From assembly GCF_003149045.1 (NCBI RefSeq), contig NZ_QGDU01000008.1, positions 1-64,000 of the forward strand: a DNA stretch of 64,000 nucleotides, read 5' to 3'. The stretch is from Fibrobacter sp. UWR4. GTDB taxonomy: Bacteria > Fibrobacterota > Fibrobacteria > Fibrobacterales > Fibrobacteraceae. The notes beneath the pieces are model-generated. The model was not told where the DNA came from. It searched no databases and worked only from the letters and a program-made list of their open reading frames with translations. The number at the start of each line of letters is the position of its first letter. Position 1 is the first letter of the stretch. Positions 1-64,000 of this stretch are shown here, piece after piece. The position numbers and the translations under genes are program-made.

Positions 1-240
1 CGTTGCTCGCCCCCTCGTGTACCGGAGTACACCACGGCGGCTCGCGCCTTGTCCCGCTCGTCCCTGGGAAAAATACGGTACGTCGGGCGTAATCGCGGCG
101 CACGCCTCGCCCTGCTTGGCGCTCGGCGGAAACTTTCGGGTTGATGCCTTGTACGGCTGCGGCACCCGCGCCTCGCATCCCTCGGCCATCCGGCGGATAT
201 GTGCGTCGCGCCTTGTCCTGCTCGGTCCCGACGTGGACAG
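1..240. repeat. GC-rich non-coding stretch with internal repeats
   Basis: The first 296 bases hold no convincing gene and are much richer in GC than the downstream coding sequence. A motif CGCGCCTTGTCC(C/T)GCTCG occurs at about 43-64 and 205-230 (nearly identical), with a weaker copy at 101-126. A short palindrome GTGTAC-CGGA-GTACAC lies at about 18-33. This looks like a dispersed intergenic repeat rather than a degraded gene. Its function is unknown. Confidence 0.5.
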
Positions 241-296
241 GTGTCGGGAGTATGTCATGCGTACGGCGGGATGGTTATCTTATTGGTGTTATAAAT

Positions 297-1184
297 ATGA
301 AAGTAAAATTCCCTTTTTTCGTGGCGATTTCTGCTACTTTGCTTGTTGGTTGTGGAAGTGATGCCAAATCTACTGCTCCGGAACCTGTTTCAAGTTCGGA
401 ATCCAGTTCTTCGTTGGAATCTAGTTCCTCTGTATCATCGTCCTCGGAAGATTCAAGTTCTTCACTTGAGTCATCATCTTCTTTGTGGGTAGATAGGCAC
501 CTTGCCTGGGATTATCTTAATCCGGATATTGAATACAAGGAATTTACTGATGCTCGTGATGGCCATGTCTACAAGTATTTTGAATACGGCAATAATCTTC
601 GGATTATGGCTGAGAACTTGAATTATTCGGATTCTGTGGCAAATTCCTTCCTTAGGGGGAATTCCTGGTGCATTGGCAATAGTCTTGATTCCTGCTCAAA
701 GTATGGCCGTTATTATACATGGGCTATTGCAATGAACTTGAATCCGTACATTTACAATGAAGAAGTCTCTATGAAGCCGGAGGATAGCTTTAATTTGAAC
801 TACCAGGGGCTTTGTCCTGAAGGTTGGTTCTTATTTGCAGATGAAAATATTTTGGATTATACCCTAAGGAATGTTCGTGGAGAAGATTACTGCGCTTTAC
901 GGGGGTGGAATGCTTCTGTTTGTGCCGACAAGATTGGTTTTTCGGCTTTGCCTGGTGGTATTTATGAAGATGGGGAATTCAAGCATGTTGGAGAGGCCTT
1001 CTATCTCTGGACTGTGCTAAATCAAAAAATGGCTGATACGGGGGTTATGTGGATTCTTAGATTTAGCGAGACTGAAGATGGCGTGCGTACTCATTTTGGG
1101 AGGTACTCGATGAAAAAGTCTTCCGGAGCACCTATTCGTTGCTATCAAAAAATTGAAAAAAAATCATTGGATGTCATTGATTGA
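297..1184 (+). CDS. FISUMP-domain lipoprotein
   Basis: This is a predicted surface lipoprotein of 295 residues. The ATG at 297 starts a signal peptide with lipobox LVGC (Cys19). It is followed by a poly-serine linker (about residues 27-64), the usual spacer in Fibrobacter lipoproteins. The rest (about 80-290) is a Fibrobacter major paralogous (FISUMP) domain, recognised by DARDGHVYK, MAENLNY, YGRYYTW, CPEGW and a final PIRCY. The function of this domain is not established, and a role at the cell surface is an inference from the lipobox. The reading frame stays open upstream of 297, but that part is GC-rich repeat sequence and does not look coding. A bidirectional terminator follows. Confidence 0.88.
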   Translation: MKVKFPFFVAISATLLVGCGSDAKSTAPEPVSSSESSSSLESSSSVSSSSEDSSSSLESSSSLWVDRHLAWDYLNPDIEYKEFTDARDGHVYKYFEYGNNLRIMAENLNYSDSVANSFLRGNSWCIGNSLDSCSKYGRYYTWAIAMNLNPYIYNEEVSMKPEDSFNLNYQGLCPEGWFLFADENILDYTLRNVRGEDYCALRGWNASVCADKIGFSALPGGIYEDGEFKHVGEAFYLWTVLNQKMADTGVMWILRFSETEDGVRTHFGRYSMKKSSGAPIRCYQKIEKKSLDVID

Positions 1185-1213
1185 TAGGGCTATGTTCCTT
1201 TTAACATAACTAT

Positions 1214-1247
1214 AAAAAAAGGCGACAGCTTTATGCTGTCGCCTTTT
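1214..1247. terminator. Bidirectional intrinsic terminator
   Basis: A perfect GGCGACAGC / GCTGTCGCC hairpin is flanked by seven A on the left and four T on the right. It can end transcription of both the FISUMP gene (plus) and the small minus-strand gene that stops at 1252. Confidence 0.85.
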
Positions 1248-1251
1248 GCGT

Positions 1252-1425
1252 TTAGCTTGCGGCCTTGCGGCTGGCCTGCTTCAGTTCCTTCGAGGCATGG
1301 CCGATCCAGCGGACGTTTGCGGGACCGCTGCCACCTTCTTCGATATCCGCCATCTGATCGTTGATATCTGCCAGGCATTCGGGATTCCTCATCAGGGGAT
1401 TTTCATCTTGGATTTTTTGTTCCAT
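1252..1425 (-). CDS. Small hypothetical protein (57 aa)
   Basis: The ATG at 1425 on the minus strand has an AAGGAG ribosome-binding site about 10 bases upstream, and the gene stops with TAA right against the bidirectional terminator. The 57-residue product is hydrophilic. It begins MEQKIQDENPLMRNPECL, has an acidic middle (DINDQMADIEEGG) and ends with a basic tail (SKELKQASRKAAS). No signal peptide or membrane segment is seen, so it is probably cytoplasmic. I do not recognise the family. The ribosome-binding site, the terminator and the protein-like composition support a real gene, although part of the same frame stays open further upstream. Confidence 0.6.
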   Translation of the reverse strand: MEQKIQDENPLMRNPECLADINDQMADIEEGGSGPANVRWIGHASKELKQASRKAAS

Positions 1426-1504
1426 ATTGCATTTTCTCCTTGAGGCATTCATTTGCCTTATTATATATATCGTTTCTAATTGAGAAAATGTAAAGTCTAA
1501 AAAC

Positions 1505-1537
1505 AAAAAAATCCGTCGGACGGGCCGGCGGATTTTT
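1505..1537 (-). terminator. Intrinsic terminator of the Sel1-like gene
   Basis: AATCCGTCGG and CCGGCGGATT form a 10-bp stem (one G-U pair) with a run of A on the plus strand, which reads as a U-run on the minus strand. It lies just downstream of the minus-strand gene ending at 1559. Confidence 0.75.
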
Positions 1538-1558
1538 CCTTTTGAATTTTTTGGAAAC

Positions 1559-2557
1559 TTAGATCTTCCATAGTGCAGGAATGGTGCTTGCGGAATCGTA
1601 GATGTCTTCGGCTTCGCGCATGGGGGCGGACTTGCTCTTGAGGGGGAGCATGCGGCGTGCATCTGCGTTGGCGTCGGCGTTGAATTCAACTGCTTTCTTG
1701 AACCAGCGAAGCGCGATGTTGTACATCTTGGCGCGTTCCAGAATTTTACCGATGGCGATGTAGGCGCTGCCGAATGCAGCACTGTCGTCGCTGGAGAACT
1801 TGTGGTAGGCCTCCAGTTCTGCTTCCCAGAAGTCCACTTCCTCGTAGCAGGGCGGAACCACGGATTCTGCGAAGGTGATGGCGTCCATGTTGCCTGCCTT
1901 TGCGTTTGCTGCAATGGCGAGGATTGCTTCTGCCAGTTCCTTACGGCCGGTCTTCTTTGCGATTTCTGCCCAGGGAGCCATAAAGCGGGTGACGCCGTGG
2001 AAAGACTGCATGCGGGCGAGTGCTGCATCAGCTTCTGCGAGGCCTGCGTCCTTTGCTTTCTTGTACCAGGTAGCTGCCTTGGCGTGGTTACCGGCTTCTT
2101 CGCACTTCTTGCCGAAATCGTTGGCCATGTTGCCGGATTCTGCGGCTGAAATGGCGGAGAGTTCCTCGGCGCTGCTACCGTCTTCATCCAGTTCGCTGGC
2201 GGAGAGGTACATTTCGTAAGCGACGTCCAGAAGGTTTGCACGTACGAAGTAGGTGGCAAGAGCCAGGGCGAGCTTGCGGGTGTAGGGCGGATTCTGGAGG
2301 ACGTATTCCTGCCAGTCGGTTGCTTCGCCTGCGGGAATTTCTGCTGCGGATTCAGCACCTGCGGCAATTGCTGCTGCATGACCCTTGGCCTGGTTGATCT
2401 TTTCCAGAGCCTTGCGGCCTTCGGCGGAACTGGTATCCTCGACAGAGGAACCTGCGATCAGATCCAGCAGGGCCTGGGCAATCTTGAAGTGTCCCTGGTT
2501 CTTGGCCATGACAAGGCGGCTATAGTAGCTGGGTATTACGGATGCATCAAGATTCAT
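1559..2557 (-). CDS. Sel1/TPR-like repeat protein, function unknown
   Basis: This is a 332-residue soluble protein made almost entirely of helix-forming, alanine-rich sequence. Two segments resemble Sel1-like (SEL1/TPR) repeat units: WYKKAKDAGLAEADAAL at about residue 154 and WFKKAVEFNADANADA at about 275. There is no signal peptide, so it is probably cytoplasmic. Proteins of this type usually act as protein-protein scaffolds, but nothing here points to a partner. It appears to be a single-gene transcript with its own terminator downstream. The start at 2557 has only a weak ribosome-binding site (GAGGG). The fold assignment is moderate and the function is unknown. Confidence 0.75.
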   Translation of the reverse strand: MNLDASVIPSYYSRLVMAKNQGHFKIAQALLDLIAGSSVEDTSSAEGRKALEKINQAKGHAAAIAAGAESAAEIPAGEATDWQEYVLQNPPYTRKLALALATYFVRANLLDVAYEMYLSASELDEDGSSAEELSAISAAESGNMANDFGKKCEEAGNHAKAATWYKKAKDAGLAEADAALARMQSFHGVTRFMAPWAEIAKKTGRKELAEAILAIAANAKAGNMDAITFAESVVPPCYEEVDFWEAELEAYHKFSSDDSAAFGSAYIAIGKILERAKMYNIALRWFKKAVEFNADANADARRMLPLKSKSAPMREAEDIYDSASTIPALWKI

Positions 2558-2640
2558 TTTGCCCTCGGCACAAAAAATTTCAAGTGGTTAAAACCTAATA
2601 GTTCATAAATAGAATTTTTTATAAAGATGGTCTTTAGCTT

Positions 2641-2669
2641 TTGACACTTGAACGTCAAAATACGATAGT
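2641..2669 (+). promoter_or_regulatory. Candidate promoter for sbcDC
   Basis: TTGACA at 2641-2646 is followed after 17 bases by GATAGT at 2664-2669, which is a poor -10. An alternative -10 (TAGTAT) lies 3 bases further on. It is the only good -35 match in the gap before sbcD. Confidence 0.4.
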
Positions 2670-2711
2670 ATATTTGTAGGCTGAAAAAATAGACCAGCCT
2701 GGAGATAGAAA

Positions 2712-3917
2712 ATGAAACTTATTCATACTGCAGATCTGCATATTGGAAAGCGCGTATGCGAGCATTCCATGCTGGAGGACCAGAAGCGTATTCTGGATCA
2801 GATCATTAGGATTGTGGATGAGGAAAAGCCGGATGGCGTCCTTATGGCAGGGGATGTTTACGACAAGTCCGTGCCTAGCGCCGATGCGGTGGAAGTCCTG
2901 GATGAGTTCCTGGTAAAGCTTTCCCAGCGCAACACGAAGGTCTTTGTCCTGAGTGGCAATCACGATTCCGCCGAACGTATCGCCTTTGGCGGTCGCCTGA
3001 TGGAAAATCGTGGCGTCCATATGTGTCCGGTTTATAATGGCAGTTTCGCTCCTGTGACCTTGAAGGACGATGCTGGCGAAGTGGACGTTTGGATGCTTCC
3101 CTTTGTGCGCCCGGCGACGGTGCGATCCTGCCTTGGTGCGGGAGAGCAGGCTGACGCTGAGCGTGAGCAGGTGACGGATTATACGAGTGCCATCCAGAAG
3201 GCGGTAAGCAAGATGGAACGCACACCGGGGCGTCGCAATGTTCTGGTGGCCCATCAGTTTGTGACTGGAGCCCAGGTGGATGAGGATGGTTCCGAGGAAT
3301 TCGTGGGCGGCCTGGACAATGTGGAAGCCTACGCCTTTGACGGCTTCGACTATGTGGCACTGGGTCATATTCATCGTCCCCAGAATGTGGCGAAGAATGA
3401 TGCGGGCGTTGGTCGCGTACGTTATAGCGGAACTCCTCTCAAGTATTCCCTTTCCGAAGCGAATCATGAAAAGTCCGTGACGGTGGTGGAATTGGGTGCG
3501 GTGAATGCCGATGGCGCTGCCGATCTTAAGATTCGTGAAGTTCCCCTAAAGCCCATGCGTGACGTGCGCAAGATCGAGGGCACTTTTGCGGAACTTGTTT
3601 CCCTGGATTTCCGTAATGCCCAGGAACGTGAAGGCAAGAGTCTGGAAGACTATGTCTACGTGTCCCTTACGGACGAAAACGACATTAACGATGCGGCCGC
3701 AAAGCTTCGCGGTTATTACCCGAACTTGATGCAGCTTAGGTACAATAATTCCCGTACCCAGAGCGCGGCCAACCTGGATTTCGAGAATGTGGACCAGAAA
3801 ACTCCTACGGAAATCTTCCACGATTTCTTTAAGGAAATGAACAATCGTGAAATGGAACCTGAAGAAAGAGATTTCGTTAAGGATTTGATTGATTCCATTT
3901 GGGAGGGGAACAACTAA
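2712..3917 (+). CDS. sbcD: Exonuclease SbcD, nuclease subunit of SbcCD
   Basis: This is the metallophosphoesterase subunit of the SbcCD (Mre11-Rad50 type) complex, which opens hairpins and trims DNA ends during repair. At 401 residues it has the family length. The metal-binding motifs are all present: DLHIG (D8, H10), GDVYD (D48), GNHD (N83, H84), AHQF (H181) and GHIH (H219, H221). The C-terminal part carries the capping region and the segment that binds SbcC. The stop codon overlaps the sbcC start (TAATG), so the two are translationally coupled, as expected for a complex with fixed stoichiometry. The identification is firm. Confidence 0.95.
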   Translation: MKLIHTADLHIGKRVCEHSMLEDQKRILDQIIRIVDEEKPDGVLMAGDVYDKSVPSADAVEVLDEFLVKLSQRNTKVFVLSGNHDSAERIAFGGRLMENRGVHMCPVYNGSFAPVTLKDDAGEVDVWMLPFVRPATVRSCLGAGEQADAEREQVTDYTSAIQKAVSKMERTPGRRNVLVAHQFVTGAQVDEDGSEEFVGGLDNVEAYAFDGFDYVALGHIHRPQNVAKNDAGVGRVRYSGTPLKYSLSEANHEKSVTVVELGAVNADGAADLKIREVPLKPMRDVRKIEGTFAELVSLDFRNAQEREGKSLEDYVYVSLTDENDINDAAAKLRGYYPNLMQLRYNNSRTQSAANLDFENVDQKTPTEIFHDFFKEMNNREMEPEERDFVKDLIDSIWEGNN

Positions 3918-6736
3918 TGAGACCGTTGAAGCTTGTAGTGACTGGTTTCGGCCCTTATGCCGAACGTACCGAAATTGACTTTGAAAAGTTGGGAACCCAC
4001 GGTCTTTATTTGATCAGTGGCGACACTGGTGCCGGCAAGACCACCATCTTTGATGCCATTACCTATGCCTTGTTTGGAAAGGCAAGCGGAGATAATCGCG
4101 ATGATGCGAAGCTTTTCCGCTGCACCAACGCCACTCCCGATGTTCCCACTGAAGTGGAATTGACTTTTGCCTACGATGGCAAGGAATACCGTATTTGCCG
4201 CAATCCTGAATATGAACGTGCGGCGAAGCGTGGTAGCGGTACTACCAAGGAACATGCTGCAGTTACGTTTTTCTACCCTGATGAAACAGGCAAGGTTTCT
4301 GCAACTAGCCGCAGTGTTTCCAAGGAAAAGGACGTTACGGATGCGGTAAAATCTGTGATGGGCGGGCTGGATAAGGATCAGTTCTCACAGATTGCCATGA
4401 TTGCCCAGGGCGATTTCATGAAGATCCTTCTGGAAGATACGAAGAATCGCCGTGAAACATTCCGCAAGATTTTCAAGACCGAAAATTTCGAGAAACTTCA
4501 GAAGAGACTGAGCGATGAATACGGAAGGTTCAAGAAGAACTGCGAAGCGTTGATGCAGACTGCATGTACTCATGCACAGGGAATGCAGTGTGCAGAAGGG
4601 TCCGCCTATATTGCCGATGTGGAAACCAAGCTGGCTATGGCCCGTAACCTCCAGATTGCAGACTGGGGTGAAATTTGCGACCTTCTGAAAAATCTTATTG
4701 CTGAAGATGAAACTGTGGTAAAGTCTTCTGAGACGGAACTTGAAAATCTCAAGAGCCAGATTTCCGAACAGGACAAGGAACTGGGTAAGGCAAGCGCTGC
4801 CGTAAAGAACCGCAAGGACTTGAAGACTGCCCAGGAAAATCTTCCCCAGAAGAAGATTGAACTGCAGGAAAAGCTTGAAGCAAAGGCTGCCCAGGAAAAG
4901 AAACAGCCCGAACGTGACGATCTGCAGAAGCGGATTACTACCATTAACAATTCGCTGCCGCAGTATGATGGCGTCGAGCAGAAACGTGGCGACTTGAAGC
5001 AGAAGGAATCTGCCCTGAAGAATGCCTTGGAAAAGTTCAAGACGGAAGGCACTGCCGTAAAGACGCTAGATGACGAAATCCAAAAATTGAAGGCTGAACT
5101 TGCGACTCTTACGGATGCAGGTGCAAACCAGGCGAAGCTGGCTGCAGACATCAAGGATCTGGAAAAACGTCAGGTCGATATCCAGAATGTGGGCAAGCAG
5201 CAGAAGACTTATAACGATGAACTGTCCAAGTTGAAAGCCGCCCAGGAAGAATACCTGAAGGCGGAAGAAGGTTACAAGAATCTTCGTGATGAATACGAGG
5301 GAAAACATCGCGCCTTCCTGAATGAACAGGCTGGTATTCTTGCGGACGCTCTGACGGAAGGCTGTGAATGCCCGGTTTGCGGTTCCACGCACCATCCCCA
5401 TAAGGCTTGCAAGTCTGTGGAGGCTCCCACTCAGGCCCAGCTGGAAACCATGAAGACTCAGGTATCCGCTGCAGAAACGAATCGCAACGACAAGAATGGA
5501 ATTGCGGTCCAGTTGAAGGGCAAGTGCGAAAGCTTGAAGGTCGCTCTCCAGGAAGAACTGAACAAGCTCTTTGGGGAATGCGCCATCGAGGATGCCAAGG
5601 CACGCGGGAATGAAGAATTCCAGAAGAATCGCGATACCCTGAAGGTACTGAAGGAAAATCTTGATGCAGAAACCCAGAAGGTGAATCGCAAGCAGGAACT
5701 GGAAGATCTGGAAAAGGGTATTCCTGCCAAGGAAAAGTCCCTGGAAGAGAAGCGTACCGCAAACGAGGATCTGAACCGCAAGAATGCGGTGGCCGCTCAG
5801 GAAATCGAATCCCTGAAGAATACCATTGCTGAAATGCTGAAGGATCTTGCCTTCGAAAGTAAGGCGGCTGCCTCCGGGGAAATCCAGAAATTGCAGAAAG
5901 CCCTGGATGCTTCCAACAAGGCCCTGAAGGATGCTACGGATGCCTACAATGCTTGTGACGGCGAAATCAAGGCCTTGAATGGTCAGATCGATGCTCTTCT
6001 CAAGTCTCTGGAAGGTGTTCCCGAATATGACTTGACTGCTCTGGAAACCGCCGGCAATGCACTGAAGGATTTGCAGAACAAGAAGACGGAGGTCTGGAAG
6101 ATTGCATCTGGACGTGTTACCGCGAACAAGAAGACTCTGGAAAATATCCAGACGGTTTCCGCCCAGCTGGGAAACGACTGCAAGAAGTTGCAGTGGCTCA
6201 AGACCCTGTCGGATACGGCAAACGGAACTCTCGGAGGCTGCGAAAAGCTGATGCTGGAAACCTACGTGCAGACTTCCTACTTTGACCGCATTATCCGTCA
6301 CGCCAACAGGCGCTTTAGCCTGCTGTCTAACGGCCAGTATGAACTGGTCCGCCGTGAGGAGGCGTCCAATAACAGGACCCAGACGGGTTTGGACTTGAAT
6401 GTCATCGACCACGCCAGCGGAAAGCAGCGTGAGGTGAAAACCTTGAGCGGTGGCGAAAGTTTCCTGGCGTCTCTGTCACTTGCATTGGGCCTTGCCGACG
6501 AAGTGCAGAGTTCCGCAGGGGGCATCCAGCTGGATACCATGTTCGTGGACGAAGGCTTCGGTTCCCTGGATGATGAAAGCCTGAAGTCTGCAATCAACGT
6601 GCTGCAGAATCTTGCAGGGGATCACCGTCTGGTGGGCATCATCAGCCATGTGAACGAACTTGAAAATAAGATTGACAAGATTGTTCGCGTGAAGAAGGAT
6701 GAACGCAAGGTGAGCCGCGTGACTATCGAGGTTTAG
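3917..6736 (+). CDS. sbcC: Exonuclease SbcC, ATPase subunit of SbcCD
   Basis: This is the Rad50-like SMC-type ATPase partner of SbcD. The start at 3917 is chosen because it overlaps the sbcD stop and has a GGAGGGG ribosome-binding site. A GTG-like start 18 bases upstream is less likely. The 939-residue protein has Walker A GDTGAGKTT (K41), a long antiparallel coiled coil, a zinc-hook CPVC at C485-C488 in the middle, the signature motif LSGGE at 843-847 and Walker B with VDEGFGS (D878, E879). All ATPase and hook elements are intact. It ends by overlapping, tail to tail, the stop of the next minus-strand gene, and no terminator lies between them. Confidence 0.95.
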   Translation: MRPLKLVVTGFGPYAERTEIDFEKLGTHGLYLISGDTGAGKTTIFDAITYALFGKASGDNRDDAKLFRCTNATPDVPTEVELTFAYDGKEYRICRNPEYERAAKRGSGTTKEHAAVTFFYPDETGKVSATSRSVSKEKDVTDAVKSVMGGLDKDQFSQIAMIAQGDFMKILLEDTKNRRETFRKIFKTENFEKLQKRLSDEYGRFKKNCEALMQTACTHAQGMQCAEGSAYIADVETKLAMARNLQIADWGEICDLLKNLIAEDETVVKSSETELENLKSQISEQDKELGKASAAVKNRKDLKTAQENLPQKKIELQEKLEAKAAQEKKQPERDDLQKRITTINNSLPQYDGVEQKRGDLKQKESALKNALEKFKTEGTAVKTLDDEIQKLKAELATLTDAGANQAKLAADIKDLEKRQVDIQNVGKQQKTYNDELSKLKAAQEEYLKAEEGYKNLRDEYEGKHRAFLNEQAGILADALTEGCECPVCGSTHHPHKACKSVEAPTQAQLETMKTQVSAAETNRNDKNGIAVQLKGKCESLKVALQEELNKLFGECAIEDAKARGNEEFQKNRDTLKVLKENLDAETQKVNRKQELEDLEKGIPAKEKSLEEKRTANEDLNRKNAVAAQEIESLKNTIAEMLKDLAFESKAAASGEIQKLQKALDASNKALKDATDAYNACDGEIKALNGQIDALLKSLEGVPEYDLTALETAGNALKDLQNKKTEVWKIASGRVTANKKTLENIQTVSAQLGNDCKKLQWLKTLSDTANGTLGGCEKLMLETYVQTSYFDRIIRHANRRFSLLSNGQYELVRREEASNNRTQTGLDLNVIDHASGKQREVKTLSGGESFLASLSLALGLADEVQSSAGGIQLDTMFVDEGFGSLDDESLKSAINVLQNLAGDHRLVGIISHVNELENKIDKIVRVKKDERKVSRVTIEV

Positions 6737-7722
6737 GGATGGAGTAGTCCTTTGACACAGTTGATGAAGGATTGGGAATTGTCGTCGATATATGCGTATA
6801 TCAGCACATCGTCATCATCATCTGCTGTGTCTCCGTCTCCATCCTTGTCGTCACCGCCATCGTCCATGTAAGTACCTTCCAGATAATTCCAGTATTCTTC
6901 CTTGCATAGGTCCTTTGTAATGGGCTTGCTCAAATTCTGATAGTGGCAGGTTTCCCCATTGCTAATGACATAGGCGGAATAGAGGGAATGACCATTGTTT
7001 TGGTCGTCCACCTGGACATGGTCTACGTTCACGAAAAAATCCTGCCCGGTGTACGTGAATATGAGGGAGTTGTCAATGACATCCCTGACAGAAATCTGTA
7101 GCTCGCTTTCGTACTTGGAATTGTAGGATTTTGCATCTTTCGCAAAGTGCCATGTGCCGATATAGCATTCCTCTCTTCCGCTAAGACAGCGGTACAAATC
7201 GTATAGAAAATAGGATGTACGTATGTTGATCGGGGTCTCTACCGGGGGATTCCCGTTTTCCGTTTGCCCAGATTCTTTTGGGCTTTCGAAAATAAGACTA
7301 TCCCGCGTAATGATGCATCTTGAAAGAGTGTCCGTGCTGTCACCATACCAAACTCCGAAAACGGAAGTGTTTGTGGAATTCCAAAGTTCTGTGTAATTAT
7401 CATCGCTAGTTACAAGTTCTAGGGTGCCGTCGTAGGAGATATAGTAGCTCACGCGAGCCTCAAAGGGATAGTTTTCCTTGCTCCATGCCAGTTTTCCATT
7501 CCTGTAAATGCACTGGTCGACCTTGAGGACTGAATTTATATAGATCTTCTCCTCTTCCTCATTTATGGAAATTGCGTATGCGGACCGGTTGAGATTTTCC
7601 TGGTTGTCGCTTGCGCTATTTGTCGAGCCATGATCGCAGGCGGTAAATATTCCCAGACAGGACGTTGCGATGCAAGCGCCTGTGATAAAAAGGATCTTTC
7701 TAAATAATTCGTTCAAGTACAT
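6733..7722 (-). CDS. Hypothetical lipoprotein with acidic tail
   Basis: This is a 329-residue predicted lipoprotein. The signal peptide runs to a lipobox FTAC with Cys29. The mature protein is rich in Tyr, Asn and Asp and contains an Asp-rich stretch near the C-terminus (about residues 285-308, including GDGDTADDDDD), which could bind divalent cations. No known domain was recognised. The start has a GGGAG ribosome-binding site. Its stop overlaps the sbcC stop by three bases on the opposite strand. It may be a surface-exposed Fibrobacter-specific protein, but this rests on the lipobox alone. Confidence 0.7.
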   Translation of the reverse strand: MYLNELFRKILFITGACIATSCLGIFTACDHGSTNSASDNQENLNRSAYAISINEEEEKIYINSVLKVDQCIYRNGKLAWSKENYPFEARVSYYISYDGTLELVTSDDNYTELWNSTNTSVFGVWYGDSTDTLSRCIITRDSLIFESPKESGQTENGNPPVETPINIRTSYFLYDLYRCLSGREECYIGTWHFAKDAKSYNSKYESELQISVRDVIDNSLIFTYTGQDFFVNVDHVQVDDQNNGHSLYSAYVISNGETCHYQNLSKPITKDLCKEEYWNYLEGTYMDDGGDDKDGDGDTADDDDDVLIYAYIDDNSQSFINCVKGLLHP

Positions 7723-7769
7723 TCTGACTCACTCCCAAAAAAGATGTAATCCTCAAAATTTAGTTTGTA

Positions 7770-7806
7770 TAAAGTAAAAGGCAAGGTATTTTCTACCTCG
7801 CCTTTC
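7770..7806 (-). terminator. Intrinsic terminator
   Basis: AAAGGCAAGGTA and TACCTCGCCTTT form a 12-bp stem with one mismatch. On the minus strand it is followed by a T-rich stretch. It sits 39 bases downstream of the minus-strand lipoprotein gene ending at 7845. Confidence 0.65.
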
Positions 7807-7844
7807 ATTTTGCAAACTATAGTTGCTTTTTGTAAAGGAATGTT

Positions 7845-8588
7845 TTAGTAGGTAACTATTACTTCCCAATCCATGGTGTAGTAGGCAGAACCGTCGTCGG
7901 TCTGTTTTATGGTCTTGTCGATTTTCTGTCCTACATCATTAATGGCGTAGCATTTTTTCGAGGTGTATTCCTCGTCGTCAAAGAATGCGTCTTCGTCGAC
8001 AAACTTGGGGCATACCTGAATGATATTGATGCCCTTGGGCAATAGTACGGAAACTTCCTTGCTGCCAAACCAGTAGCCCACATCGTTACCGAGATTGATC
8101 GTTGTTGTCTTGACAGGATCCATTTCATCGATCCCATCTTTGCTGGACTTTATGGTAAAGGAAATTCGGGGTTCACCATCTTCCTTGTTTTTTTCGTCCA
8201 TCGCTTTTAGCTGCTCGTATTTGAGCAGGTTGATGGTCAGGGTAGTCTGCGCTGTAGTGTAAACGGAAACTTCCTGCTTTGCAGGTTCCTTGATTTCTTC
8301 CTTTGGATTTTCGCCGGAATCAGAACTTGTAATTGCATCCGCGTAACCTCCTGAATTGCTGGATTTAGGAGTGGAGGCATCCTTTTCTGCAATCCATTCT
8401 CCACCGATGCACACATAGTTGTCATCCTTATCCTGGACGTATTTTGTTTCGCCTCTGTTGCTACTGTTACAAGCGCCCAGTTCGTAAATGCTGGAAACAG
8501 AAGAATCGTTTGGTGCAGATGATGACGAATCGTCAGAACATGCTGCGAAAAATGCGGTGACGGTTGCTGCAAGTAATATTTTCTTCAT
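7845..8588 (-). CDS. Hypothetical lipoprotein
   Basis: This is a 247-residue predicted lipoprotein. The ATG at 8588 is preferred over one 30 bases upstream because it has an AAAGGAG ribosome-binding site and starts a clean signal peptide, MKKILLAATVTAFFAAC (lipid-modified Cys17). The mature part begins with a serine-rich spacer and a GACNSSNRG...YVCIGGEW segment, a Cys-containing motif common in Fibrobacter surface proteins. The rest is beta-rich and unrecognised. A candidate structured RNA lies just upstream on the same strand and ends about 90 bases before this ATG, so it could be a leader of this gene. Confidence 0.72.
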   Translation of the reverse strand: MKKILLAATVTAFFAACSDDSSSSAPNDSSVSSIYELGACNSSNRGETKYVQDKDDNYVCIGGEWIAEKDASTPKSSNSGGYADAITSSDSGENPKEEIKEPAKQEVSVYTTAQTTLTINLLKYEQLKAMDEKNKEDGEPRISFTIKSSKDGIDEMDPVKTTTINLGNDVGYWFGSKEVSVLLPKGINIIQVCPKFVDEDAFFDDEEYTSKKCYAINDVGQKIDKTIKQTDDGSAYYTMDWEVIVTY

Positions 8589-8677
8589 AAAAGCTCCTTT
8601 ACTTTGTTGTGAATGCAACCTTTTCGAACTTAAGAAGAACTTGACGACTTTTTATGAAGAATGAATTTCGTTCAAAT

Positions 8678-8878
8678 AAAAAAGGCGTGGTGTCGTTCTT
8701 CGCTTACTTACAGACTGAGGCTCGGCAAAGCCATTACGCATAAATAAACGACAACAACCCACGCCCCAATGGGACGTGAGCGTTTGCCTGCTATCTTCTG
8801 CGTTTGTGAATTTTGCCGATTCCAGTCTAGAAGATAAGAGCAAAGCTCAAAAAATCCGGTCGCGGTTTCCCGCTATGT
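8678..8878 (-). ncRNA. Candidate structured non-coding RNA, unassigned
   Basis: On the minus strand a near-consensus promoter (8885-8913) is followed by about 200 bases with no plausible ORF and a terminator with six U. Stems visible in the RNA sense are GCGG-GAAA-CCGC near the 5' end, GAGC-UUU-GCUC, UAUCUUCU pairing with AGAAGAUA, and a 10-bp hairpin CUCACGUCCC / GGGGCGUGGG. The last strand can instead pair as GGCGUGG with CCACGCC next to the U-run, giving two mutually exclusive folds as in an attenuator. It is not 6S, tmRNA, SRP or RNase P RNA by their conserved sequences. It is either a free-standing sRNA or a leader of the lipoprotein gene starting at 8588. Confidence 0.55.
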
Positions 8879-8884
8879 ATTGCA

Positions 8885-8913
8885 AATATATGTAAACAAT
8901 TTATTTGTGTCAA
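8885..8913 (-). promoter_or_regulatory. Near-consensus promoter for the 8.7-kb RNA
   Basis: Minus strand: TTGACA (8908-8913), 17-base spacer, TATATT (8885-8890). It is the closest match to a vegetative sigma-70 promoter noticed in the window. The start point would be near 8878. Confidence 0.75.
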
Positions 8914-8941
8914 TAGCGCTTTTGCTAAAGTTGCCGTCTAA

Positions 8942-9019
8942 GCATCGAAAGTGTGCGCTTTTCTTGCCGATTCCAGTCTGCAATTTCGATGCGAAGACGG
9001 CGTTTGGGGCGTGGGGATG
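8942..9019. repeat. Inverted repeat and duplicated 16-mer
   Basis: GCATCGAAA (8942-8950) and TTTCGATGC (8987-8995) are perfect inverted arms. Between them is TTGCCGATTCCAGTCT (8964-8979), which also occurs at 8813-8828 inside the RNA region. Just after, at about 9003-9017, comes TTTGGGGCGTGGGGA, sharing GGGGCGTGG with the RNA 3' domain. This looks like a partial or decayed copy of the neighbouring element. Confidence 0.5.
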
Positions 9020-10273
9020 TTAGTATTCCGTAGCGAAAATTTTCATGTTATCGAAGTCGTGTGTTGGGTTGTCGATGATCTCCTGGATTCCGAAAGCGTT
9101 TTCGCCAGTTCGCAGATTGAACTTAGCGATGTCTTCCGCAAGCTTTGTTCCTGGGTAAACTTGCAACGGGAATTTCCCGATTTTGGAAATGCCATAACTG
9201 TTGATCAATTCTACATCGCGCCTGAAGGAGTCGTATGTCTGGAACGGGAGTCCGTAAATCATGGTAATTTCCGTTGCGATTCCTAAATCCCTGCACTTAT
9301 CCAGTTTTTCAAGCAACAGCGATTCTGTTTTTTCGCTACCTCTTCGGATTGCTTTCAGAACGTCCGGCTGAAGACTTTGTACTCCGATTTCAAAAATAAG
9401 TTTAGGATTTTGCGCAGCCTCTTCAAGAAAGGAATCCGTTAGGAGTTCCGGTCGAATTTGGAGCGAAACCATTCCGTCGAAATTTATTTTACGAATAAGT
9501 TTCAAGTAATTAGCCCCGTGGCCTGCATAATCATTGAACAAAGGGTCAAGAATGTTAAGCTTCTTGATGTCGCTACTCTTGAAGAGTTCTAGCTCTTTGA
9601 CCTGTCTTTCGTAGCAACCGACATGATGCACCTTCCTGCTGAGAGTGTCGCGGTGCTTGCAAAAACTGCAACGGAACGGACAACCCCTGCGAGTTTCCGC
9701 ACGCACGGTGTTGATGGTTCCGCCAAGCATGATGTCTCCGGTGAGGTAAGGCGATTCCAAGTCCTCGAATTTCGGCAAGTCCAGAACGAGGGCACTTTTG
9801 GAATGGATATGGTTCTGTAGATTGGCGAAGACTTTTTCTCCGTATGAAAGTATGAATAAGTTTGCCTCCGGAAATCGTTTGCGCAATTCGCCCTCTGTTC
9901 CGAAAATGGCGGCCCCGCCCATGACGATGAAGGGTGTTTTTCCCGTATTTGCAAGGCGACTGCTCGCAATTTTTACGGCTTTTTCAAACCAGCCGAAAAC
10001 GCTGAACGCCACTACATTGTACTTGCTTATGCGTACTTGGGTTACAATTTCGTCGGCGACAAGCTCCCAGTCAATGGAATACTTTCCCGATTGCGGGTCG
10101 TAAAAACGGTTCAGGTCGCAAGTGAAAACGTCTACGACGCTGCCGGTATTTTGCGGGCTTTTCTTGAATGCACTGACTAGGCAACTTACTCCGTAGGGAA
10201 CCTCGGGCTCGTTTTCGCGGCAGAAATTGCTGCAGACGATAAGCATGCGGATGTGGTTTAGGTTTGCTATCAT
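9020..10273 (-). CDS. Radical SAM protein with B12-binding-like N-terminus
   Basis: This 417-residue protein has a Rossmann-like N-terminal region (about 8-150) of the kind seen in cobalamin-binding radical SAM enzymes, but no DxHxxG B12 ligand motif. A radical SAM core begins with CxxxCxxC at C198, C202 and C205, which binds the 4Fe-4S cluster that cleaves S-adenosylmethionine. Later core features include EIGVQSL and MIYGLPFQT. The substrate cannot be read from the sequence. The start at 10273 has a strong AGGAGG site. It lies 9 bases after a HicA-like small gene, so the two are one operon. No modification target (peptide, RiPP precursor or lipid gene) was recognised next to it. Confidence 0.8.
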   Translation of the reverse strand: MIANLNHIRMLIVCSNFCRENEPEVPYGVSCLVSAFKKSPQNTGSVVDVFTCDLNRFYDPQSGKYSIDWELVADEIVTQVRISKYNVVAFSVFGWFEKAVKIASSRLANTGKTPFIVMGGAAIFGTEGELRKRFPEANLFILSYGEKVFANLQNHIHSKSALVLDLPKFEDLESPYLTGDIMLGGTINTVRAETRRGCPFRCSFCKHRDTLSRKVHHVGCYERQVKELELFKSSDIKKLNILDPLFNDYAGHGANYLKLIRKINFDGMVSLQIRPELLTDSFLEEAAQNPKLIFEIGVQSLQPDVLKAIRRGSEKTESLLLEKLDKCRDLGIATEITMIYGLPFQTYDSFRRDVELINSYGISKIGKFPLQVYPGTKLAEDIAKFNLRTGENAFGIQEIIDNPTHDFDNMKIFATEY

Positions 10274-10282
10274 AAGGGCCTC

Positions 10283-10528
10283 CTATTTAACGCAGATGGT
10301 CCCGTTTTCGATAAGGAACGCGCGCAGATATTTGCAGTAGTCTCGTTTAAAGTTGGAAAACGCACGCTTGTCGCTAGGGGTGCCGGGCACGATAAGGAAC
10401 TTTTTTGCTCCTTTGGACCTGTGCTGGAGAATGACGTGCTTGCCTTTGCGTGCAATTTCCCATAGCCGAGTGCTGAGAAGGCTGTTGCAGAGAGTGTTGA
10501 TGTTCTTGTCGGTTGACAGGTTTACCAT
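10283..10528 (-). CDS. HicA-like small protein (81 aa)
   Basis: The start at 10528 is chosen for its AAGGAG site, 13 codons inside a longer open frame. The product is small and basic. The segment KGKHVILQH...FLIVPGTPSD followed by RAFSNFKRDYCKYLR recalls the HicA-like dsRNA-binding fold (G-x-H, beta strand, VP loop, helix) found in mRNA interferases and in many phage proteins of unknown role. No HicB antitoxin is adjacent. Instead the gene is directly upstream of a radical SAM gene. The fold is an inference and toxin activity is not supported. It may be an accessory protein of the radical SAM enzyme. Confidence 0.55.
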   Translation of the reverse strand: MVNLSTDKNINTLCNSLLSTRLWEIARKGKHVILQHRSKGAKKFLIVPGTPSDKRAFSNFKRDYCKYLRAFLIENGTICVK

Positions 10529-10613
10529 GTTGGTCTCCTTTTGCTGATGTTTTGCGGAAAGCGACAATCTCGCTTACGTTTACAGATTTAGATTTGCCTA
10601 AAGGGACAAAAGG

Positions 10614-10648
10614 GGACAAAAAATCCCTTGAGAAAAACTCAAGGGATT
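10614..10648 (-). terminator. Intrinsic terminator of the 10.7-11.7 kb operon
   Basis: A perfect 11-bp hairpin AATCCCTTGAG / CTCAAGGGATT with a 5-base loop has a run of A on its left, giving a U-run on the minus strand. It follows the stop at 10673. Confidence 0.85.
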
Positions 10649-10672
10649 GGAAAGTACTTATCTTGGATTAGG

Positions 10673-11026
10673 TTAGTATTTGATTTGCTTTCTTATTTCT
10701 ATGGAAATTTTTTTTATATCAAAGTCTGTTCTCGAATCGTCTACCAAATGCAGTAGGGGTGCAGGCTTTATGAGGTTTTGCCCTTGAAGGTAATCGCGGA
10801 GCTTTGACAGTTCCTGGTATGGCTTTGCCTTTGTGTTTTCGTCAAGGCGGGTGCGGTACTTCTTGAATTTTTCGATCCAGCGTTTTTCGTCCATCGATTC
10901 GTCGGCGGTGATTTCTGTAATCACCGAGGCGCGGTATTCGCGGACGGCACTTTCGAAGGACTTGCCTTGTTTGGCAAGGAGCGAATCCAGTTCTTGGAGA
11001 AGCGTGTTGTTTATGACTTTATTCAT
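10673..11026 (-). CDS. Hypothetical protein (117 aa)
   Basis: This is a soluble, charged, mostly helical protein with no recognised domain. Its ATG lies inside the 3' end of the upstream gene (8-base overlap), so the two are co-translated. It begins MNKVINNTLLQELDSLLAKQ and ends in a basic helix, IRKQIKY. It is followed by a strong terminator. Together with the coiled-coil partner it forms a two-gene unit of unknown role in an accessory-looking region, and a toxin-antitoxin or phage-related role is possible but unsupported. Confidence 0.6.
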   Translation of the reverse strand: MNKVINNTLLQELDSLLAKQGKSFESAVREYRASVITEITADESMDEKRWIEKFKKYRTRLDENTKAKPYQELSKLRDYLQGQNLIKPAPLLHLVDDSRTDFDIKKISIEIRKQIKY

Positions 11027-11711
11027 TGCAGCGTACGGTGAAGCTTTGTAACTTGTCGTTTGGATATTCCTTTTGAAGTTTCTTTATCTGTTTTATGCAG
11101 CACTTTACCTGCCGTTCATACTGATAGGAATACATGTTCTCACCGTGCGCGTTGACGCAGTTGTGTATGGCCTGGAACTCGTTTTCGATGGGTGCGCGGT
11201 TCTTGTATTCGTCTTGCAGTTTAGTGTAATCTTTCGCGTAGGCCTTTACCAGATTTTCAAGGCTATCCAGCTGGTTGTCACGAATTCTAACTTCGTTTTG
11301 CTCGGTTTGATAGGCGTTCACGTATTTTGCCTTCTCGTAAATGAGGCTGTCCTTGGTTTCCTTGCATTCCCTAATCTGCTCTATCTTTTCGTCGGTACAG
11401 GATTCCTTATCCCTCTTTAGATCCTCGGCAAGTCTTACATAACCGTTTAGCTGTTTTGCTATGCGCTGCAGAGAATCGACGGTAATCTTGTAATACGAGA
11501 TGGTTGAATTTAGTTTTTCCTGTAGTGCCAGCCATTCGTTTTGTTTCTGGGCGGCTTCCTCCATCACTTCCCGGGCGATTTCGTAAGGCTGTCTTTCTTG
11601 TTCAAGCTTGTCATGCTCGTCAACTTTATCACCGCAGATGTACCCGCCCATGGCGCAAAGGGCGCCTGTGGCTCCTAGGGTTTTTGTCTTTTCAAGGAAT
11701 GTCTTGTTCAT
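11019..11711 (-). CDS. Hypothetical coiled-coil protein with N-terminal membrane segment
   Basis: This is a 230-residue protein. A short hydrophobic stretch near the N-terminus (LGATGALCAMGGYICG, about residues 12-27) could anchor it in the membrane. The rest is strongly helical with heptad-like spacing (about 30-190). The C-terminus holds several Cys (C-x10-CC type pattern in QVKCCIKQIKK). The start at 11711 has an AAAGG site. It overlaps the next gene by 8 bases. No family was recognised. The arrangement resembles the spanin or anchor proteins of phage-like modules only in outline, and I do not assign a function. Confidence 0.6.
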   Translation of the reverse strand: MNKTFLEKTKTLGATGALCAMGGYICGDKVDEHDKLEQERQPYEIAREVMEEAAQKQNEWLALQEKLNSTISYYKITVDSLQRIAKQLNGYVRLAEDLKRDKESCTDEKIEQIRECKETKDSLIYEKAKYVNAYQTEQNEVRIRDNQLDSLENLVKAYAKDYTKLQDEYKNRAPIENEFQAIHNCVNAHGENMYSYQYERQVKCCIKQIKKLQKEYPNDKLQSFTVRCNE

Positions 11712-11778
11712 GGTTTACCTTTGGTGAAAAAAATATACTTATTCTCGAAACTGCGAAATTATTATCCCAAAAATATTG

Positions 11779-11845
11779 AGATTTGGTAAAATTATTTTCG
11801 CTAATGTTTTACCAAATCTAATGAAAATATCGAGATTTGGTAAAA
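11779..11845. repeat. Three copies of a 13-bp element upstream of the ATPase gene
   Basis: AGATTTGGTAAAA occurs at 11779-11791 and 11833-11845, and in inverse orientation (TTTTACCAAATCT) at 11807-11819. The first pair can form a perfect 13-bp hairpin. A second inverted repeat, TTTAACTT-AAT-AAGTTAAA at 11923-11941, lies closer to the ATPase start. They may be operators. The rest of the 11712-11983 gap shows nothing else. Confidence 0.7.
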
Positions 11846-11983
11846 CCCTTGTGTTGCTCAATGGCACAATATTTCAAAGACATAAGGTATTATTCCGTCT
11901 TTTTCTAGAAAACCTTGTCTTGTTTAACTTAATAAGTTAAATTTTAAGTTAAAAAGCGATGAAATGCAAAGGGGCGGAACATT

Positions 11984-13762
11984 ATGGCAAAGAGCATCGG
12001 CGGAATCACTTACAAGACCATCAACGGTAAGCGTTATGCGTATTACCAGTGGATGGAAGATGGCAAGCAGCGTTCCCGCCGCGTGAAGGATGAGGAACTG
12101 CCGGCGCTTTTAGCAGAGATAGAACAACGCAAGGCTAAGAAGGATGCCTCTTCGCTCACGAAAGGCTTGTTGCTTCGCGATAATGGGGCGGCTTATTTTG
12201 CTGGTGGAGCTCTTGTCACCGTGACGAATGGCTCGGCTGGACAGTCTTTCAAGACGGATGTGAAGCTTGGCGTCACTCTGAAGAATTTTTCGGCCAATGT
12301 TTTGCAGTGGAAAAAACGCGATGGCTTTGAACGTCTGCGTGGTTACATTTATGGTCCTGGCAATGACCGTGTTTTCATTCTGTATGGGCTTCGCCGCACG
12401 GGTAAGACGACTTTGATCCGCCAGCTGTTTGGGGAGATGGCGCCTGGGGACTTGGCGAAGGCGGCTTTTGTCCAGGTGAATTCAAGGAACAGTCTTGCGG
12501 ACTTGAACGCTGATCTTAAAATTCTGGAAGGTGCGGGCTTCAAGTATGTGTTCATCGATGAGGTGACCATGCTTGCGGATTTCATCGAGGGGGCTGCCCT
12601 GTTTGCAGATGTGTTTGCCTCTTGTGGCATGAAGATTGTGCTTTCGGGTACGGATTCCCTGGGTTTTGTTTTTTCCGAGGATGAACAGCTTTACGACCGT
12701 GCTGAAATGCTGCACACCACGTTTATTCCCTATCGTGAATTTGAGCGAGTCCTTGGCCTGAGTGGCATTGATGAATACATCCAGTATGGCGGTACCATGA
12801 GTATGGGCGGCCGTGAATACAATAAGGACCGTTTTACTTTTGCAAATGTGAAGAGCGCCAATGAGTATGTGGACAGCGCCATCGCGAAGAATATTCAGCA
12901 TTCCCTGAAGTGCTACCAGTACGAAGGTCACTTTCGTTCGTTGAAATCTCTGTACGAGGCGGGTGAGCTGACCAATGCCATCAACTGCATTGTAGAGGAC
13001 ATCAACCATCGTTTTACCTTGGATGTGCTGCCCCGTGATTTTCGTTCCGGTGATTTGAGTTTGTCGGCAAAGAATTTGCGTAGAGACAGGTTCCACCCTA
13101 CGGATATTTTGGACCGAGTGGATGTGGTGAAGGTTACCGCGCGGTTGATGAAACGTCTTGATGTGAAAAATCGTCAGGAAATGAGCGTCGCTATTTCCCA
13201 GGACCATGTACGGGAAATTCGTGAATACCTTGACTTGCTGGATTTGACGGTTGACATTGATGTGGAAAACTTTGGGAATTTCAATCAACGGGAGCGATTG
13301 ACCACGATTTCACAGCCGGGGCTTCGCTATGCCCAGGCGAAGGCTCTGATTGATTCCCTTTTGCTGGACGATGCTTTTCGTAGTTGTTCCCTGGTGGAGC
13401 GCAAGTCTATTGCGGAACGCATTCTCAATGAAATCAAGGGTCGCATGATGGAAGAAATCGTGTTGCTCGAAACAAAAATGGCGCGGCCTGATTGCCATGT
13501 TTTCAAGTTGCAGTTTGCCGTGGGCGAGTTCGACATGGTTGTGGCGAACTCTGAAAAAGCGACCTGCGAAATCTATGAAATCAAACATTCTGAAATTGTG
13601 GCGAAAGAGCAGTATCGCCACTTGAAGGATACAAAAAAGTGCCGCGATACGGAATTCCGTTACGGCACTATTGTGAGTAGGAATGTAATTTACCGTGGCG
13701 CCTCACAGGTGGTTGACGGTATTAACTACTTGAACGTGGAAGAATACTTGAAGTCCTTGTAG
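11984..13762 (+). CDS. AAA ATPase with C-terminal PD-(D/E)XK-like domain
   Basis: This is a 592-residue protein. Residues 1-50 are a small basic module (ITYKTINGKRYAYYQW) similar to the N-terminal DNA-contacting part of integrase-type or AP2-like domains. An AAA_14-type ATPase follows, with Walker A GLRRTGKTT (K141), Walker B VFIDEV (D192, E193) and sensor-like VLSGTDS near 219-225. The C-terminal region matches the DUF4143-type restriction-fold pattern: D517, then 14 residues, then E532-I-K534. Such ATPases are widespread in accessory regions and their role is unclear. An ATP-driven DNA-binding or nuclease role is inferred. An AAGGGG site precedes the ATG. The gene stands alone behind an unusual repeat array. 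Confidence 0.8.
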   Translation: MAKSIGGITYKTINGKRYAYYQWMEDGKQRSRRVKDEELPALLAEIEQRKAKKDASSLTKGLLLRDNGAAYFAGGALVTVTNGSAGQSFKTDVKLGVTLKNFSANVLQWKKRDGFERLRGYIYGPGNDRVFILYGLRRTGKTTLIRQLFGEMAPGDLAKAAFVQVNSRNSLADLNADLKILEGAGFKYVFIDEVTMLADFIEGAALFADVFASCGMKIVLSGTDSLGFVFSEDEQLYDRAEMLHTTFIPYREFERVLGLSGIDEYIQYGGTMSMGGREYNKDRFTFANVKSANEYVDSAIAKNIQHSLKCYQYEGHFRSLKSLYEAGELTNAINCIVEDINHRFTLDVLPRDFRSGDLSLSAKNLRRDRFHPTDILDRVDVVKVTARLMKRLDVKNRQEMSVAISQDHVREIREYLDLLDLTVDIDVENFGNFNQRERLTTISQPGLRYAQAKALIDSLLLDDAFRSCSLVERKSIAERILNEIKGRMMEEIVLLETKMARPDCHVFKLQFAVGEFDMVVANSEKATCEIYEIKHSEIVAKEQYRHLKDTKKCRDTEFRYGTIVSRNVIYRGASQVVDGINYLNVEEYLKSL

Positions 13763-13796
13763 CATAAATTCGCTGCTAAAATTTGCCGTCTTTCTC

Positions 13797-15395
13797 TTAA
13801 GTCGGATACAGAAATGCGTTCTTCAGATCCTTGGCGCTGTTGCTGGGGCCTGAGGCGGTTTCGCTGGGGGTGGATGCGTGGGTGGCGTTGTAGCGACGGT
13901 CTCCATCGATGAAATGCAGTTTCCAGTGGTTGTTGGTGTGGGTGGAATAGTCCATTCCCAAGGGGGCCAGTAGGTGGAAATTTCGTTCCAGTTCATTGCT
14001 TTTCATGGCGTCCATGAGCTGGTTCTTTGTATCCTTGTAGTTCTGGTAGGCGCGTTCTATATCGGGATTTGCCTGGATGATGGCTTTCCACGCATCAATG
14101 GGGCGGTTGCCGTAGGAATTGCTTTTGGAAGGCGTTTTCTCGATGGCCTTGTGCAGGGCGCTGAAGATGGCGATGCCATATTCGTTCTCGAATTTTTCGC
14201 TTTCGTTGGGGGCGTTCAGAAGGCCGCCGGCCAGTCCGTAGCTAACCTTGGCTAGGCGTCCCTTGAGGGATACGACTTTGCCTTCGGCATCCCGAAGTTT
14301 CTGCTTCAGTTCTTCACATTCTACTTTTGCGCTTCTACAGGCGAGTTGGAGTTCTTCGTTTTCCTTATCAAAATCCTCGCAGAATTTCGAGAACTTTTCG
14401 TCGGCGCTCATGTTGGCGCGCTTGTCGGCTTGCTTCATACGTTTCTTGATGCGTTCGTTCTTATCCTTTAATTCGCTGATGGTGCGATTCTGGATTATCT
14501 TATCGTTCTGGAGTTTGCGTACGGTGTGCTGGCTGTCTTCCAGCTGCTCCGTCAGGGCGTTGTTTTCGTTGACGGTTTCCTCCAGGCTTTCTTCAAGTTG
14601 TCTGATTCGTTCCTGTAGCTTGGAATATTGCTCGGGAGGATATTCCCCGGTGGATTGTTTTGCGGGTAAACATTCTGGATTGGAACATTCTTCCGTCAAA
14701 CATTTTTTTGCCGAATATTTGGTAGCCGAATATTCGTTTGCCGAATTTTCCATGGGGGAATGTTCCGGTTTGGAAGTGTCCCCTATGGAATTTTCCAGGC
14801 TGGAGGAATCCTTGGTGATGGATTCCAGAAATTCCTGGGTGTCGATTCGGAGGTCTATACCGCGATTTGCAATGTGTTTCCAGAGGGTACTGCGGGAGGT
14901 CTGCAGGAAAATGCTCTGGGGTTCCTTCCCGAAGTACAGTTTTGGTGCGTACGCCGTATCCGGACCGTTTACAGAGAAATCCCCTAGCTTGTGGTGTAGG
15001 GAAAGGTATGCGCCCTGCATTTTCCTTCCGGATGCAAGGTCCAGGGTAGTGTATAAATCCGCGACGATATTGCCTTCGTCAACTCGGGTAGCCGTGAATC
15101 GCACTTTAATTGTGCTACCGTCCCTGTAGCTTAAACTATGGTCAAATCCCAGAAAATCCAGGGGATATTCTTCGGGTCGTTCTTCCTGAAGAAGGTGGTG
15201 GATAAAGTTTTCCGAGAACTCGTATTGTAGCTGGTCCTGTAATCCATCCGAATTAAAGAATCGGGATGTTCTTTCCAGGAGGTTCCAAGGACGCTGTCCC
15301 TTGATATAAATTTGCCAGGGACTAAAGCACTTGGTGAAAAGTACGTCCCAGGGGATATTTCTTAAGGTGTAATGAGAGGCCAGTGTTACGGGCAT
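13797..15395 (-). CDS. Coiled-coil protein with 12 pentapeptide-spaced repeats
   Basis: I do not recognise this 532-residue protein. Residues 1-190 form a globular region (WDVLFTKCFSPWQIYIKG, then HSLSYRDGSTIKVRF). Residues 201-260 are exactly twelve five-residue units of the type (E/K)(Y/N/C/H)Sxx, such as ENSAN, EYSAT, KYSAK and ECSNP. A long coiled coil follows (about 261-390), and the C-terminus (395-532) includes a Ser/Thr-rich tail. No signal peptide is seen. The repeat is not the classical A(D/N)LxX pentapeptide. The gene ends 34 bases from the convergent ATPase gene. The coding role is supported by length and composition, but the function is unknown. Confidence 0.75.
   Translation of the reverse strand: MPVTLASHYTLRNIPWDVLFTKCFSPWQIYIKGQRPWNLLERTSRFFNSDGLQDQLQYEFSENFIHHLLQEERPEEYPLDFLGFDHSLSYRDGSTIKVRFTATRVDEGNIVADLYTTLDLASGRKMQGAYLSLHHKLGDFSVNGPDTAYAPKLYFGKEPQSIFLQTSRSTLWKHIANRGIDLRIDTQEFLESITKDSSSLENSIGDTSKPEHSPMENSANEYSATKYSAKKCLTEECSNPECLPAKQSTGEYPPEQYSKLQERIRQLEESLEETVNENNALTEQLEDSQHTVRKLQNDKIIQNRTISELKDKNERIKKRMKQADKRANMSADEKFSKFCEDFDKENEELQLACRSAKVECEELKQKLRDAEGKVVSLKGRLAKVSYGLAGGLLNAPNESEKFENEYGIAIFSALHKAIEKTPSKSNSYGNRPIDAWKAIIQANPDIERAYQNYKDTKNQLMDAMKSNELERNFHLLAPLGMDYSTHTNNHWKLHFIDGDRRYNATHASTPSETASGPSNSAKDLKNAFLYPT
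14616..14795 (-). repeat. 12 tandem 15-bp units inside the coiled-coil gene
   Basis: The units encode the five-residue repeats at residues 201-260. The DNA copies are diverged but keep exact 15-bp register, with recurrent GAATATTC and GAATTTTC-type cores, which suggests an old in-frame tandem expansion. Confidence 0.7.
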
Positions 15396-15495
15396 AAGAT
15401 CTCCTGTTGTTTCTTCTTATTTTTATCGGCTTCTCTAAGGAAAGTGTCAACGTAATCTTTCTAAATTTGCGAGGAAAAAACATAGCGAGGTAAAA

Positions 15496-16743
15496 ATGTC
15501 AAAGAATACCGATGCAAAGAAAGTCAAATCCGTAAATAAGAAACAGATCGTTATCTGGGTGGTGGCCCTGATTCTTGGTGCCATTCTGGGCCTGATCCAG
15601 AGTGAAGGTCTCCAGAACCTGATCAACTTCATCGCTTCTGTTTATACGCGCCTGTTCCAGTTTGTGGCTGTGCCTACCATTGCCCTGGCTCTCATGACCA
15701 CGCTTTCCGCTCTTGGCGTGCAGAAGAATACGGGCCGTATTTTTGGACGTACCATTATCTATACCTTGCTCACCACTTTTGCCGCTGCAATTGTTGGCCT
15801 GCTCCTTTACAAGATTATCGGCCCTGCAAACCTCCCCATGGACCTGGTGAATGGCGGTGCTGCTGAAGTTCCCCAGAACCTGAGCGCCATGAGCTACTAT
15901 GACCATTTCCTGAGCATTGTGCCTAACAATGTGGTGCAGCCCTTCCTCAGCGGTAATGTCCTTGGCATTTTGATGGTCGCCGCCGCAGTTGGTCTTGGCT
16001 TGGCTTTTATGCCTGAATCCGAAAACAAGTCCGCCCTGATGAAGGCTATTCTCGGTCTTCGCGAGCTCCTGTTCACCCTGATTCGCGCTCTCGTCTGGGC
16101 CTTGCCTCTTGGCGTTGTTGCTTTTGCCGCCCAGCTTTCTGCACAGGTGAACGCCGGCGTGGTGGTGGGTTCCCTGGGAAAGTATCTGGCTGTGGTCATG
16201 GGCGGTAATGCTATCCAGTTCCTCATTGTGCTGCCCCTGTTCCTTATTGCCCGCGGCCTGAATCCGCTGCATGTCCTGAAGAAGATGAGCCCCGCCGTGA
16301 TGATGGCTTTCTTCACCAAGAGTTCCGCTGCAACTCTCCCCGTGACCATGCAGTCCGCCGAAGACAACCTGAAGGTGAATCCGGAAGTTTCCCGCTTTGT
16401 GCTTCCCATCTGCACCACCATCAACATGAACGGTTGTGCGGCCTTCATTTTGGTGACGAGCCTTTTCGTGATGCAGAACAGCGGTGTGGAACTGACCCTC
16501 GGCACCATGATTACCTGGGTGTTCATTTCCGTGCTTTCTGCGGTGGGTAACGCTGGCGTTCCCATGGGCTGCTACTTCCTGACCCTCTCCCTTATGGTGG
16601 GCATGAACGCAAACATCGGCGTTATGGGCGTGATCCTTCCGCTGTACGCCATCATCGACATGATCGAGACTGCAGAAAACGTCTGGTCCGATTCCTGCGT
16701 CTGCGCCATGACCAACAAGGATCTGGAAAAGTCCGCTTCCTAA
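15496..16743 (+). CDS. Dicarboxylate/amino acid:cation symporter (DAACS family)
   Basis: This is an inner-membrane transporter of 415 residues with the usual 8 transmembrane helices plus two re-entrant hairpins. The family signatures are FTKSSAATLP (serine-rich hairpin HP1), NMNGCA in TM7 and DMIETAENVWSDSC in TM8. It would couple uptake of a C4-dicarboxylate or an acidic or small neutral amino acid to Na+ or H+. The exact substrate cannot be set from the sequence. The start at 15496 follows an AGCGAGG site and a TAAATTTG promoter-like box at 15462-15469. It has a strong terminator downstream and is divergent from the coiled-coil gene. Confidence 0.9.
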   Translation: MSKNTDAKKVKSVNKKQIVIWVVALILGAILGLIQSEGLQNLINFIASVYTRLFQFVAVPTIALALMTTLSALGVQKNTGRIFGRTIIYTLLTTFAAAIVGLLLYKIIGPANLPMDLVNGGAAEVPQNLSAMSYYDHFLSIVPNNVVQPFLSGNVLGILMVAAAVGLGLAFMPESENKSALMKAILGLRELLFTLIRALVWALPLGVVAFAAQLSAQVNAGVVVGSLGKYLAVVMGGNAIQFLIVLPLFLIARGLNPLHVLKKMSPAVMMAFFTKSSAATLPVTMQSAEDNLKVNPEVSRFVLPICTTINMNGCAAFILVTSLFVMQNSGVELTLGTMITWVFISVLSAVGNAGVPMGCYFLTLSLMVGMNANIGVMGVILPLYAIIDMIETAENVWSDSCVCAMTNKDLEKSAS

Positions 16744-16796
16744 TTTTTTAGAACATCACGCGCGTTCATCGCATAGCTCTGCGACGCATTATGATA

Positions 16797-16827
16797 AACT
16801 CGTTGGTCTTGAACCGACGAGTTTTTT
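16797..16827 (+). terminator. Intrinsic terminator of the symporter gene
   Basis: AAACTCGTTGGT and ACCGACGAGTTT form a 12-bp stem (one G-U) with a CTTG loop and seven T. Confidence 0.88.
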
Positions 16828-16840
16828 TGTAGCTTTTGAG

Positions 16841-18646
16841 ATGGTTATGAGGAAAATAATCCAAATAGTTCTTCTTTCTGCTATGGCTTGCCTCTGCTTT
16901 GCTGAAGGTTCTCTCCAGCTGCTTTTTGAAACTCCAGCGGAACGCAAGGCCCGTAAAGAAGTCATGATTAAGCGGCAGATTCTGGAGACGGCGACCCGGG
17001 ATAGGGACTGGGGGCGTTTTATTCCCTATAACCAGCTGGTTGATTTTTGCAATCCCGGGAATGCAAGAAAAAGTGCCGACATGCCCGTTTTTTACGGAGC
17101 TGTTGCCGAGGCGTTCCAGGATTCGATTACGCTTCTGGAGCATGAATCCCTAAGTAATCCGTCGCAGACTGAACGTGAGTATTATGAGGCTGTCCTGCAG
17201 CGTTACGGCGGTCCGGAATTCCGCCACAAGAGGGTCTCTTTCAACGTATCCAAGGTTTTTAATCCTTCTACGAACGCCTGGGAGGAACCCACCACCGAAT
17301 TTACGACAGTAAATTTCAGGCTGAAGCGTGGTGTGGAAATCGACAGGGCTACAAACGAGATTCGTCATCGTGAAACTGACATTCCCTTCTGGACGACTTA
17401 CGTCTTTACACCCTACGGCTATATAAAAAGCTGGGGCCCGGATTTCAAGCTTCCTGACCTTTCCTGTGCAGATGGCAATTCCATTATGCTGGTTCCTTAT
17501 GAGGTGTCGTTTATCAGCAGTCTGGAATACTATTACAAGGTTATTGCAGACTTGGTCGCCCAGGGGAATTTTGACGACGTTGCTGCCATGAGCCAGATTG
17601 TTCTGGAAGATATTACGTACGATGATAATGTCTTTCGGGGAAACTCAATCTTGGATATGGATGCCGTCCTACCGCTTCTGATTTTATCCCGCCAGTATTC
17701 GGAAATTCTTAAGGTAGATGACAACTTTATGAATTATCTGGACGATGGCTATTTTTATCACGAGGAAAACAGAAGGCTCGGCATGGGTGAAGTGACCTCC
17801 CTGTCCCCTTACCTTCAGGAGGCTTTGCTTTCCTGGCAGAAATCTGAATCTGAACAGGAGGCACTGTCAAAGGAATCCCCCGAAGTTCAGGCTTACGTCA
17901 AGGTGATGGTGGCGAAGTCTCTGGGTTTATCCCAGGAGAAAATAAACAGAATCGTGAAGGAGGTTGTGCCCGGCATTGACAATGTGTCGAAGGCCTTTAT
18001 CCTCCGGCATTTTTTCAGTGAGCAGGAACGTGGCGGAATCATGAATATGGGCTTCTCCTATGGCAAGCCCGTGCCTTTAGGCGATCGCTCCAGCAGGCTT
18101 CTGGATGGCGACTTTTCTTTTGATTTCCTTCTGGATTTGTCATTTGACCGTGTGGTCTATGGGTTATATGTAGGAGCCACGACGTATAACATCAAGGATA
18201 AGTCTCTCTATGAAAAGGGAGGGCTCAGCGAGGACGAGGATTACTCGCTGAGAAGCTTGAGGATCAATTTCAATATCGGCTACAGGCCTTTTATCTTTAG
18301 CTATATGGATACCTATCTATACGGTAGCCTCATTGTGGAAGAAAATTTGATTGCCGATGTTGATTCTGCGGCTGGCCTGGGATTTGCTGTGGGCGGTGTA
18401 TTCGATTTCTTCTTTACGGAAAGGCAAGTTGTTACCACGTTCCCTTTGGAGGGTAACCATACCATTGAACCTATTGAGCCTGGAACTGTTCCTGTTAGGC
18501 CTGCCGTCGGTTTTTCACGACCGGGATTACGCCTGCGTGTGGAATACTCGATTCAGAAACTTCTGGACGAATACCGTAGTGGTCTTGATATTTCCCTAGG
18601 CCTTGTGTGGAACTTCTACGGATATAAGCAAGTGAAATTTGAATGA
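16841..18646 (+). CDS. Exported protein, probable outer-membrane barrel C-terminus
   Basis: This is a 601-residue protein with an N-terminal signal peptide (MRKIIQIVLLSAMACLCFA). An alternative start 6 bases downstream (16847) fits the signal peptide equally well, and its GAG is better spaced. The middle is unrecognised and mostly helical. From about residue 390 the sequence becomes alternating and aromatic (FSFDFLLDLSFD, YGLYVGATTY, INFNIGYRPF, LDISLGLVWNFYGY), which suggests transmembrane beta strands, although the last residue is Glu rather than Phe. The role is unknown, and location in the outer membrane is inferred. The gene ends 31 bases before the chromate-transporter pair. Confidence 0.7.
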   Translation: MVMRKIIQIVLLSAMACLCFAEGSLQLLFETPAERKARKEVMIKRQILETATRDRDWGRFIPYNQLVDFCNPGNARKSADMPVFYGAVAEAFQDSITLLEHESLSNPSQTEREYYEAVLQRYGGPEFRHKRVSFNVSKVFNPSTNAWEEPTTEFTTVNFRLKRGVEIDRATNEIRHRETDIPFWTTYVFTPYGYIKSWGPDFKLPDLSCADGNSIMLVPYEVSFISSLEYYYKVIADLVAQGNFDDVAAMSQIVLEDITYDDNVFRGNSILDMDAVLPLLILSRQYSEILKVDDNFMNYLDDGYFYHEENRRLGMGEVTSLSPYLQEALLSWQKSESEQEALSKESPEVQAYVKVMVAKSLGLSQEKINRIVKEVVPGIDNVSKAFILRHFFSEQERGGIMNMGFSYGKPVPLGDRSSRLLDGDFSFDFLLDLSFDRVVYGLYVGATTYNIKDKSLYEKGGLSEDEDYSLRSLRINFNIGYRPFIFSYMDTYLYGSLIVEENLIADVDSAAGLGFAVGGVFDFFFTERQVVTTFPLEGNHTIEPIEPGTVPVRPAVGFSRPGLRLRVEYSIQKLLDEYRSGLDISLGLVWNFYGYKQVKFE

Positions 18647-18677
18647 TAGCTGCGCTTGTGTTTTCTAAATTTGCGTC

Positions 18678-19232
18678 ATGCCTGAAAATTCCCGCAATAT
18701 CTACCTGGATAGCTTCCTGACCTTCTTCAAGATCGGGCTGTTTACGATTGGCGGTGGCTATGCCATGATCCCGCTGATCGAGGCGGAAATTATCGAGAAG
18801 AAGAAGTGGATTGCCCGCGACGACTTTATGGACTTGATGGCTATCGCCCAGAGTTGTCCGGGTGTATTTGCCATCAACATTGCGATCTTTATTGGCTACC
18901 GCCTGCGTCGTGTGAAGGGTGCCGTTGTGAGTTGCATCGGGACGGCGCTACCTTCCTTCATTATCATTTTGCTAATCGCTTTGTTCTTCCATCAGTTCAA
19001 GGATAACGAAGTGGTGGCTGCTGCGTTCCGCGGCATTCGCCCTGCAGTTGTGGCGCTTATTGCGGTGCCCACCTATAACCTTGCAAAAAAAGCCAAGCTG
19101 AACCGCTATACTTTCTGGGTGCCCATTGCAAGTGCCCTCCTGATTTGGCTTCTGGGTGTTTCTCCGATTTTGATTATCATTGCCGCAGGTGTGGTGGGCT
19201 ATCTGGTAGGTCGTCGTGGAGGAAAAAGATGA
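18678..19232 (+). CDS. chrA: Chromate transporter family, N-terminal half subunit
   Basis: This is a 184-residue membrane protein of the CHR family, short-chain form. The family motif FFKIGLFTIGGGYAMIPLI is at the N-terminus, followed by CPGVFAINIAIFIGYR. Short CHR proteins work as pairs with the next gene, which overlaps by four bases (ATGA). The family exports chromate in some bacteria, but many members have other or unknown substrates, so chromate resistance should not be assumed. No ribosome-binding site is visible. Instead TAAATTTG lies 6 bases before the ATG (18666-18673), suggesting a leaderless transcript. Confidence 0.85.
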   Translation: MPENSRNIYLDSFLTFFKIGLFTIGGGYAMIPLIEAEIIEKKKWIARDDFMDLMAIAQSCPGVFAINIAIFIGYRLRRVKGAVVSCIGTALPSFIIILLIALFFHQFKDNEVVAAAFRGIRPAVVALIAVPTYNLAKKAKLNRYTFWVPIASALLIWLLGVSPILIIIAAGVVGYLVGRRGGKR

Positions 19233-19834
19233 TTTTCTTCCAGCTGTTCGTTACCTTCTTTAAGATCGGTCTGTTTGGATTCGGTGGTGGCTACGGTATG
19301 CTGTCCCTGATCCAGCAGGAGGTGGTGGTAAATCACCCCTGGATGAGTTCCGCGGACTTTACGGATATTGTGGCCATTAGCCAGATGACGCCTGGCCCCG
19401 TGGGAATCAACTCAGCAACTTACGCAGGCTATACCGCGCTGCAGAATACAGGTGCGGATCCCTGGGTTTGCGTGCTGGGAAGTTCTGTAGCTACCTTCTC
19501 TTTAGTGCTGCCATCCTTGATTTTGATGCTCCTGATTAGCCGCTACTTTATGAAGTACGCCAATCACGGCGCAGTTCGTTCCGTTTTCGACGGGCTCCGT
19601 CCTGTAGTGGTTGGCCTGCTGCTGGCCGCAACTCTCATGCTCTGCAATAGGGAAAACTTTGGAAGTCCAGCCCCCACGAGGGAGTTCGTCACTGGAATTG
19701 CGTTATTCGTTGTGACTTTTGCCCTTACCAAGGGAATTCCCCTGGGTTCTGGTCCTAAGGGACCCCGCAAGATTAAGATCGGCCCCATCAAGATGATTAT
19801 CATCGCCGCCCTTGTGGGAATCCTTTTCCTATAA
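19229..19834 (+). CDS. chrA: Chromate transporter family, second half subunit
   Basis: The start at 19229 is chosen over an earlier in-frame codon because it overlaps the upstream stop (ATGA) and has a GGAGGAAA site. The 201-residue membrane protein repeats the CHR motif (FFKIGLFGFGGGYGMLSLI) and has SQMTPGPVGINSATYAG. It is the homologous partner of the preceding gene, and the two should form a heteromeric transporter with inverted topology. The substrate is uncertain. An inverted repeat ATAATCC-AAGAT-GGATTAT (19860-19878) follows the stop and overlaps a TATAAT box. Confidence 0.85.
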   Translation: MIFFQLFVTFFKIGLFGFGGGYGMLSLIQQEVVVNHPWMSSADFTDIVAISQMTPGPVGINSATYAGYTALQNTGADPWVCVLGSSVATFSLVLPSLILMLLISRYFMKYANHGAVRSVFDGLRPVVVGLLLAATLMLCNRENFGSPAPTREFVTGIALFVVTFALTKGIPLGSGPKGPRKIKIGPIKMIIIAALVGILFL

Positions 19835-19926
19835 AGGATGTTTGTACACAGATTGCGTTATAATCCAAGATGGATTATTGATGGACGTCGCATAATAATG
19901 TAGTTTCGTTCATTGAGGTGAGCGAA

Positions 19927-22095
19927 ATGGATACATCCTTTAAAGATCTTGATAGTCAATCAGTTGCGATTAATGAATTTCTGTTCCTGTTGAGCGCTTA
20001 CGATAGTGGTGGCTTGATGGTCGAGGAACTGCTCCAGCGCCTGTGCGAATACTATGATGGCGATCGTGCCTGCGTCTTCGAAAAGAGTGATGTGGGAGAG
20101 GAGATCCATAGCACTTTTGAATGGTGCAAGGAAGGGGCTGTATCTGTTATTGAAAATCCCAGGGATAGCAAGAAAGGTACCTTCAAGAAATGGGATGACC
20201 GTTTCAAGAGTCAGTCTGGCCTCTATATTGAAGTGGACGAAAAACTCAAGTCCGAAAATCCCGATATTCATGCGGTTCTATCTGGATCTGGCTTGCGGAA
20301 TCTTGTGGTAGCCCCGCTCCTGTATAAGGGTGAAATTATTGGTACCCTTGCGGTGGAAAATCCAAGGAAGCATGAGGATCATCTGTTACTGCTCTCCGTG
20401 GTTGCCGGAGCCTTGTATCGCGGCATCCTTTTCTCCAGAGTGCAGGAACATGAAAAGACTCTTAAGAAACAGCTGGAAGACGATATTGACGCTATTAGCG
20501 GCCTTGCCAGTGAATATCATCACCTGCTGGTAATTGATCTTGAATCAGGTGAATTTGAAACCTACTCCGAAGGTCGTAAGCTTCCCAAGGATGCAATGGA
20601 TATGGGAAGTGGTTCATCCAGTTTCTATCAAGGCTTCGTGGGAGCCATGAAGTTCCTTTGCCACCCTGATGACCTGGAACAGATGTTAAAGTTTGCGAAC
20701 CGCTCCTATATTAGCGAATGCCTGAAGGGAAAGAAGAGATTCTCTACGAAATTCCGCTGCCTGGACCTGGAACACAACTATATCTGGGCGAACTTCATCA
20801 TGATCAAGTTCGACGATATTGACCAGGAACCCACGAGAATTTCTATTGGCTATGTCAATACCGATGCGGAAGTGGCTGCCGAAAATGCCCGTCAGAAGGA
20901 ACTGAAGGAAGCCCTTGAAAGGGCTGAACTAGCCAACAAGGCAAAGACCGTGTTCCTCAGCAACATGTCCCATGATATCCGTACTCCCATGAATGCGGTG
21001 CTTGGTTTTGCGAAGCTCATGGAGAAGGAAGTGGACCATCCGGAAATTGTTTCGGACTACTTGAGAAAGATCCGTTTTTCCGGTGAATATCTGCTGTCCA
21101 TTATCAATAACGTGCTGGACCTTGCAAGTATCGATAGCGGGAAGGTTCGCCTGGACGAAGGCTTTATGGATGTGATGGATGCATCCAATAGCTTTGACGC
21201 CATCATCGAGGTGGAACTGAAGAGAAAGAATATCAAGGTTATTCCGACGTCGGATATCAAGCACCGGTATGTGTATGCGGACTCCCCGAAGCTTAGGCAG
21301 ATCATGGTGAACCTGGTCAGTAACGCCGTGAAATACACTGGCGAAGGTGGCGAAATTCATCTTGACTTTAGGGAACTGCCTTGTGACCGTGAAGGTTACG
21401 GCACCTACGTAACTACAGTGAGCGATAACGGCATTGGCATGTCCAAAGAATTCCAGGAAAGGATTTTTGAATCCTTCTCCCGCGAGAGGAATACTACGGA
21501 CTGCGGCATATCTGGCACGGGTCTCGGCATGTCCATTGTGAAGAGGCTGGTGGACCTGATGGGCGGCAAGATCGAGATGGAAAGCGAACTGGGGAAGGGA
21601 ACGACTTTCCGGATTACCAATGTCCATCGATTCGTGGAATCTCCCGAACAGTACCTGAAAGATAACATAGGCCAGAATAGTGAGAATATGGATTTTGCCG
21701 GCAGGAGAATTTTGCTTGCGGAAGATAACGAGCTAAATGCAGAAATTGCCAAGGCCATCCTGGAGGACCTGGGTCTAGTTGTTGACCATGTCATCGACGG
21801 AGTTTCCTGTGTGGATGCCATGACCAAAGCCAGCACGGATTACTATGACTTGATCCTGATGGATATCCAGATGCCCAATATGAATGGCTATGAGGCGACT
21901 CGCGAGATTCGAAAGATGGATAACCGCTTGAAGGCGAACATCCCCATTTACGCAATGACTGCGAATGCCTTTGCCGAAGATAGGAGACGAGCCCTGGAAG
22001 CGGGAATGGATGGCCATTTGGCAAAGCCTATCGATATAAGCCTTTTGCTGAAGGCCTTGTCGGATGGTTTCAGTAAACCGGCTTGCTTTGTGTAA
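19927..22095 (+). CDS. Hybrid sensor histidine kinase (GAF-PAS-HisKA-HATPase-REC)
   Basis: This is a soluble 722-residue hybrid kinase. The ATG at 19927 is preferred over a GTG 9 bases upstream, since GAGGTGAG gives a good ribosome-binding site. The order is a GAF-like domain (about 15-160), a PAS-like region (190-310), HisKA with SHDIRTPMN (phospho-His349), HATPase_c with NLVSNAVKYT and G boxes (SGTGLGMSIV), and a C-terminal receiver with LMDIQMPNMNG (phospho-Asp646) and a late AKPI lysine. There is no membrane segment or output domain, so the partner (an Hpt or separate regulator) must be elsewhere. The signal is unknown. A terminator follows directly. Confidence 0.92.
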   Translation: MDTSFKDLDSQSVAINEFLFLLSAYDSGGLMVEELLQRLCEYYDGDRACVFEKSDVGEEIHSTFEWCKEGAVSVIENPRDSKKGTFKKWDDRFKSQSGLYIEVDEKLKSENPDIHAVLSGSGLRNLVVAPLLYKGEIIGTLAVENPRKHEDHLLLLSVVAGALYRGILFSRVQEHEKTLKKQLEDDIDAISGLASEYHHLLVIDLESGEFETYSEGRKLPKDAMDMGSGSSSFYQGFVGAMKFLCHPDDLEQMLKFANRSYISECLKGKKRFSTKFRCLDLEHNYIWANFIMIKFDDIDQEPTRISIGYVNTDAEVAAENARQKELKEALERAELANKAKTVFLSNMSHDIRTPMNAVLGFAKLMEKEVDHPEIVSDYLRKIRFSGEYLLSIINNVLDLASIDSGKVRLDEGFMDVMDASNSFDAIIEVELKRKNIKVIPTSDIKHRYVYADSPKLRQIMVNLVSNAVKYTGEGGEIHLDFRELPCDREGYGTYVTTVSDNGIGMSKEFQERIFESFSRERNTTDCGISGTGLGMSIVKRLVDLMGGKIEMESELGKGTTFRITNVHRFVESPEQYLKDNIGQNSENMDFAGRRILLAEDNELNAEIAKAILEDLGLVVDHVIDGVSCVDAMTKASTDYYDLILMDIQMPNMNGYEATREIRKMDNRLKANIPIYAMTANAFAEDRRRALEAGMDGHLAKPIDISLLLKALSDGFSKPACFV

Positions 22096-22097
22096 CA

Positions 22098-22126
22098 AAA
22101 GGCTCCGCATTAGCGGAGCCTTTTTG
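22098..22126. terminator. Bidirectional intrinsic terminator
   Basis: GGCTCCGC-ATTA-GCGGAGCC is flanked by AAAA and TTTTT. It serves the kinase gene and the convergent DUF975 gene that stops at 22140. Confidence 0.9.
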
Positions 22127-22139
22127 TCATGAAAGTTTT

Positions 22140-22889
22140 TTAAGCTGCTTCGTCAGAATAATCTTGAGAGTATTTCTTTTCCATCTCTCGGTAGAGAAGC
22201 ATCAGGCTTGTGGAAGAATAGCTATGGATCCAGATATATGCAATTCCACAAGTGATGATGCAGAGAAGATACCATCCTGTAAATCTTGCGAGAAGCCCGA
22301 GGTATCTTCCGAGGTTCGCTTTCATAAGCTGGATGGAGTGGATGATTACGCCTATTGCATTCAGTTTCAGATTTGTGGACAGGATACAAAATGAAATTTC
22401 GTAAAAGATGTACCAGACAAGAAGGTAAATGGTATAAAGTAAGGCTGAAACAAGGATTGCTATGGGCGAAGCGAAAATGGAATCTACGTAGTCGGGATTG
22501 GTAAAGACGATGACAAACCCCAGTATGACTCCTACAATGATGTTGGGTATGTTTGCAATCAGATTTACAAGAATCGTGCGCCAATACTTGTAGCGGAAAT
22601 TGCAGAAAAGATCGCTGAGTCTTGCGTCGCGCTTGAGGGCAATGTTATAGAAGAAAAAGTAAAGGCCTGCCATCAAGGGGCTAGGAATAAGAATGATGAC
22701 GACCCCGCAAATTAGGAGGAAGGGCAGTTTGTAGAAAGGGTTGGAGAACTGGATGTGATCTACAGGGACGTCAAGAAAGGTGCATGCCACAATCAAGAGG
22801 TAACAGATGAAGCTAGCCCCAATGGTGAGACCCCATTTGCCACGAAGTGCTTCGCGGGCCTTGTCCATAATCTCTTTATTGCTTAACAT
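22140..22889 (-). CDS. DUF975 family integral membrane protein
   Basis: This 249-residue protein has about six transmembrane helices. It matches the DUF975 family pattern: a short cytoplasmic start with AREALRGKWGLTIG, paired helices, DLFCNFRYKYWRTILVNL in the middle, and a final helix followed by LMLLYREM. The family function is unknown. It overlaps the upstream glycosyltransferase gene by 14 bases and is probably co-transcribed with it and the gene before that. Confidence 0.82.
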   Translation of the reverse strand: MLSNKEIMDKAREALRGKWGLTIGASFICYLLIVACTFLDVPVDHIQFSNPFYKLPFLLICGVVIILIPSPLMAGLYFFFYNIALKRDARLSDLFCNFRYKYWRTILVNLIANIPNIIVGVILGFVIVFTNPDYVDSIFASPIAILVSALLYTIYLLVWYIFYEISFCILSTNLKLNAIGVIIHSIQLMKANLGRYLGLLARFTGWYLLCIITCGIAYIWIHSYSSTSLMLLYREMEKKYSQDYSDEAA

Positions 22890-24216
22890 GTTTTCTCCAT
22901 ACCTTGTTGTAGACTTCTATTTGTCGCTGGATGATTCCATCCCAAGAGAAGCATTCGGCAATTCTCTTGCGGGAACCTGTCAGTAGCTGCTGCACGAGGG
23001 CGGGTTCATCTGCCAGTCGCTTGAACGCATTTGCGAGGGCTTCAGGATCCTTTTCGGGTACCAGTAAACCGGACTGCCCATCCACCACTACGTCGGGGAT
23101 GCCGCCCACGTTACTTGCCACGATGGGGAGGTTCAATTCCATAGCCTCGATGAGTACAACGCCCAGGCCTTCGGTGTCTCCCTTATGGTCCACAATGGCG
23201 GGTAGCGTAAAGACGTTGGCGTTCCTGTATTCAGCTTCAAGATCTTCCGGAGAAAGCTTTCCCGTAAAGATGATTTCGCAGGGACCGCCATATTCGTTCC
23301 CCGTAATGAATTCGTCGGAGGCCATGATTTCGCGAGCTTGCTTCTTCAGGTCTTCCGTCAGGTCACCTACGCCTACGATGCGGATTTCGAACTTGTCGGC
23401 GGGCAGGTACTTGGCTGCTTCTATCAGGTAGCAGATGCCCTTACGTTCGATGTGACGGCCGACGAATAAAATCTTGAACTTGCCGTTTACGGGATGGACT
23501 GCTATGGAGGCCGCGCTGGATTCTTCGCTTCGCTCAGAATGACGTGAGGATGAGTCTATGTTGTTTCGTTCAGAGATTTTCTTGTAATTTGTACTTTGTA
23601 ATTCGTCATTGGAAGCGCTGCTTCCTAAGGTGGTGCCATAGGGGCTCCACTCTACGTTCACGTCGCGAAGGGCCTTGATCTTACCTGCGGTAAAGCTGCT
23701 GTTCGCAAAAATTCCTTGCGCCTGGCCTATGGCGAATTTCAAGAGGGGACGTACCCATTTCTTCTTTCGGATCAGGAGCAGTTCCGCCCCGTGGAAATTC
23801 AGTACCAGCGGGATTCTAAAAAGCTTGGCGGCACCCAGTGCGATGTAGGCGTGGGGGAATGGCCAGTGGGCGTGTATCACGTCCGGCTTCCACCTGCGGC
23901 AAAGCTTGATGCACTGGAAAAATCCGTTGATGATGTAGGGGATGGCTAGGAGCTGCAGCCAGGGTTTCGAGGCCATCTTGCTGGGGGCCCCTTCTTCGTG
24001 GGTGAGCATTTCCCAGTTTTTGGGAGCGTAGCGGAAACGGTTTACCTTTACGCCGTCGATCTCGTGGCTTTTCAATCCCTTGTAGGTGGGTGCCAGGACT
24101 TGAACGTCCATGCCTGCCTTACGCAGGTGGGCGATGGAGGCGCGCAGCCAGGGGACTTCCGCATCCTCATGGAATCGGGGGTACACGGACCCGATAACAA
24201 GAACTTTCTTGACCAT
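22876..24216 (-). CDS. Glycosyltransferase family 4
   Basis: This is a 446-residue GT-B enzyme that would transfer a sugar from a nucleotide donor, probably to a surface glycan or lipid. The N-terminal acceptor half (1-185) contains PDVIHAHWPFPHAY and NFHGAELL. The C-terminal donor half has FVGRHIERKG, GVGDL and the retaining E-x7-E motif in EGLGVVLIEAMELNLP. Between the halves (about residues 199-238) is a low-complexity insert containing RHSERSEESS, which is a translated intergenic repeat and not part of the family. The frame is kept, so the enzyme may still work. It starts one base after the upstream stop. Confidence 0.87.
   Translation of the reverse strand: MVKKVLVIGSVYPRFHEDAEVPWLRASIAHLRKAGMDVQVLAPTYKGLKSHEIDGVKVNRFRYAPKNWEMLTHEEGAPSKMASKPWLQLLAIPYIINGFFQCIKLCRRWKPDVIHAHWPFPHAYIALGAAKLFRIPLVLNFHGAELLLIRKKKWVRPLLKFAIGQAQGIFANSSFTAGKIKALRDVNVEWSPYGTTLGSSASNDELQSTNYKKISERNNIDSSSRHSERSEESSAASIAVHPVNGKFKILFVGRHIERKGICYLIEAAKYLPADKFEIRIVGVGDLTEDLKKQAREIMASDEFITGNEYGGPCEIIFTGKLSPEDLEAEYRNANVFTLPAIVDHKGDTEGLGVVLIEAMELNLPIVASNVGGIPDVVVDGQSGLLVPEKDPEALANAFKRLADEPALVQQLLTGSRKRIAECFSWDGIIQRQIEVYNKVWRKHVKQ
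23503..23622. repeat. Dispersed repeat inserted in frame in the glycosyltransferase
   Basis: The 26 bases at 23518-23543 (with core TTCTTCGCTTCGCTCAGAA) are a known kind of interspersed bacterial repeat, translated on the minus strand as HSERSEESS. A TTGTAATTTGTACTTTGTAA tract lies next to it at about 23582. A related repeat, 21 of 26 bases alike in the opposite orientation, is at 33513-33538. Confidence 0.75.
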
Positions 24217-24217
24217 C

Positions 24218-24682
24218 TTAGGGAGCAGGCTGGTTCAGATTGGCCAGGCCCACATTCTGGATGCAAGCGGGATACAAAATAGGCTTGATGGAATTTTTCA
24301 GGAAGTCGTCAACCTTGTCGAAACCTTCGGTCTTTGCCATCTGCAGGATACGTCCACGGACGCGTTCCCAGCCTTCGACATTGGAATCCAGCAGCAGCAT
24401 GCCGAGACCGGTCTGGTTTTCCAGGAAACCGATAATGTCGCTACCGCGGCTGCTCTTGTGCAAGGACGCCATGAAGATGCTCCAGAATTTCAGATTGTCC
24501 TCGTCGGAGCCCATAGCGTTCTTGATTGCTTCAAAGTCCAGTTCAATGTACACGAAGGAACTGGAATCTTCGTCACTGCGGATAATTTCTTCCTGGCAGC
24601 GCCTTTCAAATATTTCCTCAGTGTAAATGGAAATATTATAGTTGCCTTTTCTGATTAAATTGAAAAGAGTCTCTTTCATCAT
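24218..24682 (-). CDS. Hypothetical protein, possibly degenerate GGDEF-like domain
   Basis: This is a 154-residue soluble protein. The segment FVYIELDFEAIKNAMGSDED...FWSIFMASLHKSSRGSDIIGFLENQTGLGMLLL follows the order of a diguanylate cyclase fold (a strand with an acidic residue, a helix, then D-x-I-G-x and the active-site hairpin). However, the GGDEF residues are absent (NQTGL), so no cyclase activity is expected. It is the first gene of a three-gene minus-strand set with a GT4 and a DUF975 protein. No ribosome-binding site is visible, and TAAATT lies 7 bases before the ATG at 24682. The fold is an inference and the function is unknown. Confidence 0.6.
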   Translation of the reverse strand: MMKETLFNLIRKGNYNISIYTEEIFERRCQEEIIRSDEDSSSFVYIELDFEAIKNAMGSDEDNLKFWSIFMASLHKSSRGSDIIGFLENQTGLGMLLLDSNVEGWERVRGRILQMAKTEGFDKVDDFLKNSIKPILYPACIQNVGLANLNQPAP

Positions 24683-24710
24683 CCCGTAGAATTTAGTCTA
24701 TTTTTAGGGT

Positions 24711-26594
24711 ATGCAAAGACTGCTGAAGTTGAAAAAAGTATTGAAGAATAGTGTTTTGGCCGCCTCCGTGGAAAATTTCAAGGCAATCAAGGCCGCCACC
24801 TCCAGATATCGTGCCCTGACGGCGGAAGAAATCGCCATCCTGGAAAAGAACGGCAACCGTTCCGAATCCTGGGACAAGGTTCAGGTGGAGGTGGATTTTG
24901 ACGCAAATAGAATTCATCGTTCCACTTTTGCGGGCGATGTATACCTGCCTCGATTTTTTGGTACCCTGCTTCTGCCGGGTGATGTGTCTTACCCCACCGG
25001 TATTTATGACAGTCTTGTCCACAATAGTATCGTGGAGAACGCTCTGGTGTATCGCGTGTCCATGCTGTCCAACGAATTGATTCGTTGCGGCGCCGTGGTT
25101 CATCATGTGGGTTCCCTGGTAAGTTCCGGCAAGATCAACTACATGATCGGCACCTCCATGTGCGTAGGTAACGAAATGGGTGGCCGCTCCATCCTGGTGT
25201 TTCCGGAACTGACTACGGAACTGGTGGACCTGCAGCTTTTCCATAAGGCCGATGCCGAGGTTGCGGCATCCTTTGCTGAACAGTTGAAAATTTATCGTGA
25301 CGAGATGGCTCTGCCTTTCGGTATTGTGGGGAAGGGTGCCGTGGTGTCCAACACCAACATCATTCGCAACAGCTGGATTGGCGCCCATGCCCGTATTGAG
25401 GGCGCCTCCAAGATTCGTAATTCCGTGGTCATGAGTTCTCTGGAAGAATCTACCCACGTTTACGATTCCGTTATTCTTGAAAACTCCAATGTGCAGATGG
25501 GCGTGAAGATTCACACCGGCGCAGAAGTGCAAGGCTCAGTCCTGATGACTCGTACTAAGGTTTGCTGCAAGGCAATCGTGAAGTCTTCCGTAATCGCACC
25601 CTGCTGCCACATTGAGGAAGGCGAAGTCAATAGCTCCTATATGGGCCCCATGACTCAGATGCATCACCACTCCTTGCTCATTGCTGCCTTGTGGCCCGAG
25701 GGATGCGGCAATTTGGGATATGGAGCGAACGTGGGCAGCAACCATACGGGTCGAATGCCGGATCAGGAAGTGATGCCGGGTCAGGCCATGTTCTTTGGCC
25801 TGGGCGTGAACATCAAGTTCCCTGCCAACTACCGTGAGTCTCCGTTTACCTTGATTGCAACGGGCGTGACGACTATGCCCCAGCGTCTGAAGTTCCCCTT
25901 CTCCCTGGTGCGCCCCGGCGATCCGCAGCTCAATGGCGTTCCCGCTCGCCTGAACGAAATTGTTCCTGGCTGGAACTACGCTTGCAATGCCTATGCCCTG
26001 GACCGAAACTCTTACAAGTATTCTGTACGAGGCAAGGGCGTGGTGCCTGCATCCTTCTATAGCATTTTCAATCCTGAAACGGTGCGCTGTGTATACGATG
26101 CATACTGCCGCTTGCAGGTAGCGACCATTCGAGACTTTTATACCAAGGAGCATATTGACGGCCTTGGTGAAAACTTCCTCCGTGAACGCGTGCGCCAGCA
26201 GGCGATCCACACTTATGCAGAATATCTGGAACGCTATGTCCTTGAAAGCATCATCACCATGGTGGTGAACGATGTGAACCTGCAGACTCAACCTGTGAAG
26301 GAATTTCGTCGCCTGATTACCACGGAACTAAACAAGGACGTGGTCCGCGTGGTGCCTCTGCCGGAAAGTTTTGAAGAACTGGTCAAGCGCTATCGCCAGC
26401 TGGAAAAGGATTGGTTTGAACGTGTATCCCATGGTCTGGACAAGGACAACGAACGCGGCCGAAAGATCTTTGATGATTATGATGATGCGCACCCGGTAGA
26501 TAAGGGCTTCACGGAATGGGAAAAGTCCCGTGTGGAAGAAAAGCTCCGTCGCCTGGCTACCATCGTGAAGGTTGCAAAGCCTGAAACTGTTTAG
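24711..26594 (+). CDS. DUF4954 family left-handed beta-helix protein
   Basis: This 627-residue protein matches the DUF4954 family. An N-terminal helical part is followed by a long hexapeptide-type beta-helix (about 170-330), with runs such as GIVGKGAVVSNTNIIRNSWIG and HARIEGASKIRNSVV. The central HHHSLLIAALWPEGCGNLGYGANVGSNHTGR stretch is also typical of the family. The C-terminal third is helical. The helix resembles those of sugar acyl- or nucleotidyltransferases, but the family has no proven activity. It is divergent from the GT4 cluster (28-base gap), and the next gene begins 4 bases after its stop. A link to sugar-nucleotide or polysaccharide metabolism is a guess from context. Confidence 0.85.
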   Translation: MQRLLKLKKVLKNSVLAASVENFKAIKAATSRYRALTAEEIAILEKNGNRSESWDKVQVEVDFDANRIHRSTFAGDVYLPRFFGTLLLPGDVSYPTGIYDSLVHNSIVENALVYRVSMLSNELIRCGAVVHHVGSLVSSGKINYMIGTSMCVGNEMGGRSILVFPELTTELVDLQLFHKADAEVAASFAEQLKIYRDEMALPFGIVGKGAVVSNTNIIRNSWIGAHARIEGASKIRNSVVMSSLEESTHVYDSVILENSNVQMGVKIHTGAEVQGSVLMTRTKVCCKAIVKSSVIAPCCHIEEGEVNSSYMGPMTQMHHHSLLIAALWPEGCGNLGYGANVGSNHTGRMPDQEVMPGQAMFFGLGVNIKFPANYRESPFTLIATGVTTMPQRLKFPFSLVRPGDPQLNGVPARLNEIVPGWNYACNAYALDRNSYKYSVRGKGVVPASFYSIFNPETVRCVYDAYCRLQVATIRDFYTKEHIDGLGENFLRERVRQQAIHTYAEYLERYVLESIITMVVNDVNLQTQPVKEFRRLITTELNKDVVRVVPLPESFEELVKRYRQLEKDWFERVSHGLDKDNERGRKIFDDYDDAHPVDKGFTEWEKSRVEEKLRRLATIVKVAKPETV

Positions 26595-26598
26595 TCCG

Positions 26599-27156
26599 AT
26601 GGATCCTATTGTCTGGTTGATTTTTTTACTCCTGGTAGAGTTTCTGGGACGAATCGTTTTGGAAATTAGGGAGTGCCGTCTTACTCAGCAGGGTGGCGGC
26701 ATCCTCATGGTTCTCCGTACGATTCCGCTGGTGAATGACATCGTTCCCCTTCCGGAAAATCGCAGGGAACCTGTGGTAGGTAACTTCGTGAAACTTCACG
26801 AGGAAGGCCACAAGATGCTCCGTCACGCAACGCTGCGCAATGTGTTCAAGATAATGATGCTCATGCTGGCTGTTGCCTGGATTGCGTTCGTCCTGACTCA
26901 GATGGGCGCTTCCTTCATGGAGGCAATCCTGTGGCTGCACCTGGTTGCAATTCCCGGCAGGATGGTTTTCCATGGTTTCTGCTGGAATCAGGAATACGAA
27001 GCGGACACTTACGCTTTCCGCCAGCTGGACAAGAAAGTCGCGAGGAATGCCCTGCGGGAACTGGAATCCTGTGAAATCCCCCATACCAAATTGTTCGCCT
27101 TGATTTATCGAGAACACCCTACCGCAACTCTCCGCAGGACAAAGCTGCACGTTTAA
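26599..27156 (+). CDS. Small M48-like membrane metalloprotease
   Basis: The ATG at 26599 is chosen over a TTG 27 bases upstream that lies inside the preceding gene. The 185-residue protein has a hydrophobic N-terminal helix, HEEGH at 67-71 (HExxH zinc motif), a pair of membrane helices (about 82-122), and NQEYEAD at 130-136, which fits the second-ligand motif ExxxD of M48 proteases. A final EHPTATLR recalls the M48 HP..R ending. It is much shorter than HtpX or Ste24, so it is a minimal member. Spacing of 4 bases makes it co-transcribed with the DUF4954 gene. Protease activity is inferred from motifs only. Confidence 0.68.
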   Translation: MDPIVWLIFLLLVEFLGRIVLEIRECRLTQQGGGILMVLRTIPLVNDIVPLPENRREPVVGNFVKLHEEGHKMLRHATLRNVFKIMMLMLAVAWIAFVLTQMGASFMEAILWLHLVAIPGRMVFHGFCWNQEYEADTYAFRQLDKKVARNALRELESCEIPHTKLFALIYREHPTATLRRTKLHV

Positions 27157-27175
27157 ATTTTTTGTGCGGGCCATG

Positions 27176-27388
27176 TTTTGTGGGTAAATACGAGCGAGCG
27201 GTTGTTTTTTACCCACAAAAATTTAGTTTGTATGTAGTGTAGGCTGCGCTGAAATAAAAAAAATGTGGGTAAAACATAGGGGGGGGGATTTGTTTTACCC
27301 ATAATTCCTGGGGTGGAGTGGGCGCTATTCCCCTTCAATTGGAATTTTTTGTGGGTAAAACAGAACGACTTCTTGGCATTTACCCACA
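27176..27388. repeat. Three inverted repeats of TGTGGGTAAA, about 85-bp period
   Basis: TGTGGGTAAA stands at 27179, 27264 and 27350, each paired with an inverse copy at 27208, 27292 (10 of 12 bases) and 27379. Loops are 16-19 bases. Unit starts are 85 and 86 bases apart, while the DNA between units is unrelated. A further half copy (TGGGTAAAAA) overlaps the start codon of the next gene at 27511. The units fill most of the 353-base gap 27157-27509, and no ORF is present there. They may be an operator array or structured RNA repeats. Confidence 0.8.
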
Positions 27389-27509
27389 TTTTTTCTGGAA
27401 ATAGCTTTTCTCCCCGGAAGCTGCCCGTTATGTCAACTACTGGTTGCAAAATGAATACTTGTCAAAATATTTTGTACTTTCGTTGATTTTTTCTTAGAAC
27501 TTTAGGTGC

Positions 27510-28388
27510 ATGGGTAAAAAACGCAATAATGAAGTCCTCCGCGAAGAAGAATTATCTGAAGAAGACATTGAAGGTTTGTCCCCAGATACAGTAGTACCTG
27601 CTGTCTCTAATCGGATTGTCCAACTTGAACGTCTGCTTGATAAAGTGACCCGCTCTCAGGTTCGGTTAAAGCGCGATGCACCGGTAGGAAGGCTTCGTGT
27701 GGACAAGTCGGGCAAATATGTTCGCTATTATCATATCCAGGAGAAAGGCGATACCCATGGAGTCTATATCCCTAAGAGCGGCTTGTCTTTTGCTCGGAAT
27801 CTTGCTCAACAAGAATACAATTCGAAAATATTGGGTGTTATTGAAAAACAATTACGGATTCTGCAGCGCCTTTCCAGGGAATATACTCCTGGGCAAATGG
27901 ATGAACCGCTAGAAAACTTAAATGCGGATAAACGACCATTGATTTTACCTGTTCAGTTATCCTGCGAAGATTTTGCTCAACGCTGGCTACGGAAAACCTA
28001 TGAACATAAATCCTTTGCCGAAAATGCGTTGGAGTATTATACTGCAGACGGGCTTAGGGTACGTTCAAAATCTGAAGTGATTATTGCGGATACGCTTTCC
28101 CGTATGGGTGTGCCTTTTAAATATGAGTGTCCCTGCAGAATCAAGGGGCTGGGTAAAATTCATCCGGATTTTACTTGCTTGAATCTTCGTACCCGAAAAA
28201 ATATTCTCTGGGAACATTTCGGTATGATGGATTCTCCGGATTACAGCGCTAGGGCGGTCGCTCGAATAAATAATTATGGGTCGTCGGGATATAACCTCGG
28301 TCTGAATCTTATTGCGACCTTTGAGACTGCATCGGATCCCCTAAGTGCCAAGACTGTAGTACGAATGATTGAACTGTACTTAAAATGA
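27510..28388 (+). CDS. PD-(D/E)XK nuclease-like protein, function unknown
   Basis: This 292-residue protein has a charged N-terminus, a helical middle containing a VGRLRVDKSGKYVRYYH module, and a C-terminal domain that fits a restriction-endonuclease-like fold. E189 is in VRSKSEVIIADTL, D220 in IHPDFT, and E235 in WEHFGM where ExK is usual, so the lysine is replaced. Related proteins occur in accessory regions of Firmicutes and other bacteria, with no known role. It stands alone, preceded by the striking inverted-repeat array, and converges with the next gene (4-base gap). A defence or mobile-element role is plausible but unproven. Confidence 0.68.
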   Translation: MGKKRNNEVLREEELSEEDIEGLSPDTVVPAVSNRIVQLERLLDKVTRSQVRLKRDAPVGRLRVDKSGKYVRYYHIQEKGDTHGVYIPKSGLSFARNLAQQEYNSKILGVIEKQLRILQRLSREYTPGQMDEPLENLNADKRPLILPVQLSCEDFAQRWLRKTYEHKSFAENALEYYTADGLRVRSKSEVIIADTLSRMGVPFKYECPCRIKGLGKIHPDFTCLNLRTRKNILWEHFGMMDSPDYSARAVARINNYGSSGYNLGLNLIATFETASDPLSAKTVVRMIELYLK

Positions 28389-28392
28389 CTCT

Positions 28393-29460
28393 CTAGAACT
28401 TGCGGGTGAACGTCATCATGATGACCTTCATGCCCCATTCGTGTCCCTTGCGGTTCTGCAGCAGTTCTTCTGTAGCTTCGTAATGGTATTTTTCGTAGGC
28501 TCGATCCCTGTTGAAGGCGGTGAGCAGCATTCCACTCCAGTCGTCGCTGATTTTTACGCTCAGCATGGGCATGATGCTGATAACCGTAAAGTACGGGTCG
28601 TAGCCATCGTAGACTTCGTCGAACTTTGTGGACCTGAAGAAATTGCTGGCGTTGACGTTGACCATCAGCATGGGGATCCGCTTGAAGGGCAATATGTAAA
28701 TGAGGGTTCCGCCATAGCGGTAACGCCAGCCGTTTGCCGAGTACTCGGAACCGCATTTCCAGATTTCGCCGTCGTCTGCATCTGTGTAAGCGGTATAGGT
28801 CCAGCTGACATTTGGACGGAGGATGATTTTTGTCCAGTCGTTTTTGGGAAGGAACGCGATGAGAGGGATGGTGGCCACTACCCGGAACTTTGCCCCGTAG
28901 GCAAAAGATGTTAGGAAGGTGTCTCCGTCAAAGTTGCCTTTTTCCGGATTGTACACCCCCATGAAGGTGGCGTAGTCTCCGTAATTGAAGGACGAGTGGA
29001 TATTTCCGGAAACACCCAGCTCCAGCAGGTGCATCAGCTCCAGGGCGGCGTCCAGATTGATACCCATGTCCATGATGCTGAGGTTTCCGTCGGCTAGCCC
29101 CTTGAGGGTGATGAACCTCCCGAAGTCCTTCTGTATGGTTCCGGTGGTGTTCCATGCCACAGGGAATGCTAGCGGGAAAAACGGCCAGTTATGCAGTTCC
29201 TTGGAGTTTTTTAGGGCCTTGTGCGTCAACGCGAATGCTGCCCAGGTAAAACTATGGTCCAGACGGATTTTAAGACTGGAGCTGTCGCCGGATGTATCTG
29301 CAATAGGGGGTGTACCTGTATTCTCCGGCGTTTTATTTACATCGCTGGCGGAAGCATCCTTAGGTGTCGCAAAAACAGATGTTGCACAGAATATGACCAG
29401 GAAAATTGAACCTAGCAGTTTTATCTGGAAACGTTTATTCCTGGACATTGGCTTCATCAT
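28393..29460 (-). CDS. Outer-membrane beta-barrel protein, hypothetical
   Basis: This is a 355-residue exported protein. The signal peptide includes LLGSIFLVIFCATSVFA and is followed by a low-complexity Ser/Thr/Pro linker (about 35-60). The remainder alternates polar and aromatic residues (FGRFITLKG, VSWTYTAYT, GWRYRYGGTLIYIL) and the protein ends in TFTRKF. A terminal Phe is the usual outer-membrane barrel signal. No family was recognised. There is no Shine-Dalgarno, and TAAATT lies 7 bases before the ATG. It could be a porin-like or structural envelope protein. Confidence 0.7.
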   Translation of the reverse strand: MMKPMSRNKRFQIKLLGSIFLVIFCATSVFATPKDASASDVNKTPENTGTPPIADTSGDSSSLKIRLDHSFTWAAFALTHKALKNSKELHNWPFFPLAFPVAWNTTGTIQKDFGRFITLKGLADGNLSIMDMGINLDAALELMHLLELGVSGNIHSSFNYGDYATFMGVYNPEKGNFDGDTFLTSFAYGAKFRVVATIPLIAFLPKNDWTKIILRPNVSWTYTAYTDADDGEIWKCGSEYSANGWRYRYGGTLIYILPFKRIPMLMVNVNASNFFRSTKFDEVYDGYDPYFTVISIMPMLSVKISDDWSGMLLTAFNRDRAYEKYHYEATEELLQNRKGHEWGMKVIMMTFTRKF

Positions 29461-29576
29461 AAGGGAAAATTTAGAATGAATGGGGATGACGAGGGGCGAA
29501 AGGGCTCTTTTAGCGGATGAGAAACGGAAATTTGAGGATGAGCAAATTTGTATATTCCTTCTGCAAAGAGGTATTT

Positions 29577-30557
29577 ATGTCCTGTAGATTTTTGTCCCTG
29601 ATGATTTTGTCCTTGGCCGCAGCGTCCTTCGCGTTTGACGTAAGCGTCAATGCCAAGGTGGATAACGCCCAGGTTTTTATCGGTGACCGTTTCAATTACG
29701 AAATTGTGGTAACCGCTCCTGAAGACGCCATTGTGGACTTGCCCAGCTTTGTGGGTAACTTGGGTAGCTTCGAAGTGAAGGAAATCGTCAACGATCGTGT
29801 AACCGAAGGTATGCCTAAGGGAACTGCGAAATTCCTGTGGCAGGCAACCCTCAATACTTTCATCAGTGGCGATTTCATGATCGCTCCCCAGCAGGTTACT
29901 GCCGTGGTGGGAAAGGATACGGTCCGCACCAATACGGACCCTGTTGCCGTGAAGGTGGCTACCCGTACCACTGGCGATGAACAGGATATTATTGAAGTGG
30001 AGGATCCTCTGGACGATCCTCGTATGCCTCAGTGGGTCATTGTAGGTGCCATTGTGATGGGCGCTATCATCCTGGTGCTTCTGGGTATGCTTCTTCATAA
30101 GAAATTCCGTAAGCAGGGCGCAGCTCCCCAGTTGCCGCCTTACGAAGAAGGGGTGCTTGCCCTCAAGGAACTCCGCGGTAAGAACTATCTCGCAATGGGT
30201 GACCAGGCCAGCTACTTTATGGGTGTTGGCGTCATTGCTCGCCGCTATATCGAACGGCGCTTTGGTGTGGATATTTTGGATGCTACCGTGGCCCAGCTGA
30301 AGCAGCGTATGTCCCAGGTTTCCGGCTTGCCTCAGGCTTACAAGGAATCCGTGGTCACGTTGGCTGTAGAGACAGAGCCGGTCAAATTCGCCAAGATGAA
30401 ACTGGATGGCGAACGCTGCAAGTTCTGGGATGAATGGGCCGATCGCCTGCTGGAAGATACCAAGCCCACTCCCGAAGAGGAAGCCGCCAATAAGGAAGCC
30501 TTGAAGGCCGCTCTCAACGATGTCAAGGCCGCCAAGAAAAAGGCCAAGAAGAAATAG
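29577..30557 (+). CDS. BatD-like membrane protein
   Basis: The start at 29577 (326 aa) is favoured because it begins a clean signal peptide (MSCRFLSLMILSLAAASFA). An open frame reaches 60 bases further upstream. The periplasmic N-terminal half has the beta-domain features of BatD (FIGDRFNYEIVVTAPED, IVDLPSFVGNLGSFEV). One transmembrane helix follows (about 157-180, WVIVGAIVMGAIILVLLGML) and then a cytoplasmic tail with GVGVIARRYIERRFGVD and a Lys/Ala-rich end. Bat proteins are linked to MoxR ATPases and von Willebrand proteins in stress tolerance and envelope assembly, but none of these partners is next to it here. Confidence 0.72.
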   Translation: MSCRFLSLMILSLAAASFAFDVSVNAKVDNAQVFIGDRFNYEIVVTAPEDAIVDLPSFVGNLGSFEVKEIVNDRVTEGMPKGTAKFLWQATLNTFISGDFMIAPQQVTAVVGKDTVRTNTDPVAVKVATRTTGDEQDIIEVEDPLDDPRMPQWVIVGAIVMGAIILVLLGMLLHKKFRKQGAAPQLPPYEEGVLALKELRGKNYLAMGDQASYFMGVGVIARRYIERRFGVDILDATVAQLKQRMSQVSGLPQAYKESVVTLAVETEPVKFAKMKLDGERCKFWDEWADRLLEDTKPTPEEEAANKEALKAALNDVKAAKKKAKKK

Positions 30558-30584
30558 CCCCGCACATCTTTTCCCTTAAAAAAA

Positions 30585-30617
30585 CGGTCGGCGCTCCGAA
30601 GAGGGCCGACTCGTTTC
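30585..30617. terminator. Possible terminator between convergent genes
   Basis: GGTCGGC and GCCGACT form a 6-7 bp stem with a 12-base loop, flanked by AAAAAAA and a weak TTTCT run. It lies between the BatD-like gene and the convergent FISUMP gene. Confidence 0.45.
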
Positions 30618-30651
30618 TGTAACCTTTTTCGTCAAAAATTGCGTTTTGATA

Positions 30652-31983
30652 CTAGTCCTGGATACAGCGGACTGAGTTGAAGTCGAATTTACCGCCTTCA
30701 CCAAGTTCGGCGTCCCCGAAGAGATGGTCTGAAATGATGAGAGTCGTCTTTTTTTCGCTGTACTCTGGAGTCATCACCCACATGACGGCGCGATCGTTAT
30801 ATTCCAGGAAGGTGGAGCCATCGATTTCCATGCCGCCGAAGTCAAGGATAGAACCAGACGGATAGGCGGTGAATCCATAGTCATCTTCATGGGTGTACTC
30901 GTCCCATCCTTCTGCGGACTTGAGAGTAAGTCTTGCTCTAAGAGCGAAGTCATCTACAAGATCCAGCAGCGGTTGCCACTCTTCGGCTGATGGCAGGTGC
31001 CAGCCGCTGGGGCAAACTTTTTCCGCATCGCTATAGGTGTAGAGCTGGCCGTACCTGTGGGGATTCTTTTCCTCGCCGGTGAGAGTTCTACTGGAATCTG
31101 TTTTATAATTCAGGTTTTCTCCCATCCATACCTGGTTCCCGATGACGATGGTTCTGTATGTTTGACCATCGCGGGAGTCCTTCATGGTCCCCTCGGTTTC
31201 CTTGATGCAACGAACCGGCAGACGGTAACTCTTGGAGGGAAGAGCGTACATATCGCTGAACAGGAAGGTTGGTGAACTGTTGGTTTTGTTCATCTCTACA
31301 GCGGCGGCGTGATTTTCATCCAGTTCTTCGCCGACCCAGAAATAAACGGAGTAATTCAGTCCACTCCAACCCTCTTCACCGAGGGTGTCTGTGCCTACGG
31401 TGTCAATGCCGGTAAAATGAGCGCCGAAGCCGTAAAGTCCAGCACCGTCCAGGCCTTTAGACGAAGTGAGGAAACCTGTGTATTCGTAATACCCGGCGCG
31501 CCAAGTTTCCTTGTCGATTAACTTCCAGTCCTTGCGGGTCGGCAAGCGCCAGCCTTCGGGGCAAGATTTCATCGCGCTTTCCCAGGTGTAGAATCGGCCG
31601 TAGTCTTCGCAGTTTTCGGGATTCCAGTAAATGCAGGTGCTTTCGCCGTCGTCGTAGTTCAGGTTTTCTGCCATCCACGACTGGGTGAATATATGGGCTA
31701 CTTTGTAAGTGCGACCGTCGCGGGAATCCACAAAGTGGTCGGGATCTACCGGTTCCTTGGCCTTGGAACTGGAGGAAACGCTTTCATCCAGAGAATTAAC
31801 AGTGCTGGAGCTGGAACTCTTAAGGGAATCTGCAGCGCTGGACAATTCATCGTCATGTATATCGGAACTGGAGACCGCTGTGTCGGAGTTGCCGTTGTCC
31901 GAAACCGGTGCGGAACTTGAGTTGTCGTCTCCGCAGGCTACGAGAAATAGAGTCGATGCAAGGAAAATAAGCCATCTGTTCAT
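30652..31983 (-). CDS. Lipoprotein with two FISUMP domains
   Basis: This is a 443-residue predicted surface lipoprotein. The lipobox is LVAC (Cys17), followed by a Ser-rich linker to about residue 80. Two FISUMP domains follow in tandem. The first (about 85-265) has DSRDGRTYK, WMAENLNYDD, YGRFYTWESA, CPEGWRLPT and LPVRCIKE. The second (about 270-443) has DSRDGQTYR, WMGENLNYK, YGQLYTYSDA, CPSGWHLPS and VRCIQD. The sequences differ enough that the duplication is old. Its role at the cell surface (fibre adhesion or binding) is speculative. Confidence 0.9.
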   Translation of the reverse strand: MNRWLIFLASTLFLVACGDDNSSSAPVSDNGNSDTAVSSSDIHDDELSSAADSLKSSSSSTVNSLDESVSSSSKAKEPVDPDHFVDSRDGRTYKVAHIFTQSWMAENLNYDDGESTCIYWNPENCEDYGRFYTWESAMKSCPEGWRLPTRKDWKLIDKETWRAGYYEYTGFLTSSKGLDGAGLYGFGAHFTGIDTVGTDTLGEEGWSGLNYSVYFWVGEELDENHAAAVEMNKTNSSPTFLFSDMYALPSKSYRLPVRCIKETEGTMKDSRDGQTYRTIVIGNQVWMGENLNYKTDSSRTLTGEEKNPHRYGQLYTYSDAEKVCPSGWHLPSAEEWQPLLDLVDDFALRARLTLKSAEGWDEYTHEDDYGFTAYPSGSILDFGGMEIDGSTFLEYNDRAVMWVMTPEYSEKKTTLIISDHLFGDAELGEGGKFDFNSVRCIQD

Positions 31984-32087
31984 GAGAACGTCCTAACCTT
32001 AGTTATTTGATATTGCTTAATGTATATTTTTTTTCAATGTCAAGATTTCGATTTGTAAATCGTTCAACTTTGACATTGATGCCGCTC

Positions 32088-33470
32088 CTACTTCTTTCTC
32101 TTGGGTGAGATGGCAATAAATGCCAGCACGCTGATCAAGAGTAAGAATGGGTAGAACATATAGGGGATGATGTCGAGGGCGCTGACGTTAATGGCGCCTG
32201 CGGCGTTACCTGCGGCGACTGCTGCAGCACTTGCCGCGGCGATGGCGGAAAGGGCCACCAGCATTTGGGCTCCATAGGGGAGCAGCCCCTGGACGATACA
32301 TCCGAAAATGTCAAGGAGGGAGGCGGTCTTCTGCGGGGAAATTCTGTACTCGTCGCTCATCTGCTTGGCGATGGGAGCCGCCATGACGATTGCCACGGTG
32401 TTGTTTGCGGTGGCTACGTCCATGGCGCTTACCAGAAGGCCTACGCCCAGCTGGCCGCTCTTGTGGCCCTTAAATACCTTGTGGATGAAATCGAGAAGGG
32501 CGGCAAAGCCACCGTGAATGCGGATGAGGCCGCAAAGGACGCTGACGAGAACCGCCACCATGATGGTTTCGTACATGCCGGAAATACCGTTGCCGATATG
32601 GGAGAGAAGTCCGACAAAGTTGAGCTCGCCGCTACCTACCATGACGACGGCGGCCGCTACGATACCCACCAGAAGGACTGTAAAGACGTTTATGCCTGTA
32701 AGTGCCAATACCAAAACCAGAACGTAAGGCACCAGCTGTATCAAATGGTAATCGGAAGAAACAACCTGGTGCGCATCCGTCATAAAGGAGATGATGGTGA
32801 TAATCACGATGGCGGCGAGGGCTGCGGGGAGTGCGATCCAGAAGTTGACGCGGAACTTGTCCTTCATGGCGCAACCCTGTGTGGAGGTGGCTGCGATTGT
32901 CGTATCGGAAATGAACGAAAGGTTGTCGCCGAACATGGCGCCGCCAATAACGGAGGCTACGCAGAAAGGAATGCCGAATCCTGCGGCGCCTGCAACTTCA
33001 ATGGCGATGGGGGAAACCACGGCGATGGTGCCTACGGAAGTTCCCATGGCGGTAGAAACGAAGGCGGCAACTACGAACAGGACCACAACTGCAAACTGCG
33101 CCGGGATGAAATCCAGAAGCAGGTAGGCTGCGGCGGAAGCGCTTGAACGTCCGAGAATTCCCGCGAAGATGCCTGCGCAGAGGAACACCAGAATCATGAG
33201 GAAAATGTTGCGGTCGCCGATGGCCCCTGCCATGACGTTCATCTTCTTGTCGAAATTCAGTTTGCGGTTCTGGATGCAGGCGACGAAGATGGCCACCAGG
33301 AATGCGGCCACAATGGGAATGTTATAGAATCCCATGGGAATCTTCAGGACGTATTCGAAGGTGATGCCCATGCCCAGGTAAAGCACCAGGAAGACGGCGA
33401 TGGGGAGGAGGGCCTTGGGATTGCCCTTGATATTTTCAAGATGGGTGAGGGAAATACTTTCGTTTTTCAT
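32088..33470 (-). CDS. NhaC-family Na+/H+ antiporter
   Basis: This is an inner-membrane transporter of 460 residues with about 11-12 helices. ATG at 33470 is preferred over an upstream TTG. The family signature is clear: AMGTSVGTIAVVSPIAIEVA, GGAMFGDNLSFISDTTIAA, and DVATANNTVAIVMAAPIAK with GLLPYGAQML in the C-terminal half. It would exchange Na+ (or a substrate such as malate with lactate in some members) for protons. It appears to be monocistronic. No Shine-Dalgarno is visible. Confidence 0.88.
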   Translation of the reverse strand: MKNESISLTHLENIKGNPKALLPIAVFLVLYLGMGITFEYVLKIPMGFYNIPIVAAFLVAIFVACIQNRKLNFDKKMNVMAGAIGDRNIFLMILVFLCAGIFAGILGRSSASAAAYLLLDFIPAQFAVVVLFVVAAFVSTAMGTSVGTIAVVSPIAIEVAGAAGFGIPFCVASVIGGAMFGDNLSFISDTTIAATSTQGCAMKDKFRVNFWIALPAALAAIVIITIISFMTDAHQVVSSDYHLIQLVPYVLVLVLALTGINVFTVLLVGIVAAAVVMVGSGELNFVGLLSHIGNGISGMYETIMVAVLVSVLCGLIRIHGGFAALLDFIHKVFKGHKSGQLGVGLLVSAMDVATANNTVAIVMAAPIAKQMSDEYRISPQKTASLLDIFGCIVQGLLPYGAQMLVALSAIAAASAAAVAAGNAAGAINVSALDIIPYMFYPFLLLISVLAFIAISPKRKK

Positions 33471-33512
33471 GTTCAATAAGATAGTATTGTTTTTGATTAC
33501 TTGTTTAAAATC

Positions 33513-33538
33513 GTCATCCTGAACGTAGTGAAGGATCC
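33513..33538. repeat. Dispersed 26-bp intergenic repeat
   Basis: The core CTGAACGTAGTGAAGGATCC lies between the NhaC and MBL genes. It is a relative (21 of 26 positions, opposite orientation) of the repeat inserted in the glycosyltransferase gene at 23518-23543. Confidence 0.65.
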
Positions 33539-33562
33539 ATATCCTTGAGTGCAGCTGAAAGG

Positions 33563-34441
33563 CTAAATTTCTATTTCCAAACCCGTATACATTTGCTCTG
33601 CGCGGTCTCCAAGGACTTCTCGAAGAATCTCGAAGGCGCGTTCCCCGGTGCAGTGGCCGGTATAAATTTTCTGAACATCGAGGGCGCGGAGGCGTTCCGC
33701 AAATTCCCGGACTTTTGCGTCGGGCGTTTTGAAGAGATGGAACCCTCCCAGGAGAGCGTAAATTTTCTTGTCGGGGAAAGCCTGCTGGACTTCCTTCACG
33801 ATGTTGTCCGCCCCGCCGTGACTGCAGCTGTTCATGACGAATAGTCCCTCGGGAGTGTCAAATACCAGACTCTGCTCGTGGTCATAACTGTCGGGGCGGA
33901 ACTTGCCGTTTTCCTTGACGTACTGACCTACGGAGCGCCCGATGGCGGCGCGTCCTGCGGAATCCAGCACGCGGTCGGAATGCCCTACCAGATATACGCC
34001 CGGCTGGATTTCTACGGGACTGCCGGCGGAGTCTGCGGAACCGCCCACAAATTCAATGCGGTGACTGTAGCGCTTGAGCCATCCGCGGTGTATGCCGATG
34101 TATTTATGACGGGTGAAGAACTTCAGAAATTTCCGTGTGCTGTAGCAGTTCTCGCCGGCGCCTTTCCGTAGGTAGAATTTGGCGTGGCTGTTGACCTTAA
34201 AGAAGGCTTCCAATCCATCGGAGTGATCGAAGTGGGCGTGACTTAATACGCCTGCGTCCACAGCGGATAAGTCCAGATTCATGGCGCTTGCATTGGCGGC
34301 GAACTTCTGGGAAGCGCCTGTATCCAGCAATATCTTGCGGCCATTGTATTCAATAAGGGCGGCGAGGCCCCATTCCGGCTGCAGAATGGCGCAGGAATCT
34401 TCCGAGGATTCACGGTTATCGATCAATACTTGTATTATCAT
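33563..34441 (-). CDS. MBL-fold metallohydrolase
   Basis: This is a 292-residue metallo-beta-lactamase-fold enzyme, probably cytoplasmic. Metal motifs are LSHAHFDHSDG (HxHxDH), SCSHGGADNI and YTGHCTG, with an additional GGFHLF. The pattern matches the subgroup annotated as 7,8-dihydropterin-6-methyl-4-(beta-D-ribofuranosyl)aminobenzene-5'-phosphate synthase-like proteins, which in bacteria have unknown substrates. TATAAT lies 9 bases before the ATG, again suggesting a very short leader. It is divergent from the CE6 esterase gene. Confidence 0.82.
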   Translation of the reverse strand: MIIQVLIDNRESSEDSCAILQPEWGLAALIEYNGRKILLDTGASQKFAANASAMNLDLSAVDAGVLSHAHFDHSDGLEAFFKVNSHAKFYLRKGAGENCYSTRKFLKFFTRHKYIGIHRGWLKRYSHRIEFVGGSADSAGSPVEIQPGVYLVGHSDRVLDSAGRAAIGRSVGQYVKENGKFRPDSYDHEQSLVFDTPEGLFVMNSCSHGGADNIVKEVQQAFPDKKIYALLGGFHLFKTPDAKVREFAERLRALDVQKIYTGHCTGERAFEILREVLGDRAEQMYTGLEIEI

Positions 34442-34498
34442 CCAGCGTCAATTATAAAAACGAAATCACGTAAATTTTTTTTAAGGTATATTTATGGC

Positions 34499-35458
34499 AT
34501 GGTCAGGATGGTAAAAACAATTGTTTTCGCAGCGATAATCGCCATGTCTATGGCGTGGTCCGAACCTGACCCCAATTTCCATATTTACATCGCTTACGGT
34601 CAATCCAATATGGAAGGTGCCGCAAATGCCGAAGACGGCGATCTGGTGGAACATCCCCGATTCAAGCTGATAGCTTCCCAGGTTTGTGACCGACATCATC
34701 GTGATACAATTGGTGCGGTATATCCTGCCATTCCGGGGCTATCCGGTTGTGGTAACGGAATTTCCATTGCGGACTGGTTTGGCCGTACCATGGCGGATAG
34801 CACGCCGAAGGTGACCATCGGTATCGTGAGTGTGGCGGTGGGTGGCGCCTCCATTAAGTTGTTCGATAAGGATCAGTACGCAGATTATATTCCTACCGAG
34901 GATTGGGATTTTCAGAGGCGCGTAAAGTTGTATGCAGAGGATGGAAACATCCCGCAGCTTTTGGTTGATTTGGGAAAGAAGGCAAAGGAATTGGGCGTCA
35001 TCAAGGGTTTTATTTTCCATCAGGGCGAAACGGACAACATTGATCCCGAATGGCTGGAGACGGTGCGTAAGACTCGCTTTGATCTTTTGGAGGCCTTGGA
35101 TTTAAGTGCCGATACGGTTCCCTTTGTGGCGGGACAGTTGCTGCGTAGTGGCTCTGTTTATCCTGGCCAGGTTGACCGATTGCCCCGCATTATGGAAAAT
35201 ACTTACGTGGTTTCTTCCGAAGGATTGGGCGGGAAGGATAACTTCCATTTCACTCATGATTCCTACGTTGAGTTTGGCAAGCGCTATGCGCAGAAAATGC
35301 TGGAGACTCAAATGCCTGAGCCTCCTACAAAGATTTATGCCCGGAAAGAAACAGCCCGTCATCCAAGGAAAGTGGGTGCCGGACGTGCCTACGATTTGAT
35401 TGGCCGTCTGTTGACTGGTAATCAAAAATCCAATTCACATATTTGGCGTTTTAAATGA
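34499..35458 (+). CDS. Secreted carbohydrate esterase (CE6/SASA type)
   Basis: This is a predicted acetyl (xylan) esterase that removes acetyl groups from hemicellulose. The start is uncertain: ATGs at 34499 and 34508 both give a signal peptide (VKTIVFAAIIAMSMAWS). The 319-residue form has GQSNMEG at 34-40 with catalytic Ser36, HQGETDN in the middle, and a late FHFTHDSYVEFGKRYA segment carrying the catalytic His. A basic tail follows (ARKETARHPRKVGAG). Its stop overlaps the start of a FISUMP gene (ATGA), so the two are coupled and may act together at the cell surface. Family CE6 is preferred, but other SASA esterases are possible. Confidence 0.82.
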   Translation: MVRMVKTIVFAAIIAMSMAWSEPDPNFHIYIAYGQSNMEGAANAEDGDLVEHPRFKLIASQVCDRHHRDTIGAVYPAIPGLSGCGNGISIADWFGRTMADSTPKVTIGIVSVAVGGASIKLFDKDQYADYIPTEDWDFQRRVKLYAEDGNIPQLLVDLGKKAKELGVIKGFIFHQGETDNIDPEWLETVRKTRFDLLEALDLSADTVPFVAGQLLRSGSVYPGQVDRLPRIMENTYVVSSEGLGGKDNFHFTHDSYVEFGKRYAQKMLETQMPEPPTKIYARKETARHPRKVGAGRAYDLIGRLLTGNQKSNSHIWRFK

Positions 35459-36069
35459 GCTGTAGAATTTTTTTATTCCTCTGCATGATGTGTCTGCCTG
35501 TAATGGCGCAGGTCCTGAAGGACCCGCGTGACAATCAGGAATATAGGACTGTGCAAATCGGGACGCAGACCTGGATGGCGGAAAATTTGAGCTATGAAAC
35601 TGAAGGGAGCTTTTGCTATACCCGCTTTGGTTATGACTGCCGTAAGTATGGTCGCTTTTATTCCTGGGATGTGGCGAAGGATGTTTGCCCTGTGGGATGG
35701 CACCTGCCTACTGCCGAGGAATTTGACCAGCTTTTTGCTGCGGTGGGCGGTCGTGACTCCGCGGGCATCAAGTTGAAATCTTCCGATGGCTGGAGCCATT
35801 ATGGAAATGGCAGCGACGAGTTTGGGTTTAATGCGACGCCCTCGGGTTTCCGCGATTACCGCGGCCGCTTCGATCGCCAGACCATGTATGCGTACCTCTG
35901 GAGTGCAACGGATGCCGCCGAACTGTCTACGGATGAGGCTGCGGCAAGCGCAGGACCTAGCAAAAAGGCTGTGGGCGTTCACATGATGGCTGGCCGCAAG
36001 GATGTTTCCGTTTATCCTTACGCTAAAGACTTTGGGCTGTCTGTGAGATGCGTGAAAGACGGAAAATGA
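35455..36069 (+). CDS. Secreted FISUMP-domain protein
   Basis: This 204-residue protein is essentially a single FISUMP domain behind a signal peptide (MSCRIFLFLCMMCLPVMA, cut before QVLK). Unlike the other FISUMP proteins here it has no lipobox Cys and no Ser linker, so it should be released or held by another route. The domain shows DPRDNQEYRT, WMAENLSYE, YGRFYSWDVA, CPVGWHLPTAEE, FGFNATPSGF and a final VRCVKDG. The four-base overlap with the upstream esterase suggests the two are made in fixed ratio. Confidence 0.88.
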   Translation: MSCRIFLFLCMMCLPVMAQVLKDPRDNQEYRTVQIGTQTWMAENLSYETEGSFCYTRFGYDCRKYGRFYSWDVAKDVCPVGWHLPTAEEFDQLFAAVGGRDSAGIKLKSSDGWSHYGNGSDEFGFNATPSGFRDYRGRFDRQTMYAYLWSATDAAELSTDEAAASAGPSKKAVGVHMMAGRKDVSVYPYAKDFGLSVRCVKDGK

Positions 36070-36092
36070 AGTCGGAAAAAGGCTAAATTTGT

Positions 36093-36141
36093 AAAATAGG
36101 TTACTAATTGTTCTTTTAGAGGGCGTTTAGTAACCTATTTT
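36093..36141. terminator. 15-bp inverted repeat, possible bidirectional terminator
   Basis: AAAATAGGTTACTAA (36093-36107) and TTAGTAACCTATTTT (36127-36141) are perfect inverse copies with a 19-base loop, between convergent genes. A TAAATTTG box sits immediately upstream (36084-36091), so a tiny transcript ending here is also possible. Confidence 0.6.
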
Positions 36142-36156
36142 TCGAAAAAGAACTTT

Positions 36157-37506
36157 TTAAACCGTTCTTCCGCCCCATTCGATTGAATGGCTGCGCTCGT
36201 GTTCCAAGGTCTTGTCAAAATCGGCCAGAGGTTCGCAGTCTTTTTCGATGGCAAGTTGCGTTGCGTGTAATCGATTCAAACAGTCCATCTTTTCGCGATC
36301 GCCAATTTTGGCGTGCTCGATGGCGCCTTTTAAAACGCGGATGGATTCGTCGTAAACGCGGGTGGGAACAGGGAAGGGATGGCCATCCTTTCCGCCGTGG
36401 GCGAAGGAATAGCGGGCGGGGTCCCTAAAGCGGGAAGGTGTTCCGTTAATCACTTCGCTTACAAGTGTCAACGATTGCAACGTGCGGGGGCCAAGTCCCG
36501 GTGTTAACAGCAGACTTTCAAAATCCTTGGGGTCGGATTCGTAGGCGGTTGCAAGTACGCCCCCAAGGCGCTTCAGGTCCACATCTTCTGCGCGGACTTC
36601 ATGGCGGTTGGGCATAATGCAATCCCGGGAAGAATTTGCGATAATGGGATCTCGGCAGGTTGCCCTTGCGACGTCCATTCCTGCGCGAGCGATTTCCCAC
36701 GGGGCTGCACTTGATAGGGGATTGCCGGAGGCGTCAACAAGTTGGGATTCTGGCGGGGCGAACAAATCCATTTGGGGCGAAACAATGACAGAAGAATTGG
36801 GAGCCACAATCTGCTGGATTTCCCGCATCATCCTGTCGGGATTTTCGTGAGTGAGTTCTAGAATGGAACTGCGAGTGCTACGCGCGTCTTGGTGCGTGAG
36901 GTTCAGGATTTGCCCGCGGTTTTCGCCCACCACGCCGGCGTGGGGCTCTTCCACAAAGGACCGCAAGCTGGATGAACACCAGTGGTAACGTCGGGCGGCT
37001 TTGGCGCCTGTATTCATGCCCTGCTGAACTACCGCCCAGTCCCCTTCGTCGGTCACAATAAAGTTATGCTGGTAAAGCTGGAAACCGTCTTGAACCGCAG
37101 TGTTGTCCACCTTGGCGCAAAGGCAGCTAGTGCGCTTCAGGTAATACCCGTCCACGCCGGTCTTGTCTGCTATCTGCAGCAATTCATTTGGCGTCTCCCG
37201 AGAGAATTTTCCGCGTCCGCCGCACACATAAATTCCAAGGTCCCTTGCAATGGGGTTCAGCCCACGTTTTAATGCGTACATCACGCTGGTGGTAATTCCC
37301 GAAGAATGCCAATCCATTCCCATGACCGCTCCGAAGGACTGAAACCACAGCGGGTCGCTTAAACGAACCAGGAATTCCCTCTTGCCGTAATTTTCTACGA
37401 TGGATTCGGCAATGAGCCTGCCCAAGTCACGCATACGGTCCGCAAGCCAACGGGGAACAGTCCCCGTATGCAAAGGCAAGTCCGCTACACCAGTACGTTT
37501 GGGCAT
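36157..37506 (-). CDS. DUF763 family protein
   Basis: This 449-residue protein is recognised by the family start RTGVADLPLHTGTVPRWLADRM and by DWHSSGITTS, VDGFQLYQHN-type and GQILNLTH segments. DUF763 proteins occur in archaea and scattered bacteria and have no settled function. A helix-hairpin-helix-like stretch, LLLTPGLGPRTLQSL (about residues 335-349), suggests DNA binding. There is no signal peptide or membrane segment. It is a single gene, convergent with the FISUMP gene, with TAATTT 6 bases ahead of its ATG and no Shine-Dalgarno. Confidence 0.85.
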   Translation of the reverse strand: MPKRTGVADLPLHTGTVPRWLADRMRDLGRLIAESIVENYGKREFLVRLSDPLWFQSFGAVMGMDWHSSGITTSVMYALKRGLNPIARDLGIYVCGGRGKFSRETPNELLQIADKTGVDGYYLKRTSCLCAKVDNTAVQDGFQLYQHNFIVTDEGDWAVVQQGMNTGAKAARRYHWCSSSLRSFVEEPHAGVVGENRGQILNLTHQDARSTRSSILELTHENPDRMMREIQQIVAPNSSVIVSPQMDLFAPPESQLVDASGNPLSSAAPWEIARAGMDVARATCRDPIIANSSRDCIMPNRHEVRAEDVDLKRLGGVLATAYESDPKDFESLLLTPGLGPRTLQSLTLVSEVINGTPSRFRDPARYSFAHGGKDGHPFPVPTRVYDESIRVLKGAIEHAKIGDREKMDCLNRLHATQLAIEKDCEPLADFDKTLEHERSHSIEWGGRTV

Positions 37507-37562
37507 AAATAAAAATTAGTTCATTCTAGAACAAAGTTTATTCAATGAAGTGGTTAACAGAC

Positions 37563-37595
37563 TAAAAAAGCCCCCGGAGAAATATCCGGGAGCCT
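37563..37595 (-). terminator. Intrinsic terminator of the xylanase gene
   Basis: On the minus strand, GGCTCCCGGA and TCCGGGGGC pair around a 6-base loop and are followed by six T. The hairpin lies 30 bases after the xylanase stop. Confidence 0.8.
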
Positions 37596-37621
37596 AGTTT
37601 TGGGTTTGTATTAATTTCGCA

Positions 37622-39520
37622 TTATTCGGTGATGCGGAAGGAGTGCATCTGCTTAGTGTTCTTGTTACGGATGTAGTAGACTCCCTTTGCGAAATTAACG
37701 TCACTATCCTTGATGAAGGAGATTGCTTGGCCGAAGCTGTAGGCTCCAATGCGGCCCATGAACGTGCCCTGCATATCAAAGATGTCGAAGTCCTGACGGG
37801 TTGCAAACTCGAAGTTGAGACCCTGTCTGATGGCATCGCCTCCTTCAATAGGAGAAGAGGATGATTCGGGATTCGGATCGGTTGCCACGGAGCTAGAAGA
37901 CTTTTCAATCGGGTTCGGGTCGGCTTCACCCTTGGCCACGATGTTCATGTAGTCAATGTCAAGCCAGGCGCCTGTGACAGTGAAGCGCAGGATATGCTTG
38001 CCCTGGGTGAGGTTCACATCGAACGCAACCTTATTGTAATCGTCGTAGTTATCTTCGCCAGATGCGGCTGCAGGAACGGCAATCTTTTCGGAGATAGCCT
38101 TGCCGTCCATGGAGAGCTGGAAGCTGGAGGTGGAACCTGCGGCTGCAACGGCAGCATAAACGGTGTATGTACCGGTTTCTGCAACGTTCACAGTGTATTC
38201 CAGCCAGTCACCTTCGTTGTTGTAGCCAACCACGATGCGGTTGTTGGATTTCTTGTAAAGGTCGACGCCGGTATCCTTACGGTAGTCGCTATCTCCGTGA
38301 TTTTCGAAATCAGCGTCGCCGTAGGAGTCATTGCCGGAACCAACGCCCGGAATATCGAAGTCTTCCATCTGGATGATGCCAGGAATTGCAAGGGGAGAGC
38401 CTTTGAACGGTGTCTGCGGTTCCGGTTCAGCGGTAATGCCGGTAGCAAGACCAGTTGCATTTACGCCCTTGTTGTTTTTAAGATATTCCTTCATCCAAGT
38501 CAATGCCGGACGATCCTGGCCATTTCTGACGAGGCCGGAGCAACCGTTCGCTTTACCATTACAGTTAAGCCAGGTCTGACCGTAGATCCACCCCCAAATG
38601 GTGATACCGGCAACATAGGGGTCCTCCATCCAGTACTTCACCTGTTCGGAGTAGCACTGCTTCTGGATGCCATCATCAGTAGACGGGACGTCGTATTCAG
38701 AAATCAGCACGGGGAAATTATTAGTTTCCTTATGGATCTTCTGCATGGTAGCAACGAAATTATTGTAATTCATGCAGACGCCGCCACCGCCAGTACCACC
38801 AGCCTGACCACCGTCACTCATCAAGTCATGAGCCTGGAGGCCATATGCGTCAACCGGAGCGCCGTTCTTTCGGATGGTGTTGATCAGGTTGATGCCCTGG
38901 TCCACATGCCACTGGATGGTGTTATAGTCGTTATAAATAAGGATTGCCTTGGGCCAGCGTTCACGGGCCATCTTGAAAGCGGTAGTCAAGAATGCGTAAT
39001 CGCCGTTGTTGTCGCCACCCAGTGCAGGGATAATCTTGGTTCTGGTATAACCGGAATGATACTGACCATTGCCAGTACGAATTGCTTCGTTGGCCACGTC
39101 GATCATTTCGAGGTCGGGATAGTGGGCCTTTACAGCGTCAAACCAGGTGGTAATAGCCTTCTTGGTTTCGTCAACGCTCAAACTTTCCAGCCAACCGGGG
39201 TACTGACCGCCCCAAAGGAGGGCGTGGAACTTGAAATGACCACCATTGTTTTTTGCCCAGTTGTAGGCAGCGTCGCAACCAGCCCAGTTGAACTTGCCAC
39301 GGGTGCCTTCGATGGAGCCCCACTTACAGCCGTTTTCGGCGGTAGCTTGGTTCCACAGCTGAGTAAACTGGTCGTTAGGGCCAGGAGCTGTGTTAGACTG
39401 GGTAATGTTACCGATAAACTTTGCGGCACCATCGGCAATACCCGGACCAGCAACGGCCGGTACTGCACAGGAAGCTGCTAGAGCAAGGCCTGCAGCGAAA
39501 TTTGCGAAATGCTTTTTCAT
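37622..39520 (-). CDS. GH10 endo-xylanase with CBM6 and T9SS-like C-terminal domain
   Basis: This is a secreted endo-1,4-beta-xylanase of 632 residues. The start at 39520 gives a signal peptide (MKKHFANFAAGLALAASC...). The GH10 barrel (about 30-355) has the acid/base Glu145 in DVANEAI and the nucleophile Glu275 in LISEYDVP. A CBM6-type module (about 380-515) begins GIIQMEDFDIPG and carries NNEGDWLEYTVNV. After a Pro/Ser linker, the last 75 residues (FDIFDMQGTFMG...GVYYIRNKN...FRITE) resemble a type A sorting domain of the type IX secretion system. It would cleave arabinoxylan at or outside the cell surface. Confidence 0.93.
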   Translation of the reverse strand: MKKHFANFAAGLALAASCAVPAVAGPGIADGAAKFIGNITQSNTAPGPNDQFTQLWNQATAENGCKWGSIEGTRGKFNWAGCDAAYNWAKNNGGHFKFHALLWGGQYPGWLESLSVDETKKAITTWFDAVKAHYPDLEMIDVANEAIRTGNGQYHSGYTRTKIIPALGGDNNGDYAFLTTAFKMARERWPKAILIYNDYNTIQWHVDQGINLINTIRKNGAPVDAYGLQAHDLMSDGGQAGGTGGGGVCMNYNNFVATMQKIHKETNNFPVLISEYDVPSTDDGIQKQCYSEQVKYWMEDPYVAGITIWGWIYGQTWLNCNGKANGCSGLVRNGQDRPALTWMKEYLKNNKGVNATGLATGITAEPEPQTPFKGSPLAIPGIIQMEDFDIPGVGSGNDSYGDADFENHGDSDYRKDTGVDLYKKSNNRIVVGYNNEGDWLEYTVNVAETGTYTVYAAVAAAGSTSSFQLSMDGKAISEKIAVPAAASGEDNYDDYNKVAFDVNLTQGKHILRFTVTGAWLDIDYMNIVAKGEADPNPIEKSSSSVATDPNPESSSSPIEGGDAIRQGLNFEFATRQDFDIFDMQGTFMGRIGAYSFGQAISFIKDSDVNFAKGVYYIRNKNTKQMHSFRITE

Positions 39521-39766
39521 TTCCACCATCCTCATACAAGATTTTTACACCACCACATGTTAAACTATTCTGAAATGGAGTAATGGATGATAGGGGTGAA
39601 GCAACTTCTATGGACAAAATATCCATAAGGAGGGATTGTTTAAAAGTTCTGTACAACGCGTTTTTTTGCTTATTTCAAATATGGCCGTGGTCAATTCGAC
39701 ATTTTTTAGAATATTTCTAGGGAGTGCAGTTGTGTAAACAATTGTGTACATAAAAAGGAATGCTAT

Positions 39767-40360
39767 ATGAACTTCAAAAAAATTCTCCTAGGGTCCGCCA
39801 TTTTTGCGGCAGGCTTCGGTCTTATCGCCTGTGGTGACGATAGTTCTTCTGGTACCAATGACGATGAAATTTCCGAAGAATCTTCTTCCTCTGCAAAATC
39901 ATCCTCTTCCGTCGAAAAATCTTCCTCTTCGCGCTGCATTGAAATGGTGCTGGATTCTGCAATCCTGACCAATGATATCAACTCCGATACGCAGCAGTCT
40001 ATTAGCCTTAAGACTGGTGGCGAAATTCCCAAGCACCTGGAGCTTCGCGTTGATGTCGATACCGTTATGTTTGAAAGGAGCATGCTTCTTTCTGTCTACG
40101 AAGCCGACTTAAGCACCGGCCTGAAGCCTGGCACCCTGCCGGCAGAAACTCCCGTATGCAAGAGCATGTTCGAAATCAACGAAGATACGGAAATCAGCAG
40201 CTCTATATTCGGTGCAACCGATGGAACTTGGTACATCGCAAAGGATAGCGACAATGAGATCTATCCGTTCTTTGCAACCGATATCAAGGTAGAGTCCACA
40301 GAAGATCAGACCATAGGTCAGCTGAAGCTATACTACTACAAGAAGAAAGATCTTCGCTAA
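39767..40360 (+). CDS. Hypothetical lipoprotein
   Basis: This is a 197-residue predicted lipoprotein with lipobox LIAC (Cys22) and a Ser-rich linker (about 26-55). The mature domain (about 56-197) is beta-rich and unrecognised. It contains two Cys (RCIEM, PVCKSM) that could pair. An AAAGGA site precedes the ATG and a strong terminator follows, so it is a single-gene transcript. The upstream 230-base gap to the xylanase is a divergent promoter region in which I see no convincing element. Confidence 0.75.
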   Translation: MNFKKILLGSAIFAAGFGLIACGDDSSSGTNDDEISEESSSSAKSSSSVEKSSSSRCIEMVLDSAILTNDINSDTQQSISLKTGGEIPKHLELRVDVDTVMFERSMLLSVYEADLSTGLKPGTLPAETPVCKSMFEINEDTEISSSIFGATDGTWYIAKDSDNEIYPFFATDIKVESTEDQTIGQLKLYYYKKKDLR

Positions 40361-40381
40361 GCTTACGATTGTTCCGCAAAG

Positions 40382-40407
40382 AAGCCTCCCCTTGAGGGAG
40401 GCTTTTT
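40382..40407 (+). terminator. Intrinsic terminator
   Basis: AAGCCTCCC-CTTGA-GGGAGGCTT is followed by TTTT. It ends the lipoprotein transcript. Confidence 0.9.
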
Positions 40408-40494
40408 GTCTATTTATAAGGGTGCAATATGTATTCATATCCCCCAAAAAGAATGTATTTTCAATAGAGTCTGCACTTCTTTTTGAGACCCGTT

Positions 40495-41541
40495 ATGAAC
40501 TTTGCTCGTGGAATTTTTGCAATGGCTTTGGCTTGCACTTCGGCGTCCTTTGCCGATGTGGTGTTTTCTGCGGATTTTGAAAATCGTGCTGCTGGTCAGT
40601 ACACCAATAAGATGGCCCAGGAGGATTTCCCTAAAAAAGCGGGCGTTTCTAGCTGGTATGCCATGGAACAGAATGGCGGCCAGAATGCAAAGATTGTGCA
40701 GGACGATGAAGAGCACGGGATGGTTCTGCAGCTAAAATATCCCAAGGGTTGCGTAGGGCCCAACGACGAAGGCGAACGCCCCGCCTGCGCCGGGCAGGTG
40801 AAGCAGCCGCTCGATGTTTCTGCAGAAGAAATGTGGGTGGCATACGATATTCAGTTTGAGCCAGGCTTTGAATTTGTAAAGGGCGGCAAGCTACCGGGAC
40901 TTTGTGGCGGCAAATGCTACACCGGCGGAAATCGCCCCTCTGTTGGCGACGGCTGGAGCGCCCGCATCATGTGGCGCGCGGAAGGTGCCGTGGTGCAGTA
41001 CCTCTACTTTGTGGATCAGGGCAGTACCTACGGCGATGACGCCAAATGGAATCTGGGCGAGACTGCGGAACAAAAACATTTTGTGCCGGGAACATGGCAC
41101 CATGTGGTGACCCGCGTGGTCATGAATTCTGTAACTACAGAAGGCAAGGGCGACAAGAACGGCATTGTGCAAAGTTGGTTCGACGGTGAACTTTCCCTGG
41201 ACTTGGATACTTTGCGCTTACGTGATTTCCAGGATCAGAAAATAGACGAGTTCTATCTCTCTACATTCCACGGCGGAAACGACGATACCTGGGCACCCAC
41301 TAACGATGTGTTCGTGCGCTATGATAACTTTGTAGTTTCGACGGATTCTATTCCTGTGGCGAGCGCGAAGCCCGGCGTATCCGACGAAGGCTCTACGGCT
41401 ATTAAACCCGCGCTCTCCAATAATCGTGACGGAAGTCGCGTTGGCGATTATGTTGGCAAACGCAGTGCCAAGCGCCCCGGCGAAACTCCCAAATATTTCA
41501 AGAACGAAAAAGACTTTAACGCCAAGGGGCAACAGCAATAA
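40495..41541 (+). CDS. Secreted polysaccharide lyase-like protein (PL14 type)
   Basis: This is a 348-residue exported protein. ATG at 40495 is preferred over an upstream TTG, and the signal peptide ends ASFA. The jelly-roll body shows the pattern of PL14-type (alginate/polyuronate lyase) proteins: GGKLPGLCGG, GWSARIMWR, VQYLYFVDQG, GTWHHVVTRVVMN, SWFDGELSLD and FHGGNDDTWAP, then YDNFVVS. A basic, disordered C-terminal tail follows (about 300-348). The substrate may be a uronic-acid-containing plant or microbial polysaccharide. Lyase activity is inferred from fold motifs, and a pure binding role is the alternative. The HAD gene starts 14 bases downstream. Confidence 0.75.
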   Translation: MNFARGIFAMALACTSASFADVVFSADFENRAAGQYTNKMAQEDFPKKAGVSSWYAMEQNGGQNAKIVQDDEEHGMVLQLKYPKGCVGPNDEGERPACAGQVKQPLDVSAEEMWVAYDIQFEPGFEFVKGGKLPGLCGGKCYTGGNRPSVGDGWSARIMWRAEGAVVQYLYFVDQGSTYGDDAKWNLGETAEQKHFVPGTWHHVVTRVVMNSVTTEGKGDKNGIVQSWFDGELSLDLDTLRLRDFQDQKIDEFYLSTFHGGNDDTWAPTNDVFVRYDNFVVSTDSIPVASAKPGVSDEGSTAIKPALSNNRDGSRVGDYVGKRSAKRPGETPKYFKNEKDFNAKGQQQ

Positions 41542-41555
41542 TTAAATTTGCTCCC

Positions 41556-42188
41556 ATGCCTAACGCCCTTATTTTTGATCTTGATGGAACTCTGTGGGAC
41601 ACTGTCGCTCCCTTGACTCTCATATGGAATCAGGTGTTCCAGAAGAACGGTACGGGCAAGGTGATTTCTGAAGATGATCTGCGAAATGTGATGGGAAAGA
41701 ACCTTCAGGAAATCAGCGCAATTTATTTCCCGGACATGGAGAAGTCACGCCGCGAAGACGTTATGAACCAGTGTGCCGTGGCCCATTGCGCCTACCTGAA
41801 GGAGCATGGAGCGCCGCTATTTTTAGACCGCGCGACACTCTCGCAGCTTTACGAAAAATACGAACTGTTCATTGTCAGCAATTGCCCCTGCGGATACATC
41901 GAGGCGTTCCTGGAATCCTGCGATTTGCAGAAGTACTTCAAGGATTTTGAAATGTCTGGACGCACTGGCAAAAGCAAGGGCGAAAACATCAAGGCTATCT
42001 GTGAACGAAACGGTTTGTGCGCCGGCGCTGCGGTTTATGTAGGCGATACTCTTGGCGATGAAACCGCCGCAAACTTTGCGGGCATTCCCTTTATCCATGC
42101 AGCCTACGGTTTCGGCACCGCAAAGAATCCTGCCGCCGTTCTCCATAACTTTAACGACCTGCCGGGAGTCTTGGAAAAACTTTTCTAG
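41556..42188 (+). CDS. HAD-family phosphatase (phosphoglycolate phosphatase-like)
   Basis: This is a 210-residue cytoplasmic HAD hydrolase. Motif I is FDLDGTLWDT (nucleophile Asp), motif II is FIVSN, and motifs III/IV lie in GKSKGENI and YVGDTLGDETAANFAGI. The helical cap inserted after motif I places it with phosphoglycolate phosphatase or beta-phosphoglucomutase-like enzymes. The substrate is not known. No Shine-Dalgarno is visible, and TAAATTTG ends 6 bases before the ATG (41543-41550). Confidence 0.87.
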   Translation: MPNALIFDLDGTLWDTVAPLTLIWNQVFQKNGTGKVISEDDLRNVMGKNLQEISAIYFPDMEKSRREDVMNQCAVAHCAYLKEHGAPLFLDRATLSQLYEKYELFIVSNCPCGYIEAFLESCDLQKYFKDFEMSGRTGKSKGENIKAICERNGLCAGAAVYVGDTLGDETAANFAGIPFIHAAYGFGTAKNPAAVLHNFNDLPGVLEKLF

Positions 42189-42216
42189 AAATTACAAATC
42201 TTTAACAAAGTAACCC

Positions 42217-42244
42217 TTGCCAATTTTTATATAAAAGCTATTGT
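42217..42244 (+). promoter_or_regulatory. Promoter of leader A (before DUF1016)
   Basis: TTGCCA (42217-42222), 16 bases, TATTGT (42239-42244). The same arrangement, with a conserved AATCTTTA about 20 bases further upstream, stands before the AlbA_2 gene at 50.8 kb. Confidence 0.5.
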
Positions 42245-42249
42245 TCATC

Positions 42250-42302
42250 CCGAGCGTTACGAATAGTCTCCTGAACACCTGATAAAATTCAGGTGTTTTT
42301 TT
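42250..42302 (+). ncRNA. Leader A: short RNA ending in a terminator hairpin
   Basis: The transcript would begin near TCCCGAGCGTTACGAATAGT and reach the hairpin ACACCTGA / TCAGGTGT with seven T (42275-42302), 40 bases before the DUF1016 start. Leader B at 50.85 kb has the same core (TCCCGAGCGTT) and the same hairpin stem. It may be an attenuator or an independent tiny RNA. Confidence 0.5.
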
Positions 42303-42341
42303 GTTTTGTAGAAAAAATTTTTTCAAAAAAAAGGAGATACT

Positions 42342-43304
42342 ATGCCCAGAAAAAATCCAAATAATCTGCCACAGACTTACGCTACTTGGATTTCTGAACT
42401 CAAGAAGCGTTATGCCCAGTCGCAAATCAAGGCTTCCATTGCTATCAATGGCGAGTTGATAGGCTTTTATTATTGCTTGGGTCGCGATATTCAGCAGAAA
42501 CAATTCCAGAATACTTATGGCAGCGGGTTCTATAAAAAACTCAGCGATGATTTACGCCGTGAAATCCCGAATGCCAAGGGTTTTTCGCCAACGACTCTGA
42601 AATACGCCGTGTATTTCTACGATTTGTACAAGGATTTTGTAGAAGGACAAAATCGTCAACAACATGTTGACGATTTGAGGAAAATTCCTTGGGACCATCA
42701 TAGACGTATTATTGATAAGTGTAAAAATTCCCCTAAAAAGGCTCTTTTCAGAGCCGTTACTAACTTCACAACGACTTTACCTAAGGAGCAGGGGGATCTG
42801 GCTCGTGAATTGACTCGAGACCCGTATTGCTTTGACTTTGTGGAAGTTCGTAGCGATTTTGAGGAACGGGAATTGAAAGACGCTCTGCTCAAGAATATTG
42901 AAATGTTCCTGATGGAACTTGGTCGCGGTTTTGCCTACATAGGGCGAGAATATCGTTTGCAGGTCGGTGAAACTGAACAATTTCTGGATATGCTTTTTTA
43001 CAACACCAAGTTGCATTGCTATGTGGTAGTTGAAGTGAAAACAGGGAAGTTTGAACCTGCTTACATTGGACAACTTAGCACTTACGTGGTGGCTGCGAAT
43101 CACCTATTGAAAAGTCCAGAAGACAAGCCTACGCTTGGTATTTTGGTGTGTAAGGACAAGGATGAAGTTCTTGCGCAATATTCCTTGGAGGGTTCAGTCA
43201 ATCCCATTGCCATTTCGGAATTTGAATTGTCGAAAATTTACCCGAAGGATTTCAAGAGTTGCCTTCCCTCTATCAAGGAATTGGAAGATCAGCTAGGTGG
43301 ATGA
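42342..43304 (+). CDS. DUF1016 (YhcG-type) nuclease, first copy
   Basis: This 320-residue protein has an N-terminal DUF1016 helical domain (about 10-150) and a C-terminal PD-(D/E)XK nuclease domain with FLDMLFYN (D216) and VVEVKTG (E231, K233), all catalytic residues being intact. Proteins of this family (E. coli YhcG and relatives) are often found within restriction-modification and other defence loci. AAGGAG precedes the ATG at 42342. A second family member follows after 21 bases. It is preceded by the leader hairpin, so expression may be attenuated. No methylase is adjacent. Confidence 0.88.
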   Translation: MPRKNPNNLPQTYATWISELKKRYAQSQIKASIAINGELIGFYYCLGRDIQQKQFQNTYGSGFYKKLSDDLRREIPNAKGFSPTTLKYAVYFYDLYKDFVEGQNRQQHVDDLRKIPWDHHRRIIDKCKNSPKKALFRAVTNFTTTLPKEQGDLARELTRDPYCFDFVEVRSDFEERELKDALLKNIEMFLMELGRGFAYIGREYRLQVGETEQFLDMLFYNTKLHCYVVVEVKTGKFEPAYIGQLSTYVVAANHLLKSPEDKPTLGILVCKDKDEVLAQYSLEGSVNPIAISEFELSKIYPKDFKSCLPSIKELEDQLGG

Positions 43305-43325
43305 ACTTTTTTCAAAGGAGATACT

Positions 43326-44393
43326 ATGCCCAGAAAAAATCCCAATTCTCAAAATGCAGTTTCCATTCCGGTAGCTGTTGATACAATCAAGTCGGCCATT
43401 CTGCAAAGCCAGTACATGGCGGCTAGTTCCACCAATAAGATTCAGTTGGCGTTGTACTTTTCGGTGGGTCGTTTCGTTTCCCAGAACACGCGTTACGGGC
43501 GTTGGGGTGGCAATGCAATCAAGCAGATTAGTGAACTGTTACAAAAGGAATTGCCCGGTTTGCGTGGCTTTTCAGAACGGAATGTGAAGCTCATGCGGCA
43601 GTTTTATGAAGGTTGGTCATTTGCTGAAAAAGAGTCTAATTCGGCAGTCGTAACTGCCGAATTGGCGAATTTGAACGAATTTAGCCAATTCTACGGTTTT
43701 GATGCCATTTCATTCACTCATCACATCAATATTTTGACGGGTGCAAAATCTCGGGAGGAACGACTTTTTTATATCGAACGTTGTGCAAGGAATTCCTGGA
43801 CGGTTGAATTCCTGAAATCCGAAATCAAATCGGATGCATTTCGCCATCAGGGGAAAATTTCAAACAACTTTACAGCCACTTTGAATACCCCTCAGTCTGC
43901 TTTGCAGGCGATTTCCATGTTCAAGGATGAATATCTGTTGGACTTTATGAATGTGGAGGAGCTTGGCGAACGGGATAAATCCCTTGTAGATGAACGCGTT
44001 GTTGAGAATGGAATTATCCACAACATCAAGAATTTCATCATGACTTTTGGCAAGGATTTTGCATTCATCGGGAATCAGTACCATCTTGAAAAGTTCGGAG
44101 AGGATCAGTATATCGACTTGCTTTTTTACAATCGGGAGTTGAATGCACTCGTTGCCTTTGAATTGAAGATGGGAGATTTTAAGCCCGCATACCTGGGACA
44201 GCTGAGTTCTTACCTTCGTATCCTTGATGATGAAGTTCGCAAGCCCCATGAAGAACCGTCCATCGGCATAGTCCTTTGCAAGAATGCGAACAAGGCATTT
44301 GTGGAATACGTCATTCAGGATTATAACCACCCCTATGGGTGTTGCCACCTACAAGTTGATGCAGGAGAAATTGCAGAAGGTCCTGCCCGATGA
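43326..44393 (+). CDS. DUF1016 nuclease, second copy, C-terminus frameshifted
   Basis: This 355-residue paralogue begins with the same MPRKNPN and ribosome-binding site as the first copy, so the two arose by duplication. It keeps IDLLFYN (D264) and AFELKMG (E279, K281). The last 18 or so residues are not family-like. The expected ending, MGVATYKLMQEKLQKVLPDE and onward to KKLL, is encoded in the +1 frame from 44335 to a stop at 44418. One extra C in the CCCC run at 44330-44333 would explain this. The nuclease core is upstream of the shift and may still be functional. Confidence 0.85.
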   Translation: MPRKNPNSQNAVSIPVAVDTIKSAILQSQYMAASSTNKIQLALYFSVGRFVSQNTRYGRWGGNAIKQISELLQKELPGLRGFSERNVKLMRQFYEGWSFAEKESNSAVVTAELANLNEFSQFYGFDAISFTHHINILTGAKSREERLFYIERCARNSWTVEFLKSEIKSDAFRHQGKISNNFTATLNTPQSALQAISMFKDEYLLDFMNVEELGERDKSLVDERVVENGIIHNIKNFIMTFGKDFAFIGNQYHLEKFGEDQYIDLLFYNRELNALVAFELKMGDFKPAYLGQLSSYLRILDDEVRKPHEEPSIGIVLCKNANKAFVEYVIQDYNHPYGCCHLQVDAGEIAEGPAR

Positions 44394-44419
44394 AAATGAA
44401 TTGAAAAAGTTGCTGTAGA

Positions 44420-44593
44420 GGAGACACTGCGGAGGTTTGTACCAAGTATCAGATTGGCCAATACATTGTAGAGGAAGAACAGAATGGGACAACAGTGTTG
44501 CCCCATTCTGAACAAACTCAAAAGTTTGTTCTCTCCTGGTCCCTCTATCTTGTGTTAATGCGTATTAAGAATGACGATGAACTCCGCTTATAA
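44420..44593 (+). pseudogene. Remnant of a third DUF1016 gene
   Basis: Immediately after the second copy, the frame starting near 44420 reads KYQIGQYIVEEEQNG followed by FVLSWSLYLVLMRIKN and stops at 44593. These match two separated parts of the DUF1016 N-terminal domain (the IG..I..EEQ.G helix and the LSWS.Y..LMR helix), with the 50-60 residues normally between them missing. There is no start codon and no nuclease domain, so it is a decayed fragment. Confidence 0.7.
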
Positions 44594-44621
44594 TGCCCTT
44601 TAATGCGGCGGCCTTTTCTTC

Positions 44622-46442
44622 TTATATGAGGAAAGCTTTTAAAATAATGTCCAAAGCGATGTAGGGCTTCAGGGTGAGAGACTCCTTGTTTTTCTCTGTA
44701 GATGCTCCGGCGCGGAGTCTTAGGCCAATTGCATGGTACGGCGAATACAAACCAATGGAAGTTCCGAAATCGAGTCCTGGAAACAGAGTGGTGGTTTCAT
44801 CTTCTGTGTAGCTGCTTGTCCAATTTTCAATGGTTGTACAGGTCCAGTTCAGAGTTGGACCGATGTAGGCGTCGGCTTCAAAATGCTTTGTGAATAGCAA
44901 ATTATAGTGAAAGTCGATACCCAGAAACAGGGTACTATAATAGCGGTTGTCGCCTATGCCTCGAGAGTCGTATCCCTGGATCAGGAATTCAAACCCAAGT
45001 TTATTCTTGCCGAAGCCGAGGTTAAAGTTAACTCCATAAATAGGATCTGCATGCGAACCTAGTTTTCCAAGAGGATAATCCAATGTGGGACCCATGCCAA
45101 AGTAGAAGTATGGAAGATTCGCAGGTAATTTCTCATATCCTTTGGGGTAATCCGTTTTTTTTATAGAAAGGAAATCGTACCGAAGAAAATCTTTTAGGCG
45201 AACATCATCGATTTTTTCAATGTCGCTGTCTGCAAAATCTATAATATCCTCTTTAGAAAACCCCAATGAATTTTTTTGTAAATACTTGATGCGTGCAAAT
45301 GCACGACTAAAGTTGTCCGAGATTTCCTTGATATCTTTTTTTACTTTTTTAGATGTTAGCCATTCTTCGATTTCGGCACCTGTTTGTTCACTAAATCCGT
45401 TCAGGCTTGGATGCATTTCAATGTGTTTTAGGCTGTCGTAGGGAGTTAGTCGAATGCCGTTTCCGGAAAGAAGATTTATCCAAGCGTAATCTTCCTTGCT
45501 GAATGGAGAGGTGAAAAAGGGGTGGGTGGAATCAACTGCAGATAGCGCTTCTTCCATGGCGTCTGCGGCTTCGTTGAAACGTCCTTCTTTGAATAAACGG
45601 AGTGCTTTTTCTTTTAGTTCGGGACCTCGATTTTCGGGGACTTGGAATGGGTATATGTAGGGCTTGACTTTGAGTTGCCTGATATCTTCGTTGTCCGTGA
45701 TTTTTGGGGAGAACCCGTCACTGAAAAATACTCTTGTAGAATATCCAGGAATGTGAAAAAAATTCATGACCATGTCTACGGCGTCGTCTGTTCCGTTTTT
45801 GGGTGGAACCCATTGTGGTGCGACGATGATTGGTAAATGCAAATAGACTGTCGTGTCTGCTTTTATCCAATCTTTAGAAGATGAGTCGTAAAGTGCACTG
45901 GCCCGGATTTTTATCAAGAGCAACTGGGTGAAAATTTCATGAGTGAAGTCGCCGTGTTTTAAATGGTGATATGAATCCCTTTGTATGTCAGACGTTTTGA
46001 TTTTTAGTTCTTTCTGGGTGGAATCAAAGCGCTTGCTCCACTCGCTGAACTGATGAAGTACTTCTGGATCGATGCCGCCTATGGAAGTAATTTCCATTGA
46101 GCAATTTGCTGGATCAATTTTTTTATTGAAATAAAGCTCTAATTTCTCTGGGTCAAGTCCATAGGACTTTGCTGCAATTCTATATGATTCTACAGTACCT
46201 ATAACCGGGGTAAACTTGTTCTCTGGATTTTCCAGTTTTTCCTGCACCGAGGGGAGGTTTTCTTCCTGCATGGAGTACAAGTTTTTGAGTATGCCAGGAA
46301 GAACCAATGTGTCTGGATCGGTATTGGGTTTTTCCCAACCATCAACAGTGTATTCGTTGTCGTTGTCCCAGCAGTCCCAGCAGTTAAATGCGTGTACAAA
46401 CCCGCTTACGCACAATAACAATATTGCAAATAAAATCCTCAT
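44622..46442 (-). CDS. Exported protein with outer-membrane barrel-like C-terminus
   Basis: The ATG at 46442 is chosen for its GGGAGG site. It begins a signal peptide (MRILFAILLLCVSGFVHA). The mature 606-residue form starts FNCWDCWDND. A long helical middle (about 70-410) contains a TPR-like stretch (ALRLFKEGRFNEAADAMEEAL, about 285-305). From about 430 the sequence turns into barrel-like strands (YFYFGMGPTLDYPLG, GVNFNLGFGKNKLGFEF, YYSTLFLGIDFHYNLLF, IGLRLRAGAS). I know of no named family. A composite outer-membrane protein is inferred. Confidence 0.72.
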   Translation of the reverse strand: MRILFAILLLCVSGFVHAFNCWDCWDNDNEYTVDGWEKPNTDPDTLVLPGILKNLYSMQEENLPSVQEKLENPENKFTPVIGTVESYRIAAKSYGLDPEKLELYFNKKIDPANCSMEITSIGGIDPEVLHQFSEWSKRFDSTQKELKIKTSDIQRDSYHHLKHGDFTHEIFTQLLLIKIRASALYDSSSKDWIKADTTVYLHLPIIVAPQWVPPKNGTDDAVDMVMNFFHIPGYSTRVFFSDGFSPKITDNEDIRQLKVKPYIYPFQVPENRGPELKEKALRLFKEGRFNEAADAMEEALSAVDSTHPFFTSPFSKEDYAWINLLSGNGIRLTPYDSLKHIEMHPSLNGFSEQTGAEIEEWLTSKKVKKDIKEISDNFSRAFARIKYLQKNSLGFSKEDIIDFADSDIEKIDDVRLKDFLRYDFLSIKKTDYPKGYEKLPANLPYFYFGMGPTLDYPLGKLGSHADPIYGVNFNLGFGKNKLGFEFLIQGYDSRGIGDNRYYSTLFLGIDFHYNLLFTKHFEADAYIGPTLNWTCTTIENWTSSYTEDETTTLFPGLDFGTSIGLYSPYHAIGLRLRAGASTEKNKESLTLKPYIALDIILKAFLI

Positions 46443-46466
46443 AGGTCCTCCCAACATAAACATAAT

Positions 46467-47072
46467 CTACAAATGTTCCCCCAGCATTTTTTCCATCCAG
46501 ATCATGTTGTACCACTGCCCGAATTTGTAGGCGCAGTCATGGAAGGTGCCTACCAGCGAGTAGCCCATGTGTTCGTGGAATTTCTGGCTGCTGTTGTCCA
46601 GGTGGGTGCTGCCAGGTTTTGGCGAAGCGATGCAGGCGTAGGCGTTTAGAATCCCGCGGGCCTTTAGTTCGCGATCCAGTTCGTTGTACAGGGCGCGACC
46701 GTAGCCTTTCCCGTGTTCGCCCATCTTGACGTAGATGGATGTTTCTACGCTGCGGTTGTAGGCGGCTCGGCCCTTGAAAACGCCGGCGTAACAATACCCG
46801 AGGATTTCTGCGGCACCTGCGCAGTTCCCGCTCGTGGTTCCGTCCACGATGCACTCCGAACTCGCGACAGTCCCGATGTTCCTTGCGTTGTCCCCAATTC
46901 GTTCCAAAACTAGGTACGGGTACTTTTCCAGCGTCCCGCGGATTCGTCTTGCAAATTCCTCCACAGAGGGGGCGTCATACTCGAAGGTGATGGCGGTGTT
47001 TTCCACATAGGGCTTGTAAATTGCCAGCAGTGCCGAGGCGTCTTCAACTTTTGCAGAACGTATTCTAATCAT
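46467..47072 (-). CDS. GNAT N-acetyltransferase (YncA/PAT-like)
   Basis: This is a 201-residue GNAT enzyme resembling phosphinothricin/methionine sulfone acetyltransferases. It starts IRIRSAKVEDASALLAIY, has the acetyl-CoA loop GEHGKGYGRALY (Q/RxxGxG/A-like, with K) and ends with HEHMGYSLVGTF and W-rich residues. Between strands it carries a roughly 28-residue insertion (about 60-88, DNARNIGTVASSECIVDG...) not usual in the family. The substrate is unknown. The gene follows the flavin-reductase-like gene by 11 bases on the same strand, so they share a transcript. Confidence 0.85.
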   Translation of the reverse strand: MIRIRSAKVEDASALLAIYKPYVENTAITFEYDAPSVEEFARRIRGTLEKYPYLVLERIGDNARNIGTVASSECIVDGTTSGNCAGAAEILGYCYAGVFKGRAAYNRSVETSIYVKMGEHGKGYGRALYNELDRELKARGILNAYACIASPKPGSTHLDNSSQKFHEHMGYSLVGTFHDCAYKFGQWYNMIWMEKMLGEHL

Positions 47073-47083
47073 GACAAATAAAA

Positions 47084-47644
47084 CTATTTAATGCTCTTTC
47101 CGTCCTTAAAGGCGTTGCCGATTTTTTCGCCTAGGGCGTAATAGCCGTGGCCTTCGGGATCGTAGCACAGGGGGCAAAGCTTCTTGATGTCCACCTTGCC
47201 TTTTGCATTCAGGATGGATTCGTCGGCGGAAACGCCTACCACCTGGGTGTAGAGCAGTTCCGTTTCCTCGTCGTAGCTCAAGACCTTGCATTCCAAGGTC
47301 AGGGGAAGTTCCTTGATGATGGGGGCTTTGACCTTCTTGCTCTTGACGGCGGAAAGTCCGGACTTTGCAAATTTGTCCGCCACCTTGTGGCCCGAGGTGA
47401 TTCCCATGTAGTCCAGCTGCTTGATGTTTGCGGCGGTGGCCATGCTCACGGTCAGGCACTTGTTCGCCCTGATATTGTCCATGGTCTTGTGAGTCTTGTC
47501 GATGCAGATGGTCACCTTGTCGAAATCGTTGACGCATCCCCAGGCGGCCACCATGGCATTAGGGGTCTTGTCTTCGTTGTAGGTCCCGATGATCAAAACG
47601 GGCTGGGGGTAAAGTAGAGCTTTCTTTCCGAGATCCTTGCGCAT
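47084..47644 (-). CDS. Flavin reductase-like FMN-binding protein
   Basis: This 186-residue protein has the FMN-binding split-barrel fold of flavoredoxin and flavin reductase-like proteins: PVLIIGTYNEDKTPNAMVAAWG at the start, then CLTVSMATAANIKQLDYMG and LECKVL. It probably binds FMN and transfers electrons in the cytoplasm. It is the first gene of a two-gene transcript with the GNAT enzyme. The 240-base gap upstream, shared with the divergent PL11 gene, is AT-rich and holds a small hairpin GTTGTC-GGCG-GACAAC of unclear meaning. Confidence 0.85.
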   Translation of the reverse strand: MRKDLGKKALLYPQPVLIIGTYNEDKTPNAMVAAWGCVNDFDKVTICIDKTHKTMDNIRANKCLTVSMATAANIKQLDYMGITSGHKVADKFAKSGLSAVKSKKVKAPIIKELPLTLECKVLSYDEETELLYTQVVGVSADESILNAKGKVDIKKLCPLCYDPEGHGYYALGEKIGNAFKDGKSIK

Positions 47645-47884
47645 AAAAATTTCCTTTTTCTTTTGAATCGTAAAATAAGAAATGTTTTTTTAAAAGGCCG
47701 TTTTTTTATAAAAATTGCAGTTTTTATTGAAAAAAATAGGCTTATAAGGTTGTTGTCGGCGGACAACGGGAAGATTGGCTTCGCCATCCTTTTTTAGGCA
47801 AGGTCAATCTATTTTTATGGTGGGAAGTTGTGGTAATAGTGCTTTTTATGGTATAAAGCCGCTTCGACTTTCCAAGGGATGTGT

Positions 47885-50698
47885 ATGAAAAAGTTTATGG
47901 TGTGTGCCGGCCTTACGCTGGCAATGGGTTTTGGCCTAGCAAATGCAACTCGCCAGATGGAAGCTCTGGATCGTGGCCTGGTGGCTGTAAAGACCGGCAA
48001 TGGCGTGTTCCTGAGCTGGCGCGTGTTGGGTACCGATGGCAATGCGACCGGCTTCAATCTTTATCGCGACGGTGCAAAGATTGCAAGTTTCGATGGAAAG
48101 GCTGCCTCCAATTATACGGATGCCCAAGGAACTGCCGCAAGTAAATATTATGTCCGTCCGGTTGTAAACGGCGTCGAAAAATCTTCGGACAAGACCGTTT
48201 CCGTTTGGGGTGAACAGAAGCTGACCGTCAATCTGGATCGCCCTGCTGGCGGTTCTGATTACACTTACAGCCCCAACGATATTGCCGTAGGCGATGTGGA
48301 TGGTGACGGCGAATACGAACTGATTTTGAAGTGGGATCCCAGCAATTCCAAGGACAATTCCCAGAAGGGTAAGACCGGAAATGTGTATGTGGATTGCTAC
48401 AAGTTTAGCGGAAAGAAATTGTGGCGAATTGACCTTGGCGTAAATATTCGTGCAGGCGCTCATTATACCCAGATTCTGGTTGGCGACTACGATAGCGATG
48501 GCAAGGCGGAAGTGGCCATGAAGACGGCCCCCGGCACCAAGGATGGTTCCGGCAAGTATATTAGCAAGGGTGCTGCCGCCGGCGAAACCAACCACACCAA
48601 GGATTACCGCAATTCCAACGGCTACGTTTTGAGCGGTAACGAATATCTGACTCTTTTCAATGGCGAGACAGGTGTTGAAATGGCCACTGTCAATTTCAAT
48701 CCTGCTCGCGGAACCGTCTCTAGCTGGGGTGACTCCTACGGCAATCGCGTAGACCGTTTTTTGGCTACTAATGCTTATCTGGATGGTCAAAAGCCCAGCA
48801 TGGTTTTCCAGCGCGGTTACTACACACGCATGGCCATTGCAGCTTACGACTGGGACGGAAAAACTCTGAGCCAGCGCTGGTATTATAACGCAGCCACCAA
48901 GGGATCCGAATGCTATGGCCAGGGAAACCACAATCTTTCTGCAGGTGATGTGGATGGTGACGGTTTCGACGAAATCATCGAAGGTGCCTGTGCCATCGAT
49001 CATAACGGCAAGTTTATGTACAGCACTGGAAAGGGCCATGGCGACGCCATTCACTTTGGCGACTTGGACCCGGATCACGAAGGTCTCGAAGTTTGGGAAG
49101 TTCACGAAGAAAAGCCCTACGGTTACGACCTTCACGATGCCCGCACTGGCGCAATCCTTTGGAGCGCAACCAGCGATGCCGATAATGGCCGCGGTCTTGC
49201 CGCCGACGTAGACAGCACAAGCCGTGGTTACGAAATGTGGAGTACTGCCAATGGTAACGTGTATTCCGCAAAGGGCCAGGTTCTGGGCAGCCGCTACTCC
49301 GTCAATTTCCGCATCTACTGGGATGGGGACCTTCAGGATGAACTTCTGGATGGTAACAAGATCAGCAAGTGGAATTATTCCTCCAAGAAGTTTGGCGATC
49401 TGGTGACCTTGACCGGCAACAGCTGCAACTCCACCAAGGCGACGCCCAACTTTAGCGGAGACATTCTCGGCGACTGGCGCGAAGAAGTGATCCTTCACGA
49501 TGGGGCTTCCAAGCTGTACGTTTATACCACGACTATTCCCACGACACATCGCCTTTACACTCTGGCTCATGACCCCATTTACCGCCTTGGAATGAGCTGG
49601 CAGAACACCGCCTATAACCAGCCGCCCCATCTTGGCTTCTGGCTAGGTGCTGGTGTCGACAAGGCTCCTACTCCGGACATTATGCTGGTGGGTGGCGAAG
49701 TTGGTCCTAGAATTCCTGCCATCCAGAAACAGGGTGCAGGCTCTAGTTTCCAGACTATCATGCTGGGCGATGCCATTACGGAATACGCCTTCGGTTACAG
49801 CAACTGCGACGGCCTCACTATTACGGGCTTACCGGCCGGCGTTACTGCAGTGCTTGATGCCGCCAATTCCCGCTATGTCATTAGCGGAACTCCCGAAAAG
49901 GCTGGCGTCTACAACATTTCCATTACCACAAAGGGAGGCTCTACCGAAGTGGATGCCGCTACCCGCGACGCAAGCATTACTGTTCTTGCGGAAGCTAAAA
50001 TCGAAAACGCTGCAGTGAAGGTTCTCTCCTCCATTGAAGCGGGTATCCCCACCGATGGCGTTGGCGTCTGCGAAACGACAAACGGCGGATTTGTGGACAC
50101 CTGCTATTTCAACTTCGACAACGTGGTTACCAGTTACGGTATCTGGAATCTATATTCCGGTTCCCCGCAGGAAAACGTTACGCTGGTCCTGCGCTACGCC
50201 CACGGCAAGACAGATACCCGCAAGATGGAACTGTTCGTAAACGAGACAAGCTACGGCGTGGCAACCTTCCCGCCCACTCCTGATTGGACCACCTGGGATT
50301 CCGTGGCTATCAAGATCTCCCTCGACAAGGGCGTGAACGTTCTGAAACTTCAGTCCGTTTCAGAACAGGGCGGCCCCAACATTGACCAGCTGGAATTTGA
50401 CATTGCTGGTATTGTACTTGCCGCAGATTCCTCCATCGTGGATTCCGATGACGAAGAGGGCGAAGGTGGCGACGAAAATACCGATGCCATTGACGCTCCC
50501 TTGCACTTTGGCGCAGCTGGTATGGCTCAGATCCAGGTATTCAATCTCGTAGGCAACCGTGTGGCAACTTTCAGTGCAGAATACACTGGCGACATTTCGA
50601 GCCTAAGACAGCACATGAACGCCCTGCCCAACGGAATCTATATGGTCCGTGTAAAAGTGGGAAACCGCGCTCAGATGATTCGCTATAATTTGAGATAG
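47885..50698 (+). CDS. PL11 rhamnogalacturonan lyase with T9SS-like C-terminal domain
   Basis: This is a secreted lyase of 937 residues acting on the rhamnogalacturonan I backbone of pectin. The ATG at 47885 is preferred over one 6 bases upstream since AAGGG is then well spaced. After the signal peptide come a small beta domain (ALDRGLVAVKTGNGVFLSWR) and the eight-bladed propeller with repeated calcium sites (GDVDGDGEYELILKWDP, GDYDSDGKAEVAMKTA, GDVDGDGFDEIIEGACAID), HGDAIHFGDLDP and GDWREEVI. Next are a putative Ig-like domain (about 615-700), a CBM35-like module (about 720-845) and a final 65-residue segment (IQVFNLVGNRVATF...GIYMVRV...IRYNLR) like a type A sorting domain. A terminator follows. 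Confidence 0.93.
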   Translation: MKKFMVCAGLTLAMGFGLANATRQMEALDRGLVAVKTGNGVFLSWRVLGTDGNATGFNLYRDGAKIASFDGKAASNYTDAQGTAASKYYVRPVVNGVEKSSDKTVSVWGEQKLTVNLDRPAGGSDYTYSPNDIAVGDVDGDGEYELILKWDPSNSKDNSQKGKTGNVYVDCYKFSGKKLWRIDLGVNIRAGAHYTQILVGDYDSDGKAEVAMKTAPGTKDGSGKYISKGAAAGETNHTKDYRNSNGYVLSGNEYLTLFNGETGVEMATVNFNPARGTVSSWGDSYGNRVDRFLATNAYLDGQKPSMVFQRGYYTRMAIAAYDWDGKTLSQRWYYNAATKGSECYGQGNHNLSAGDVDGDGFDEIIEGACAIDHNGKFMYSTGKGHGDAIHFGDLDPDHEGLEVWEVHEEKPYGYDLHDARTGAILWSATSDADNGRGLAADVDSTSRGYEMWSTANGNVYSAKGQVLGSRYSVNFRIYWDGDLQDELLDGNKISKWNYSSKKFGDLVTLTGNSCNSTKATPNFSGDILGDWREEVILHDGASKLYVYTTTIPTTHRLYTLAHDPIYRLGMSWQNTAYNQPPHLGFWLGAGVDKAPTPDIMLVGGEVGPRIPAIQKQGAGSSFQTIMLGDAITEYAFGYSNCDGLTITGLPAGVTAVLDAANSRYVISGTPEKAGVYNISITTKGGSTEVDAATRDASITVLAEAKIENAAVKVLSSIEAGIPTDGVGVCETTNGGFVDTCYFNFDNVVTSYGIWNLYSGSPQENVTLVLRYAHGKTDTRKMELFVNETSYGVATFPPTPDWTTWDSVAIKISLDKGVNVLKLQSVSEQGGPNIDQLEFDIAGIVLAADSSIVDSDDEEGEGGDENTDAIDAPLHFGAAGMAQIQVFNLVGNRVATFSAEYTGDISSLRQHMNALPNGIYMVRVKVGNRAQMIRYNLR

Positions 50699-50727
50699 CT
50701 TTCGATTCCGCAGAAATACCGTATTTA

Positions 50728-50760
50728 AGTCCCTACGGCAAACGTTGTAGGGACTATTAT
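50728..50760 (+). terminator. Intrinsic terminator of the PL11 gene
   Basis: AGTCCCTAC and GTAGGGACT form a perfect 9-bp stem followed by ATTATTTTAT. Confidence 0.8.
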
Positions 50761-50811
50761 TTTATATTGAATTGAAGATTTTATTTTTACCTAATCTTTA
50801 CAAACGAATGC

Positions 50812-50839
50812 TTGCCAGAATTAGGGGTAATACTATATT
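50812..50839 (+). promoter_or_regulatory. Promoter of leader B (before the AlbA_2 gene)
   Basis: TTGCCA (50812-50817), 16 bases, TATATT (50834-50839), with AATCTTTA at 50793-50800 upstream. It matches the leader A promoter in sequence and spacing. Confidence 0.55.
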
Positions 50840-50844
50840 CTGTC

Positions 50845-50896
50845 CCGAGCGTTTCTGATAGTGCTCCGAGACACCTGATTTAATCAGGTGTTTTTC
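50845..50896 (+). ncRNA. Leader B: short RNA ending in a terminator hairpin
   Basis: Starting near TCCCGAGCGTTTCTGATAGT, the transcript reaches the hairpin ACACCTGA / TCAGGTGT and five T (50871-50896), then 24 bases later the AlbA_2 gene. The stem and the TCCCGAGCGTT core are the same as in leader A, although the downstream genes are unrelated. Confidence 0.5.
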
Positions 50897-50919
50897 TTTT
50901 TAAGGAGTACTATACCCAT

Positions 50920-52425
50920 ATGATTAATGAACATGTAATGGAAATGCTCCATGCAGGCGAGGGCTTGCGTGTGGAATTCAAGAAGGCAAAGGACAAACTG
51001 CCTGGCAATATTTTTGAGACTGTCTGCGCCTTTCTCAACGCAACAGGCGGATTCATTTTTTTAGGGGTTGATGACGATGGGACTATCGTGGGTGTGAATC
51101 CGCAGGCTGTTCCTCAAATGAAAAAGGATTTGGTAAATCTTGCCCATAATCCGACGAAGATAAATCCCGCTTGTAATTTATATCCAGAAGAATGCGTCGT
51201 TGATGGCAAGACGATTATTGTCTGCCAGGTTCAGGAAAGTTCCGAAATTCATCGCTGTGATGGGGATGTTTACCTGCGTAGTGATGACGGCGATTATGTG
51301 ACTCGCAATACCAACGTGCTTTCGGGTGTGCTGACCCGTAAGCTGGGACTTTTTACAGAGAAGCGCCCCATGCACGGATTTACTATGGCGGACTTGCGCC
51401 CGGAACTTTGCCGCAAGGCGCAGAACCTGATGGCGGTGACATTCAATAACCACCCGTGGGCGAATTTGTCCTTTGAAGAACTTTTGCAGTATGGCGGTTT
51501 CTATACGGTGGATCGTAATACCAATGAACGCTGCTTGAACCTTGCAGCGGTTCTGATGTTCGGTACGGATGAGGCTATTTTCAGAGCGGATCCGGCATTG
51601 CTTTTTGATTGCCTGCTGCGCCGCGAAGATGAAATCCGTTACGATGATCGCGAGATGATTCGCACCAACCTGATTGAGACCTACGAGCGGGTGATGGATT
51701 TTATTGCGAAGTATCTGCCGGATCCATTTTACCTGGAAGGAGACCAGCGCATCAGTTTGCGAGGTAAGATTTTCCGTGAGGCGGTTTCAAATATCATTTC
51801 CCATCGCGAATATATGCATGGGTCGCCTGGTCGAATCATGATTTACAAGGACCGCGTGGAATTCACCAATCCCTGCGTTCAGTATTACATCGATAGGATT
51901 ACCCCTGCAAACTTGGAACCTTTTGCCCGTAACCCGACCATCTGCAATTTTATGGTCCAGATGGGCCGTTTTGAGCGCCTCGGCTCCGGTGTGCGGAATA
52001 CCTGGAAATACTTGCCCATTTACGCCAAAGGGGCGTTGCCGATCTTCGAGGAGACAAAATACGGCTTTAAGTTGACGCTTCCGTTGAACGGTACCCCCAA
52101 AGTCACCCCCCAAGTTACCCAGCAAGTCACCCCCCAAGTTACCCAGCAAGTCACCCAGCAAGTCACCCAGCAAGTCACCCAGCAAGTTGATGGGTATGTG
52201 TGGGCACTGTTGAAACATTTAGATGGGGAGATGGGGCGCCGTGAATTGATGCGAAGGCTGTATTTAAAGGATAGGAACAATTTTAGTTGGAAATATTTGC
52301 TTCCCGCACTTGCTTTAGGCTATGTAGAGCAGACGGTTCCAGATAAGCCGAACAGCCGTACTCAAAAGTACCGCCTGACAGAACTAGGGAAACAGATACT
52401 TGCAGATTTAAACAAGGAGATGTAG
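50920..52425 (+). CDS. AlbA_2/HATPase-like DNA-binding protein with VTQQ repeats
   Basis: This 501-residue protein belongs to the AlbA_2 (Schlafen-type, formerly AAA_4) group often labelled ATP-dependent helicase RecG-related. The AlbA_2 domain covers about 10-130 (EGLRVEFKKA, FLNATGGFIFLGVDDDG). A GHKL-like region follows (about 265-390) with FREAVSNIISHREY, EFTNP and RFERLGSGVRN. After seven 4-residue VTQQ/VTPQ repeats (about 395-423) comes a winged-helix end. Such proteins are candidate regulators or defence proteins, and their function is not proven. AAGGAG is 12 bases ahead of the ATG, and the gene sits behind leader B. Confidence 0.85.
   Translation: MINEHVMEMLHAGEGLRVEFKKAKDKLPGNIFETVCAFLNATGGFIFLGVDDDGTIVGVNPQAVPQMKKDLVNLAHNPTKINPACNLYPEECVVDGKTIIVCQVQESSEIHRCDGDVYLRSDDGDYVTRNTNVLSGVLTRKLGLFTEKRPMHGFTMADLRPELCRKAQNLMAVTFNNHPWANLSFEELLQYGGFYTVDRNTNERCLNLAAVLMFGTDEAIFRADPALLFDCLLRREDEIRYDDREMIRTNLIETYERVMDFIAKYLPDPFYLEGDQRISLRGKIFREAVSNIISHREYMHGSPGRIMIYKDRVEFTNPCVQYYIDRITPANLEPFARNPTICNFMVQMGRFERLGSGVRNTWKYLPIYAKGALPIFEETKYGFKLTLPLNGTPKVTPQVTQQVTPQVTQQVTQQVTQQVTQQVDGYVWALLKHLDGEMGRRELMRRLYLKDRNNFSWKYLLPALALGYVEQTVPDKPNSRTQKYRLTELGKQILADLNKEM
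52102..52188 (+). repeat. 12-bp minisatellite (seven units) in the AlbA_2 gene
   Basis: Seven 12-bp units (GTCACCCAGCAA type, two with CCC instead of CAG) encode VTQQ/VTPQ from 52102, ending with one extra GTT. Because the unit is a multiple of three, slippage would change linker length without breaking the frame. Confidence 0.9.
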
Positions 52426-52490
52426 CAAAACACTCAAATAAACACGAACTTTCTACATCTTGAGTACGTTTTTTAAGCTATATTCAACGT

Positions 52491-52741
52491 AAATAGAGAG
52501 TTTCTCTTGTTCACGGCTAGAAAACTTCGACACTTTCAAGACACAGTGAATAAGACAGAAACGAACACGTCTGCCGTCAAGTTTATCTTGGCGACATCGT
52601 TTAGTTGTATGCATATTTGCTTGTCATATGTGCATTGCTGGATGACCAGTTTTGGGGCGTGGATCGTTCGTGTTTATTTGTGTCAGGTTGTCGAAGGCCT
52701 CTAGCTGGTAAATGCGTTCGATTCCACGCCTTCTTTTTTTT
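52491..52741 (+). ncRNA. Candidate structured RNA upstream of the R-M operon
   Basis: No ORF fits this stretch. A TATATT box lies at 52479-52484 with a weak -35. The putative RNA begins with AGAGA-GTT-TCTCT and ends with GGCGTGG (52656-52662) pairing to CCACGCC (52724-52730), followed by TTCTTTTTTTT. The 3' part has the same order of segments as the minus-strand RNA at 8.7 kb: TTGGGGCGTGG, then GTTTATTT, then a GGCCTC hairpin, then CCACGCC and a T-run. Its identity is unknown. Confidence 0.42.
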
Positions 52742-52846
52742 GAAACGTCGAAGAATGTTGAATAAGGGTTGCTCTTGGTGAGTTTTGCTCTTGTTCTCAG
52801 CTAGGAACCTTCGACACTCTTTTGCACAAGGAATAAGACGAACCTC
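52504..52846. repeat. 59-bp direct repeat pair in the gap before the R-M operon
   Basis: Copies at 52504-52562 and 52788-52846 share CTCTTGTTC, GCTAG, CTTCGACACT, CACA and GAATAAGAC in order. An inverse partial copy (GTCGAAGGCCTCTAGCTGG) lies at about 52689-52707. Between the second copy and 53027 the DNA is GC-rich, with a GGTCTAGACC palindrome. The 643-base gap (52426-53068) otherwise holds no ORF that looks real. Confidence 0.65.
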
Positions 52847-53027
52847 GAAAGCCCATGATGCCATGGGCGTATTGCACCCTGGGGGTCGTGTACCCAGTGG
52901 TCTAGACCCTCGCTTTCGTGCATGCGCGCCAAGGCGTTTTTGGTGTACGCCCACTTTGCTGATGCAGATGGGATAAGCGAGTTTTGTTTTTGAATTGTAC
53001 AGTGTCTTAGTGAATCGCTCTAAACGG

Positions 53028-53053
53028 GGGTTGAACTCAAGTTCAACCCTTTT
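53028..53053 (+). terminator. Terminator-like hairpin 15 bases before the methylase gene
   Basis: GGGTTGAAC-TCAA-GTTCAACCC is followed by TTTT. It stands between the upstream non-coding region and the first R-M gene, as the hairpins of leaders A and B do before their genes. Confidence 0.75.
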
Positions 53054-53068
53054 CTGTCTGGAGTGCGC

Positions 53069-53725
53069 ATGGCTGACGAAAGTCAGATAAAGTCTAAGGA
53101 AAGAGTCGCCAACCATGGTGAGGTTTTTACTGCAGAGCGTGAAGTGAATGCCATGCTTGATTTGGTCAAGCAGGAAACTGAACGCATTGACTCCAGATTT
53201 TTGGAGCCAGCTTGCGGTACAGGCAATTTCTTGGTGAAGATTTTGGAACGTAAGCTTGACGTGGTCAAGAAAAAGTACAAGCGCAGTCCTCTTGATTTTG
53301 AAAAGAATTCCATTCTCGCTTTAAGCAGCATTTATGGGGTTGATATTCTGCAGGATAATACGGAAGCTTGCAGGGAAAGATTGTTTGGCATTTGGAATAA
53401 AGCCTACAAATCCGTGTGCAAAAAAGACGTTGATGAAAATGCGCAAAAGTCTGCGCAGTTTATTCTTGAAAAGAACATTGTCTGTGGCAATGCGTTGAGT
53501 TTGAAAAGAGTGGATGGCGAAGGCAACGATACTAGCGAACCCATTGTGTTTTCGGAATGGGCGTTTGTAATGGGCGCAAAAATGCAGCGTAAGGATTACA
53601 CCTTCGATGAGCTTTTAAACAAGGCTAGTGAAGCGGAAAATGATCCGTCTCTTGCCTTGAATGACGAAGGACATTTTTTACAACAATACGTTTCTGATTA
53701 CAGGAGGGTCTGGGAAAATGGCTGA
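53069..53725 (+). CDS. R-M N6-adenine methylase subunit, N-terminal part (motif I)
   Basis: This 218-residue protein begins at ATG 53069 (GGAG site, preferred over a GTG 6 bases upstream). It resembles the front end of an N6-adenine methyltransferase: GEVFTAEREVNAMLDLV, then the S-adenosylmethionine motif FLEPACGTGNFL (E46 to G52), and YGVDILQDNTEACRERL. The catalytic (D/N)PPY motif is missing, so it cannot methylate alone. It overlaps the next gene by 8 bases, and that gene supplies NPPY. It may be a companion subunit that arose by duplication of the SAM-binding half. Confidence 0.82.
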   Translation: MADESQIKSKERVANHGEVFTAEREVNAMLDLVKQETERIDSRFLEPACGTGNFLVKILERKLDVVKKKYKRSPLDFEKNSILALSSIYGVDILQDNTEACRERLFGIWNKAYKSVCKKDVDENAQKSAQFILEKNIVCGNALSLKRVDGEGNDTSEPIVFSEWAFVMGAKMQRKDYTFDELLNKASEAENDPSLALNDEGHFLQQYVSDYRRVWENG

Positions 53726-55310
53726 CCTTAAATTGTATAATCCTGACGTACTCAGTTGCCTTGCCAATTTGAGTAACGATGAAGTGTTTACTCCGCCGGA
53801 AGTTGTGAACCGTATGTTGGACATGCTTCCGCAGGAATTATTTGAAAGCGAAGATACGACTTTCTTGGACCCTTGTTGTAAAACAGGTGTTTTCCTTCGT
53901 GAGATCGCCAAGCGTCTTTTGAAGAATCAGATGCCTGGTTATGAAGAAGCTGTCGAAGAAATCAATGCGAAAAAGCGTAACGATGAAAAGCTTTCGCCCG
54001 AAGAAAAACATTTCATGAACGAATTGCAAAAGACTGTGGATCACATTTTCCACAAGCAGCTTTATGGCATTGCTATTACCGAAATGACGAGCCTGCTTTC
54101 TCGCCGTAGTGTTTATTGCACCAAGCATCCTGATGGAGAATACTCCATTTCAAAGTTTGGTCGTGCTGATGGCAATATTCGCTTTAAGAAAATTCAGCAC
54201 ACATGGGTGGATGGCAAATGCAAATATTGTGGAGCCAGCGAAAGTCAATACGATCGAGATGATACTCTTGAAACTCATGCCTACGAATGGATTCACACCG
54301 AAAATTTAGAGGGAATTTTTAACATGAAGTTTGATGTAATTATTAGCAACCCTCCGTATCAGCTGAGCGATGGTGGTGGCACTGGTTCTAGTGCTAAGCC
54401 AATCTATCAACTCTTTATTGAAAAAGCAAAAAAATTAAAACCTCGCTATATGTCGATGATTATTCCTTCTCGTTGGTTTTCGGGTGGTAAGGGTTTGGAC
54501 GATTTTCGCGAGGAAATGCTTAAAGATAAAAGCATTCGTAAGTTAGTCGATTATGAAAACTTTAGAGATGTTTTTCCTGGTGTAGATCTTGCTGGTGGTG
54601 CCTGCTATTTCTTATGGGATAGAGACAATAAGGGTTCTTGTGATGTTACGAATTTCTCTGCTAATGAGCAGACATCGCATACGCGATATTTGGATGAATT
54701 TGATGTATTCGTAAGATCAAATAATGCTTTGAAAATTGTTAGAAAAGTTTGCAAACTCTATTCCGAGAAAAAGTTTCTTAATGAGCGTATTTCTCCAAGA
54801 TTGCCGTTTGGAATTACAACGACGTATTCACCTTTAAATTCTGGAGTTCCTTGCTATTTTACGCAAAAAATTGGTTTAAAATATGTGCAAAAAAAGGATG
54901 TGGATGACTCCTTAAAACTTCTCAATAAATGGAAGTTTTTAGTTCCCAAGGCTCCGATTGCAGGACAAACGGATTTTTCTAAACCTGTTGGATTCTACTA
55001 TGATGGAAATACAAGGATTGCGAAACCAGGAGAATGTTGCTCTGAATCTTGGCTTGTGGCAGGAGCTTTTGATACAAAAGAAGAAACGATAAATTATAAA
55101 TCCTACATATTTACAAAAACCGTTCGCTTCTTGCTGTTACAAACAGTAGTTGGTCAAAATATTACTAGAAAGAATTTTTGCTTTGTACCTGATCTAGAAA
55201 AATATGACCAAGTTTATTCAGATGATTATTTAAGAAAACAGTGGGGTATCACAGATAAGGAATGGGAATATATCGCTTCTCGTATCGGCGAGATTGGAGG
55301 TGATAGATAA
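53718..55310 (+). CDS. R-M N6-adenine methylase subunit with NPPY (Eco57I-like)
   Basis: The start at 53718 has a GGAGG site and overlaps the previous stop, giving 530 residues. EVFTPPEVVNRMLDML leads to a modified motif I, LDPCCKTGVFL (D51, with K55 where Gly is usual). A small Cys pair (CKYCGASE, about 172-179) may bind zinc. Motif IV is ISNPPYQ (N211-Y214), followed by a target-recognition-type C-terminal region (IIPSRWFSGGKGLDDFREEML, GGACYFLWD). It is the catalytic methylase of the operon. Its stop overlaps the restriction gene start (TAATG). Homologues are called Eco57I-type or type III-like methylases. Confidence 0.88.
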   Translation: MADLKLYNPDVLSCLANLSNDEVFTPPEVVNRMLDMLPQELFESEDTTFLDPCCKTGVFLREIAKRLLKNQMPGYEEAVEEINAKKRNDEKLSPEEKHFMNELQKTVDHIFHKQLYGIAITEMTSLLSRRSVYCTKHPDGEYSISKFGRADGNIRFKKIQHTWVDGKCKYCGASESQYDRDDTLETHAYEWIHTENLEGIFNMKFDVIISNPPYQLSDGGGTGSSAKPIYQLFIEKAKKLKPRYMSMIIPSRWFSGGKGLDDFREEMLKDKSIRKLVDYENFRDVFPGVDLAGGACYFLWDRDNKGSCDVTNFSANEQTSHTRYLDEFDVFVRSNNALKIVRKVCKLYSEKKFLNERISPRLPFGITTTYSPLNSGVPCYFTQKIGLKYVQKKDVDDSLKLLNKWKFLVPKAPIAGQTDFSKPVGFYYDGNTRIAKPGECCSESWLVAGAFDTKEETINYKSYIFTKTVRFLLLQTVVGQNITRKNFCFVPDLEKYDQVYSDDYLRKQWGITDKEWEYIASRIGEIGGDR

Positions 55311-58198
55311 TGCCTGCCGTAAATCTTGACAGTTATTTAACGCCCCGTCCTCAAGTCGTTCCGACCATTTATGCTTACACCCTTCCGGGTGTTGCGTCCC
55401 ATGACGGTTACATCAAAGTAGGCTTTACAGATCGCAATGTAGAAGACCGTATTAAGGAACAGCTGCACACTGCTGGAATCAAACCGAAAATCCTTCTTCA
55501 GGAATCCGCCATGTGTCCCGATGGTTCTTGCTTTACGGACCATCAGGTTCACAAGATTCTTGAACGTAATGGCTTTACCCATTTGAATCAGGGAAAGGAT
55601 CGCAATGAATGGTTCTTCTGCAAGGAGAAGGATATTCTTGCTGCCATCAAGGAACTGAAAACGGGTATTCGTGCGGATCGTGAGCGCACCGAAAGTTTTG
55701 CGATGCGCCCGGAGCAAGAAGAGGCTGTCAAGAAAACCCAGGAATATTTCAAGTCTGCGTTAAAAGAAGATCCTGGCCATTCGCCCAAATTTTTATGGAA
55801 CGCCAAGATGCGTTTTGGCAAAACTTTTGCCACTTATGAATTGGCGAAGAAGATGGGCCTCAAGAGAATTCTGGTGCTAACTTTCAAACCTGCAGTAGAA
55901 AGTGCCTGGGCAGATGACCTTGCCCATCATGTAGATTTTAAAGGCTGGCAATTTATTTCCAATAAGGACGCCAAGGAAATTGGCCATACCATTGATTCGG
56001 AATTTGAATTAGCAGACAAGGGTAAACCTATCGTCGTCTTTGGTTCTTTTCAGGATTTGTTGGGAACCAATGACCACGGCGGCATCAAGGCGAAGAATGA
56101 ATTCATTCACACGACCAACTGGGATTTAGTTGCCTTTGATGAATATCATTTTGGTGCTTGGCGTGAAAATGCTAAGAAACTTTTTGAAAATACTGACGAA
56201 GAAGCTAACGCTGACTTTGACCAGGAAAAGTATCAGAAGGAAGAAGCCGCAAACGCATTTAATGAAACGTTCCTTCCTATTACCACAAAATATTATCTGT
56301 ACCTTTCGGGTACGCCGTTCCGTGCCTTAAACTCTGGCGAGTTCATTGAAGAGCAGATTTTCAACTGGACTTATTCCGATGAGCAGCGTGCAAAAGCAGA
56401 ATGGCACGGCAAGGATAATCCTTATGCAAGCCTCCCGCGAATGGTGATGCTCACTTACAAGATTCCAGAAAGTATTCGCCAAATTGCTGTTGGCGGAGAA
56501 TTTGATGAATTCGATTTGAATGAATTTTTCAAGGCAGAAGGAAAGGGAATTCTTGCAAAATTCAAGCACGAAAATGAAGTGCAAAAATGGCTGAATCTTA
56601 TTCGTGGTTCCTATTTGCCTTCCAGTGTTGATGATTTGAAATTGGGCCAGGATAAACGTCCTCCTATGCCTTATTCTGATACGCGCTTGCTCAATGTTCT
56701 TCAGCATACATTATGGTTCTTGCCTGATGTTGCTGCTTGTGATGCAATGGCAAATTTGATTGCGCAAAAACAGAATGTTTTCTATCAGGATTACGAAATC
56801 ATTGTTTGTGCGGGCTCAAAAGCGGGAATTGGTCTTGAAGCGCTAAAGCCTGTGCGCAGCGCAATGAAGGATCCGCTGAAGACAAAGACAATCACGTTGT
56901 CTTGTGGTAAACTTACCACTGGTGTGACGGTAAAGCCCTGGACCGGTGTGTTCATGCTTCGCAATTTGAAAAGTCCGGAAACGTATTTCCAGACGGCATT
57001 CCGCGTGCAGTCTCCTTGGGATATGAAGAATGACCTAGGTCAGACGGAAATCATCAAGCAGAACTGCTATGTATTTGACTTTGCCCTGGATCGTGCGCTG
57101 AAGCAAATTTCAAGTTATAGCTCCCGTTTGGACATTAATGAGAACGATCCCGAAAAGCGAGTGGCTGATTTCATCAAGTTCCTTCCGGTTCTTGCCTATG
57201 ATGGAAGCGCCATGATGCAGCTCAACGCAGAAGCAATTCTTGATATTGCCATGTCAGGAACTTCTGCAACGCTTCTTGCACGCCGTTGGGAATCGGCTCT
57301 CTTGGTAAATGTGGATAACGAAACCTTGAATCGCTTGCTATCGAATCCGGACGCAATGAATGCTTTGATGAAAATCGAAGGTTTCCGCAGTCTCAATTCC
57401 GACATCGAAACCATCATCAACAAGTCCGAAAAAGTCAAGAAGCTAAAGACGAAGGATAATGATACTCCCCTTACTCCGAAGGAGAAAAAGGAACTTACAG
57501 AAGCGGAAAAGGAATTCAAGACGAAACGCAAACAGATTCAGGAAAAATTGATCAAGTTTGCCACTCGAGTTCCCGTGTTCATGTATCTTACGGATTATCG
57601 TGAACGCTGTTTGAAGGATGTTATTACTCAGTTGGAGCCGGGCCTTTTCAAGAAAGTGACTGGTTTGGACGTGAAGGATTTTGAACTTCTTTGCTCCTTG
57701 AATGTGTTTAATTCAAGCTTGATGAACGAAGCGATCTTCAGTTTCAAACGTTACGAAGATGCTAGCCTCAGCTATACCGGCCTGGACAAGCATGATGGCG
57801 ATGATGTTGGTGGCTGGGATACCGTTCTTAAGCGAAAGGAATATGAGCAGCTGTTCTATAAGCAGCAGGATTCCATGAAACTGGAAATCAAGGATAATCT
57901 CTATGCTAAGAATTCTTCAAATGGTATGCAAGTTGTGTCGAAGAATTCGTCCGGTAAGGTTATTGAGTTTCCGAAAAAAGGAAATTCTGCTCAGGCTGTG
58001 TTGGCGCAAAAGGGTGCTGCAGAACCTCAAGCTCGCTATATGACCATCAAGGTGGGAGATAAGGTGTTGCATAAGTCTTTTGGCGAAGGAACTGTTATCA
58101 AGATTCCTCAGAACCGCAAATACATCTATGTGAAATTCGGTAAGGTGGAAAAACAGTTTGTTCTTGAGGCCGCTTTCAAGGGTGGATTCTTGAAATAG
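55310..58198 (+). CDS. Restriction protein: GIY-YIG nuclease, SF2 helicase, Tudor-like end
   Basis: This is a 962-residue restriction component. The N-terminal 120 residues are a GIY-YIG (T5orf172/MUG113-like) nuclease: YAYTLPG, GYIKVGFT, EDRIKEQ and NEWFF. A superfamily 2 helicase follows, with WNAKMRFGKTFA (G170-T172), DEYHFGAW (D277-H280), LSGTPFRA, and GVTVKPWTGVFMLR near FQTAFRVQSPW. The region 690-900 is helical, and the last 50 residues (VGDKVLHKSFGEGTVIKI...VKFGKVEKQF) match the Tudor-like domain at the C-terminus of UvrD/PcrA helicases. It would translocate on and cut unmodified DNA. Its start overlaps the methylase stop. Confidence 0.88.
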   Translation: MPAVNLDSYLTPRPQVVPTIYAYTLPGVASHDGYIKVGFTDRNVEDRIKEQLHTAGIKPKILLQESAMCPDGSCFTDHQVHKILERNGFTHLNQGKDRNEWFFCKEKDILAAIKELKTGIRADRERTESFAMRPEQEEAVKKTQEYFKSALKEDPGHSPKFLWNAKMRFGKTFATYELAKKMGLKRILVLTFKPAVESAWADDLAHHVDFKGWQFISNKDAKEIGHTIDSEFELADKGKPIVVFGSFQDLLGTNDHGGIKAKNEFIHTTNWDLVAFDEYHFGAWRENAKKLFENTDEEANADFDQEKYQKEEAANAFNETFLPITTKYYLYLSGTPFRALNSGEFIEEQIFNWTYSDEQRAKAEWHGKDNPYASLPRMVMLTYKIPESIRQIAVGGEFDEFDLNEFFKAEGKGILAKFKHENEVQKWLNLIRGSYLPSSVDDLKLGQDKRPPMPYSDTRLLNVLQHTLWFLPDVAACDAMANLIAQKQNVFYQDYEIIVCAGSKAGIGLEALKPVRSAMKDPLKTKTITLSCGKLTTGVTVKPWTGVFMLRNLKSPETYFQTAFRVQSPWDMKNDLGQTEIIKQNCYVFDFALDRALKQISSYSSRLDINENDPEKRVADFIKFLPVLAYDGSAMMQLNAEAILDIAMSGTSATLLARRWESALLVNVDNETLNRLLSNPDAMNALMKIEGFRSLNSDIETIINKSEKVKKLKTKDNDTPLTPKEKKELTEAEKEFKTKRKQIQEKLIKFATRVPVFMYLTDYRERCLKDVITQLEPGLFKKVTGLDVKDFELLCSLNVFNSSLMNEAIFSFKRYEDASLSYTGLDKHDGDDVGGWDTVLKRKEYEQLFYKQQDSMKLEIKDNLYAKNSSNGMQVVSKNSSGKVIEFPKKGNSAQAVLAQKGAAEPQARYMTIKVGDKVLHKSFGEGTVIKIPQNRKYIYVKFGKVEKQFVLEAAFKGGFLK

Positions 58199-58265
58199 AA
58201 AGTGCTTTCTCCTGCTGGGCGGATTTTTCCCGCATGCCGGAACAGTTTTTTTTATATTTCCCTTC

Positions 58266-58538
58266 ATGGCATTAAGACGTATCCGTTCCTTAAAAGAGAT
58301 TGACCCCGAGACGGCTAGAAGCCTTGTGGCGAACTATGTGGGGGACGAACACCCTGTGGAATCCAGAGTTCACGCGACGGCAATCCAGATGCAGAAGGGG
58401 CGTTTCGATACTTATGGCGTGTGCCTGGAGATCAATTCCAGCGGTCGCCTGACAAGTGGCTTGCACTACGTGCAGGCAATTGTGGAAAGTAATGCGACTG
58501 TAAAAATTTGGGTGGCGAAAAATAGGGAAGTTGGATAA
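58266..58538 (+). CDS. Small ParB/NTG-fold-like protein (90 aa)
   Basis: This 90-residue protein shows the pattern of the small ParB-like domain found in phage and plasmid proteins (a strand, then GxLxxGQHRLxAIxES). Here it reads LEINSSGRLTSGLHYVQAIVES, so the QHR of active or nucleotide-binding members is LHY. The N-terminus (RRIRSLKEIDPETARSLV) fits the preceding helices. It lies 67 bases after the R-M operon. TATATT is 7 bases before the ATG with no Shine-Dalgarno, so it has its own promoter. The fold is an inference and activity is doubtful. Confidence 0.55.
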   Translation: MALRRIRSLKEIDPETARSLVANYVGDEHPVESRVHATAIQMQKGRFDTYGVCLEINSSGRLTSGLHYVQAIVESNATVKIWVAKNREVG

Positions 58539-58543
58539 TTCCC

Positions 58544-59893
58544 TTAAAAATGTTGCGCTCTGTTTTCCACGTGAATTTCGTCTAGCGCACCGTTCCAAGT
58601 TTCGTTATCGATATCGTTTCCGCCTGCGTGGAGCGGGTAAGCCTTTGTTGCATTGCCTGGAGTGAACGGTAATGCGCTTGCAGAATTGCCTTCACTGTCT
58701 TTTGCTGTTACGGCTTTATCATTGACGTACATGGTGATGTTTCCGCTTTGGGAGACGAGTGCGAAAAATGTCCATTCGTCGGTGGATATTGCGGTGGAAT
58801 CAAAGTAGATGCTTTCGGTAGCGTCCGGCATTTTTTTCATGACGGCAAATTTGCCTTTTGCACCATCAAAGTACCACTGGAACTTTGCCGTGGAATCATT
58901 CCTGTAGGCGCGTTGGCTAAAAAGGACCTGGTCAAATCCATTGGGACCATCCCATTTTGTCCATAATGAAAGTGTGAAATCGCCCTTGGTGGGATCGATC
59001 ATACCCAGGTCTATGAATTGACCTTGCTTTAGGATGATTGCCCTGCCGGAAATGCCTTCGACATATTGGTTGTCGTATGCTGGTGTCATGTCATAGTTCA
59101 TCACAGGATCGTTTTTTTCGAAGCTGAGAGTGATGTTGACGTATGAAGGGCCTTGATGATTGTTTCTATGGTTGAAATCCACGCCGAACATGCCGTCGCC
59201 GAAGTCGGGAGGGGCAAAGCTGCCATCTTCCTTGCGGTTTTCCATAGGCGGCAGGTAGATGCTGTCGCGGTCATCGGTAGTTCTGAAGTCGAGGTGGCCT
59301 TGCGGTTTGTCGTCGCGGATGTATACGAGGGAAATGTCGCCTGGAGGAACATCTTCAAAGGCGAAGGTGCCGTCGGGAGCGACTTTTGCGGTCATGTTGG
59401 TGCCGACGATGCGCATGTAACCGTCGCTTTCGCCGCTGACACTGCTTTCGATGTGTCTGCGGGATCCTAGGATCAGCGTGTTGCTGCTATCCTGTGAGGC
59501 ATAGGCAAGGCCGCATTCCTCGCCACTTTCGGCAAAGAGGATAATGCTTGCGGCGCCATCTACGGATAGGGTGAACTTACCGTTGCTGTCGGATGAGACT
59601 ACCACGGAATCCGTGGCGGTGGTCTGCTCCCAATTGTCGTAGTAGGCGACGACGCGTGCACTGGGAACTGCAGTTCCATTAAAATTGGTGACGATGCCTT
59701 CGATTTTTGTTGTGGCGACGGAGTTGCCGATGTCCGTGACGCCGCCTGCAACATTGTTGTCGTTTGAGTCCGAGGAGCACGCGCTTGCAAGGAAGGCAGT
59801 GAAAATGACGAGAACGATATTGCTAAAAATATTGTGGTTGCAGAAAGTGCTTTTGCGGCTAATTTTCGAAAATAAAGATTTCTTGAAAATCAT
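58544..59893 (-). CDS. Lipoprotein with carboxypeptidase-regulatory-like and LamG domains
   Basis: This is a 449-residue predicted lipoprotein with a long N-region and lipobox ASAC (about Cys39). VTDIGNSVATTKIEGIV follows, a segment typical of Fibrobacter surface proteins that carries a carboxypeptidase regulatory-like domain (about 60-150). A second small beta domain (160-215) and a LamG/concanavalin A-like domain (about 270-449) complete it, the latter with DFTLSLWTKWDG, KFQWYFDGAKGKFAV, WTFFALVSQSGNITMYVND and ALDEIHVENR. It probably binds carbohydrate or protein at the surface. It is directly downstream of a TIGR02147 regulator, which may control it. Confidence 0.85.
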   Translation of the reverse strand: MIFKKSLFSKISRKSTFCNHNIFSNIVLVIFTAFLASACSSDSNDNNVAGGVTDIGNSVATTKIEGIVTNFNGTAVPSARVVAYYDNWEQTTATDSVVVSSDSNGKFTLSVDGAASIILFAESGEECGLAYASQDSSNTLILGSRRHIESSVSGESDGYMRIVGTNMTAKVAPDGTFAFEDVPPGDISLVYIRDDKPQGHLDFRTTDDRDSIYLPPMENRKEDGSFAPPDFGDGMFGVDFNHRNNHQGPSYVNITLSFEKNDPVMNYDMTPAYDNQYVEGISGRAIILKQGQFIDLGMIDPTKGDFTLSLWTKWDGPNGFDQVLFSQRAYRNDSTAKFQWYFDGAKGKFAVMKKMPDATESIYFDSTAISTDEWTFFALVSQSGNITMYVNDKAVTAKDSEGNSASALPFTPGNATKAYPLHAGGNDIDNETWNGALDEIHVENRAQHF

Positions 59894-59894
59894 A

Positions 59895-60734
59895 TTAAGC
59901 CTCCTTTTCCACTTTCTTGCTCATGGGGAATGCGACCACCATCAGCTCGTAAATTTTTTCAACATTTGAATCGTTTGCAGCCCGCGCAATGATCTTTTTG
60001 CGCGCCTCCTCCAATACTTCCGTTGCGTAATTATAAGAACTTTCGCTCATGGCAAGCGTAGTAAACGCTGCAAAACGTTCATCTTTTGCCTTGCGCTCTA
60101 CAGCTCCGATGGCGTGCTGGATATATTCGCGGCGGATTTGGCGAAGGGCCATGGGAGGGATCTGCGTTGCGTCCAGCATTTGCGAAGTTTCTTCGTAGTG
60201 GTTTCCCACCTTGCGCAGTAATCCCCATTCCTGCAAGTTCTTGATGGCGTCGCGTGCCTCGTCTGTGGTAATTTGCGGATCAAGCATACGGGCAAGTTTC
60301 ATGAAGTCGCCATTCCAGTCGGAACTTACGGCCAGTTCTCTGATGACGGGGTAATACCACTTGCTGAAATATGCTTGTTCTCGCGTGGTAATGTGCGTAA
60401 ATTCGATGCGTTTCCGAATCTGGACAATCTTTTCCCAGGCGGATTCCCTTTTTTCCACTTGCTCGGCCTGGTTGTACTGGACGAGGGCTTCGAAGTAGTC
60501 TTTTTGCAGGGGTTCAAAATCCATGGCCTTGGCGATTTTTTCGATGGATTTTGGAGTCAGATTGAAACGTCCACGAATAACATTCAGGCAATAGGAACTA
60601 CTGCTGAAACCTGCCTTGGCGGCAAAGAAACGGTGCGAAAATGCAGCGCGCAGTTTCTTCTGCTCCTCAAAGTAGTCATTGAGGAACTTGCGGAAATCAT
60701 CGTAATCGTAAAGGTGCTCCAAAGCCATGCTCAT
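59895..60734 (-). CDS. TIGR02147 family regulator
   Basis: This 279-residue protein belongs to TIGR02147, a family largely confined to Fibrobacter. It has DYDDFRKFLNDYFEEQK at the start, FAAKAGFSSSSYCLNVIRG (helix-turn-helix like), and a long helical domain with YFSKWYYPVIREL and VAFPMSK near the end. Members often sit directly upstream of a surface lipoprotein gene, as here (1-base gap), and are thought to be transcription regulators. The upstream region has TTTACAC-type elements at about 60750 and 60816 and CAAAACGTAAATC between them, which may be operator sites. Confidence 0.87.
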   Translation of the reverse strand: MSMALEHLYDYDDFRKFLNDYFEEQKKLRAAFSHRFFAAKAGFSSSSYCLNVIRGRFNLTPKSIEKIAKAMDFEPLQKDYFEALVQYNQAEQVEKRESAWEKIVQIRKRIEFTHITTREQAYFSKWYYPVIRELAVSSDWNGDFMKLARMLDPQITTDEARDAIKNLQEWGLLRKVGNHYEETSQMLDATQIPPMALRQIRREYIQHAIGAVERKAKDERFAAFTTLAMSESSYNYATEVLEEARKKIIARAANDSNVEKIYELMVVAFPMSKKVEKEA

Positions 60735-60832
60735 GTTCCTAAAATAAATAATATTTACACAAAATCAAAACGTAAATCGCTTATTTGTTGACGCTTTGTG
60801 TGTATGCTTGATTTTATTTTTACACGTTTTGA

Positions 60833-60868
60833 AGAAAAAAAAGTCTCCCCTAACGATAGGGGAGGCTT
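60833..60868 (-). terminator. Intrinsic terminator of the beta-helix lipoprotein gene
   Basis: AGTCTCCCCTA and TAGGGGAGGCTT form a stem of about 11 bp with a run of A on its left, giving a U-run on the minus strand, 10 bases after the stop at 60878. Confidence 0.87.
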
Positions 60869-60877
60869 TGGGATATT

Positions 60878-62896
60878 CTAGTTGTAGTAGACGGTGCTTC
60901 CGTTGGGGAAGGTGACGTTCTTGCTATAGCTGTTGACATTGCTTACGGTGGAAACCTGGCTGGTGCCCTGGATGTAGCTACCGGAAGTAGTGGGCTTGAA
61001 AGCGATGTTGGAATTACCGTAGTAGCTATTGGTGTTGAAGCTTACGTTGTAGCTGGTGCCCGCCTCGGACCTACTTTTGCTGAAGCCGAGAAGCGTCTTT
61101 GTGGTGAGGGATGCTGTGCCGTCAGAGTCGAAGGAACCGCCCATGCCGCCGCTGATCTGGCATTCCACCACAACGACGCCACCGCTGATAGTAAGATCGC
61201 CATTGGAATCAATTCCGTCGGTATCACCGGAACCTGTCTTTATGTAGTGTACGCCACCGGTTACAGTAAGGTGTCCGCTGGAACTGCCCATGCCGCCCAT
61301 GCCTCCGCCGAATCCACCGGGACGATTGCCCCAGTTGTTGCCGCCAGTCTGCGTGTTGTTGCCGGAACCGTCGTTTCCTCCTGCTGCATTCCAGCCGTCA
61401 TCGGAACTGTAGACATCGGTAACGCCACCGCTGATGGTGATGTACCAGGCCTCAAGACCTTCGTAGGAGTCCTTCACGTAGACGGTACCGTTTGTGATGC
61501 GTAGGGTGGAGTCTGCATGGACACCGTCATTGCCCTTTGCGGTAATCGTTGTAAATCCGCCGTTGAAGTCAATATTCAGATTGCTGTGGACGCCATCGTC
61601 GCCGGAAGTCACCGTGTTTTCGCCGCCGTTGATGTAGACGCGGTTCTCGGAAACGATGCCTTTGCCCGTGGAATTCACCTTGATGGAAGGAACCGAGACG
61701 CTATCGGAAATCATCACATAGTTGAAGGCCTGAATGCCGTCATCACCGGCCTTGGTAATGTTGATGGAGCCGCCCTTGATGCTTACGATGCCCTTGCCTT
61801 CGGTAATAGTGGTATCGCTTCCGTTTACGGTGCATTCATCGCTCTTGATGCCATCGCCGGAAGTGGCTATGATGGTGATGTTGCCTTTTTCAACATCTAC
61901 GAGGCCCTTGCCCTTGATGCCGTTGTTCTTGGCGGTGACATTGATGGTGGTTTCGCCGCGGAAGCGGAGATCGTTGGAACTCTGGATGCCGTTATTGTAG
62001 TTGCCGGTGACGTTCAAGGTGCCGGTTCCCTTGAAGGTCATGTCGTCCTTGGAGTAGATGGCTGCGTTTGTGGTGTCTGTTTTAGTAACGCCGTTGCTGT
62101 TGACGTAGGTATGGGTCTTGGTGCGGGTGTTTCCGTCGCTTAGGGTGTTGACGGTTTCACTTTTTGCAACCACAAAAGCCTTGCTAGCCATCTGAACGTA
62201 GATGGGGGCGTCGGCGGTATTTTTGAGCGTAAGACCGCGGAGGTTCAGGTAGACGCCAGAGTCTGCCTTGGGGGAATAGACGCGGATTTGTGCATCATCG
62301 CCGCTGTAACTTCCGCTGAAATCGTATTCGCCTGCACAGGTAATGACCACTTCGCCGCCGTTCACGGTAACGCAGCCGTTGTCATTGGCGATGGTCGCGC
62401 CGGAGGCTGCATAGGTGATTACGGGGGCGTTCCCGTTGGATACGGATTCAAAGCTGCTGGAGCTCACTGCTTCGTGGATCACTTCCGATGAGGAACTGGA
62501 AACGTCTTCGGGCTGAACCATGGAGCTGCTGGAAGGCGGAACGCTTAAGGTAATTTTTTGACAAGCGGCATTGTACATGTAGGTGCTGCCGTCGATGCCG
62601 CTGATGATGGTGTTCTGGGAAACTACGTTGCCGTCTGCATCGATGCAAGTGTTTTGGGTGGGGACTTGCTCATCTCCTGATGGGGGCAGAGCATCGTCAA
62701 AACAGTAGACGACGCCGTCATCGCCAATTAAGGAAGTGAGCCCGTTGCAAGGGTCGATGTTGCCCTGCACTTCGCCCGAGGACAGATTGTCGCCAGAGGC
62801 GTTATTTACCATGGGATTTGATGTAGAGTCGTCTCCGCAAGCGGTCAGAGCCAGGAGAGAACCTGCGGCCATCATTTTCAAACTAATAGATTTCAT
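60878..62896 (-). CDS. Beta-helix carbohydrate-binding lipoprotein (Cthe_2159/DUF4353 type)
   Basis: This is a 672-residue lipoprotein. The ATG at 62896 has AAAGGAG and starts MKSISLKMMAAGSLLALTAC (Cys20). A Ser-rich linker follows (about 125-160). From 165 to 640 the sequence is a right-handed beta-helix of the Cthe_2159 type, with repeated turns such as NGIQSSND, NGIKGKGLVDVEKGNITI, DGIKSDE, DDGIQAFNY and DDGVHSNL. The family includes a calcium-dependent polygalacturonate-binding protein. A Gly-rich loop (about 520-550, GGFGGGMGGMGSS) interrupts the helix. It probably binds pectic or other acidic polysaccharide at the cell surface. Terminator downstream. Confidence 0.88.
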   Translation of the reverse strand: MKSISLKMMAAGSLLALTACGDDSTSNPMVNNASGDNLSSGEVQGNIDPCNGLTSLIGDDGVVYCFDDALPPSGDEQVPTQNTCIDADGNVVSQNTIISGIDGSTYMYNAACQKITLSVPPSSSSMVQPEDVSSSSSEVIHEAVSSSSFESVSNGNAPVITYAASGATIANDNGCVTVNGGEVVITCAGEYDFSGSYSGDDAQIRVYSPKADSGVYLNLRGLTLKNTADAPIYVQMASKAFVVAKSETVNTLSDGNTRTKTHTYVNSNGVTKTDTTNAAIYSKDDMTFKGTGTLNVTGNYNNGIQSSNDLRFRGETTINVTAKNNGIKGKGLVDVEKGNITIIATSGDGIKSDECTVNGSDTTITEGKGIVSIKGGSINITKAGDDGIQAFNYVMISDSVSVPSIKVNSTGKGIVSENRVYINGGENTVTSGDDGVHSNLNIDFNGGFTTITAKGNDGVHADSTLRITNGTVYVKDSYEGLEAWYITISGGVTDVYSSDDGWNAAGGNDGSGNNTQTGGNNWGNRPGGFGGGMGGMGSSSGHLTVTGGVHYIKTGSGDTDGIDSNGDLTISGGVVVVECQISGGMGGSFDSDGTASLTTKTLLGFSKSRSEAGTSYNVSFNTNSYYGNSNIAFKPTTSGSYIQGTSQVSTVSNVNSYSKNVTFPNGSTVYYN

Positions 62897-63123
62897 TGAA
62901 GCGCTCCTTTGTTTCGCCAAATCACTAGAGAGAAATATAGGGTGTGGCGTTCAACAAACCAAGATTTTGGCTTTGCCGAAATGAAAAGAGCGTGTAAAGG
63001 TGTGTAAAAATTATTCTAGGAGTGTTTACGAAGGATTTTGGGTGTTGTCTGTTGTTGTGCAAAACATGTGATAATCCTGAAAAAAGTTTCTTATATTTCG
63101 TTCTATTGCATTAAGAATTTTTC

Positions 63124-64000
63124 ATGACCTGCTTTTTCGTTAGCGACTTGCATATTGATTTTTACGCACCCTTGACTAGGACGGTGCAGTTGCTGCGTCG
63201 TTGCTTCCAGGATTTTTTTGATCGTAATTTCTTGCCGGCGGATGTCTGCTGTATTGCGGGGGATATCGCCAACAATTACTTCACTTACGTGGAGTTCCTG
63301 AAGTTCATTAGCGAAAAGTATAGCCAGGTTTATATTTGCCTGGGCAATCACGATATCATTACGGAACGTGAAGGCGTTTTCGGGGCGGATAAGGATTTCC
63401 CTACTTCCGAAAGCAAGATTGCCTATTACCTTGAGGAAGCGGCGAAAATTCCTAACGTCCACCTGCTGGAAAAATCTGCAGCGACGCTGCCCTCCCGAGT
63501 TTTGGCGACGGCGACTACCTTGCCCGCGGCTAGTAACTATTCTATTGCAGGCTGCCTAGGGATGTGCGACTTTACTTACAGGCATCGCCCGGACGCCTCC
63601 GTCGAGGAATACAAATTCCTGTGGAAGGCCCGCTGGTTCGATGGTCGCCACTGGAATTACAAGGACAATGATGTGGCCGCACTTTGGGCGCATTATAAGG
63701 ACGTCATGAACAATCTGACGGCGGATCGCCCGAAGGTCATGATGACGCATTTTTTGCCCATGGAATTCGGCATGGCGGAAATGTACCTGGCCAATCCCAA
63801 TTCCACGTACTTCTTCTTTCAGGGGGACGAATTCCTTCGCAATCTGGACGAAGGTTCCATCTGGCAGGCTGGCCATACTCATTCGGCGATCAAGCGCGTT
63901 GTCCGCGATAGCCTAGGCAAATCCCATCTGCTGCTTTGCAATCCGGTGGGTTACCCTACGGAACATCCTTACGAAGAGAACCATCTGAAGCGGGAAGACT
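63124..64000 (+). CDS. Metallophosphoesterase, cut by the window end
   Basis: An open frame runs from ATG 63124 to the window edge (292 codons seen, no stop). It is a calcineurin-like phosphoesterase: MTCFFVSDLHIDFY (D-x-H), AGDIANNY (GD), LGNHD (GNHD), MMTHFLP (H) and AGHTHS (GHTH), in the correct order and spacing. The substrate is unknown. Related cytoplasmic proteins act on phosphodiesters or as phosphatases. The gap 62897-63123, shared with the divergent lipoprotein gene, shows nothing beyond a TATATT box near 63093. Confidence 0.88.
   Translation, partial: MTCFFVSDLHIDFYAPLTRTVQLLRRCFQDFFDRNFLPADVCCIAGDIANNYFTYVEFLKFISEKYSQVYICLGNHDIITEREGVFGADKDFPTSESKIAYYLEEAAKIPNVHLLEKSAATLPSRVLATATTLPAASNYSIAGCLGMCDFTYRHRPDASVEEYKFLWKARWFDGRHWNYKDNDVAALWAHYKDVMNNLTADRPKVMMTHFLPMEFGMAEMYLANPNSTYFFFQGDEFLRNLDEGSIWQAGHTHSAIKRVVRDSLGKSHLLLCNPVGYPTEHPYEENHLKRED

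Follow-up and report, generated by a model that had tools for sequence, protein, structure and literature searches.

Phased arrays of inverted repeats beside genes of a PD-(D/E)XK-like protein family in Fibrobacter and other gut bacteria

The closest described system is that of the RAYT proteins and their REPIN repeats. Each RAYT has its own REP sequence, which is found beside the gene and in extragenic inverted pairs; these repeats are more numerous in the genomes which have the gene (PMC3116915, PMC8049555). The locus which we describe here has a similar organization: its unit is a variable spacer flanked by two conserved arms in inverted orientation, and there is one repeat sequence per gene, present at the gene side and dispersed in extragenic regions. 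However, its nature is different in several respects. The protein has a predicted PD-(D/E)XK-like fold, whereas RAYT is an HUH Y1 tyrosine transposase (IS200/IS605-like). The arrays contain 2–8 units placed at whole helical turns, with tens of units per genome instead of hundreds. The loops have 17–20 nt and are not conserved, and the hairpin is not maintained by compensatory changes (0/18). With an unrelated protein, phased units and no sign of arm pairing, the system is therefore not classed as a member of RAYT-REPIN.

Other known systems share some of these features. MITEs and miniature elements such as Correia, ERIC and RUP are also short intergenic homologous copies without genes, apparently dependent on a protein encoded elsewhere; in our case the conserved part consists of internal phased dyads, whereas terminal inverted repeats or a target duplication are not recognised. 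The candidate defence family PDC-S68 (PADLOC) has a homologous C-terminal PD-(D/E)XK-like domain, but its proteins have about 1200 aa with other N-terminal domains. Phased operator and centromere arrays, such as HipB operators and parC iterons, are also repeated sites on one face beside the gene of their binder. They differ from our arrays, which have a candidate binder with a predicted nuclease fold, are found upstream, downstream or dispersed as copied blocks, and have arms specific for each paralogue. Rpn proteins (YhgA-like, PF04754) are paralogous PD-(D/E)XK proteins too, common in the same genomes; however, they show no sequence match to the protein studied here, and cognate repeat arrays are not known for them. 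CRISPR arrays, with identical direct repeats, spacers of foreign origin and cas genes, are different: here we have inverted arms of 10–11 bp, and in orthologous arrays the spacers evolve like the flanks. No cas genes were noticed among the ORFs listed around the window array. In Pfam, NCBIfam, PHROG, Rfam and open-access papers we found no family or paper which describes the system, nor did we find an open-access paper on Fibrobacter dispersed repeats of this type or on PDC-S68. Apparently it is an undescribed two-part system, a nuclease-like gene with its own address plus phased arrays, which gut bacteria from three or more phyla possess.

The array and its gene in the window

The window is a stretch of 64,000 nucleotides from Fibrobacter sp. 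UWR4 (contig C8), whose genome has 3.6 Mb and is 99.99% complete. The features of interest are given in Table 1. A three-unit array upstream of the gene starting at 27510 is confirmed. An earlier note on this DNA had described six alternating copies of one sequence: six inverted arms are indeed present, but only five of them are exact TGTGGGTAAA, the sixth one (27294–27303, minus strand) being TATGGGTAAA. The units start 85 and 86 bp apart, as the note had said; their loops have 19, 20 and 19 nt, and each unit is separated from the next by exactly 46 bp. Unit 2 is the only one with a loop of 20 nt, which contains a run of nine G; its extra base may be due to homopolymer slippage or to an assembly effect. 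When one mismatch is allowed we find 11 arm matches in the window, six of them packed into 210 bp. The expected number is 3.8 ± 1.8, and none of 100 shuffles reaches 11.

A seventh half copy over the start codon had also been reported. It does exist, but it is probably due to chance, since a half-site in this position is found in just 3 of 83 comparable loci; we have rejected it as a component of the system. The scan of the array region for sigma-70 promoters and terminators found nothing, and the Rfam search of the same region gave no match near the gathering score.

Table 1. Position of the array, the gene and related features in the window
Feature	Position	Strand	Description
Dyad unit 1	27179–27217	.	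TGTGGGTAAA-N19-TTTACCCACA; complementary arms reach 27176–27220
Dyad unit 2	27264–27303	.	TGTGGGTAAA-N20-TTTACCCATA; loop with nine-G run 27279–27287
Dyad unit 3	27350–27388	.	TGTGGGTAAA-N19-TTTACCCACA
Half-site-like ATGGGTAAAA	27510–27519	+	Covers the start codon; probably chance
Cognate gene, 292 aa	27510–28388	+	Predicted helix, beta-hairpin and long helix, then PD-(D/E)XK-like C-terminal domain; candidate array binder
Whole array and gene module	27176–28388	+	Between M48 gene (end 27156) and convergent gene 28393–29460 (–)

The 27510 protein has no match in Pfam, NCBIfam or PHROG, and a search of the PDB with its sequence gave nothing. Its residues 166–288 match the C-terminus of PDC-S68 (E = 8e-24), a match which is limited to the final ~125 positions in the profile of this much longer family. 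Long frames of the PDC-S68 type (up to ~1300 codons), with the same C-terminal domain, are found in nine viral-contig loci (L258–L266), with no arrays nearby. The AlphaFold2 model, obtained from 70 relatives, has a mean pLDDT of 93.5. It predicts a helix (28–56), a beta-hairpin and strand (61–87), a long helix (89–124) and a C-terminal domain with PD-(D/E)XK topology. A fold search of the PDB gave similarity at the domain level only, with the nuclease domains of DrdV and Bax1 (E 0.03–1). The motif residues are SKSE189, PD220F and E235H, together with K252. E189 and E235 do not vary among the relatives, at least 90% of which have D220. The usual lysine of the motif is replaced, E235 being followed by H236; the conserved K252 in the next helix could be its catalytic substitute. 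According to the model, the protein has the fold of the PD-(D/E)XK nuclease superfamily and its acidic catalytic residues, and cleavage of DNA by the predicted nuclease domain is plausible.

In the same window, the lipoprotein-like proteins at 30652–31983 and 35455–36069 have repeated paralogous domains with MAENLNY/MAENLSY, a motif of the Fibrobacter major paralogous proteins.

According to the earlier note, arms scattered at random in the genome would refute its proposal. A search of the 3.6 Mb with the pattern TRTGGGTAAA-N19-TTTACCCAYA, in which the 20 arm bases could differ at no more than 3 positions, gives instead the three window units, three units of a second array, A2 (C60:3525–3733), and one degenerate match. 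The units of A2 start at C60:3525, 3610 and 3695, with loops 19/19/19, gaps 46/46 and period 85/85. It follows the mdh terminator and precedes the gene of a dcuC-like transporter: the mdh-dcuC gap has 361 bp with A2, whereas it has 156–174 bp in three species without the array (G040, G032 and G034). On the 10-kb contig of A2 we detected no gene related to that at 27510. The loops and spacers of A2 are unrelated to those of the window array and the spacing is equal, which points to a constraint on geometry. An A/G change between the two arrays A1 and A2 (TATGGG/TGTGGG) was considered as compensatory pairing and rejected: the cases are too few, and the larger GTACCTATAAA set described below shows none.

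Gene-specific arms and helical phasing

We have studied 80 genomes of the genus, one per species, many of them metagenome assemblies. Relatives of the 27510 protein are found in 49 of them, with up to eight matched places each. Arrays were searched as similar inverted repeats up to 260 bp apart, with no preference for spacing and with eight exactly complementary bases required. They are found at 73 of the 110 homologue loci of the genus. As controls we used 59 loci around dcuC and M48 genes (247 kb); one of them gave an array, an AT-rich false match. When relatives from Treponema, Lachnospiraceae, Butyrivibrio and Clostridiaceae are added, an array lies at ~1 kb or less from the gene in 98 of 162 distinct loci, although these loci are often related by descent and the counts are not independent. 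The remaining ~40% have no detected array; the exact-arm filter misses some degenerate ones, such as that of L008, which is visible on inspection, and other loci may be truly without array. Its sequence relatives in Fibrobacter, Treponema and Clostridia make the gene a member of a large accessory family with a predicted PD-(D/E)XK domain. The link with the restriction-fold gene proposed in the earlier note is thus upheld by the cognate arrays beside its homologues, whereas we only infer that the gene product is the binder.

The arms are uniform within one array and different from locus to locus. For example, there are eight units of TTACGGACGAAA with a period of 95 bp in Treponema (L206) and seven units of TACCGGCAAAA with a period of 74–75 bp in Clostridiaceae (L180). 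Most gene-side arrays are upstream, 100–600 bp from the start codon. In one subfamily, with arms TGGCGGTGAAAT, the array comes straight after the stop codon, and in L131, L140 and L152 the gene is flanked by arrays on both sides. The content between paired arrays can vary: when L225 (3971–6760) and L218 are compared, one of the two species has an extra opposite-strand ORF of 454 aa between the gene and the downstream array, which the other lacks.

Since every gene has its own arm sequence, the window arms are absent from related species. This is the result of the search for the 13-bp arms which the earlier note had advised: they are present in 0 of 79 related Fibrobacter genomes. Such a search would therefore falsely refute the finding, and the window arms TTTTGTGGGTAAA were rejected as a signature of the family. 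Distances between arms and between proteins are correlated (Mantel r 0.44, p = 0.001), which also follows from shared descent. Covariation of protein and arms singles out neither the beta-hairpin nor any domain as the reader (p = 0.19). The N-terminus and beta-hairpin, suggested by the raw top covariation pairs, were discarded, since the enrichment disappeared after removal of gappy columns and entropy correction.

When the units are aligned on their dyad, conservation is limited to positions –20 to –10, with an identity between units of 0.65–0.95 and ~0.3 elsewhere; the earlier note was right in stating that arms are conserved while loops and spacers are not. A unit has two inverted half-sites of about 11 bp; from one core to the other there are about 30–31 bp, or three helical turns, and the centre of the unit is not conserved. 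The distances from dyad to dyad range from 53 to 242 bp: 53, 63–64, 73–75, 84–86, 93–97, 104–106.5, 137, 147, 189, 200, 211 etc. The best period is 10.50 bp (R = 0.916, 124 intervals). It is maintained when a single interval is taken for each arm family (n = 47; R = 0.907, p = 1.6e-17), in agreement with the proposal of the earlier note that binding occurs on one face of DNA. This spacing places every half-site on one side of the double helix. Multiples of 10.5 bp indicate therefore that the arrays act as double-stranded DNA read from one helix face: this is a requirement of proteins on one face of B-DNA, and RNA would need none.

Dispersed arrays and conservation of half-sites

Arms of some genes are also found as further arrays in the genomes. 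Those with GTACCTATAAA arms are present in 10 of 80 genomes, with 39 units in G066, 18 in G069 and 14 in G054. When two mismatches are allowed, 17 of the 18 units in G069 are still exact. Arrays with TTACATACT arms are present in 19 of 80 genomes (30 units in G017), including 11/11 of those whose gene carries TTACATACT. Controls with the reversed patterns of both arms gave 0 matches. A Treponema genome has 20 units over four loci. In the window genome a second paralogue (arms AAGGACTAAA) is matched by 13 units, four of which are found between convergent genes on contig C21 (G000:C21, L380 1447–1640) with the shortest period observed, 52–53 bp or five turns. Most dispersed arrays are found in genomes with the cognate gene, and some in genomes where a cognate gene was not detected. 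The loci inspected in detail are intergenic, beside unrelated housekeeping genes, and some lie between convergent genes, as it happens in L287, L289 and the C21 and C7 arrays of the window genome.

The dispersed GTACCTATAAA arrays have 70–80% mutual identity over about 265–300 bp, in either orientation, and the similarity ends near the ends of the array. We had considered their loops as unrelated, which was wrong: they are diverged copies. A convergent pair of genes, RluD-like and helicase, has a ~450-bp block with array in G054 and G066. In the other 29 species compared closely the same pair has no array and gaps down to 30–60 bp; a later search found the array in G069 too, a relative of G066. 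The window module shows a similar variation. In species G030 and G037 the M48 gene adjoins the counterpart of the 28393 gene, without the array and without the 27510 gene, while in G032 and G034 there is a module after the M48 gene with arms TTTGTAGGCTAAA, different from those of the window. Being present or absent after M48, array and gene are thus a unit of gain and loss. No clean empty-site junction, terminal repeats or target duplication were found at the array insertions; the copies are bounded at the array ends. In the arm family studied most closely, the comparison of these sequences shows homologous array copies which were inserted into intergenic regions. Most dispersed arrays are old, common to several species. 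In two species a protein is found about 1.5 kb from one dispersed array (L297 4755–5756; L298 274–1266), which by eye we take to be similar to the Rpn recombination-promoting nucleases.

Five dispersed arrays are common to G066 and G054. Their half-sites are 92.6% identical, versus 77.5% for loops, 78.7% for spacers and 78.1% for flanks (p ~ 1e-8): half-sites change about three times less than the rest. This points to purifying selection in the shared arrays, where half-sites alone are kept in place. All the deviating units (18/18) have changed on one side only, which argues for half-sites read independently and against hairpins. Genome G017 keeps GTACCTATAAA arrays, while all its homologues have other arms. 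Intact units number 3 of 9 there, and 49 of 61 in the gene-bearing genomes (p = 0.007).

A proposed mechanism and its alternatives

We consider it fairly probable that the window array is the gene-side copy of a set of cognate sites, and that the 27510 protein cooperatively binds its own phased arrays, in an organization which resembles RAYT-REPIN although the protein is unrelated. That the protein binds and cuts DNA and that the arrays spread is inferred. The protein is the candidate reader because the arms are gene-specific: a shared host factor would not vary with the paralogue. It would bind as a dimer to each unit, neighbouring dimers cooperating on one face, and its nuclease-fold domain would be placed near the non-conserved centre of the unit. 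Binding at dispersed arrays would matter to the cell or to the element, so that half-sites would be kept intact. Nuclease activity may help, or may once have helped, to copy arrays to new sites. Array and gene together would serve as the master copy, on which the solo copies, among them A2 upstream of dcuC, would depend. The divergence of arms between paralogues would prevent cross-reaction of the networks in one genome. The chances appear evenly balanced for a wider proposal: an undescribed class of chromosomal elements, widespread in Fibrobacterota, Spirochaetota and Bacillota, whose PD-(D/E)XK protein recognises an 11-bp address of its own and both spreads and maintains arrays of phased dyads over the chromosome, diverged addresses allowing several independent networks per genome.

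Another possibility is that the nuclease-fold protein moves the arrays as miniature mobile elements, neutral or in decay, which are selfish and have no function for the cell. Such elements would explain copies which are similar across the array and not beyond it, insertions in intergenic regions and a patchy, paralogous gene. However, in the arrays shared by two species only the half-sites resist change, which is unexpected for dead copies; the arrays are mostly old and shared, and terminal repeats or target duplications are not seen. We find this explanation unlikely.

An array of operators for autoregulation only, with the protein repressing or activating its own promoter and the dispersed arrays as an ordinary regulon, would fit the upstream position of most gene-side arrays and that of A2, which has the mdh terminator on one side and the dcuC-like gene on the other. 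Arrays directly after the stop codon or on both sides of the gene speak against a plain promoter operator, and so do the dispersed arrays between convergent genes, whose neighbours are unrelated housekeeping genes: a purely regulatory role seems improbable. Slightly more doubtful still is a module of defence or addiction, in which the arrays would hold a potentially toxic nuclease on the chromosome, released when the chromosome is lost or attacked. The similarity of the C-terminal domain with PDC-S68, the strong retention of half-sites and the patchy, paralogous distribution are in its favour, but the proteins similar to PDC-S68 are about 1200 aa long and have no arrays.

Finally, the repeated RNA element suggested in the earlier note is very improbable, and so is any other element acting as RNA or as a single-strand hairpin, be it a regulatory RNA, a terminator or a REP-type hairpin which is processed as ssDNA. 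The array region has a strong RNA fold (z = –5.2), but this is expected from inverted repeats of any kind; in REPINs, two inverted REPs form a hairpin with a variable spacer between them (PMC3116915). However, the helical phasing over 53–242 bp, the non-conserved loops, the one-sided changes of half-sites, the lack of an Rfam match and the presence of arrays upstream, downstream and far from the gene contradict it.

Under the proposal of a protein which binds its own phased arrays, the many genes with their addresses provide naturally matched specificities of protein and DNA, and from the strict helical phasing a definite higher-order structure of protein and DNA is predicted. If it is true, the combination of a nuclease gene with dispersed palindromes would have been invented a second time, independently of RAYT-REPIN, with an unrelated protein which works on double-stranded DNA, and the question of why bacteria retain such repeats would become testable with a different enzyme.
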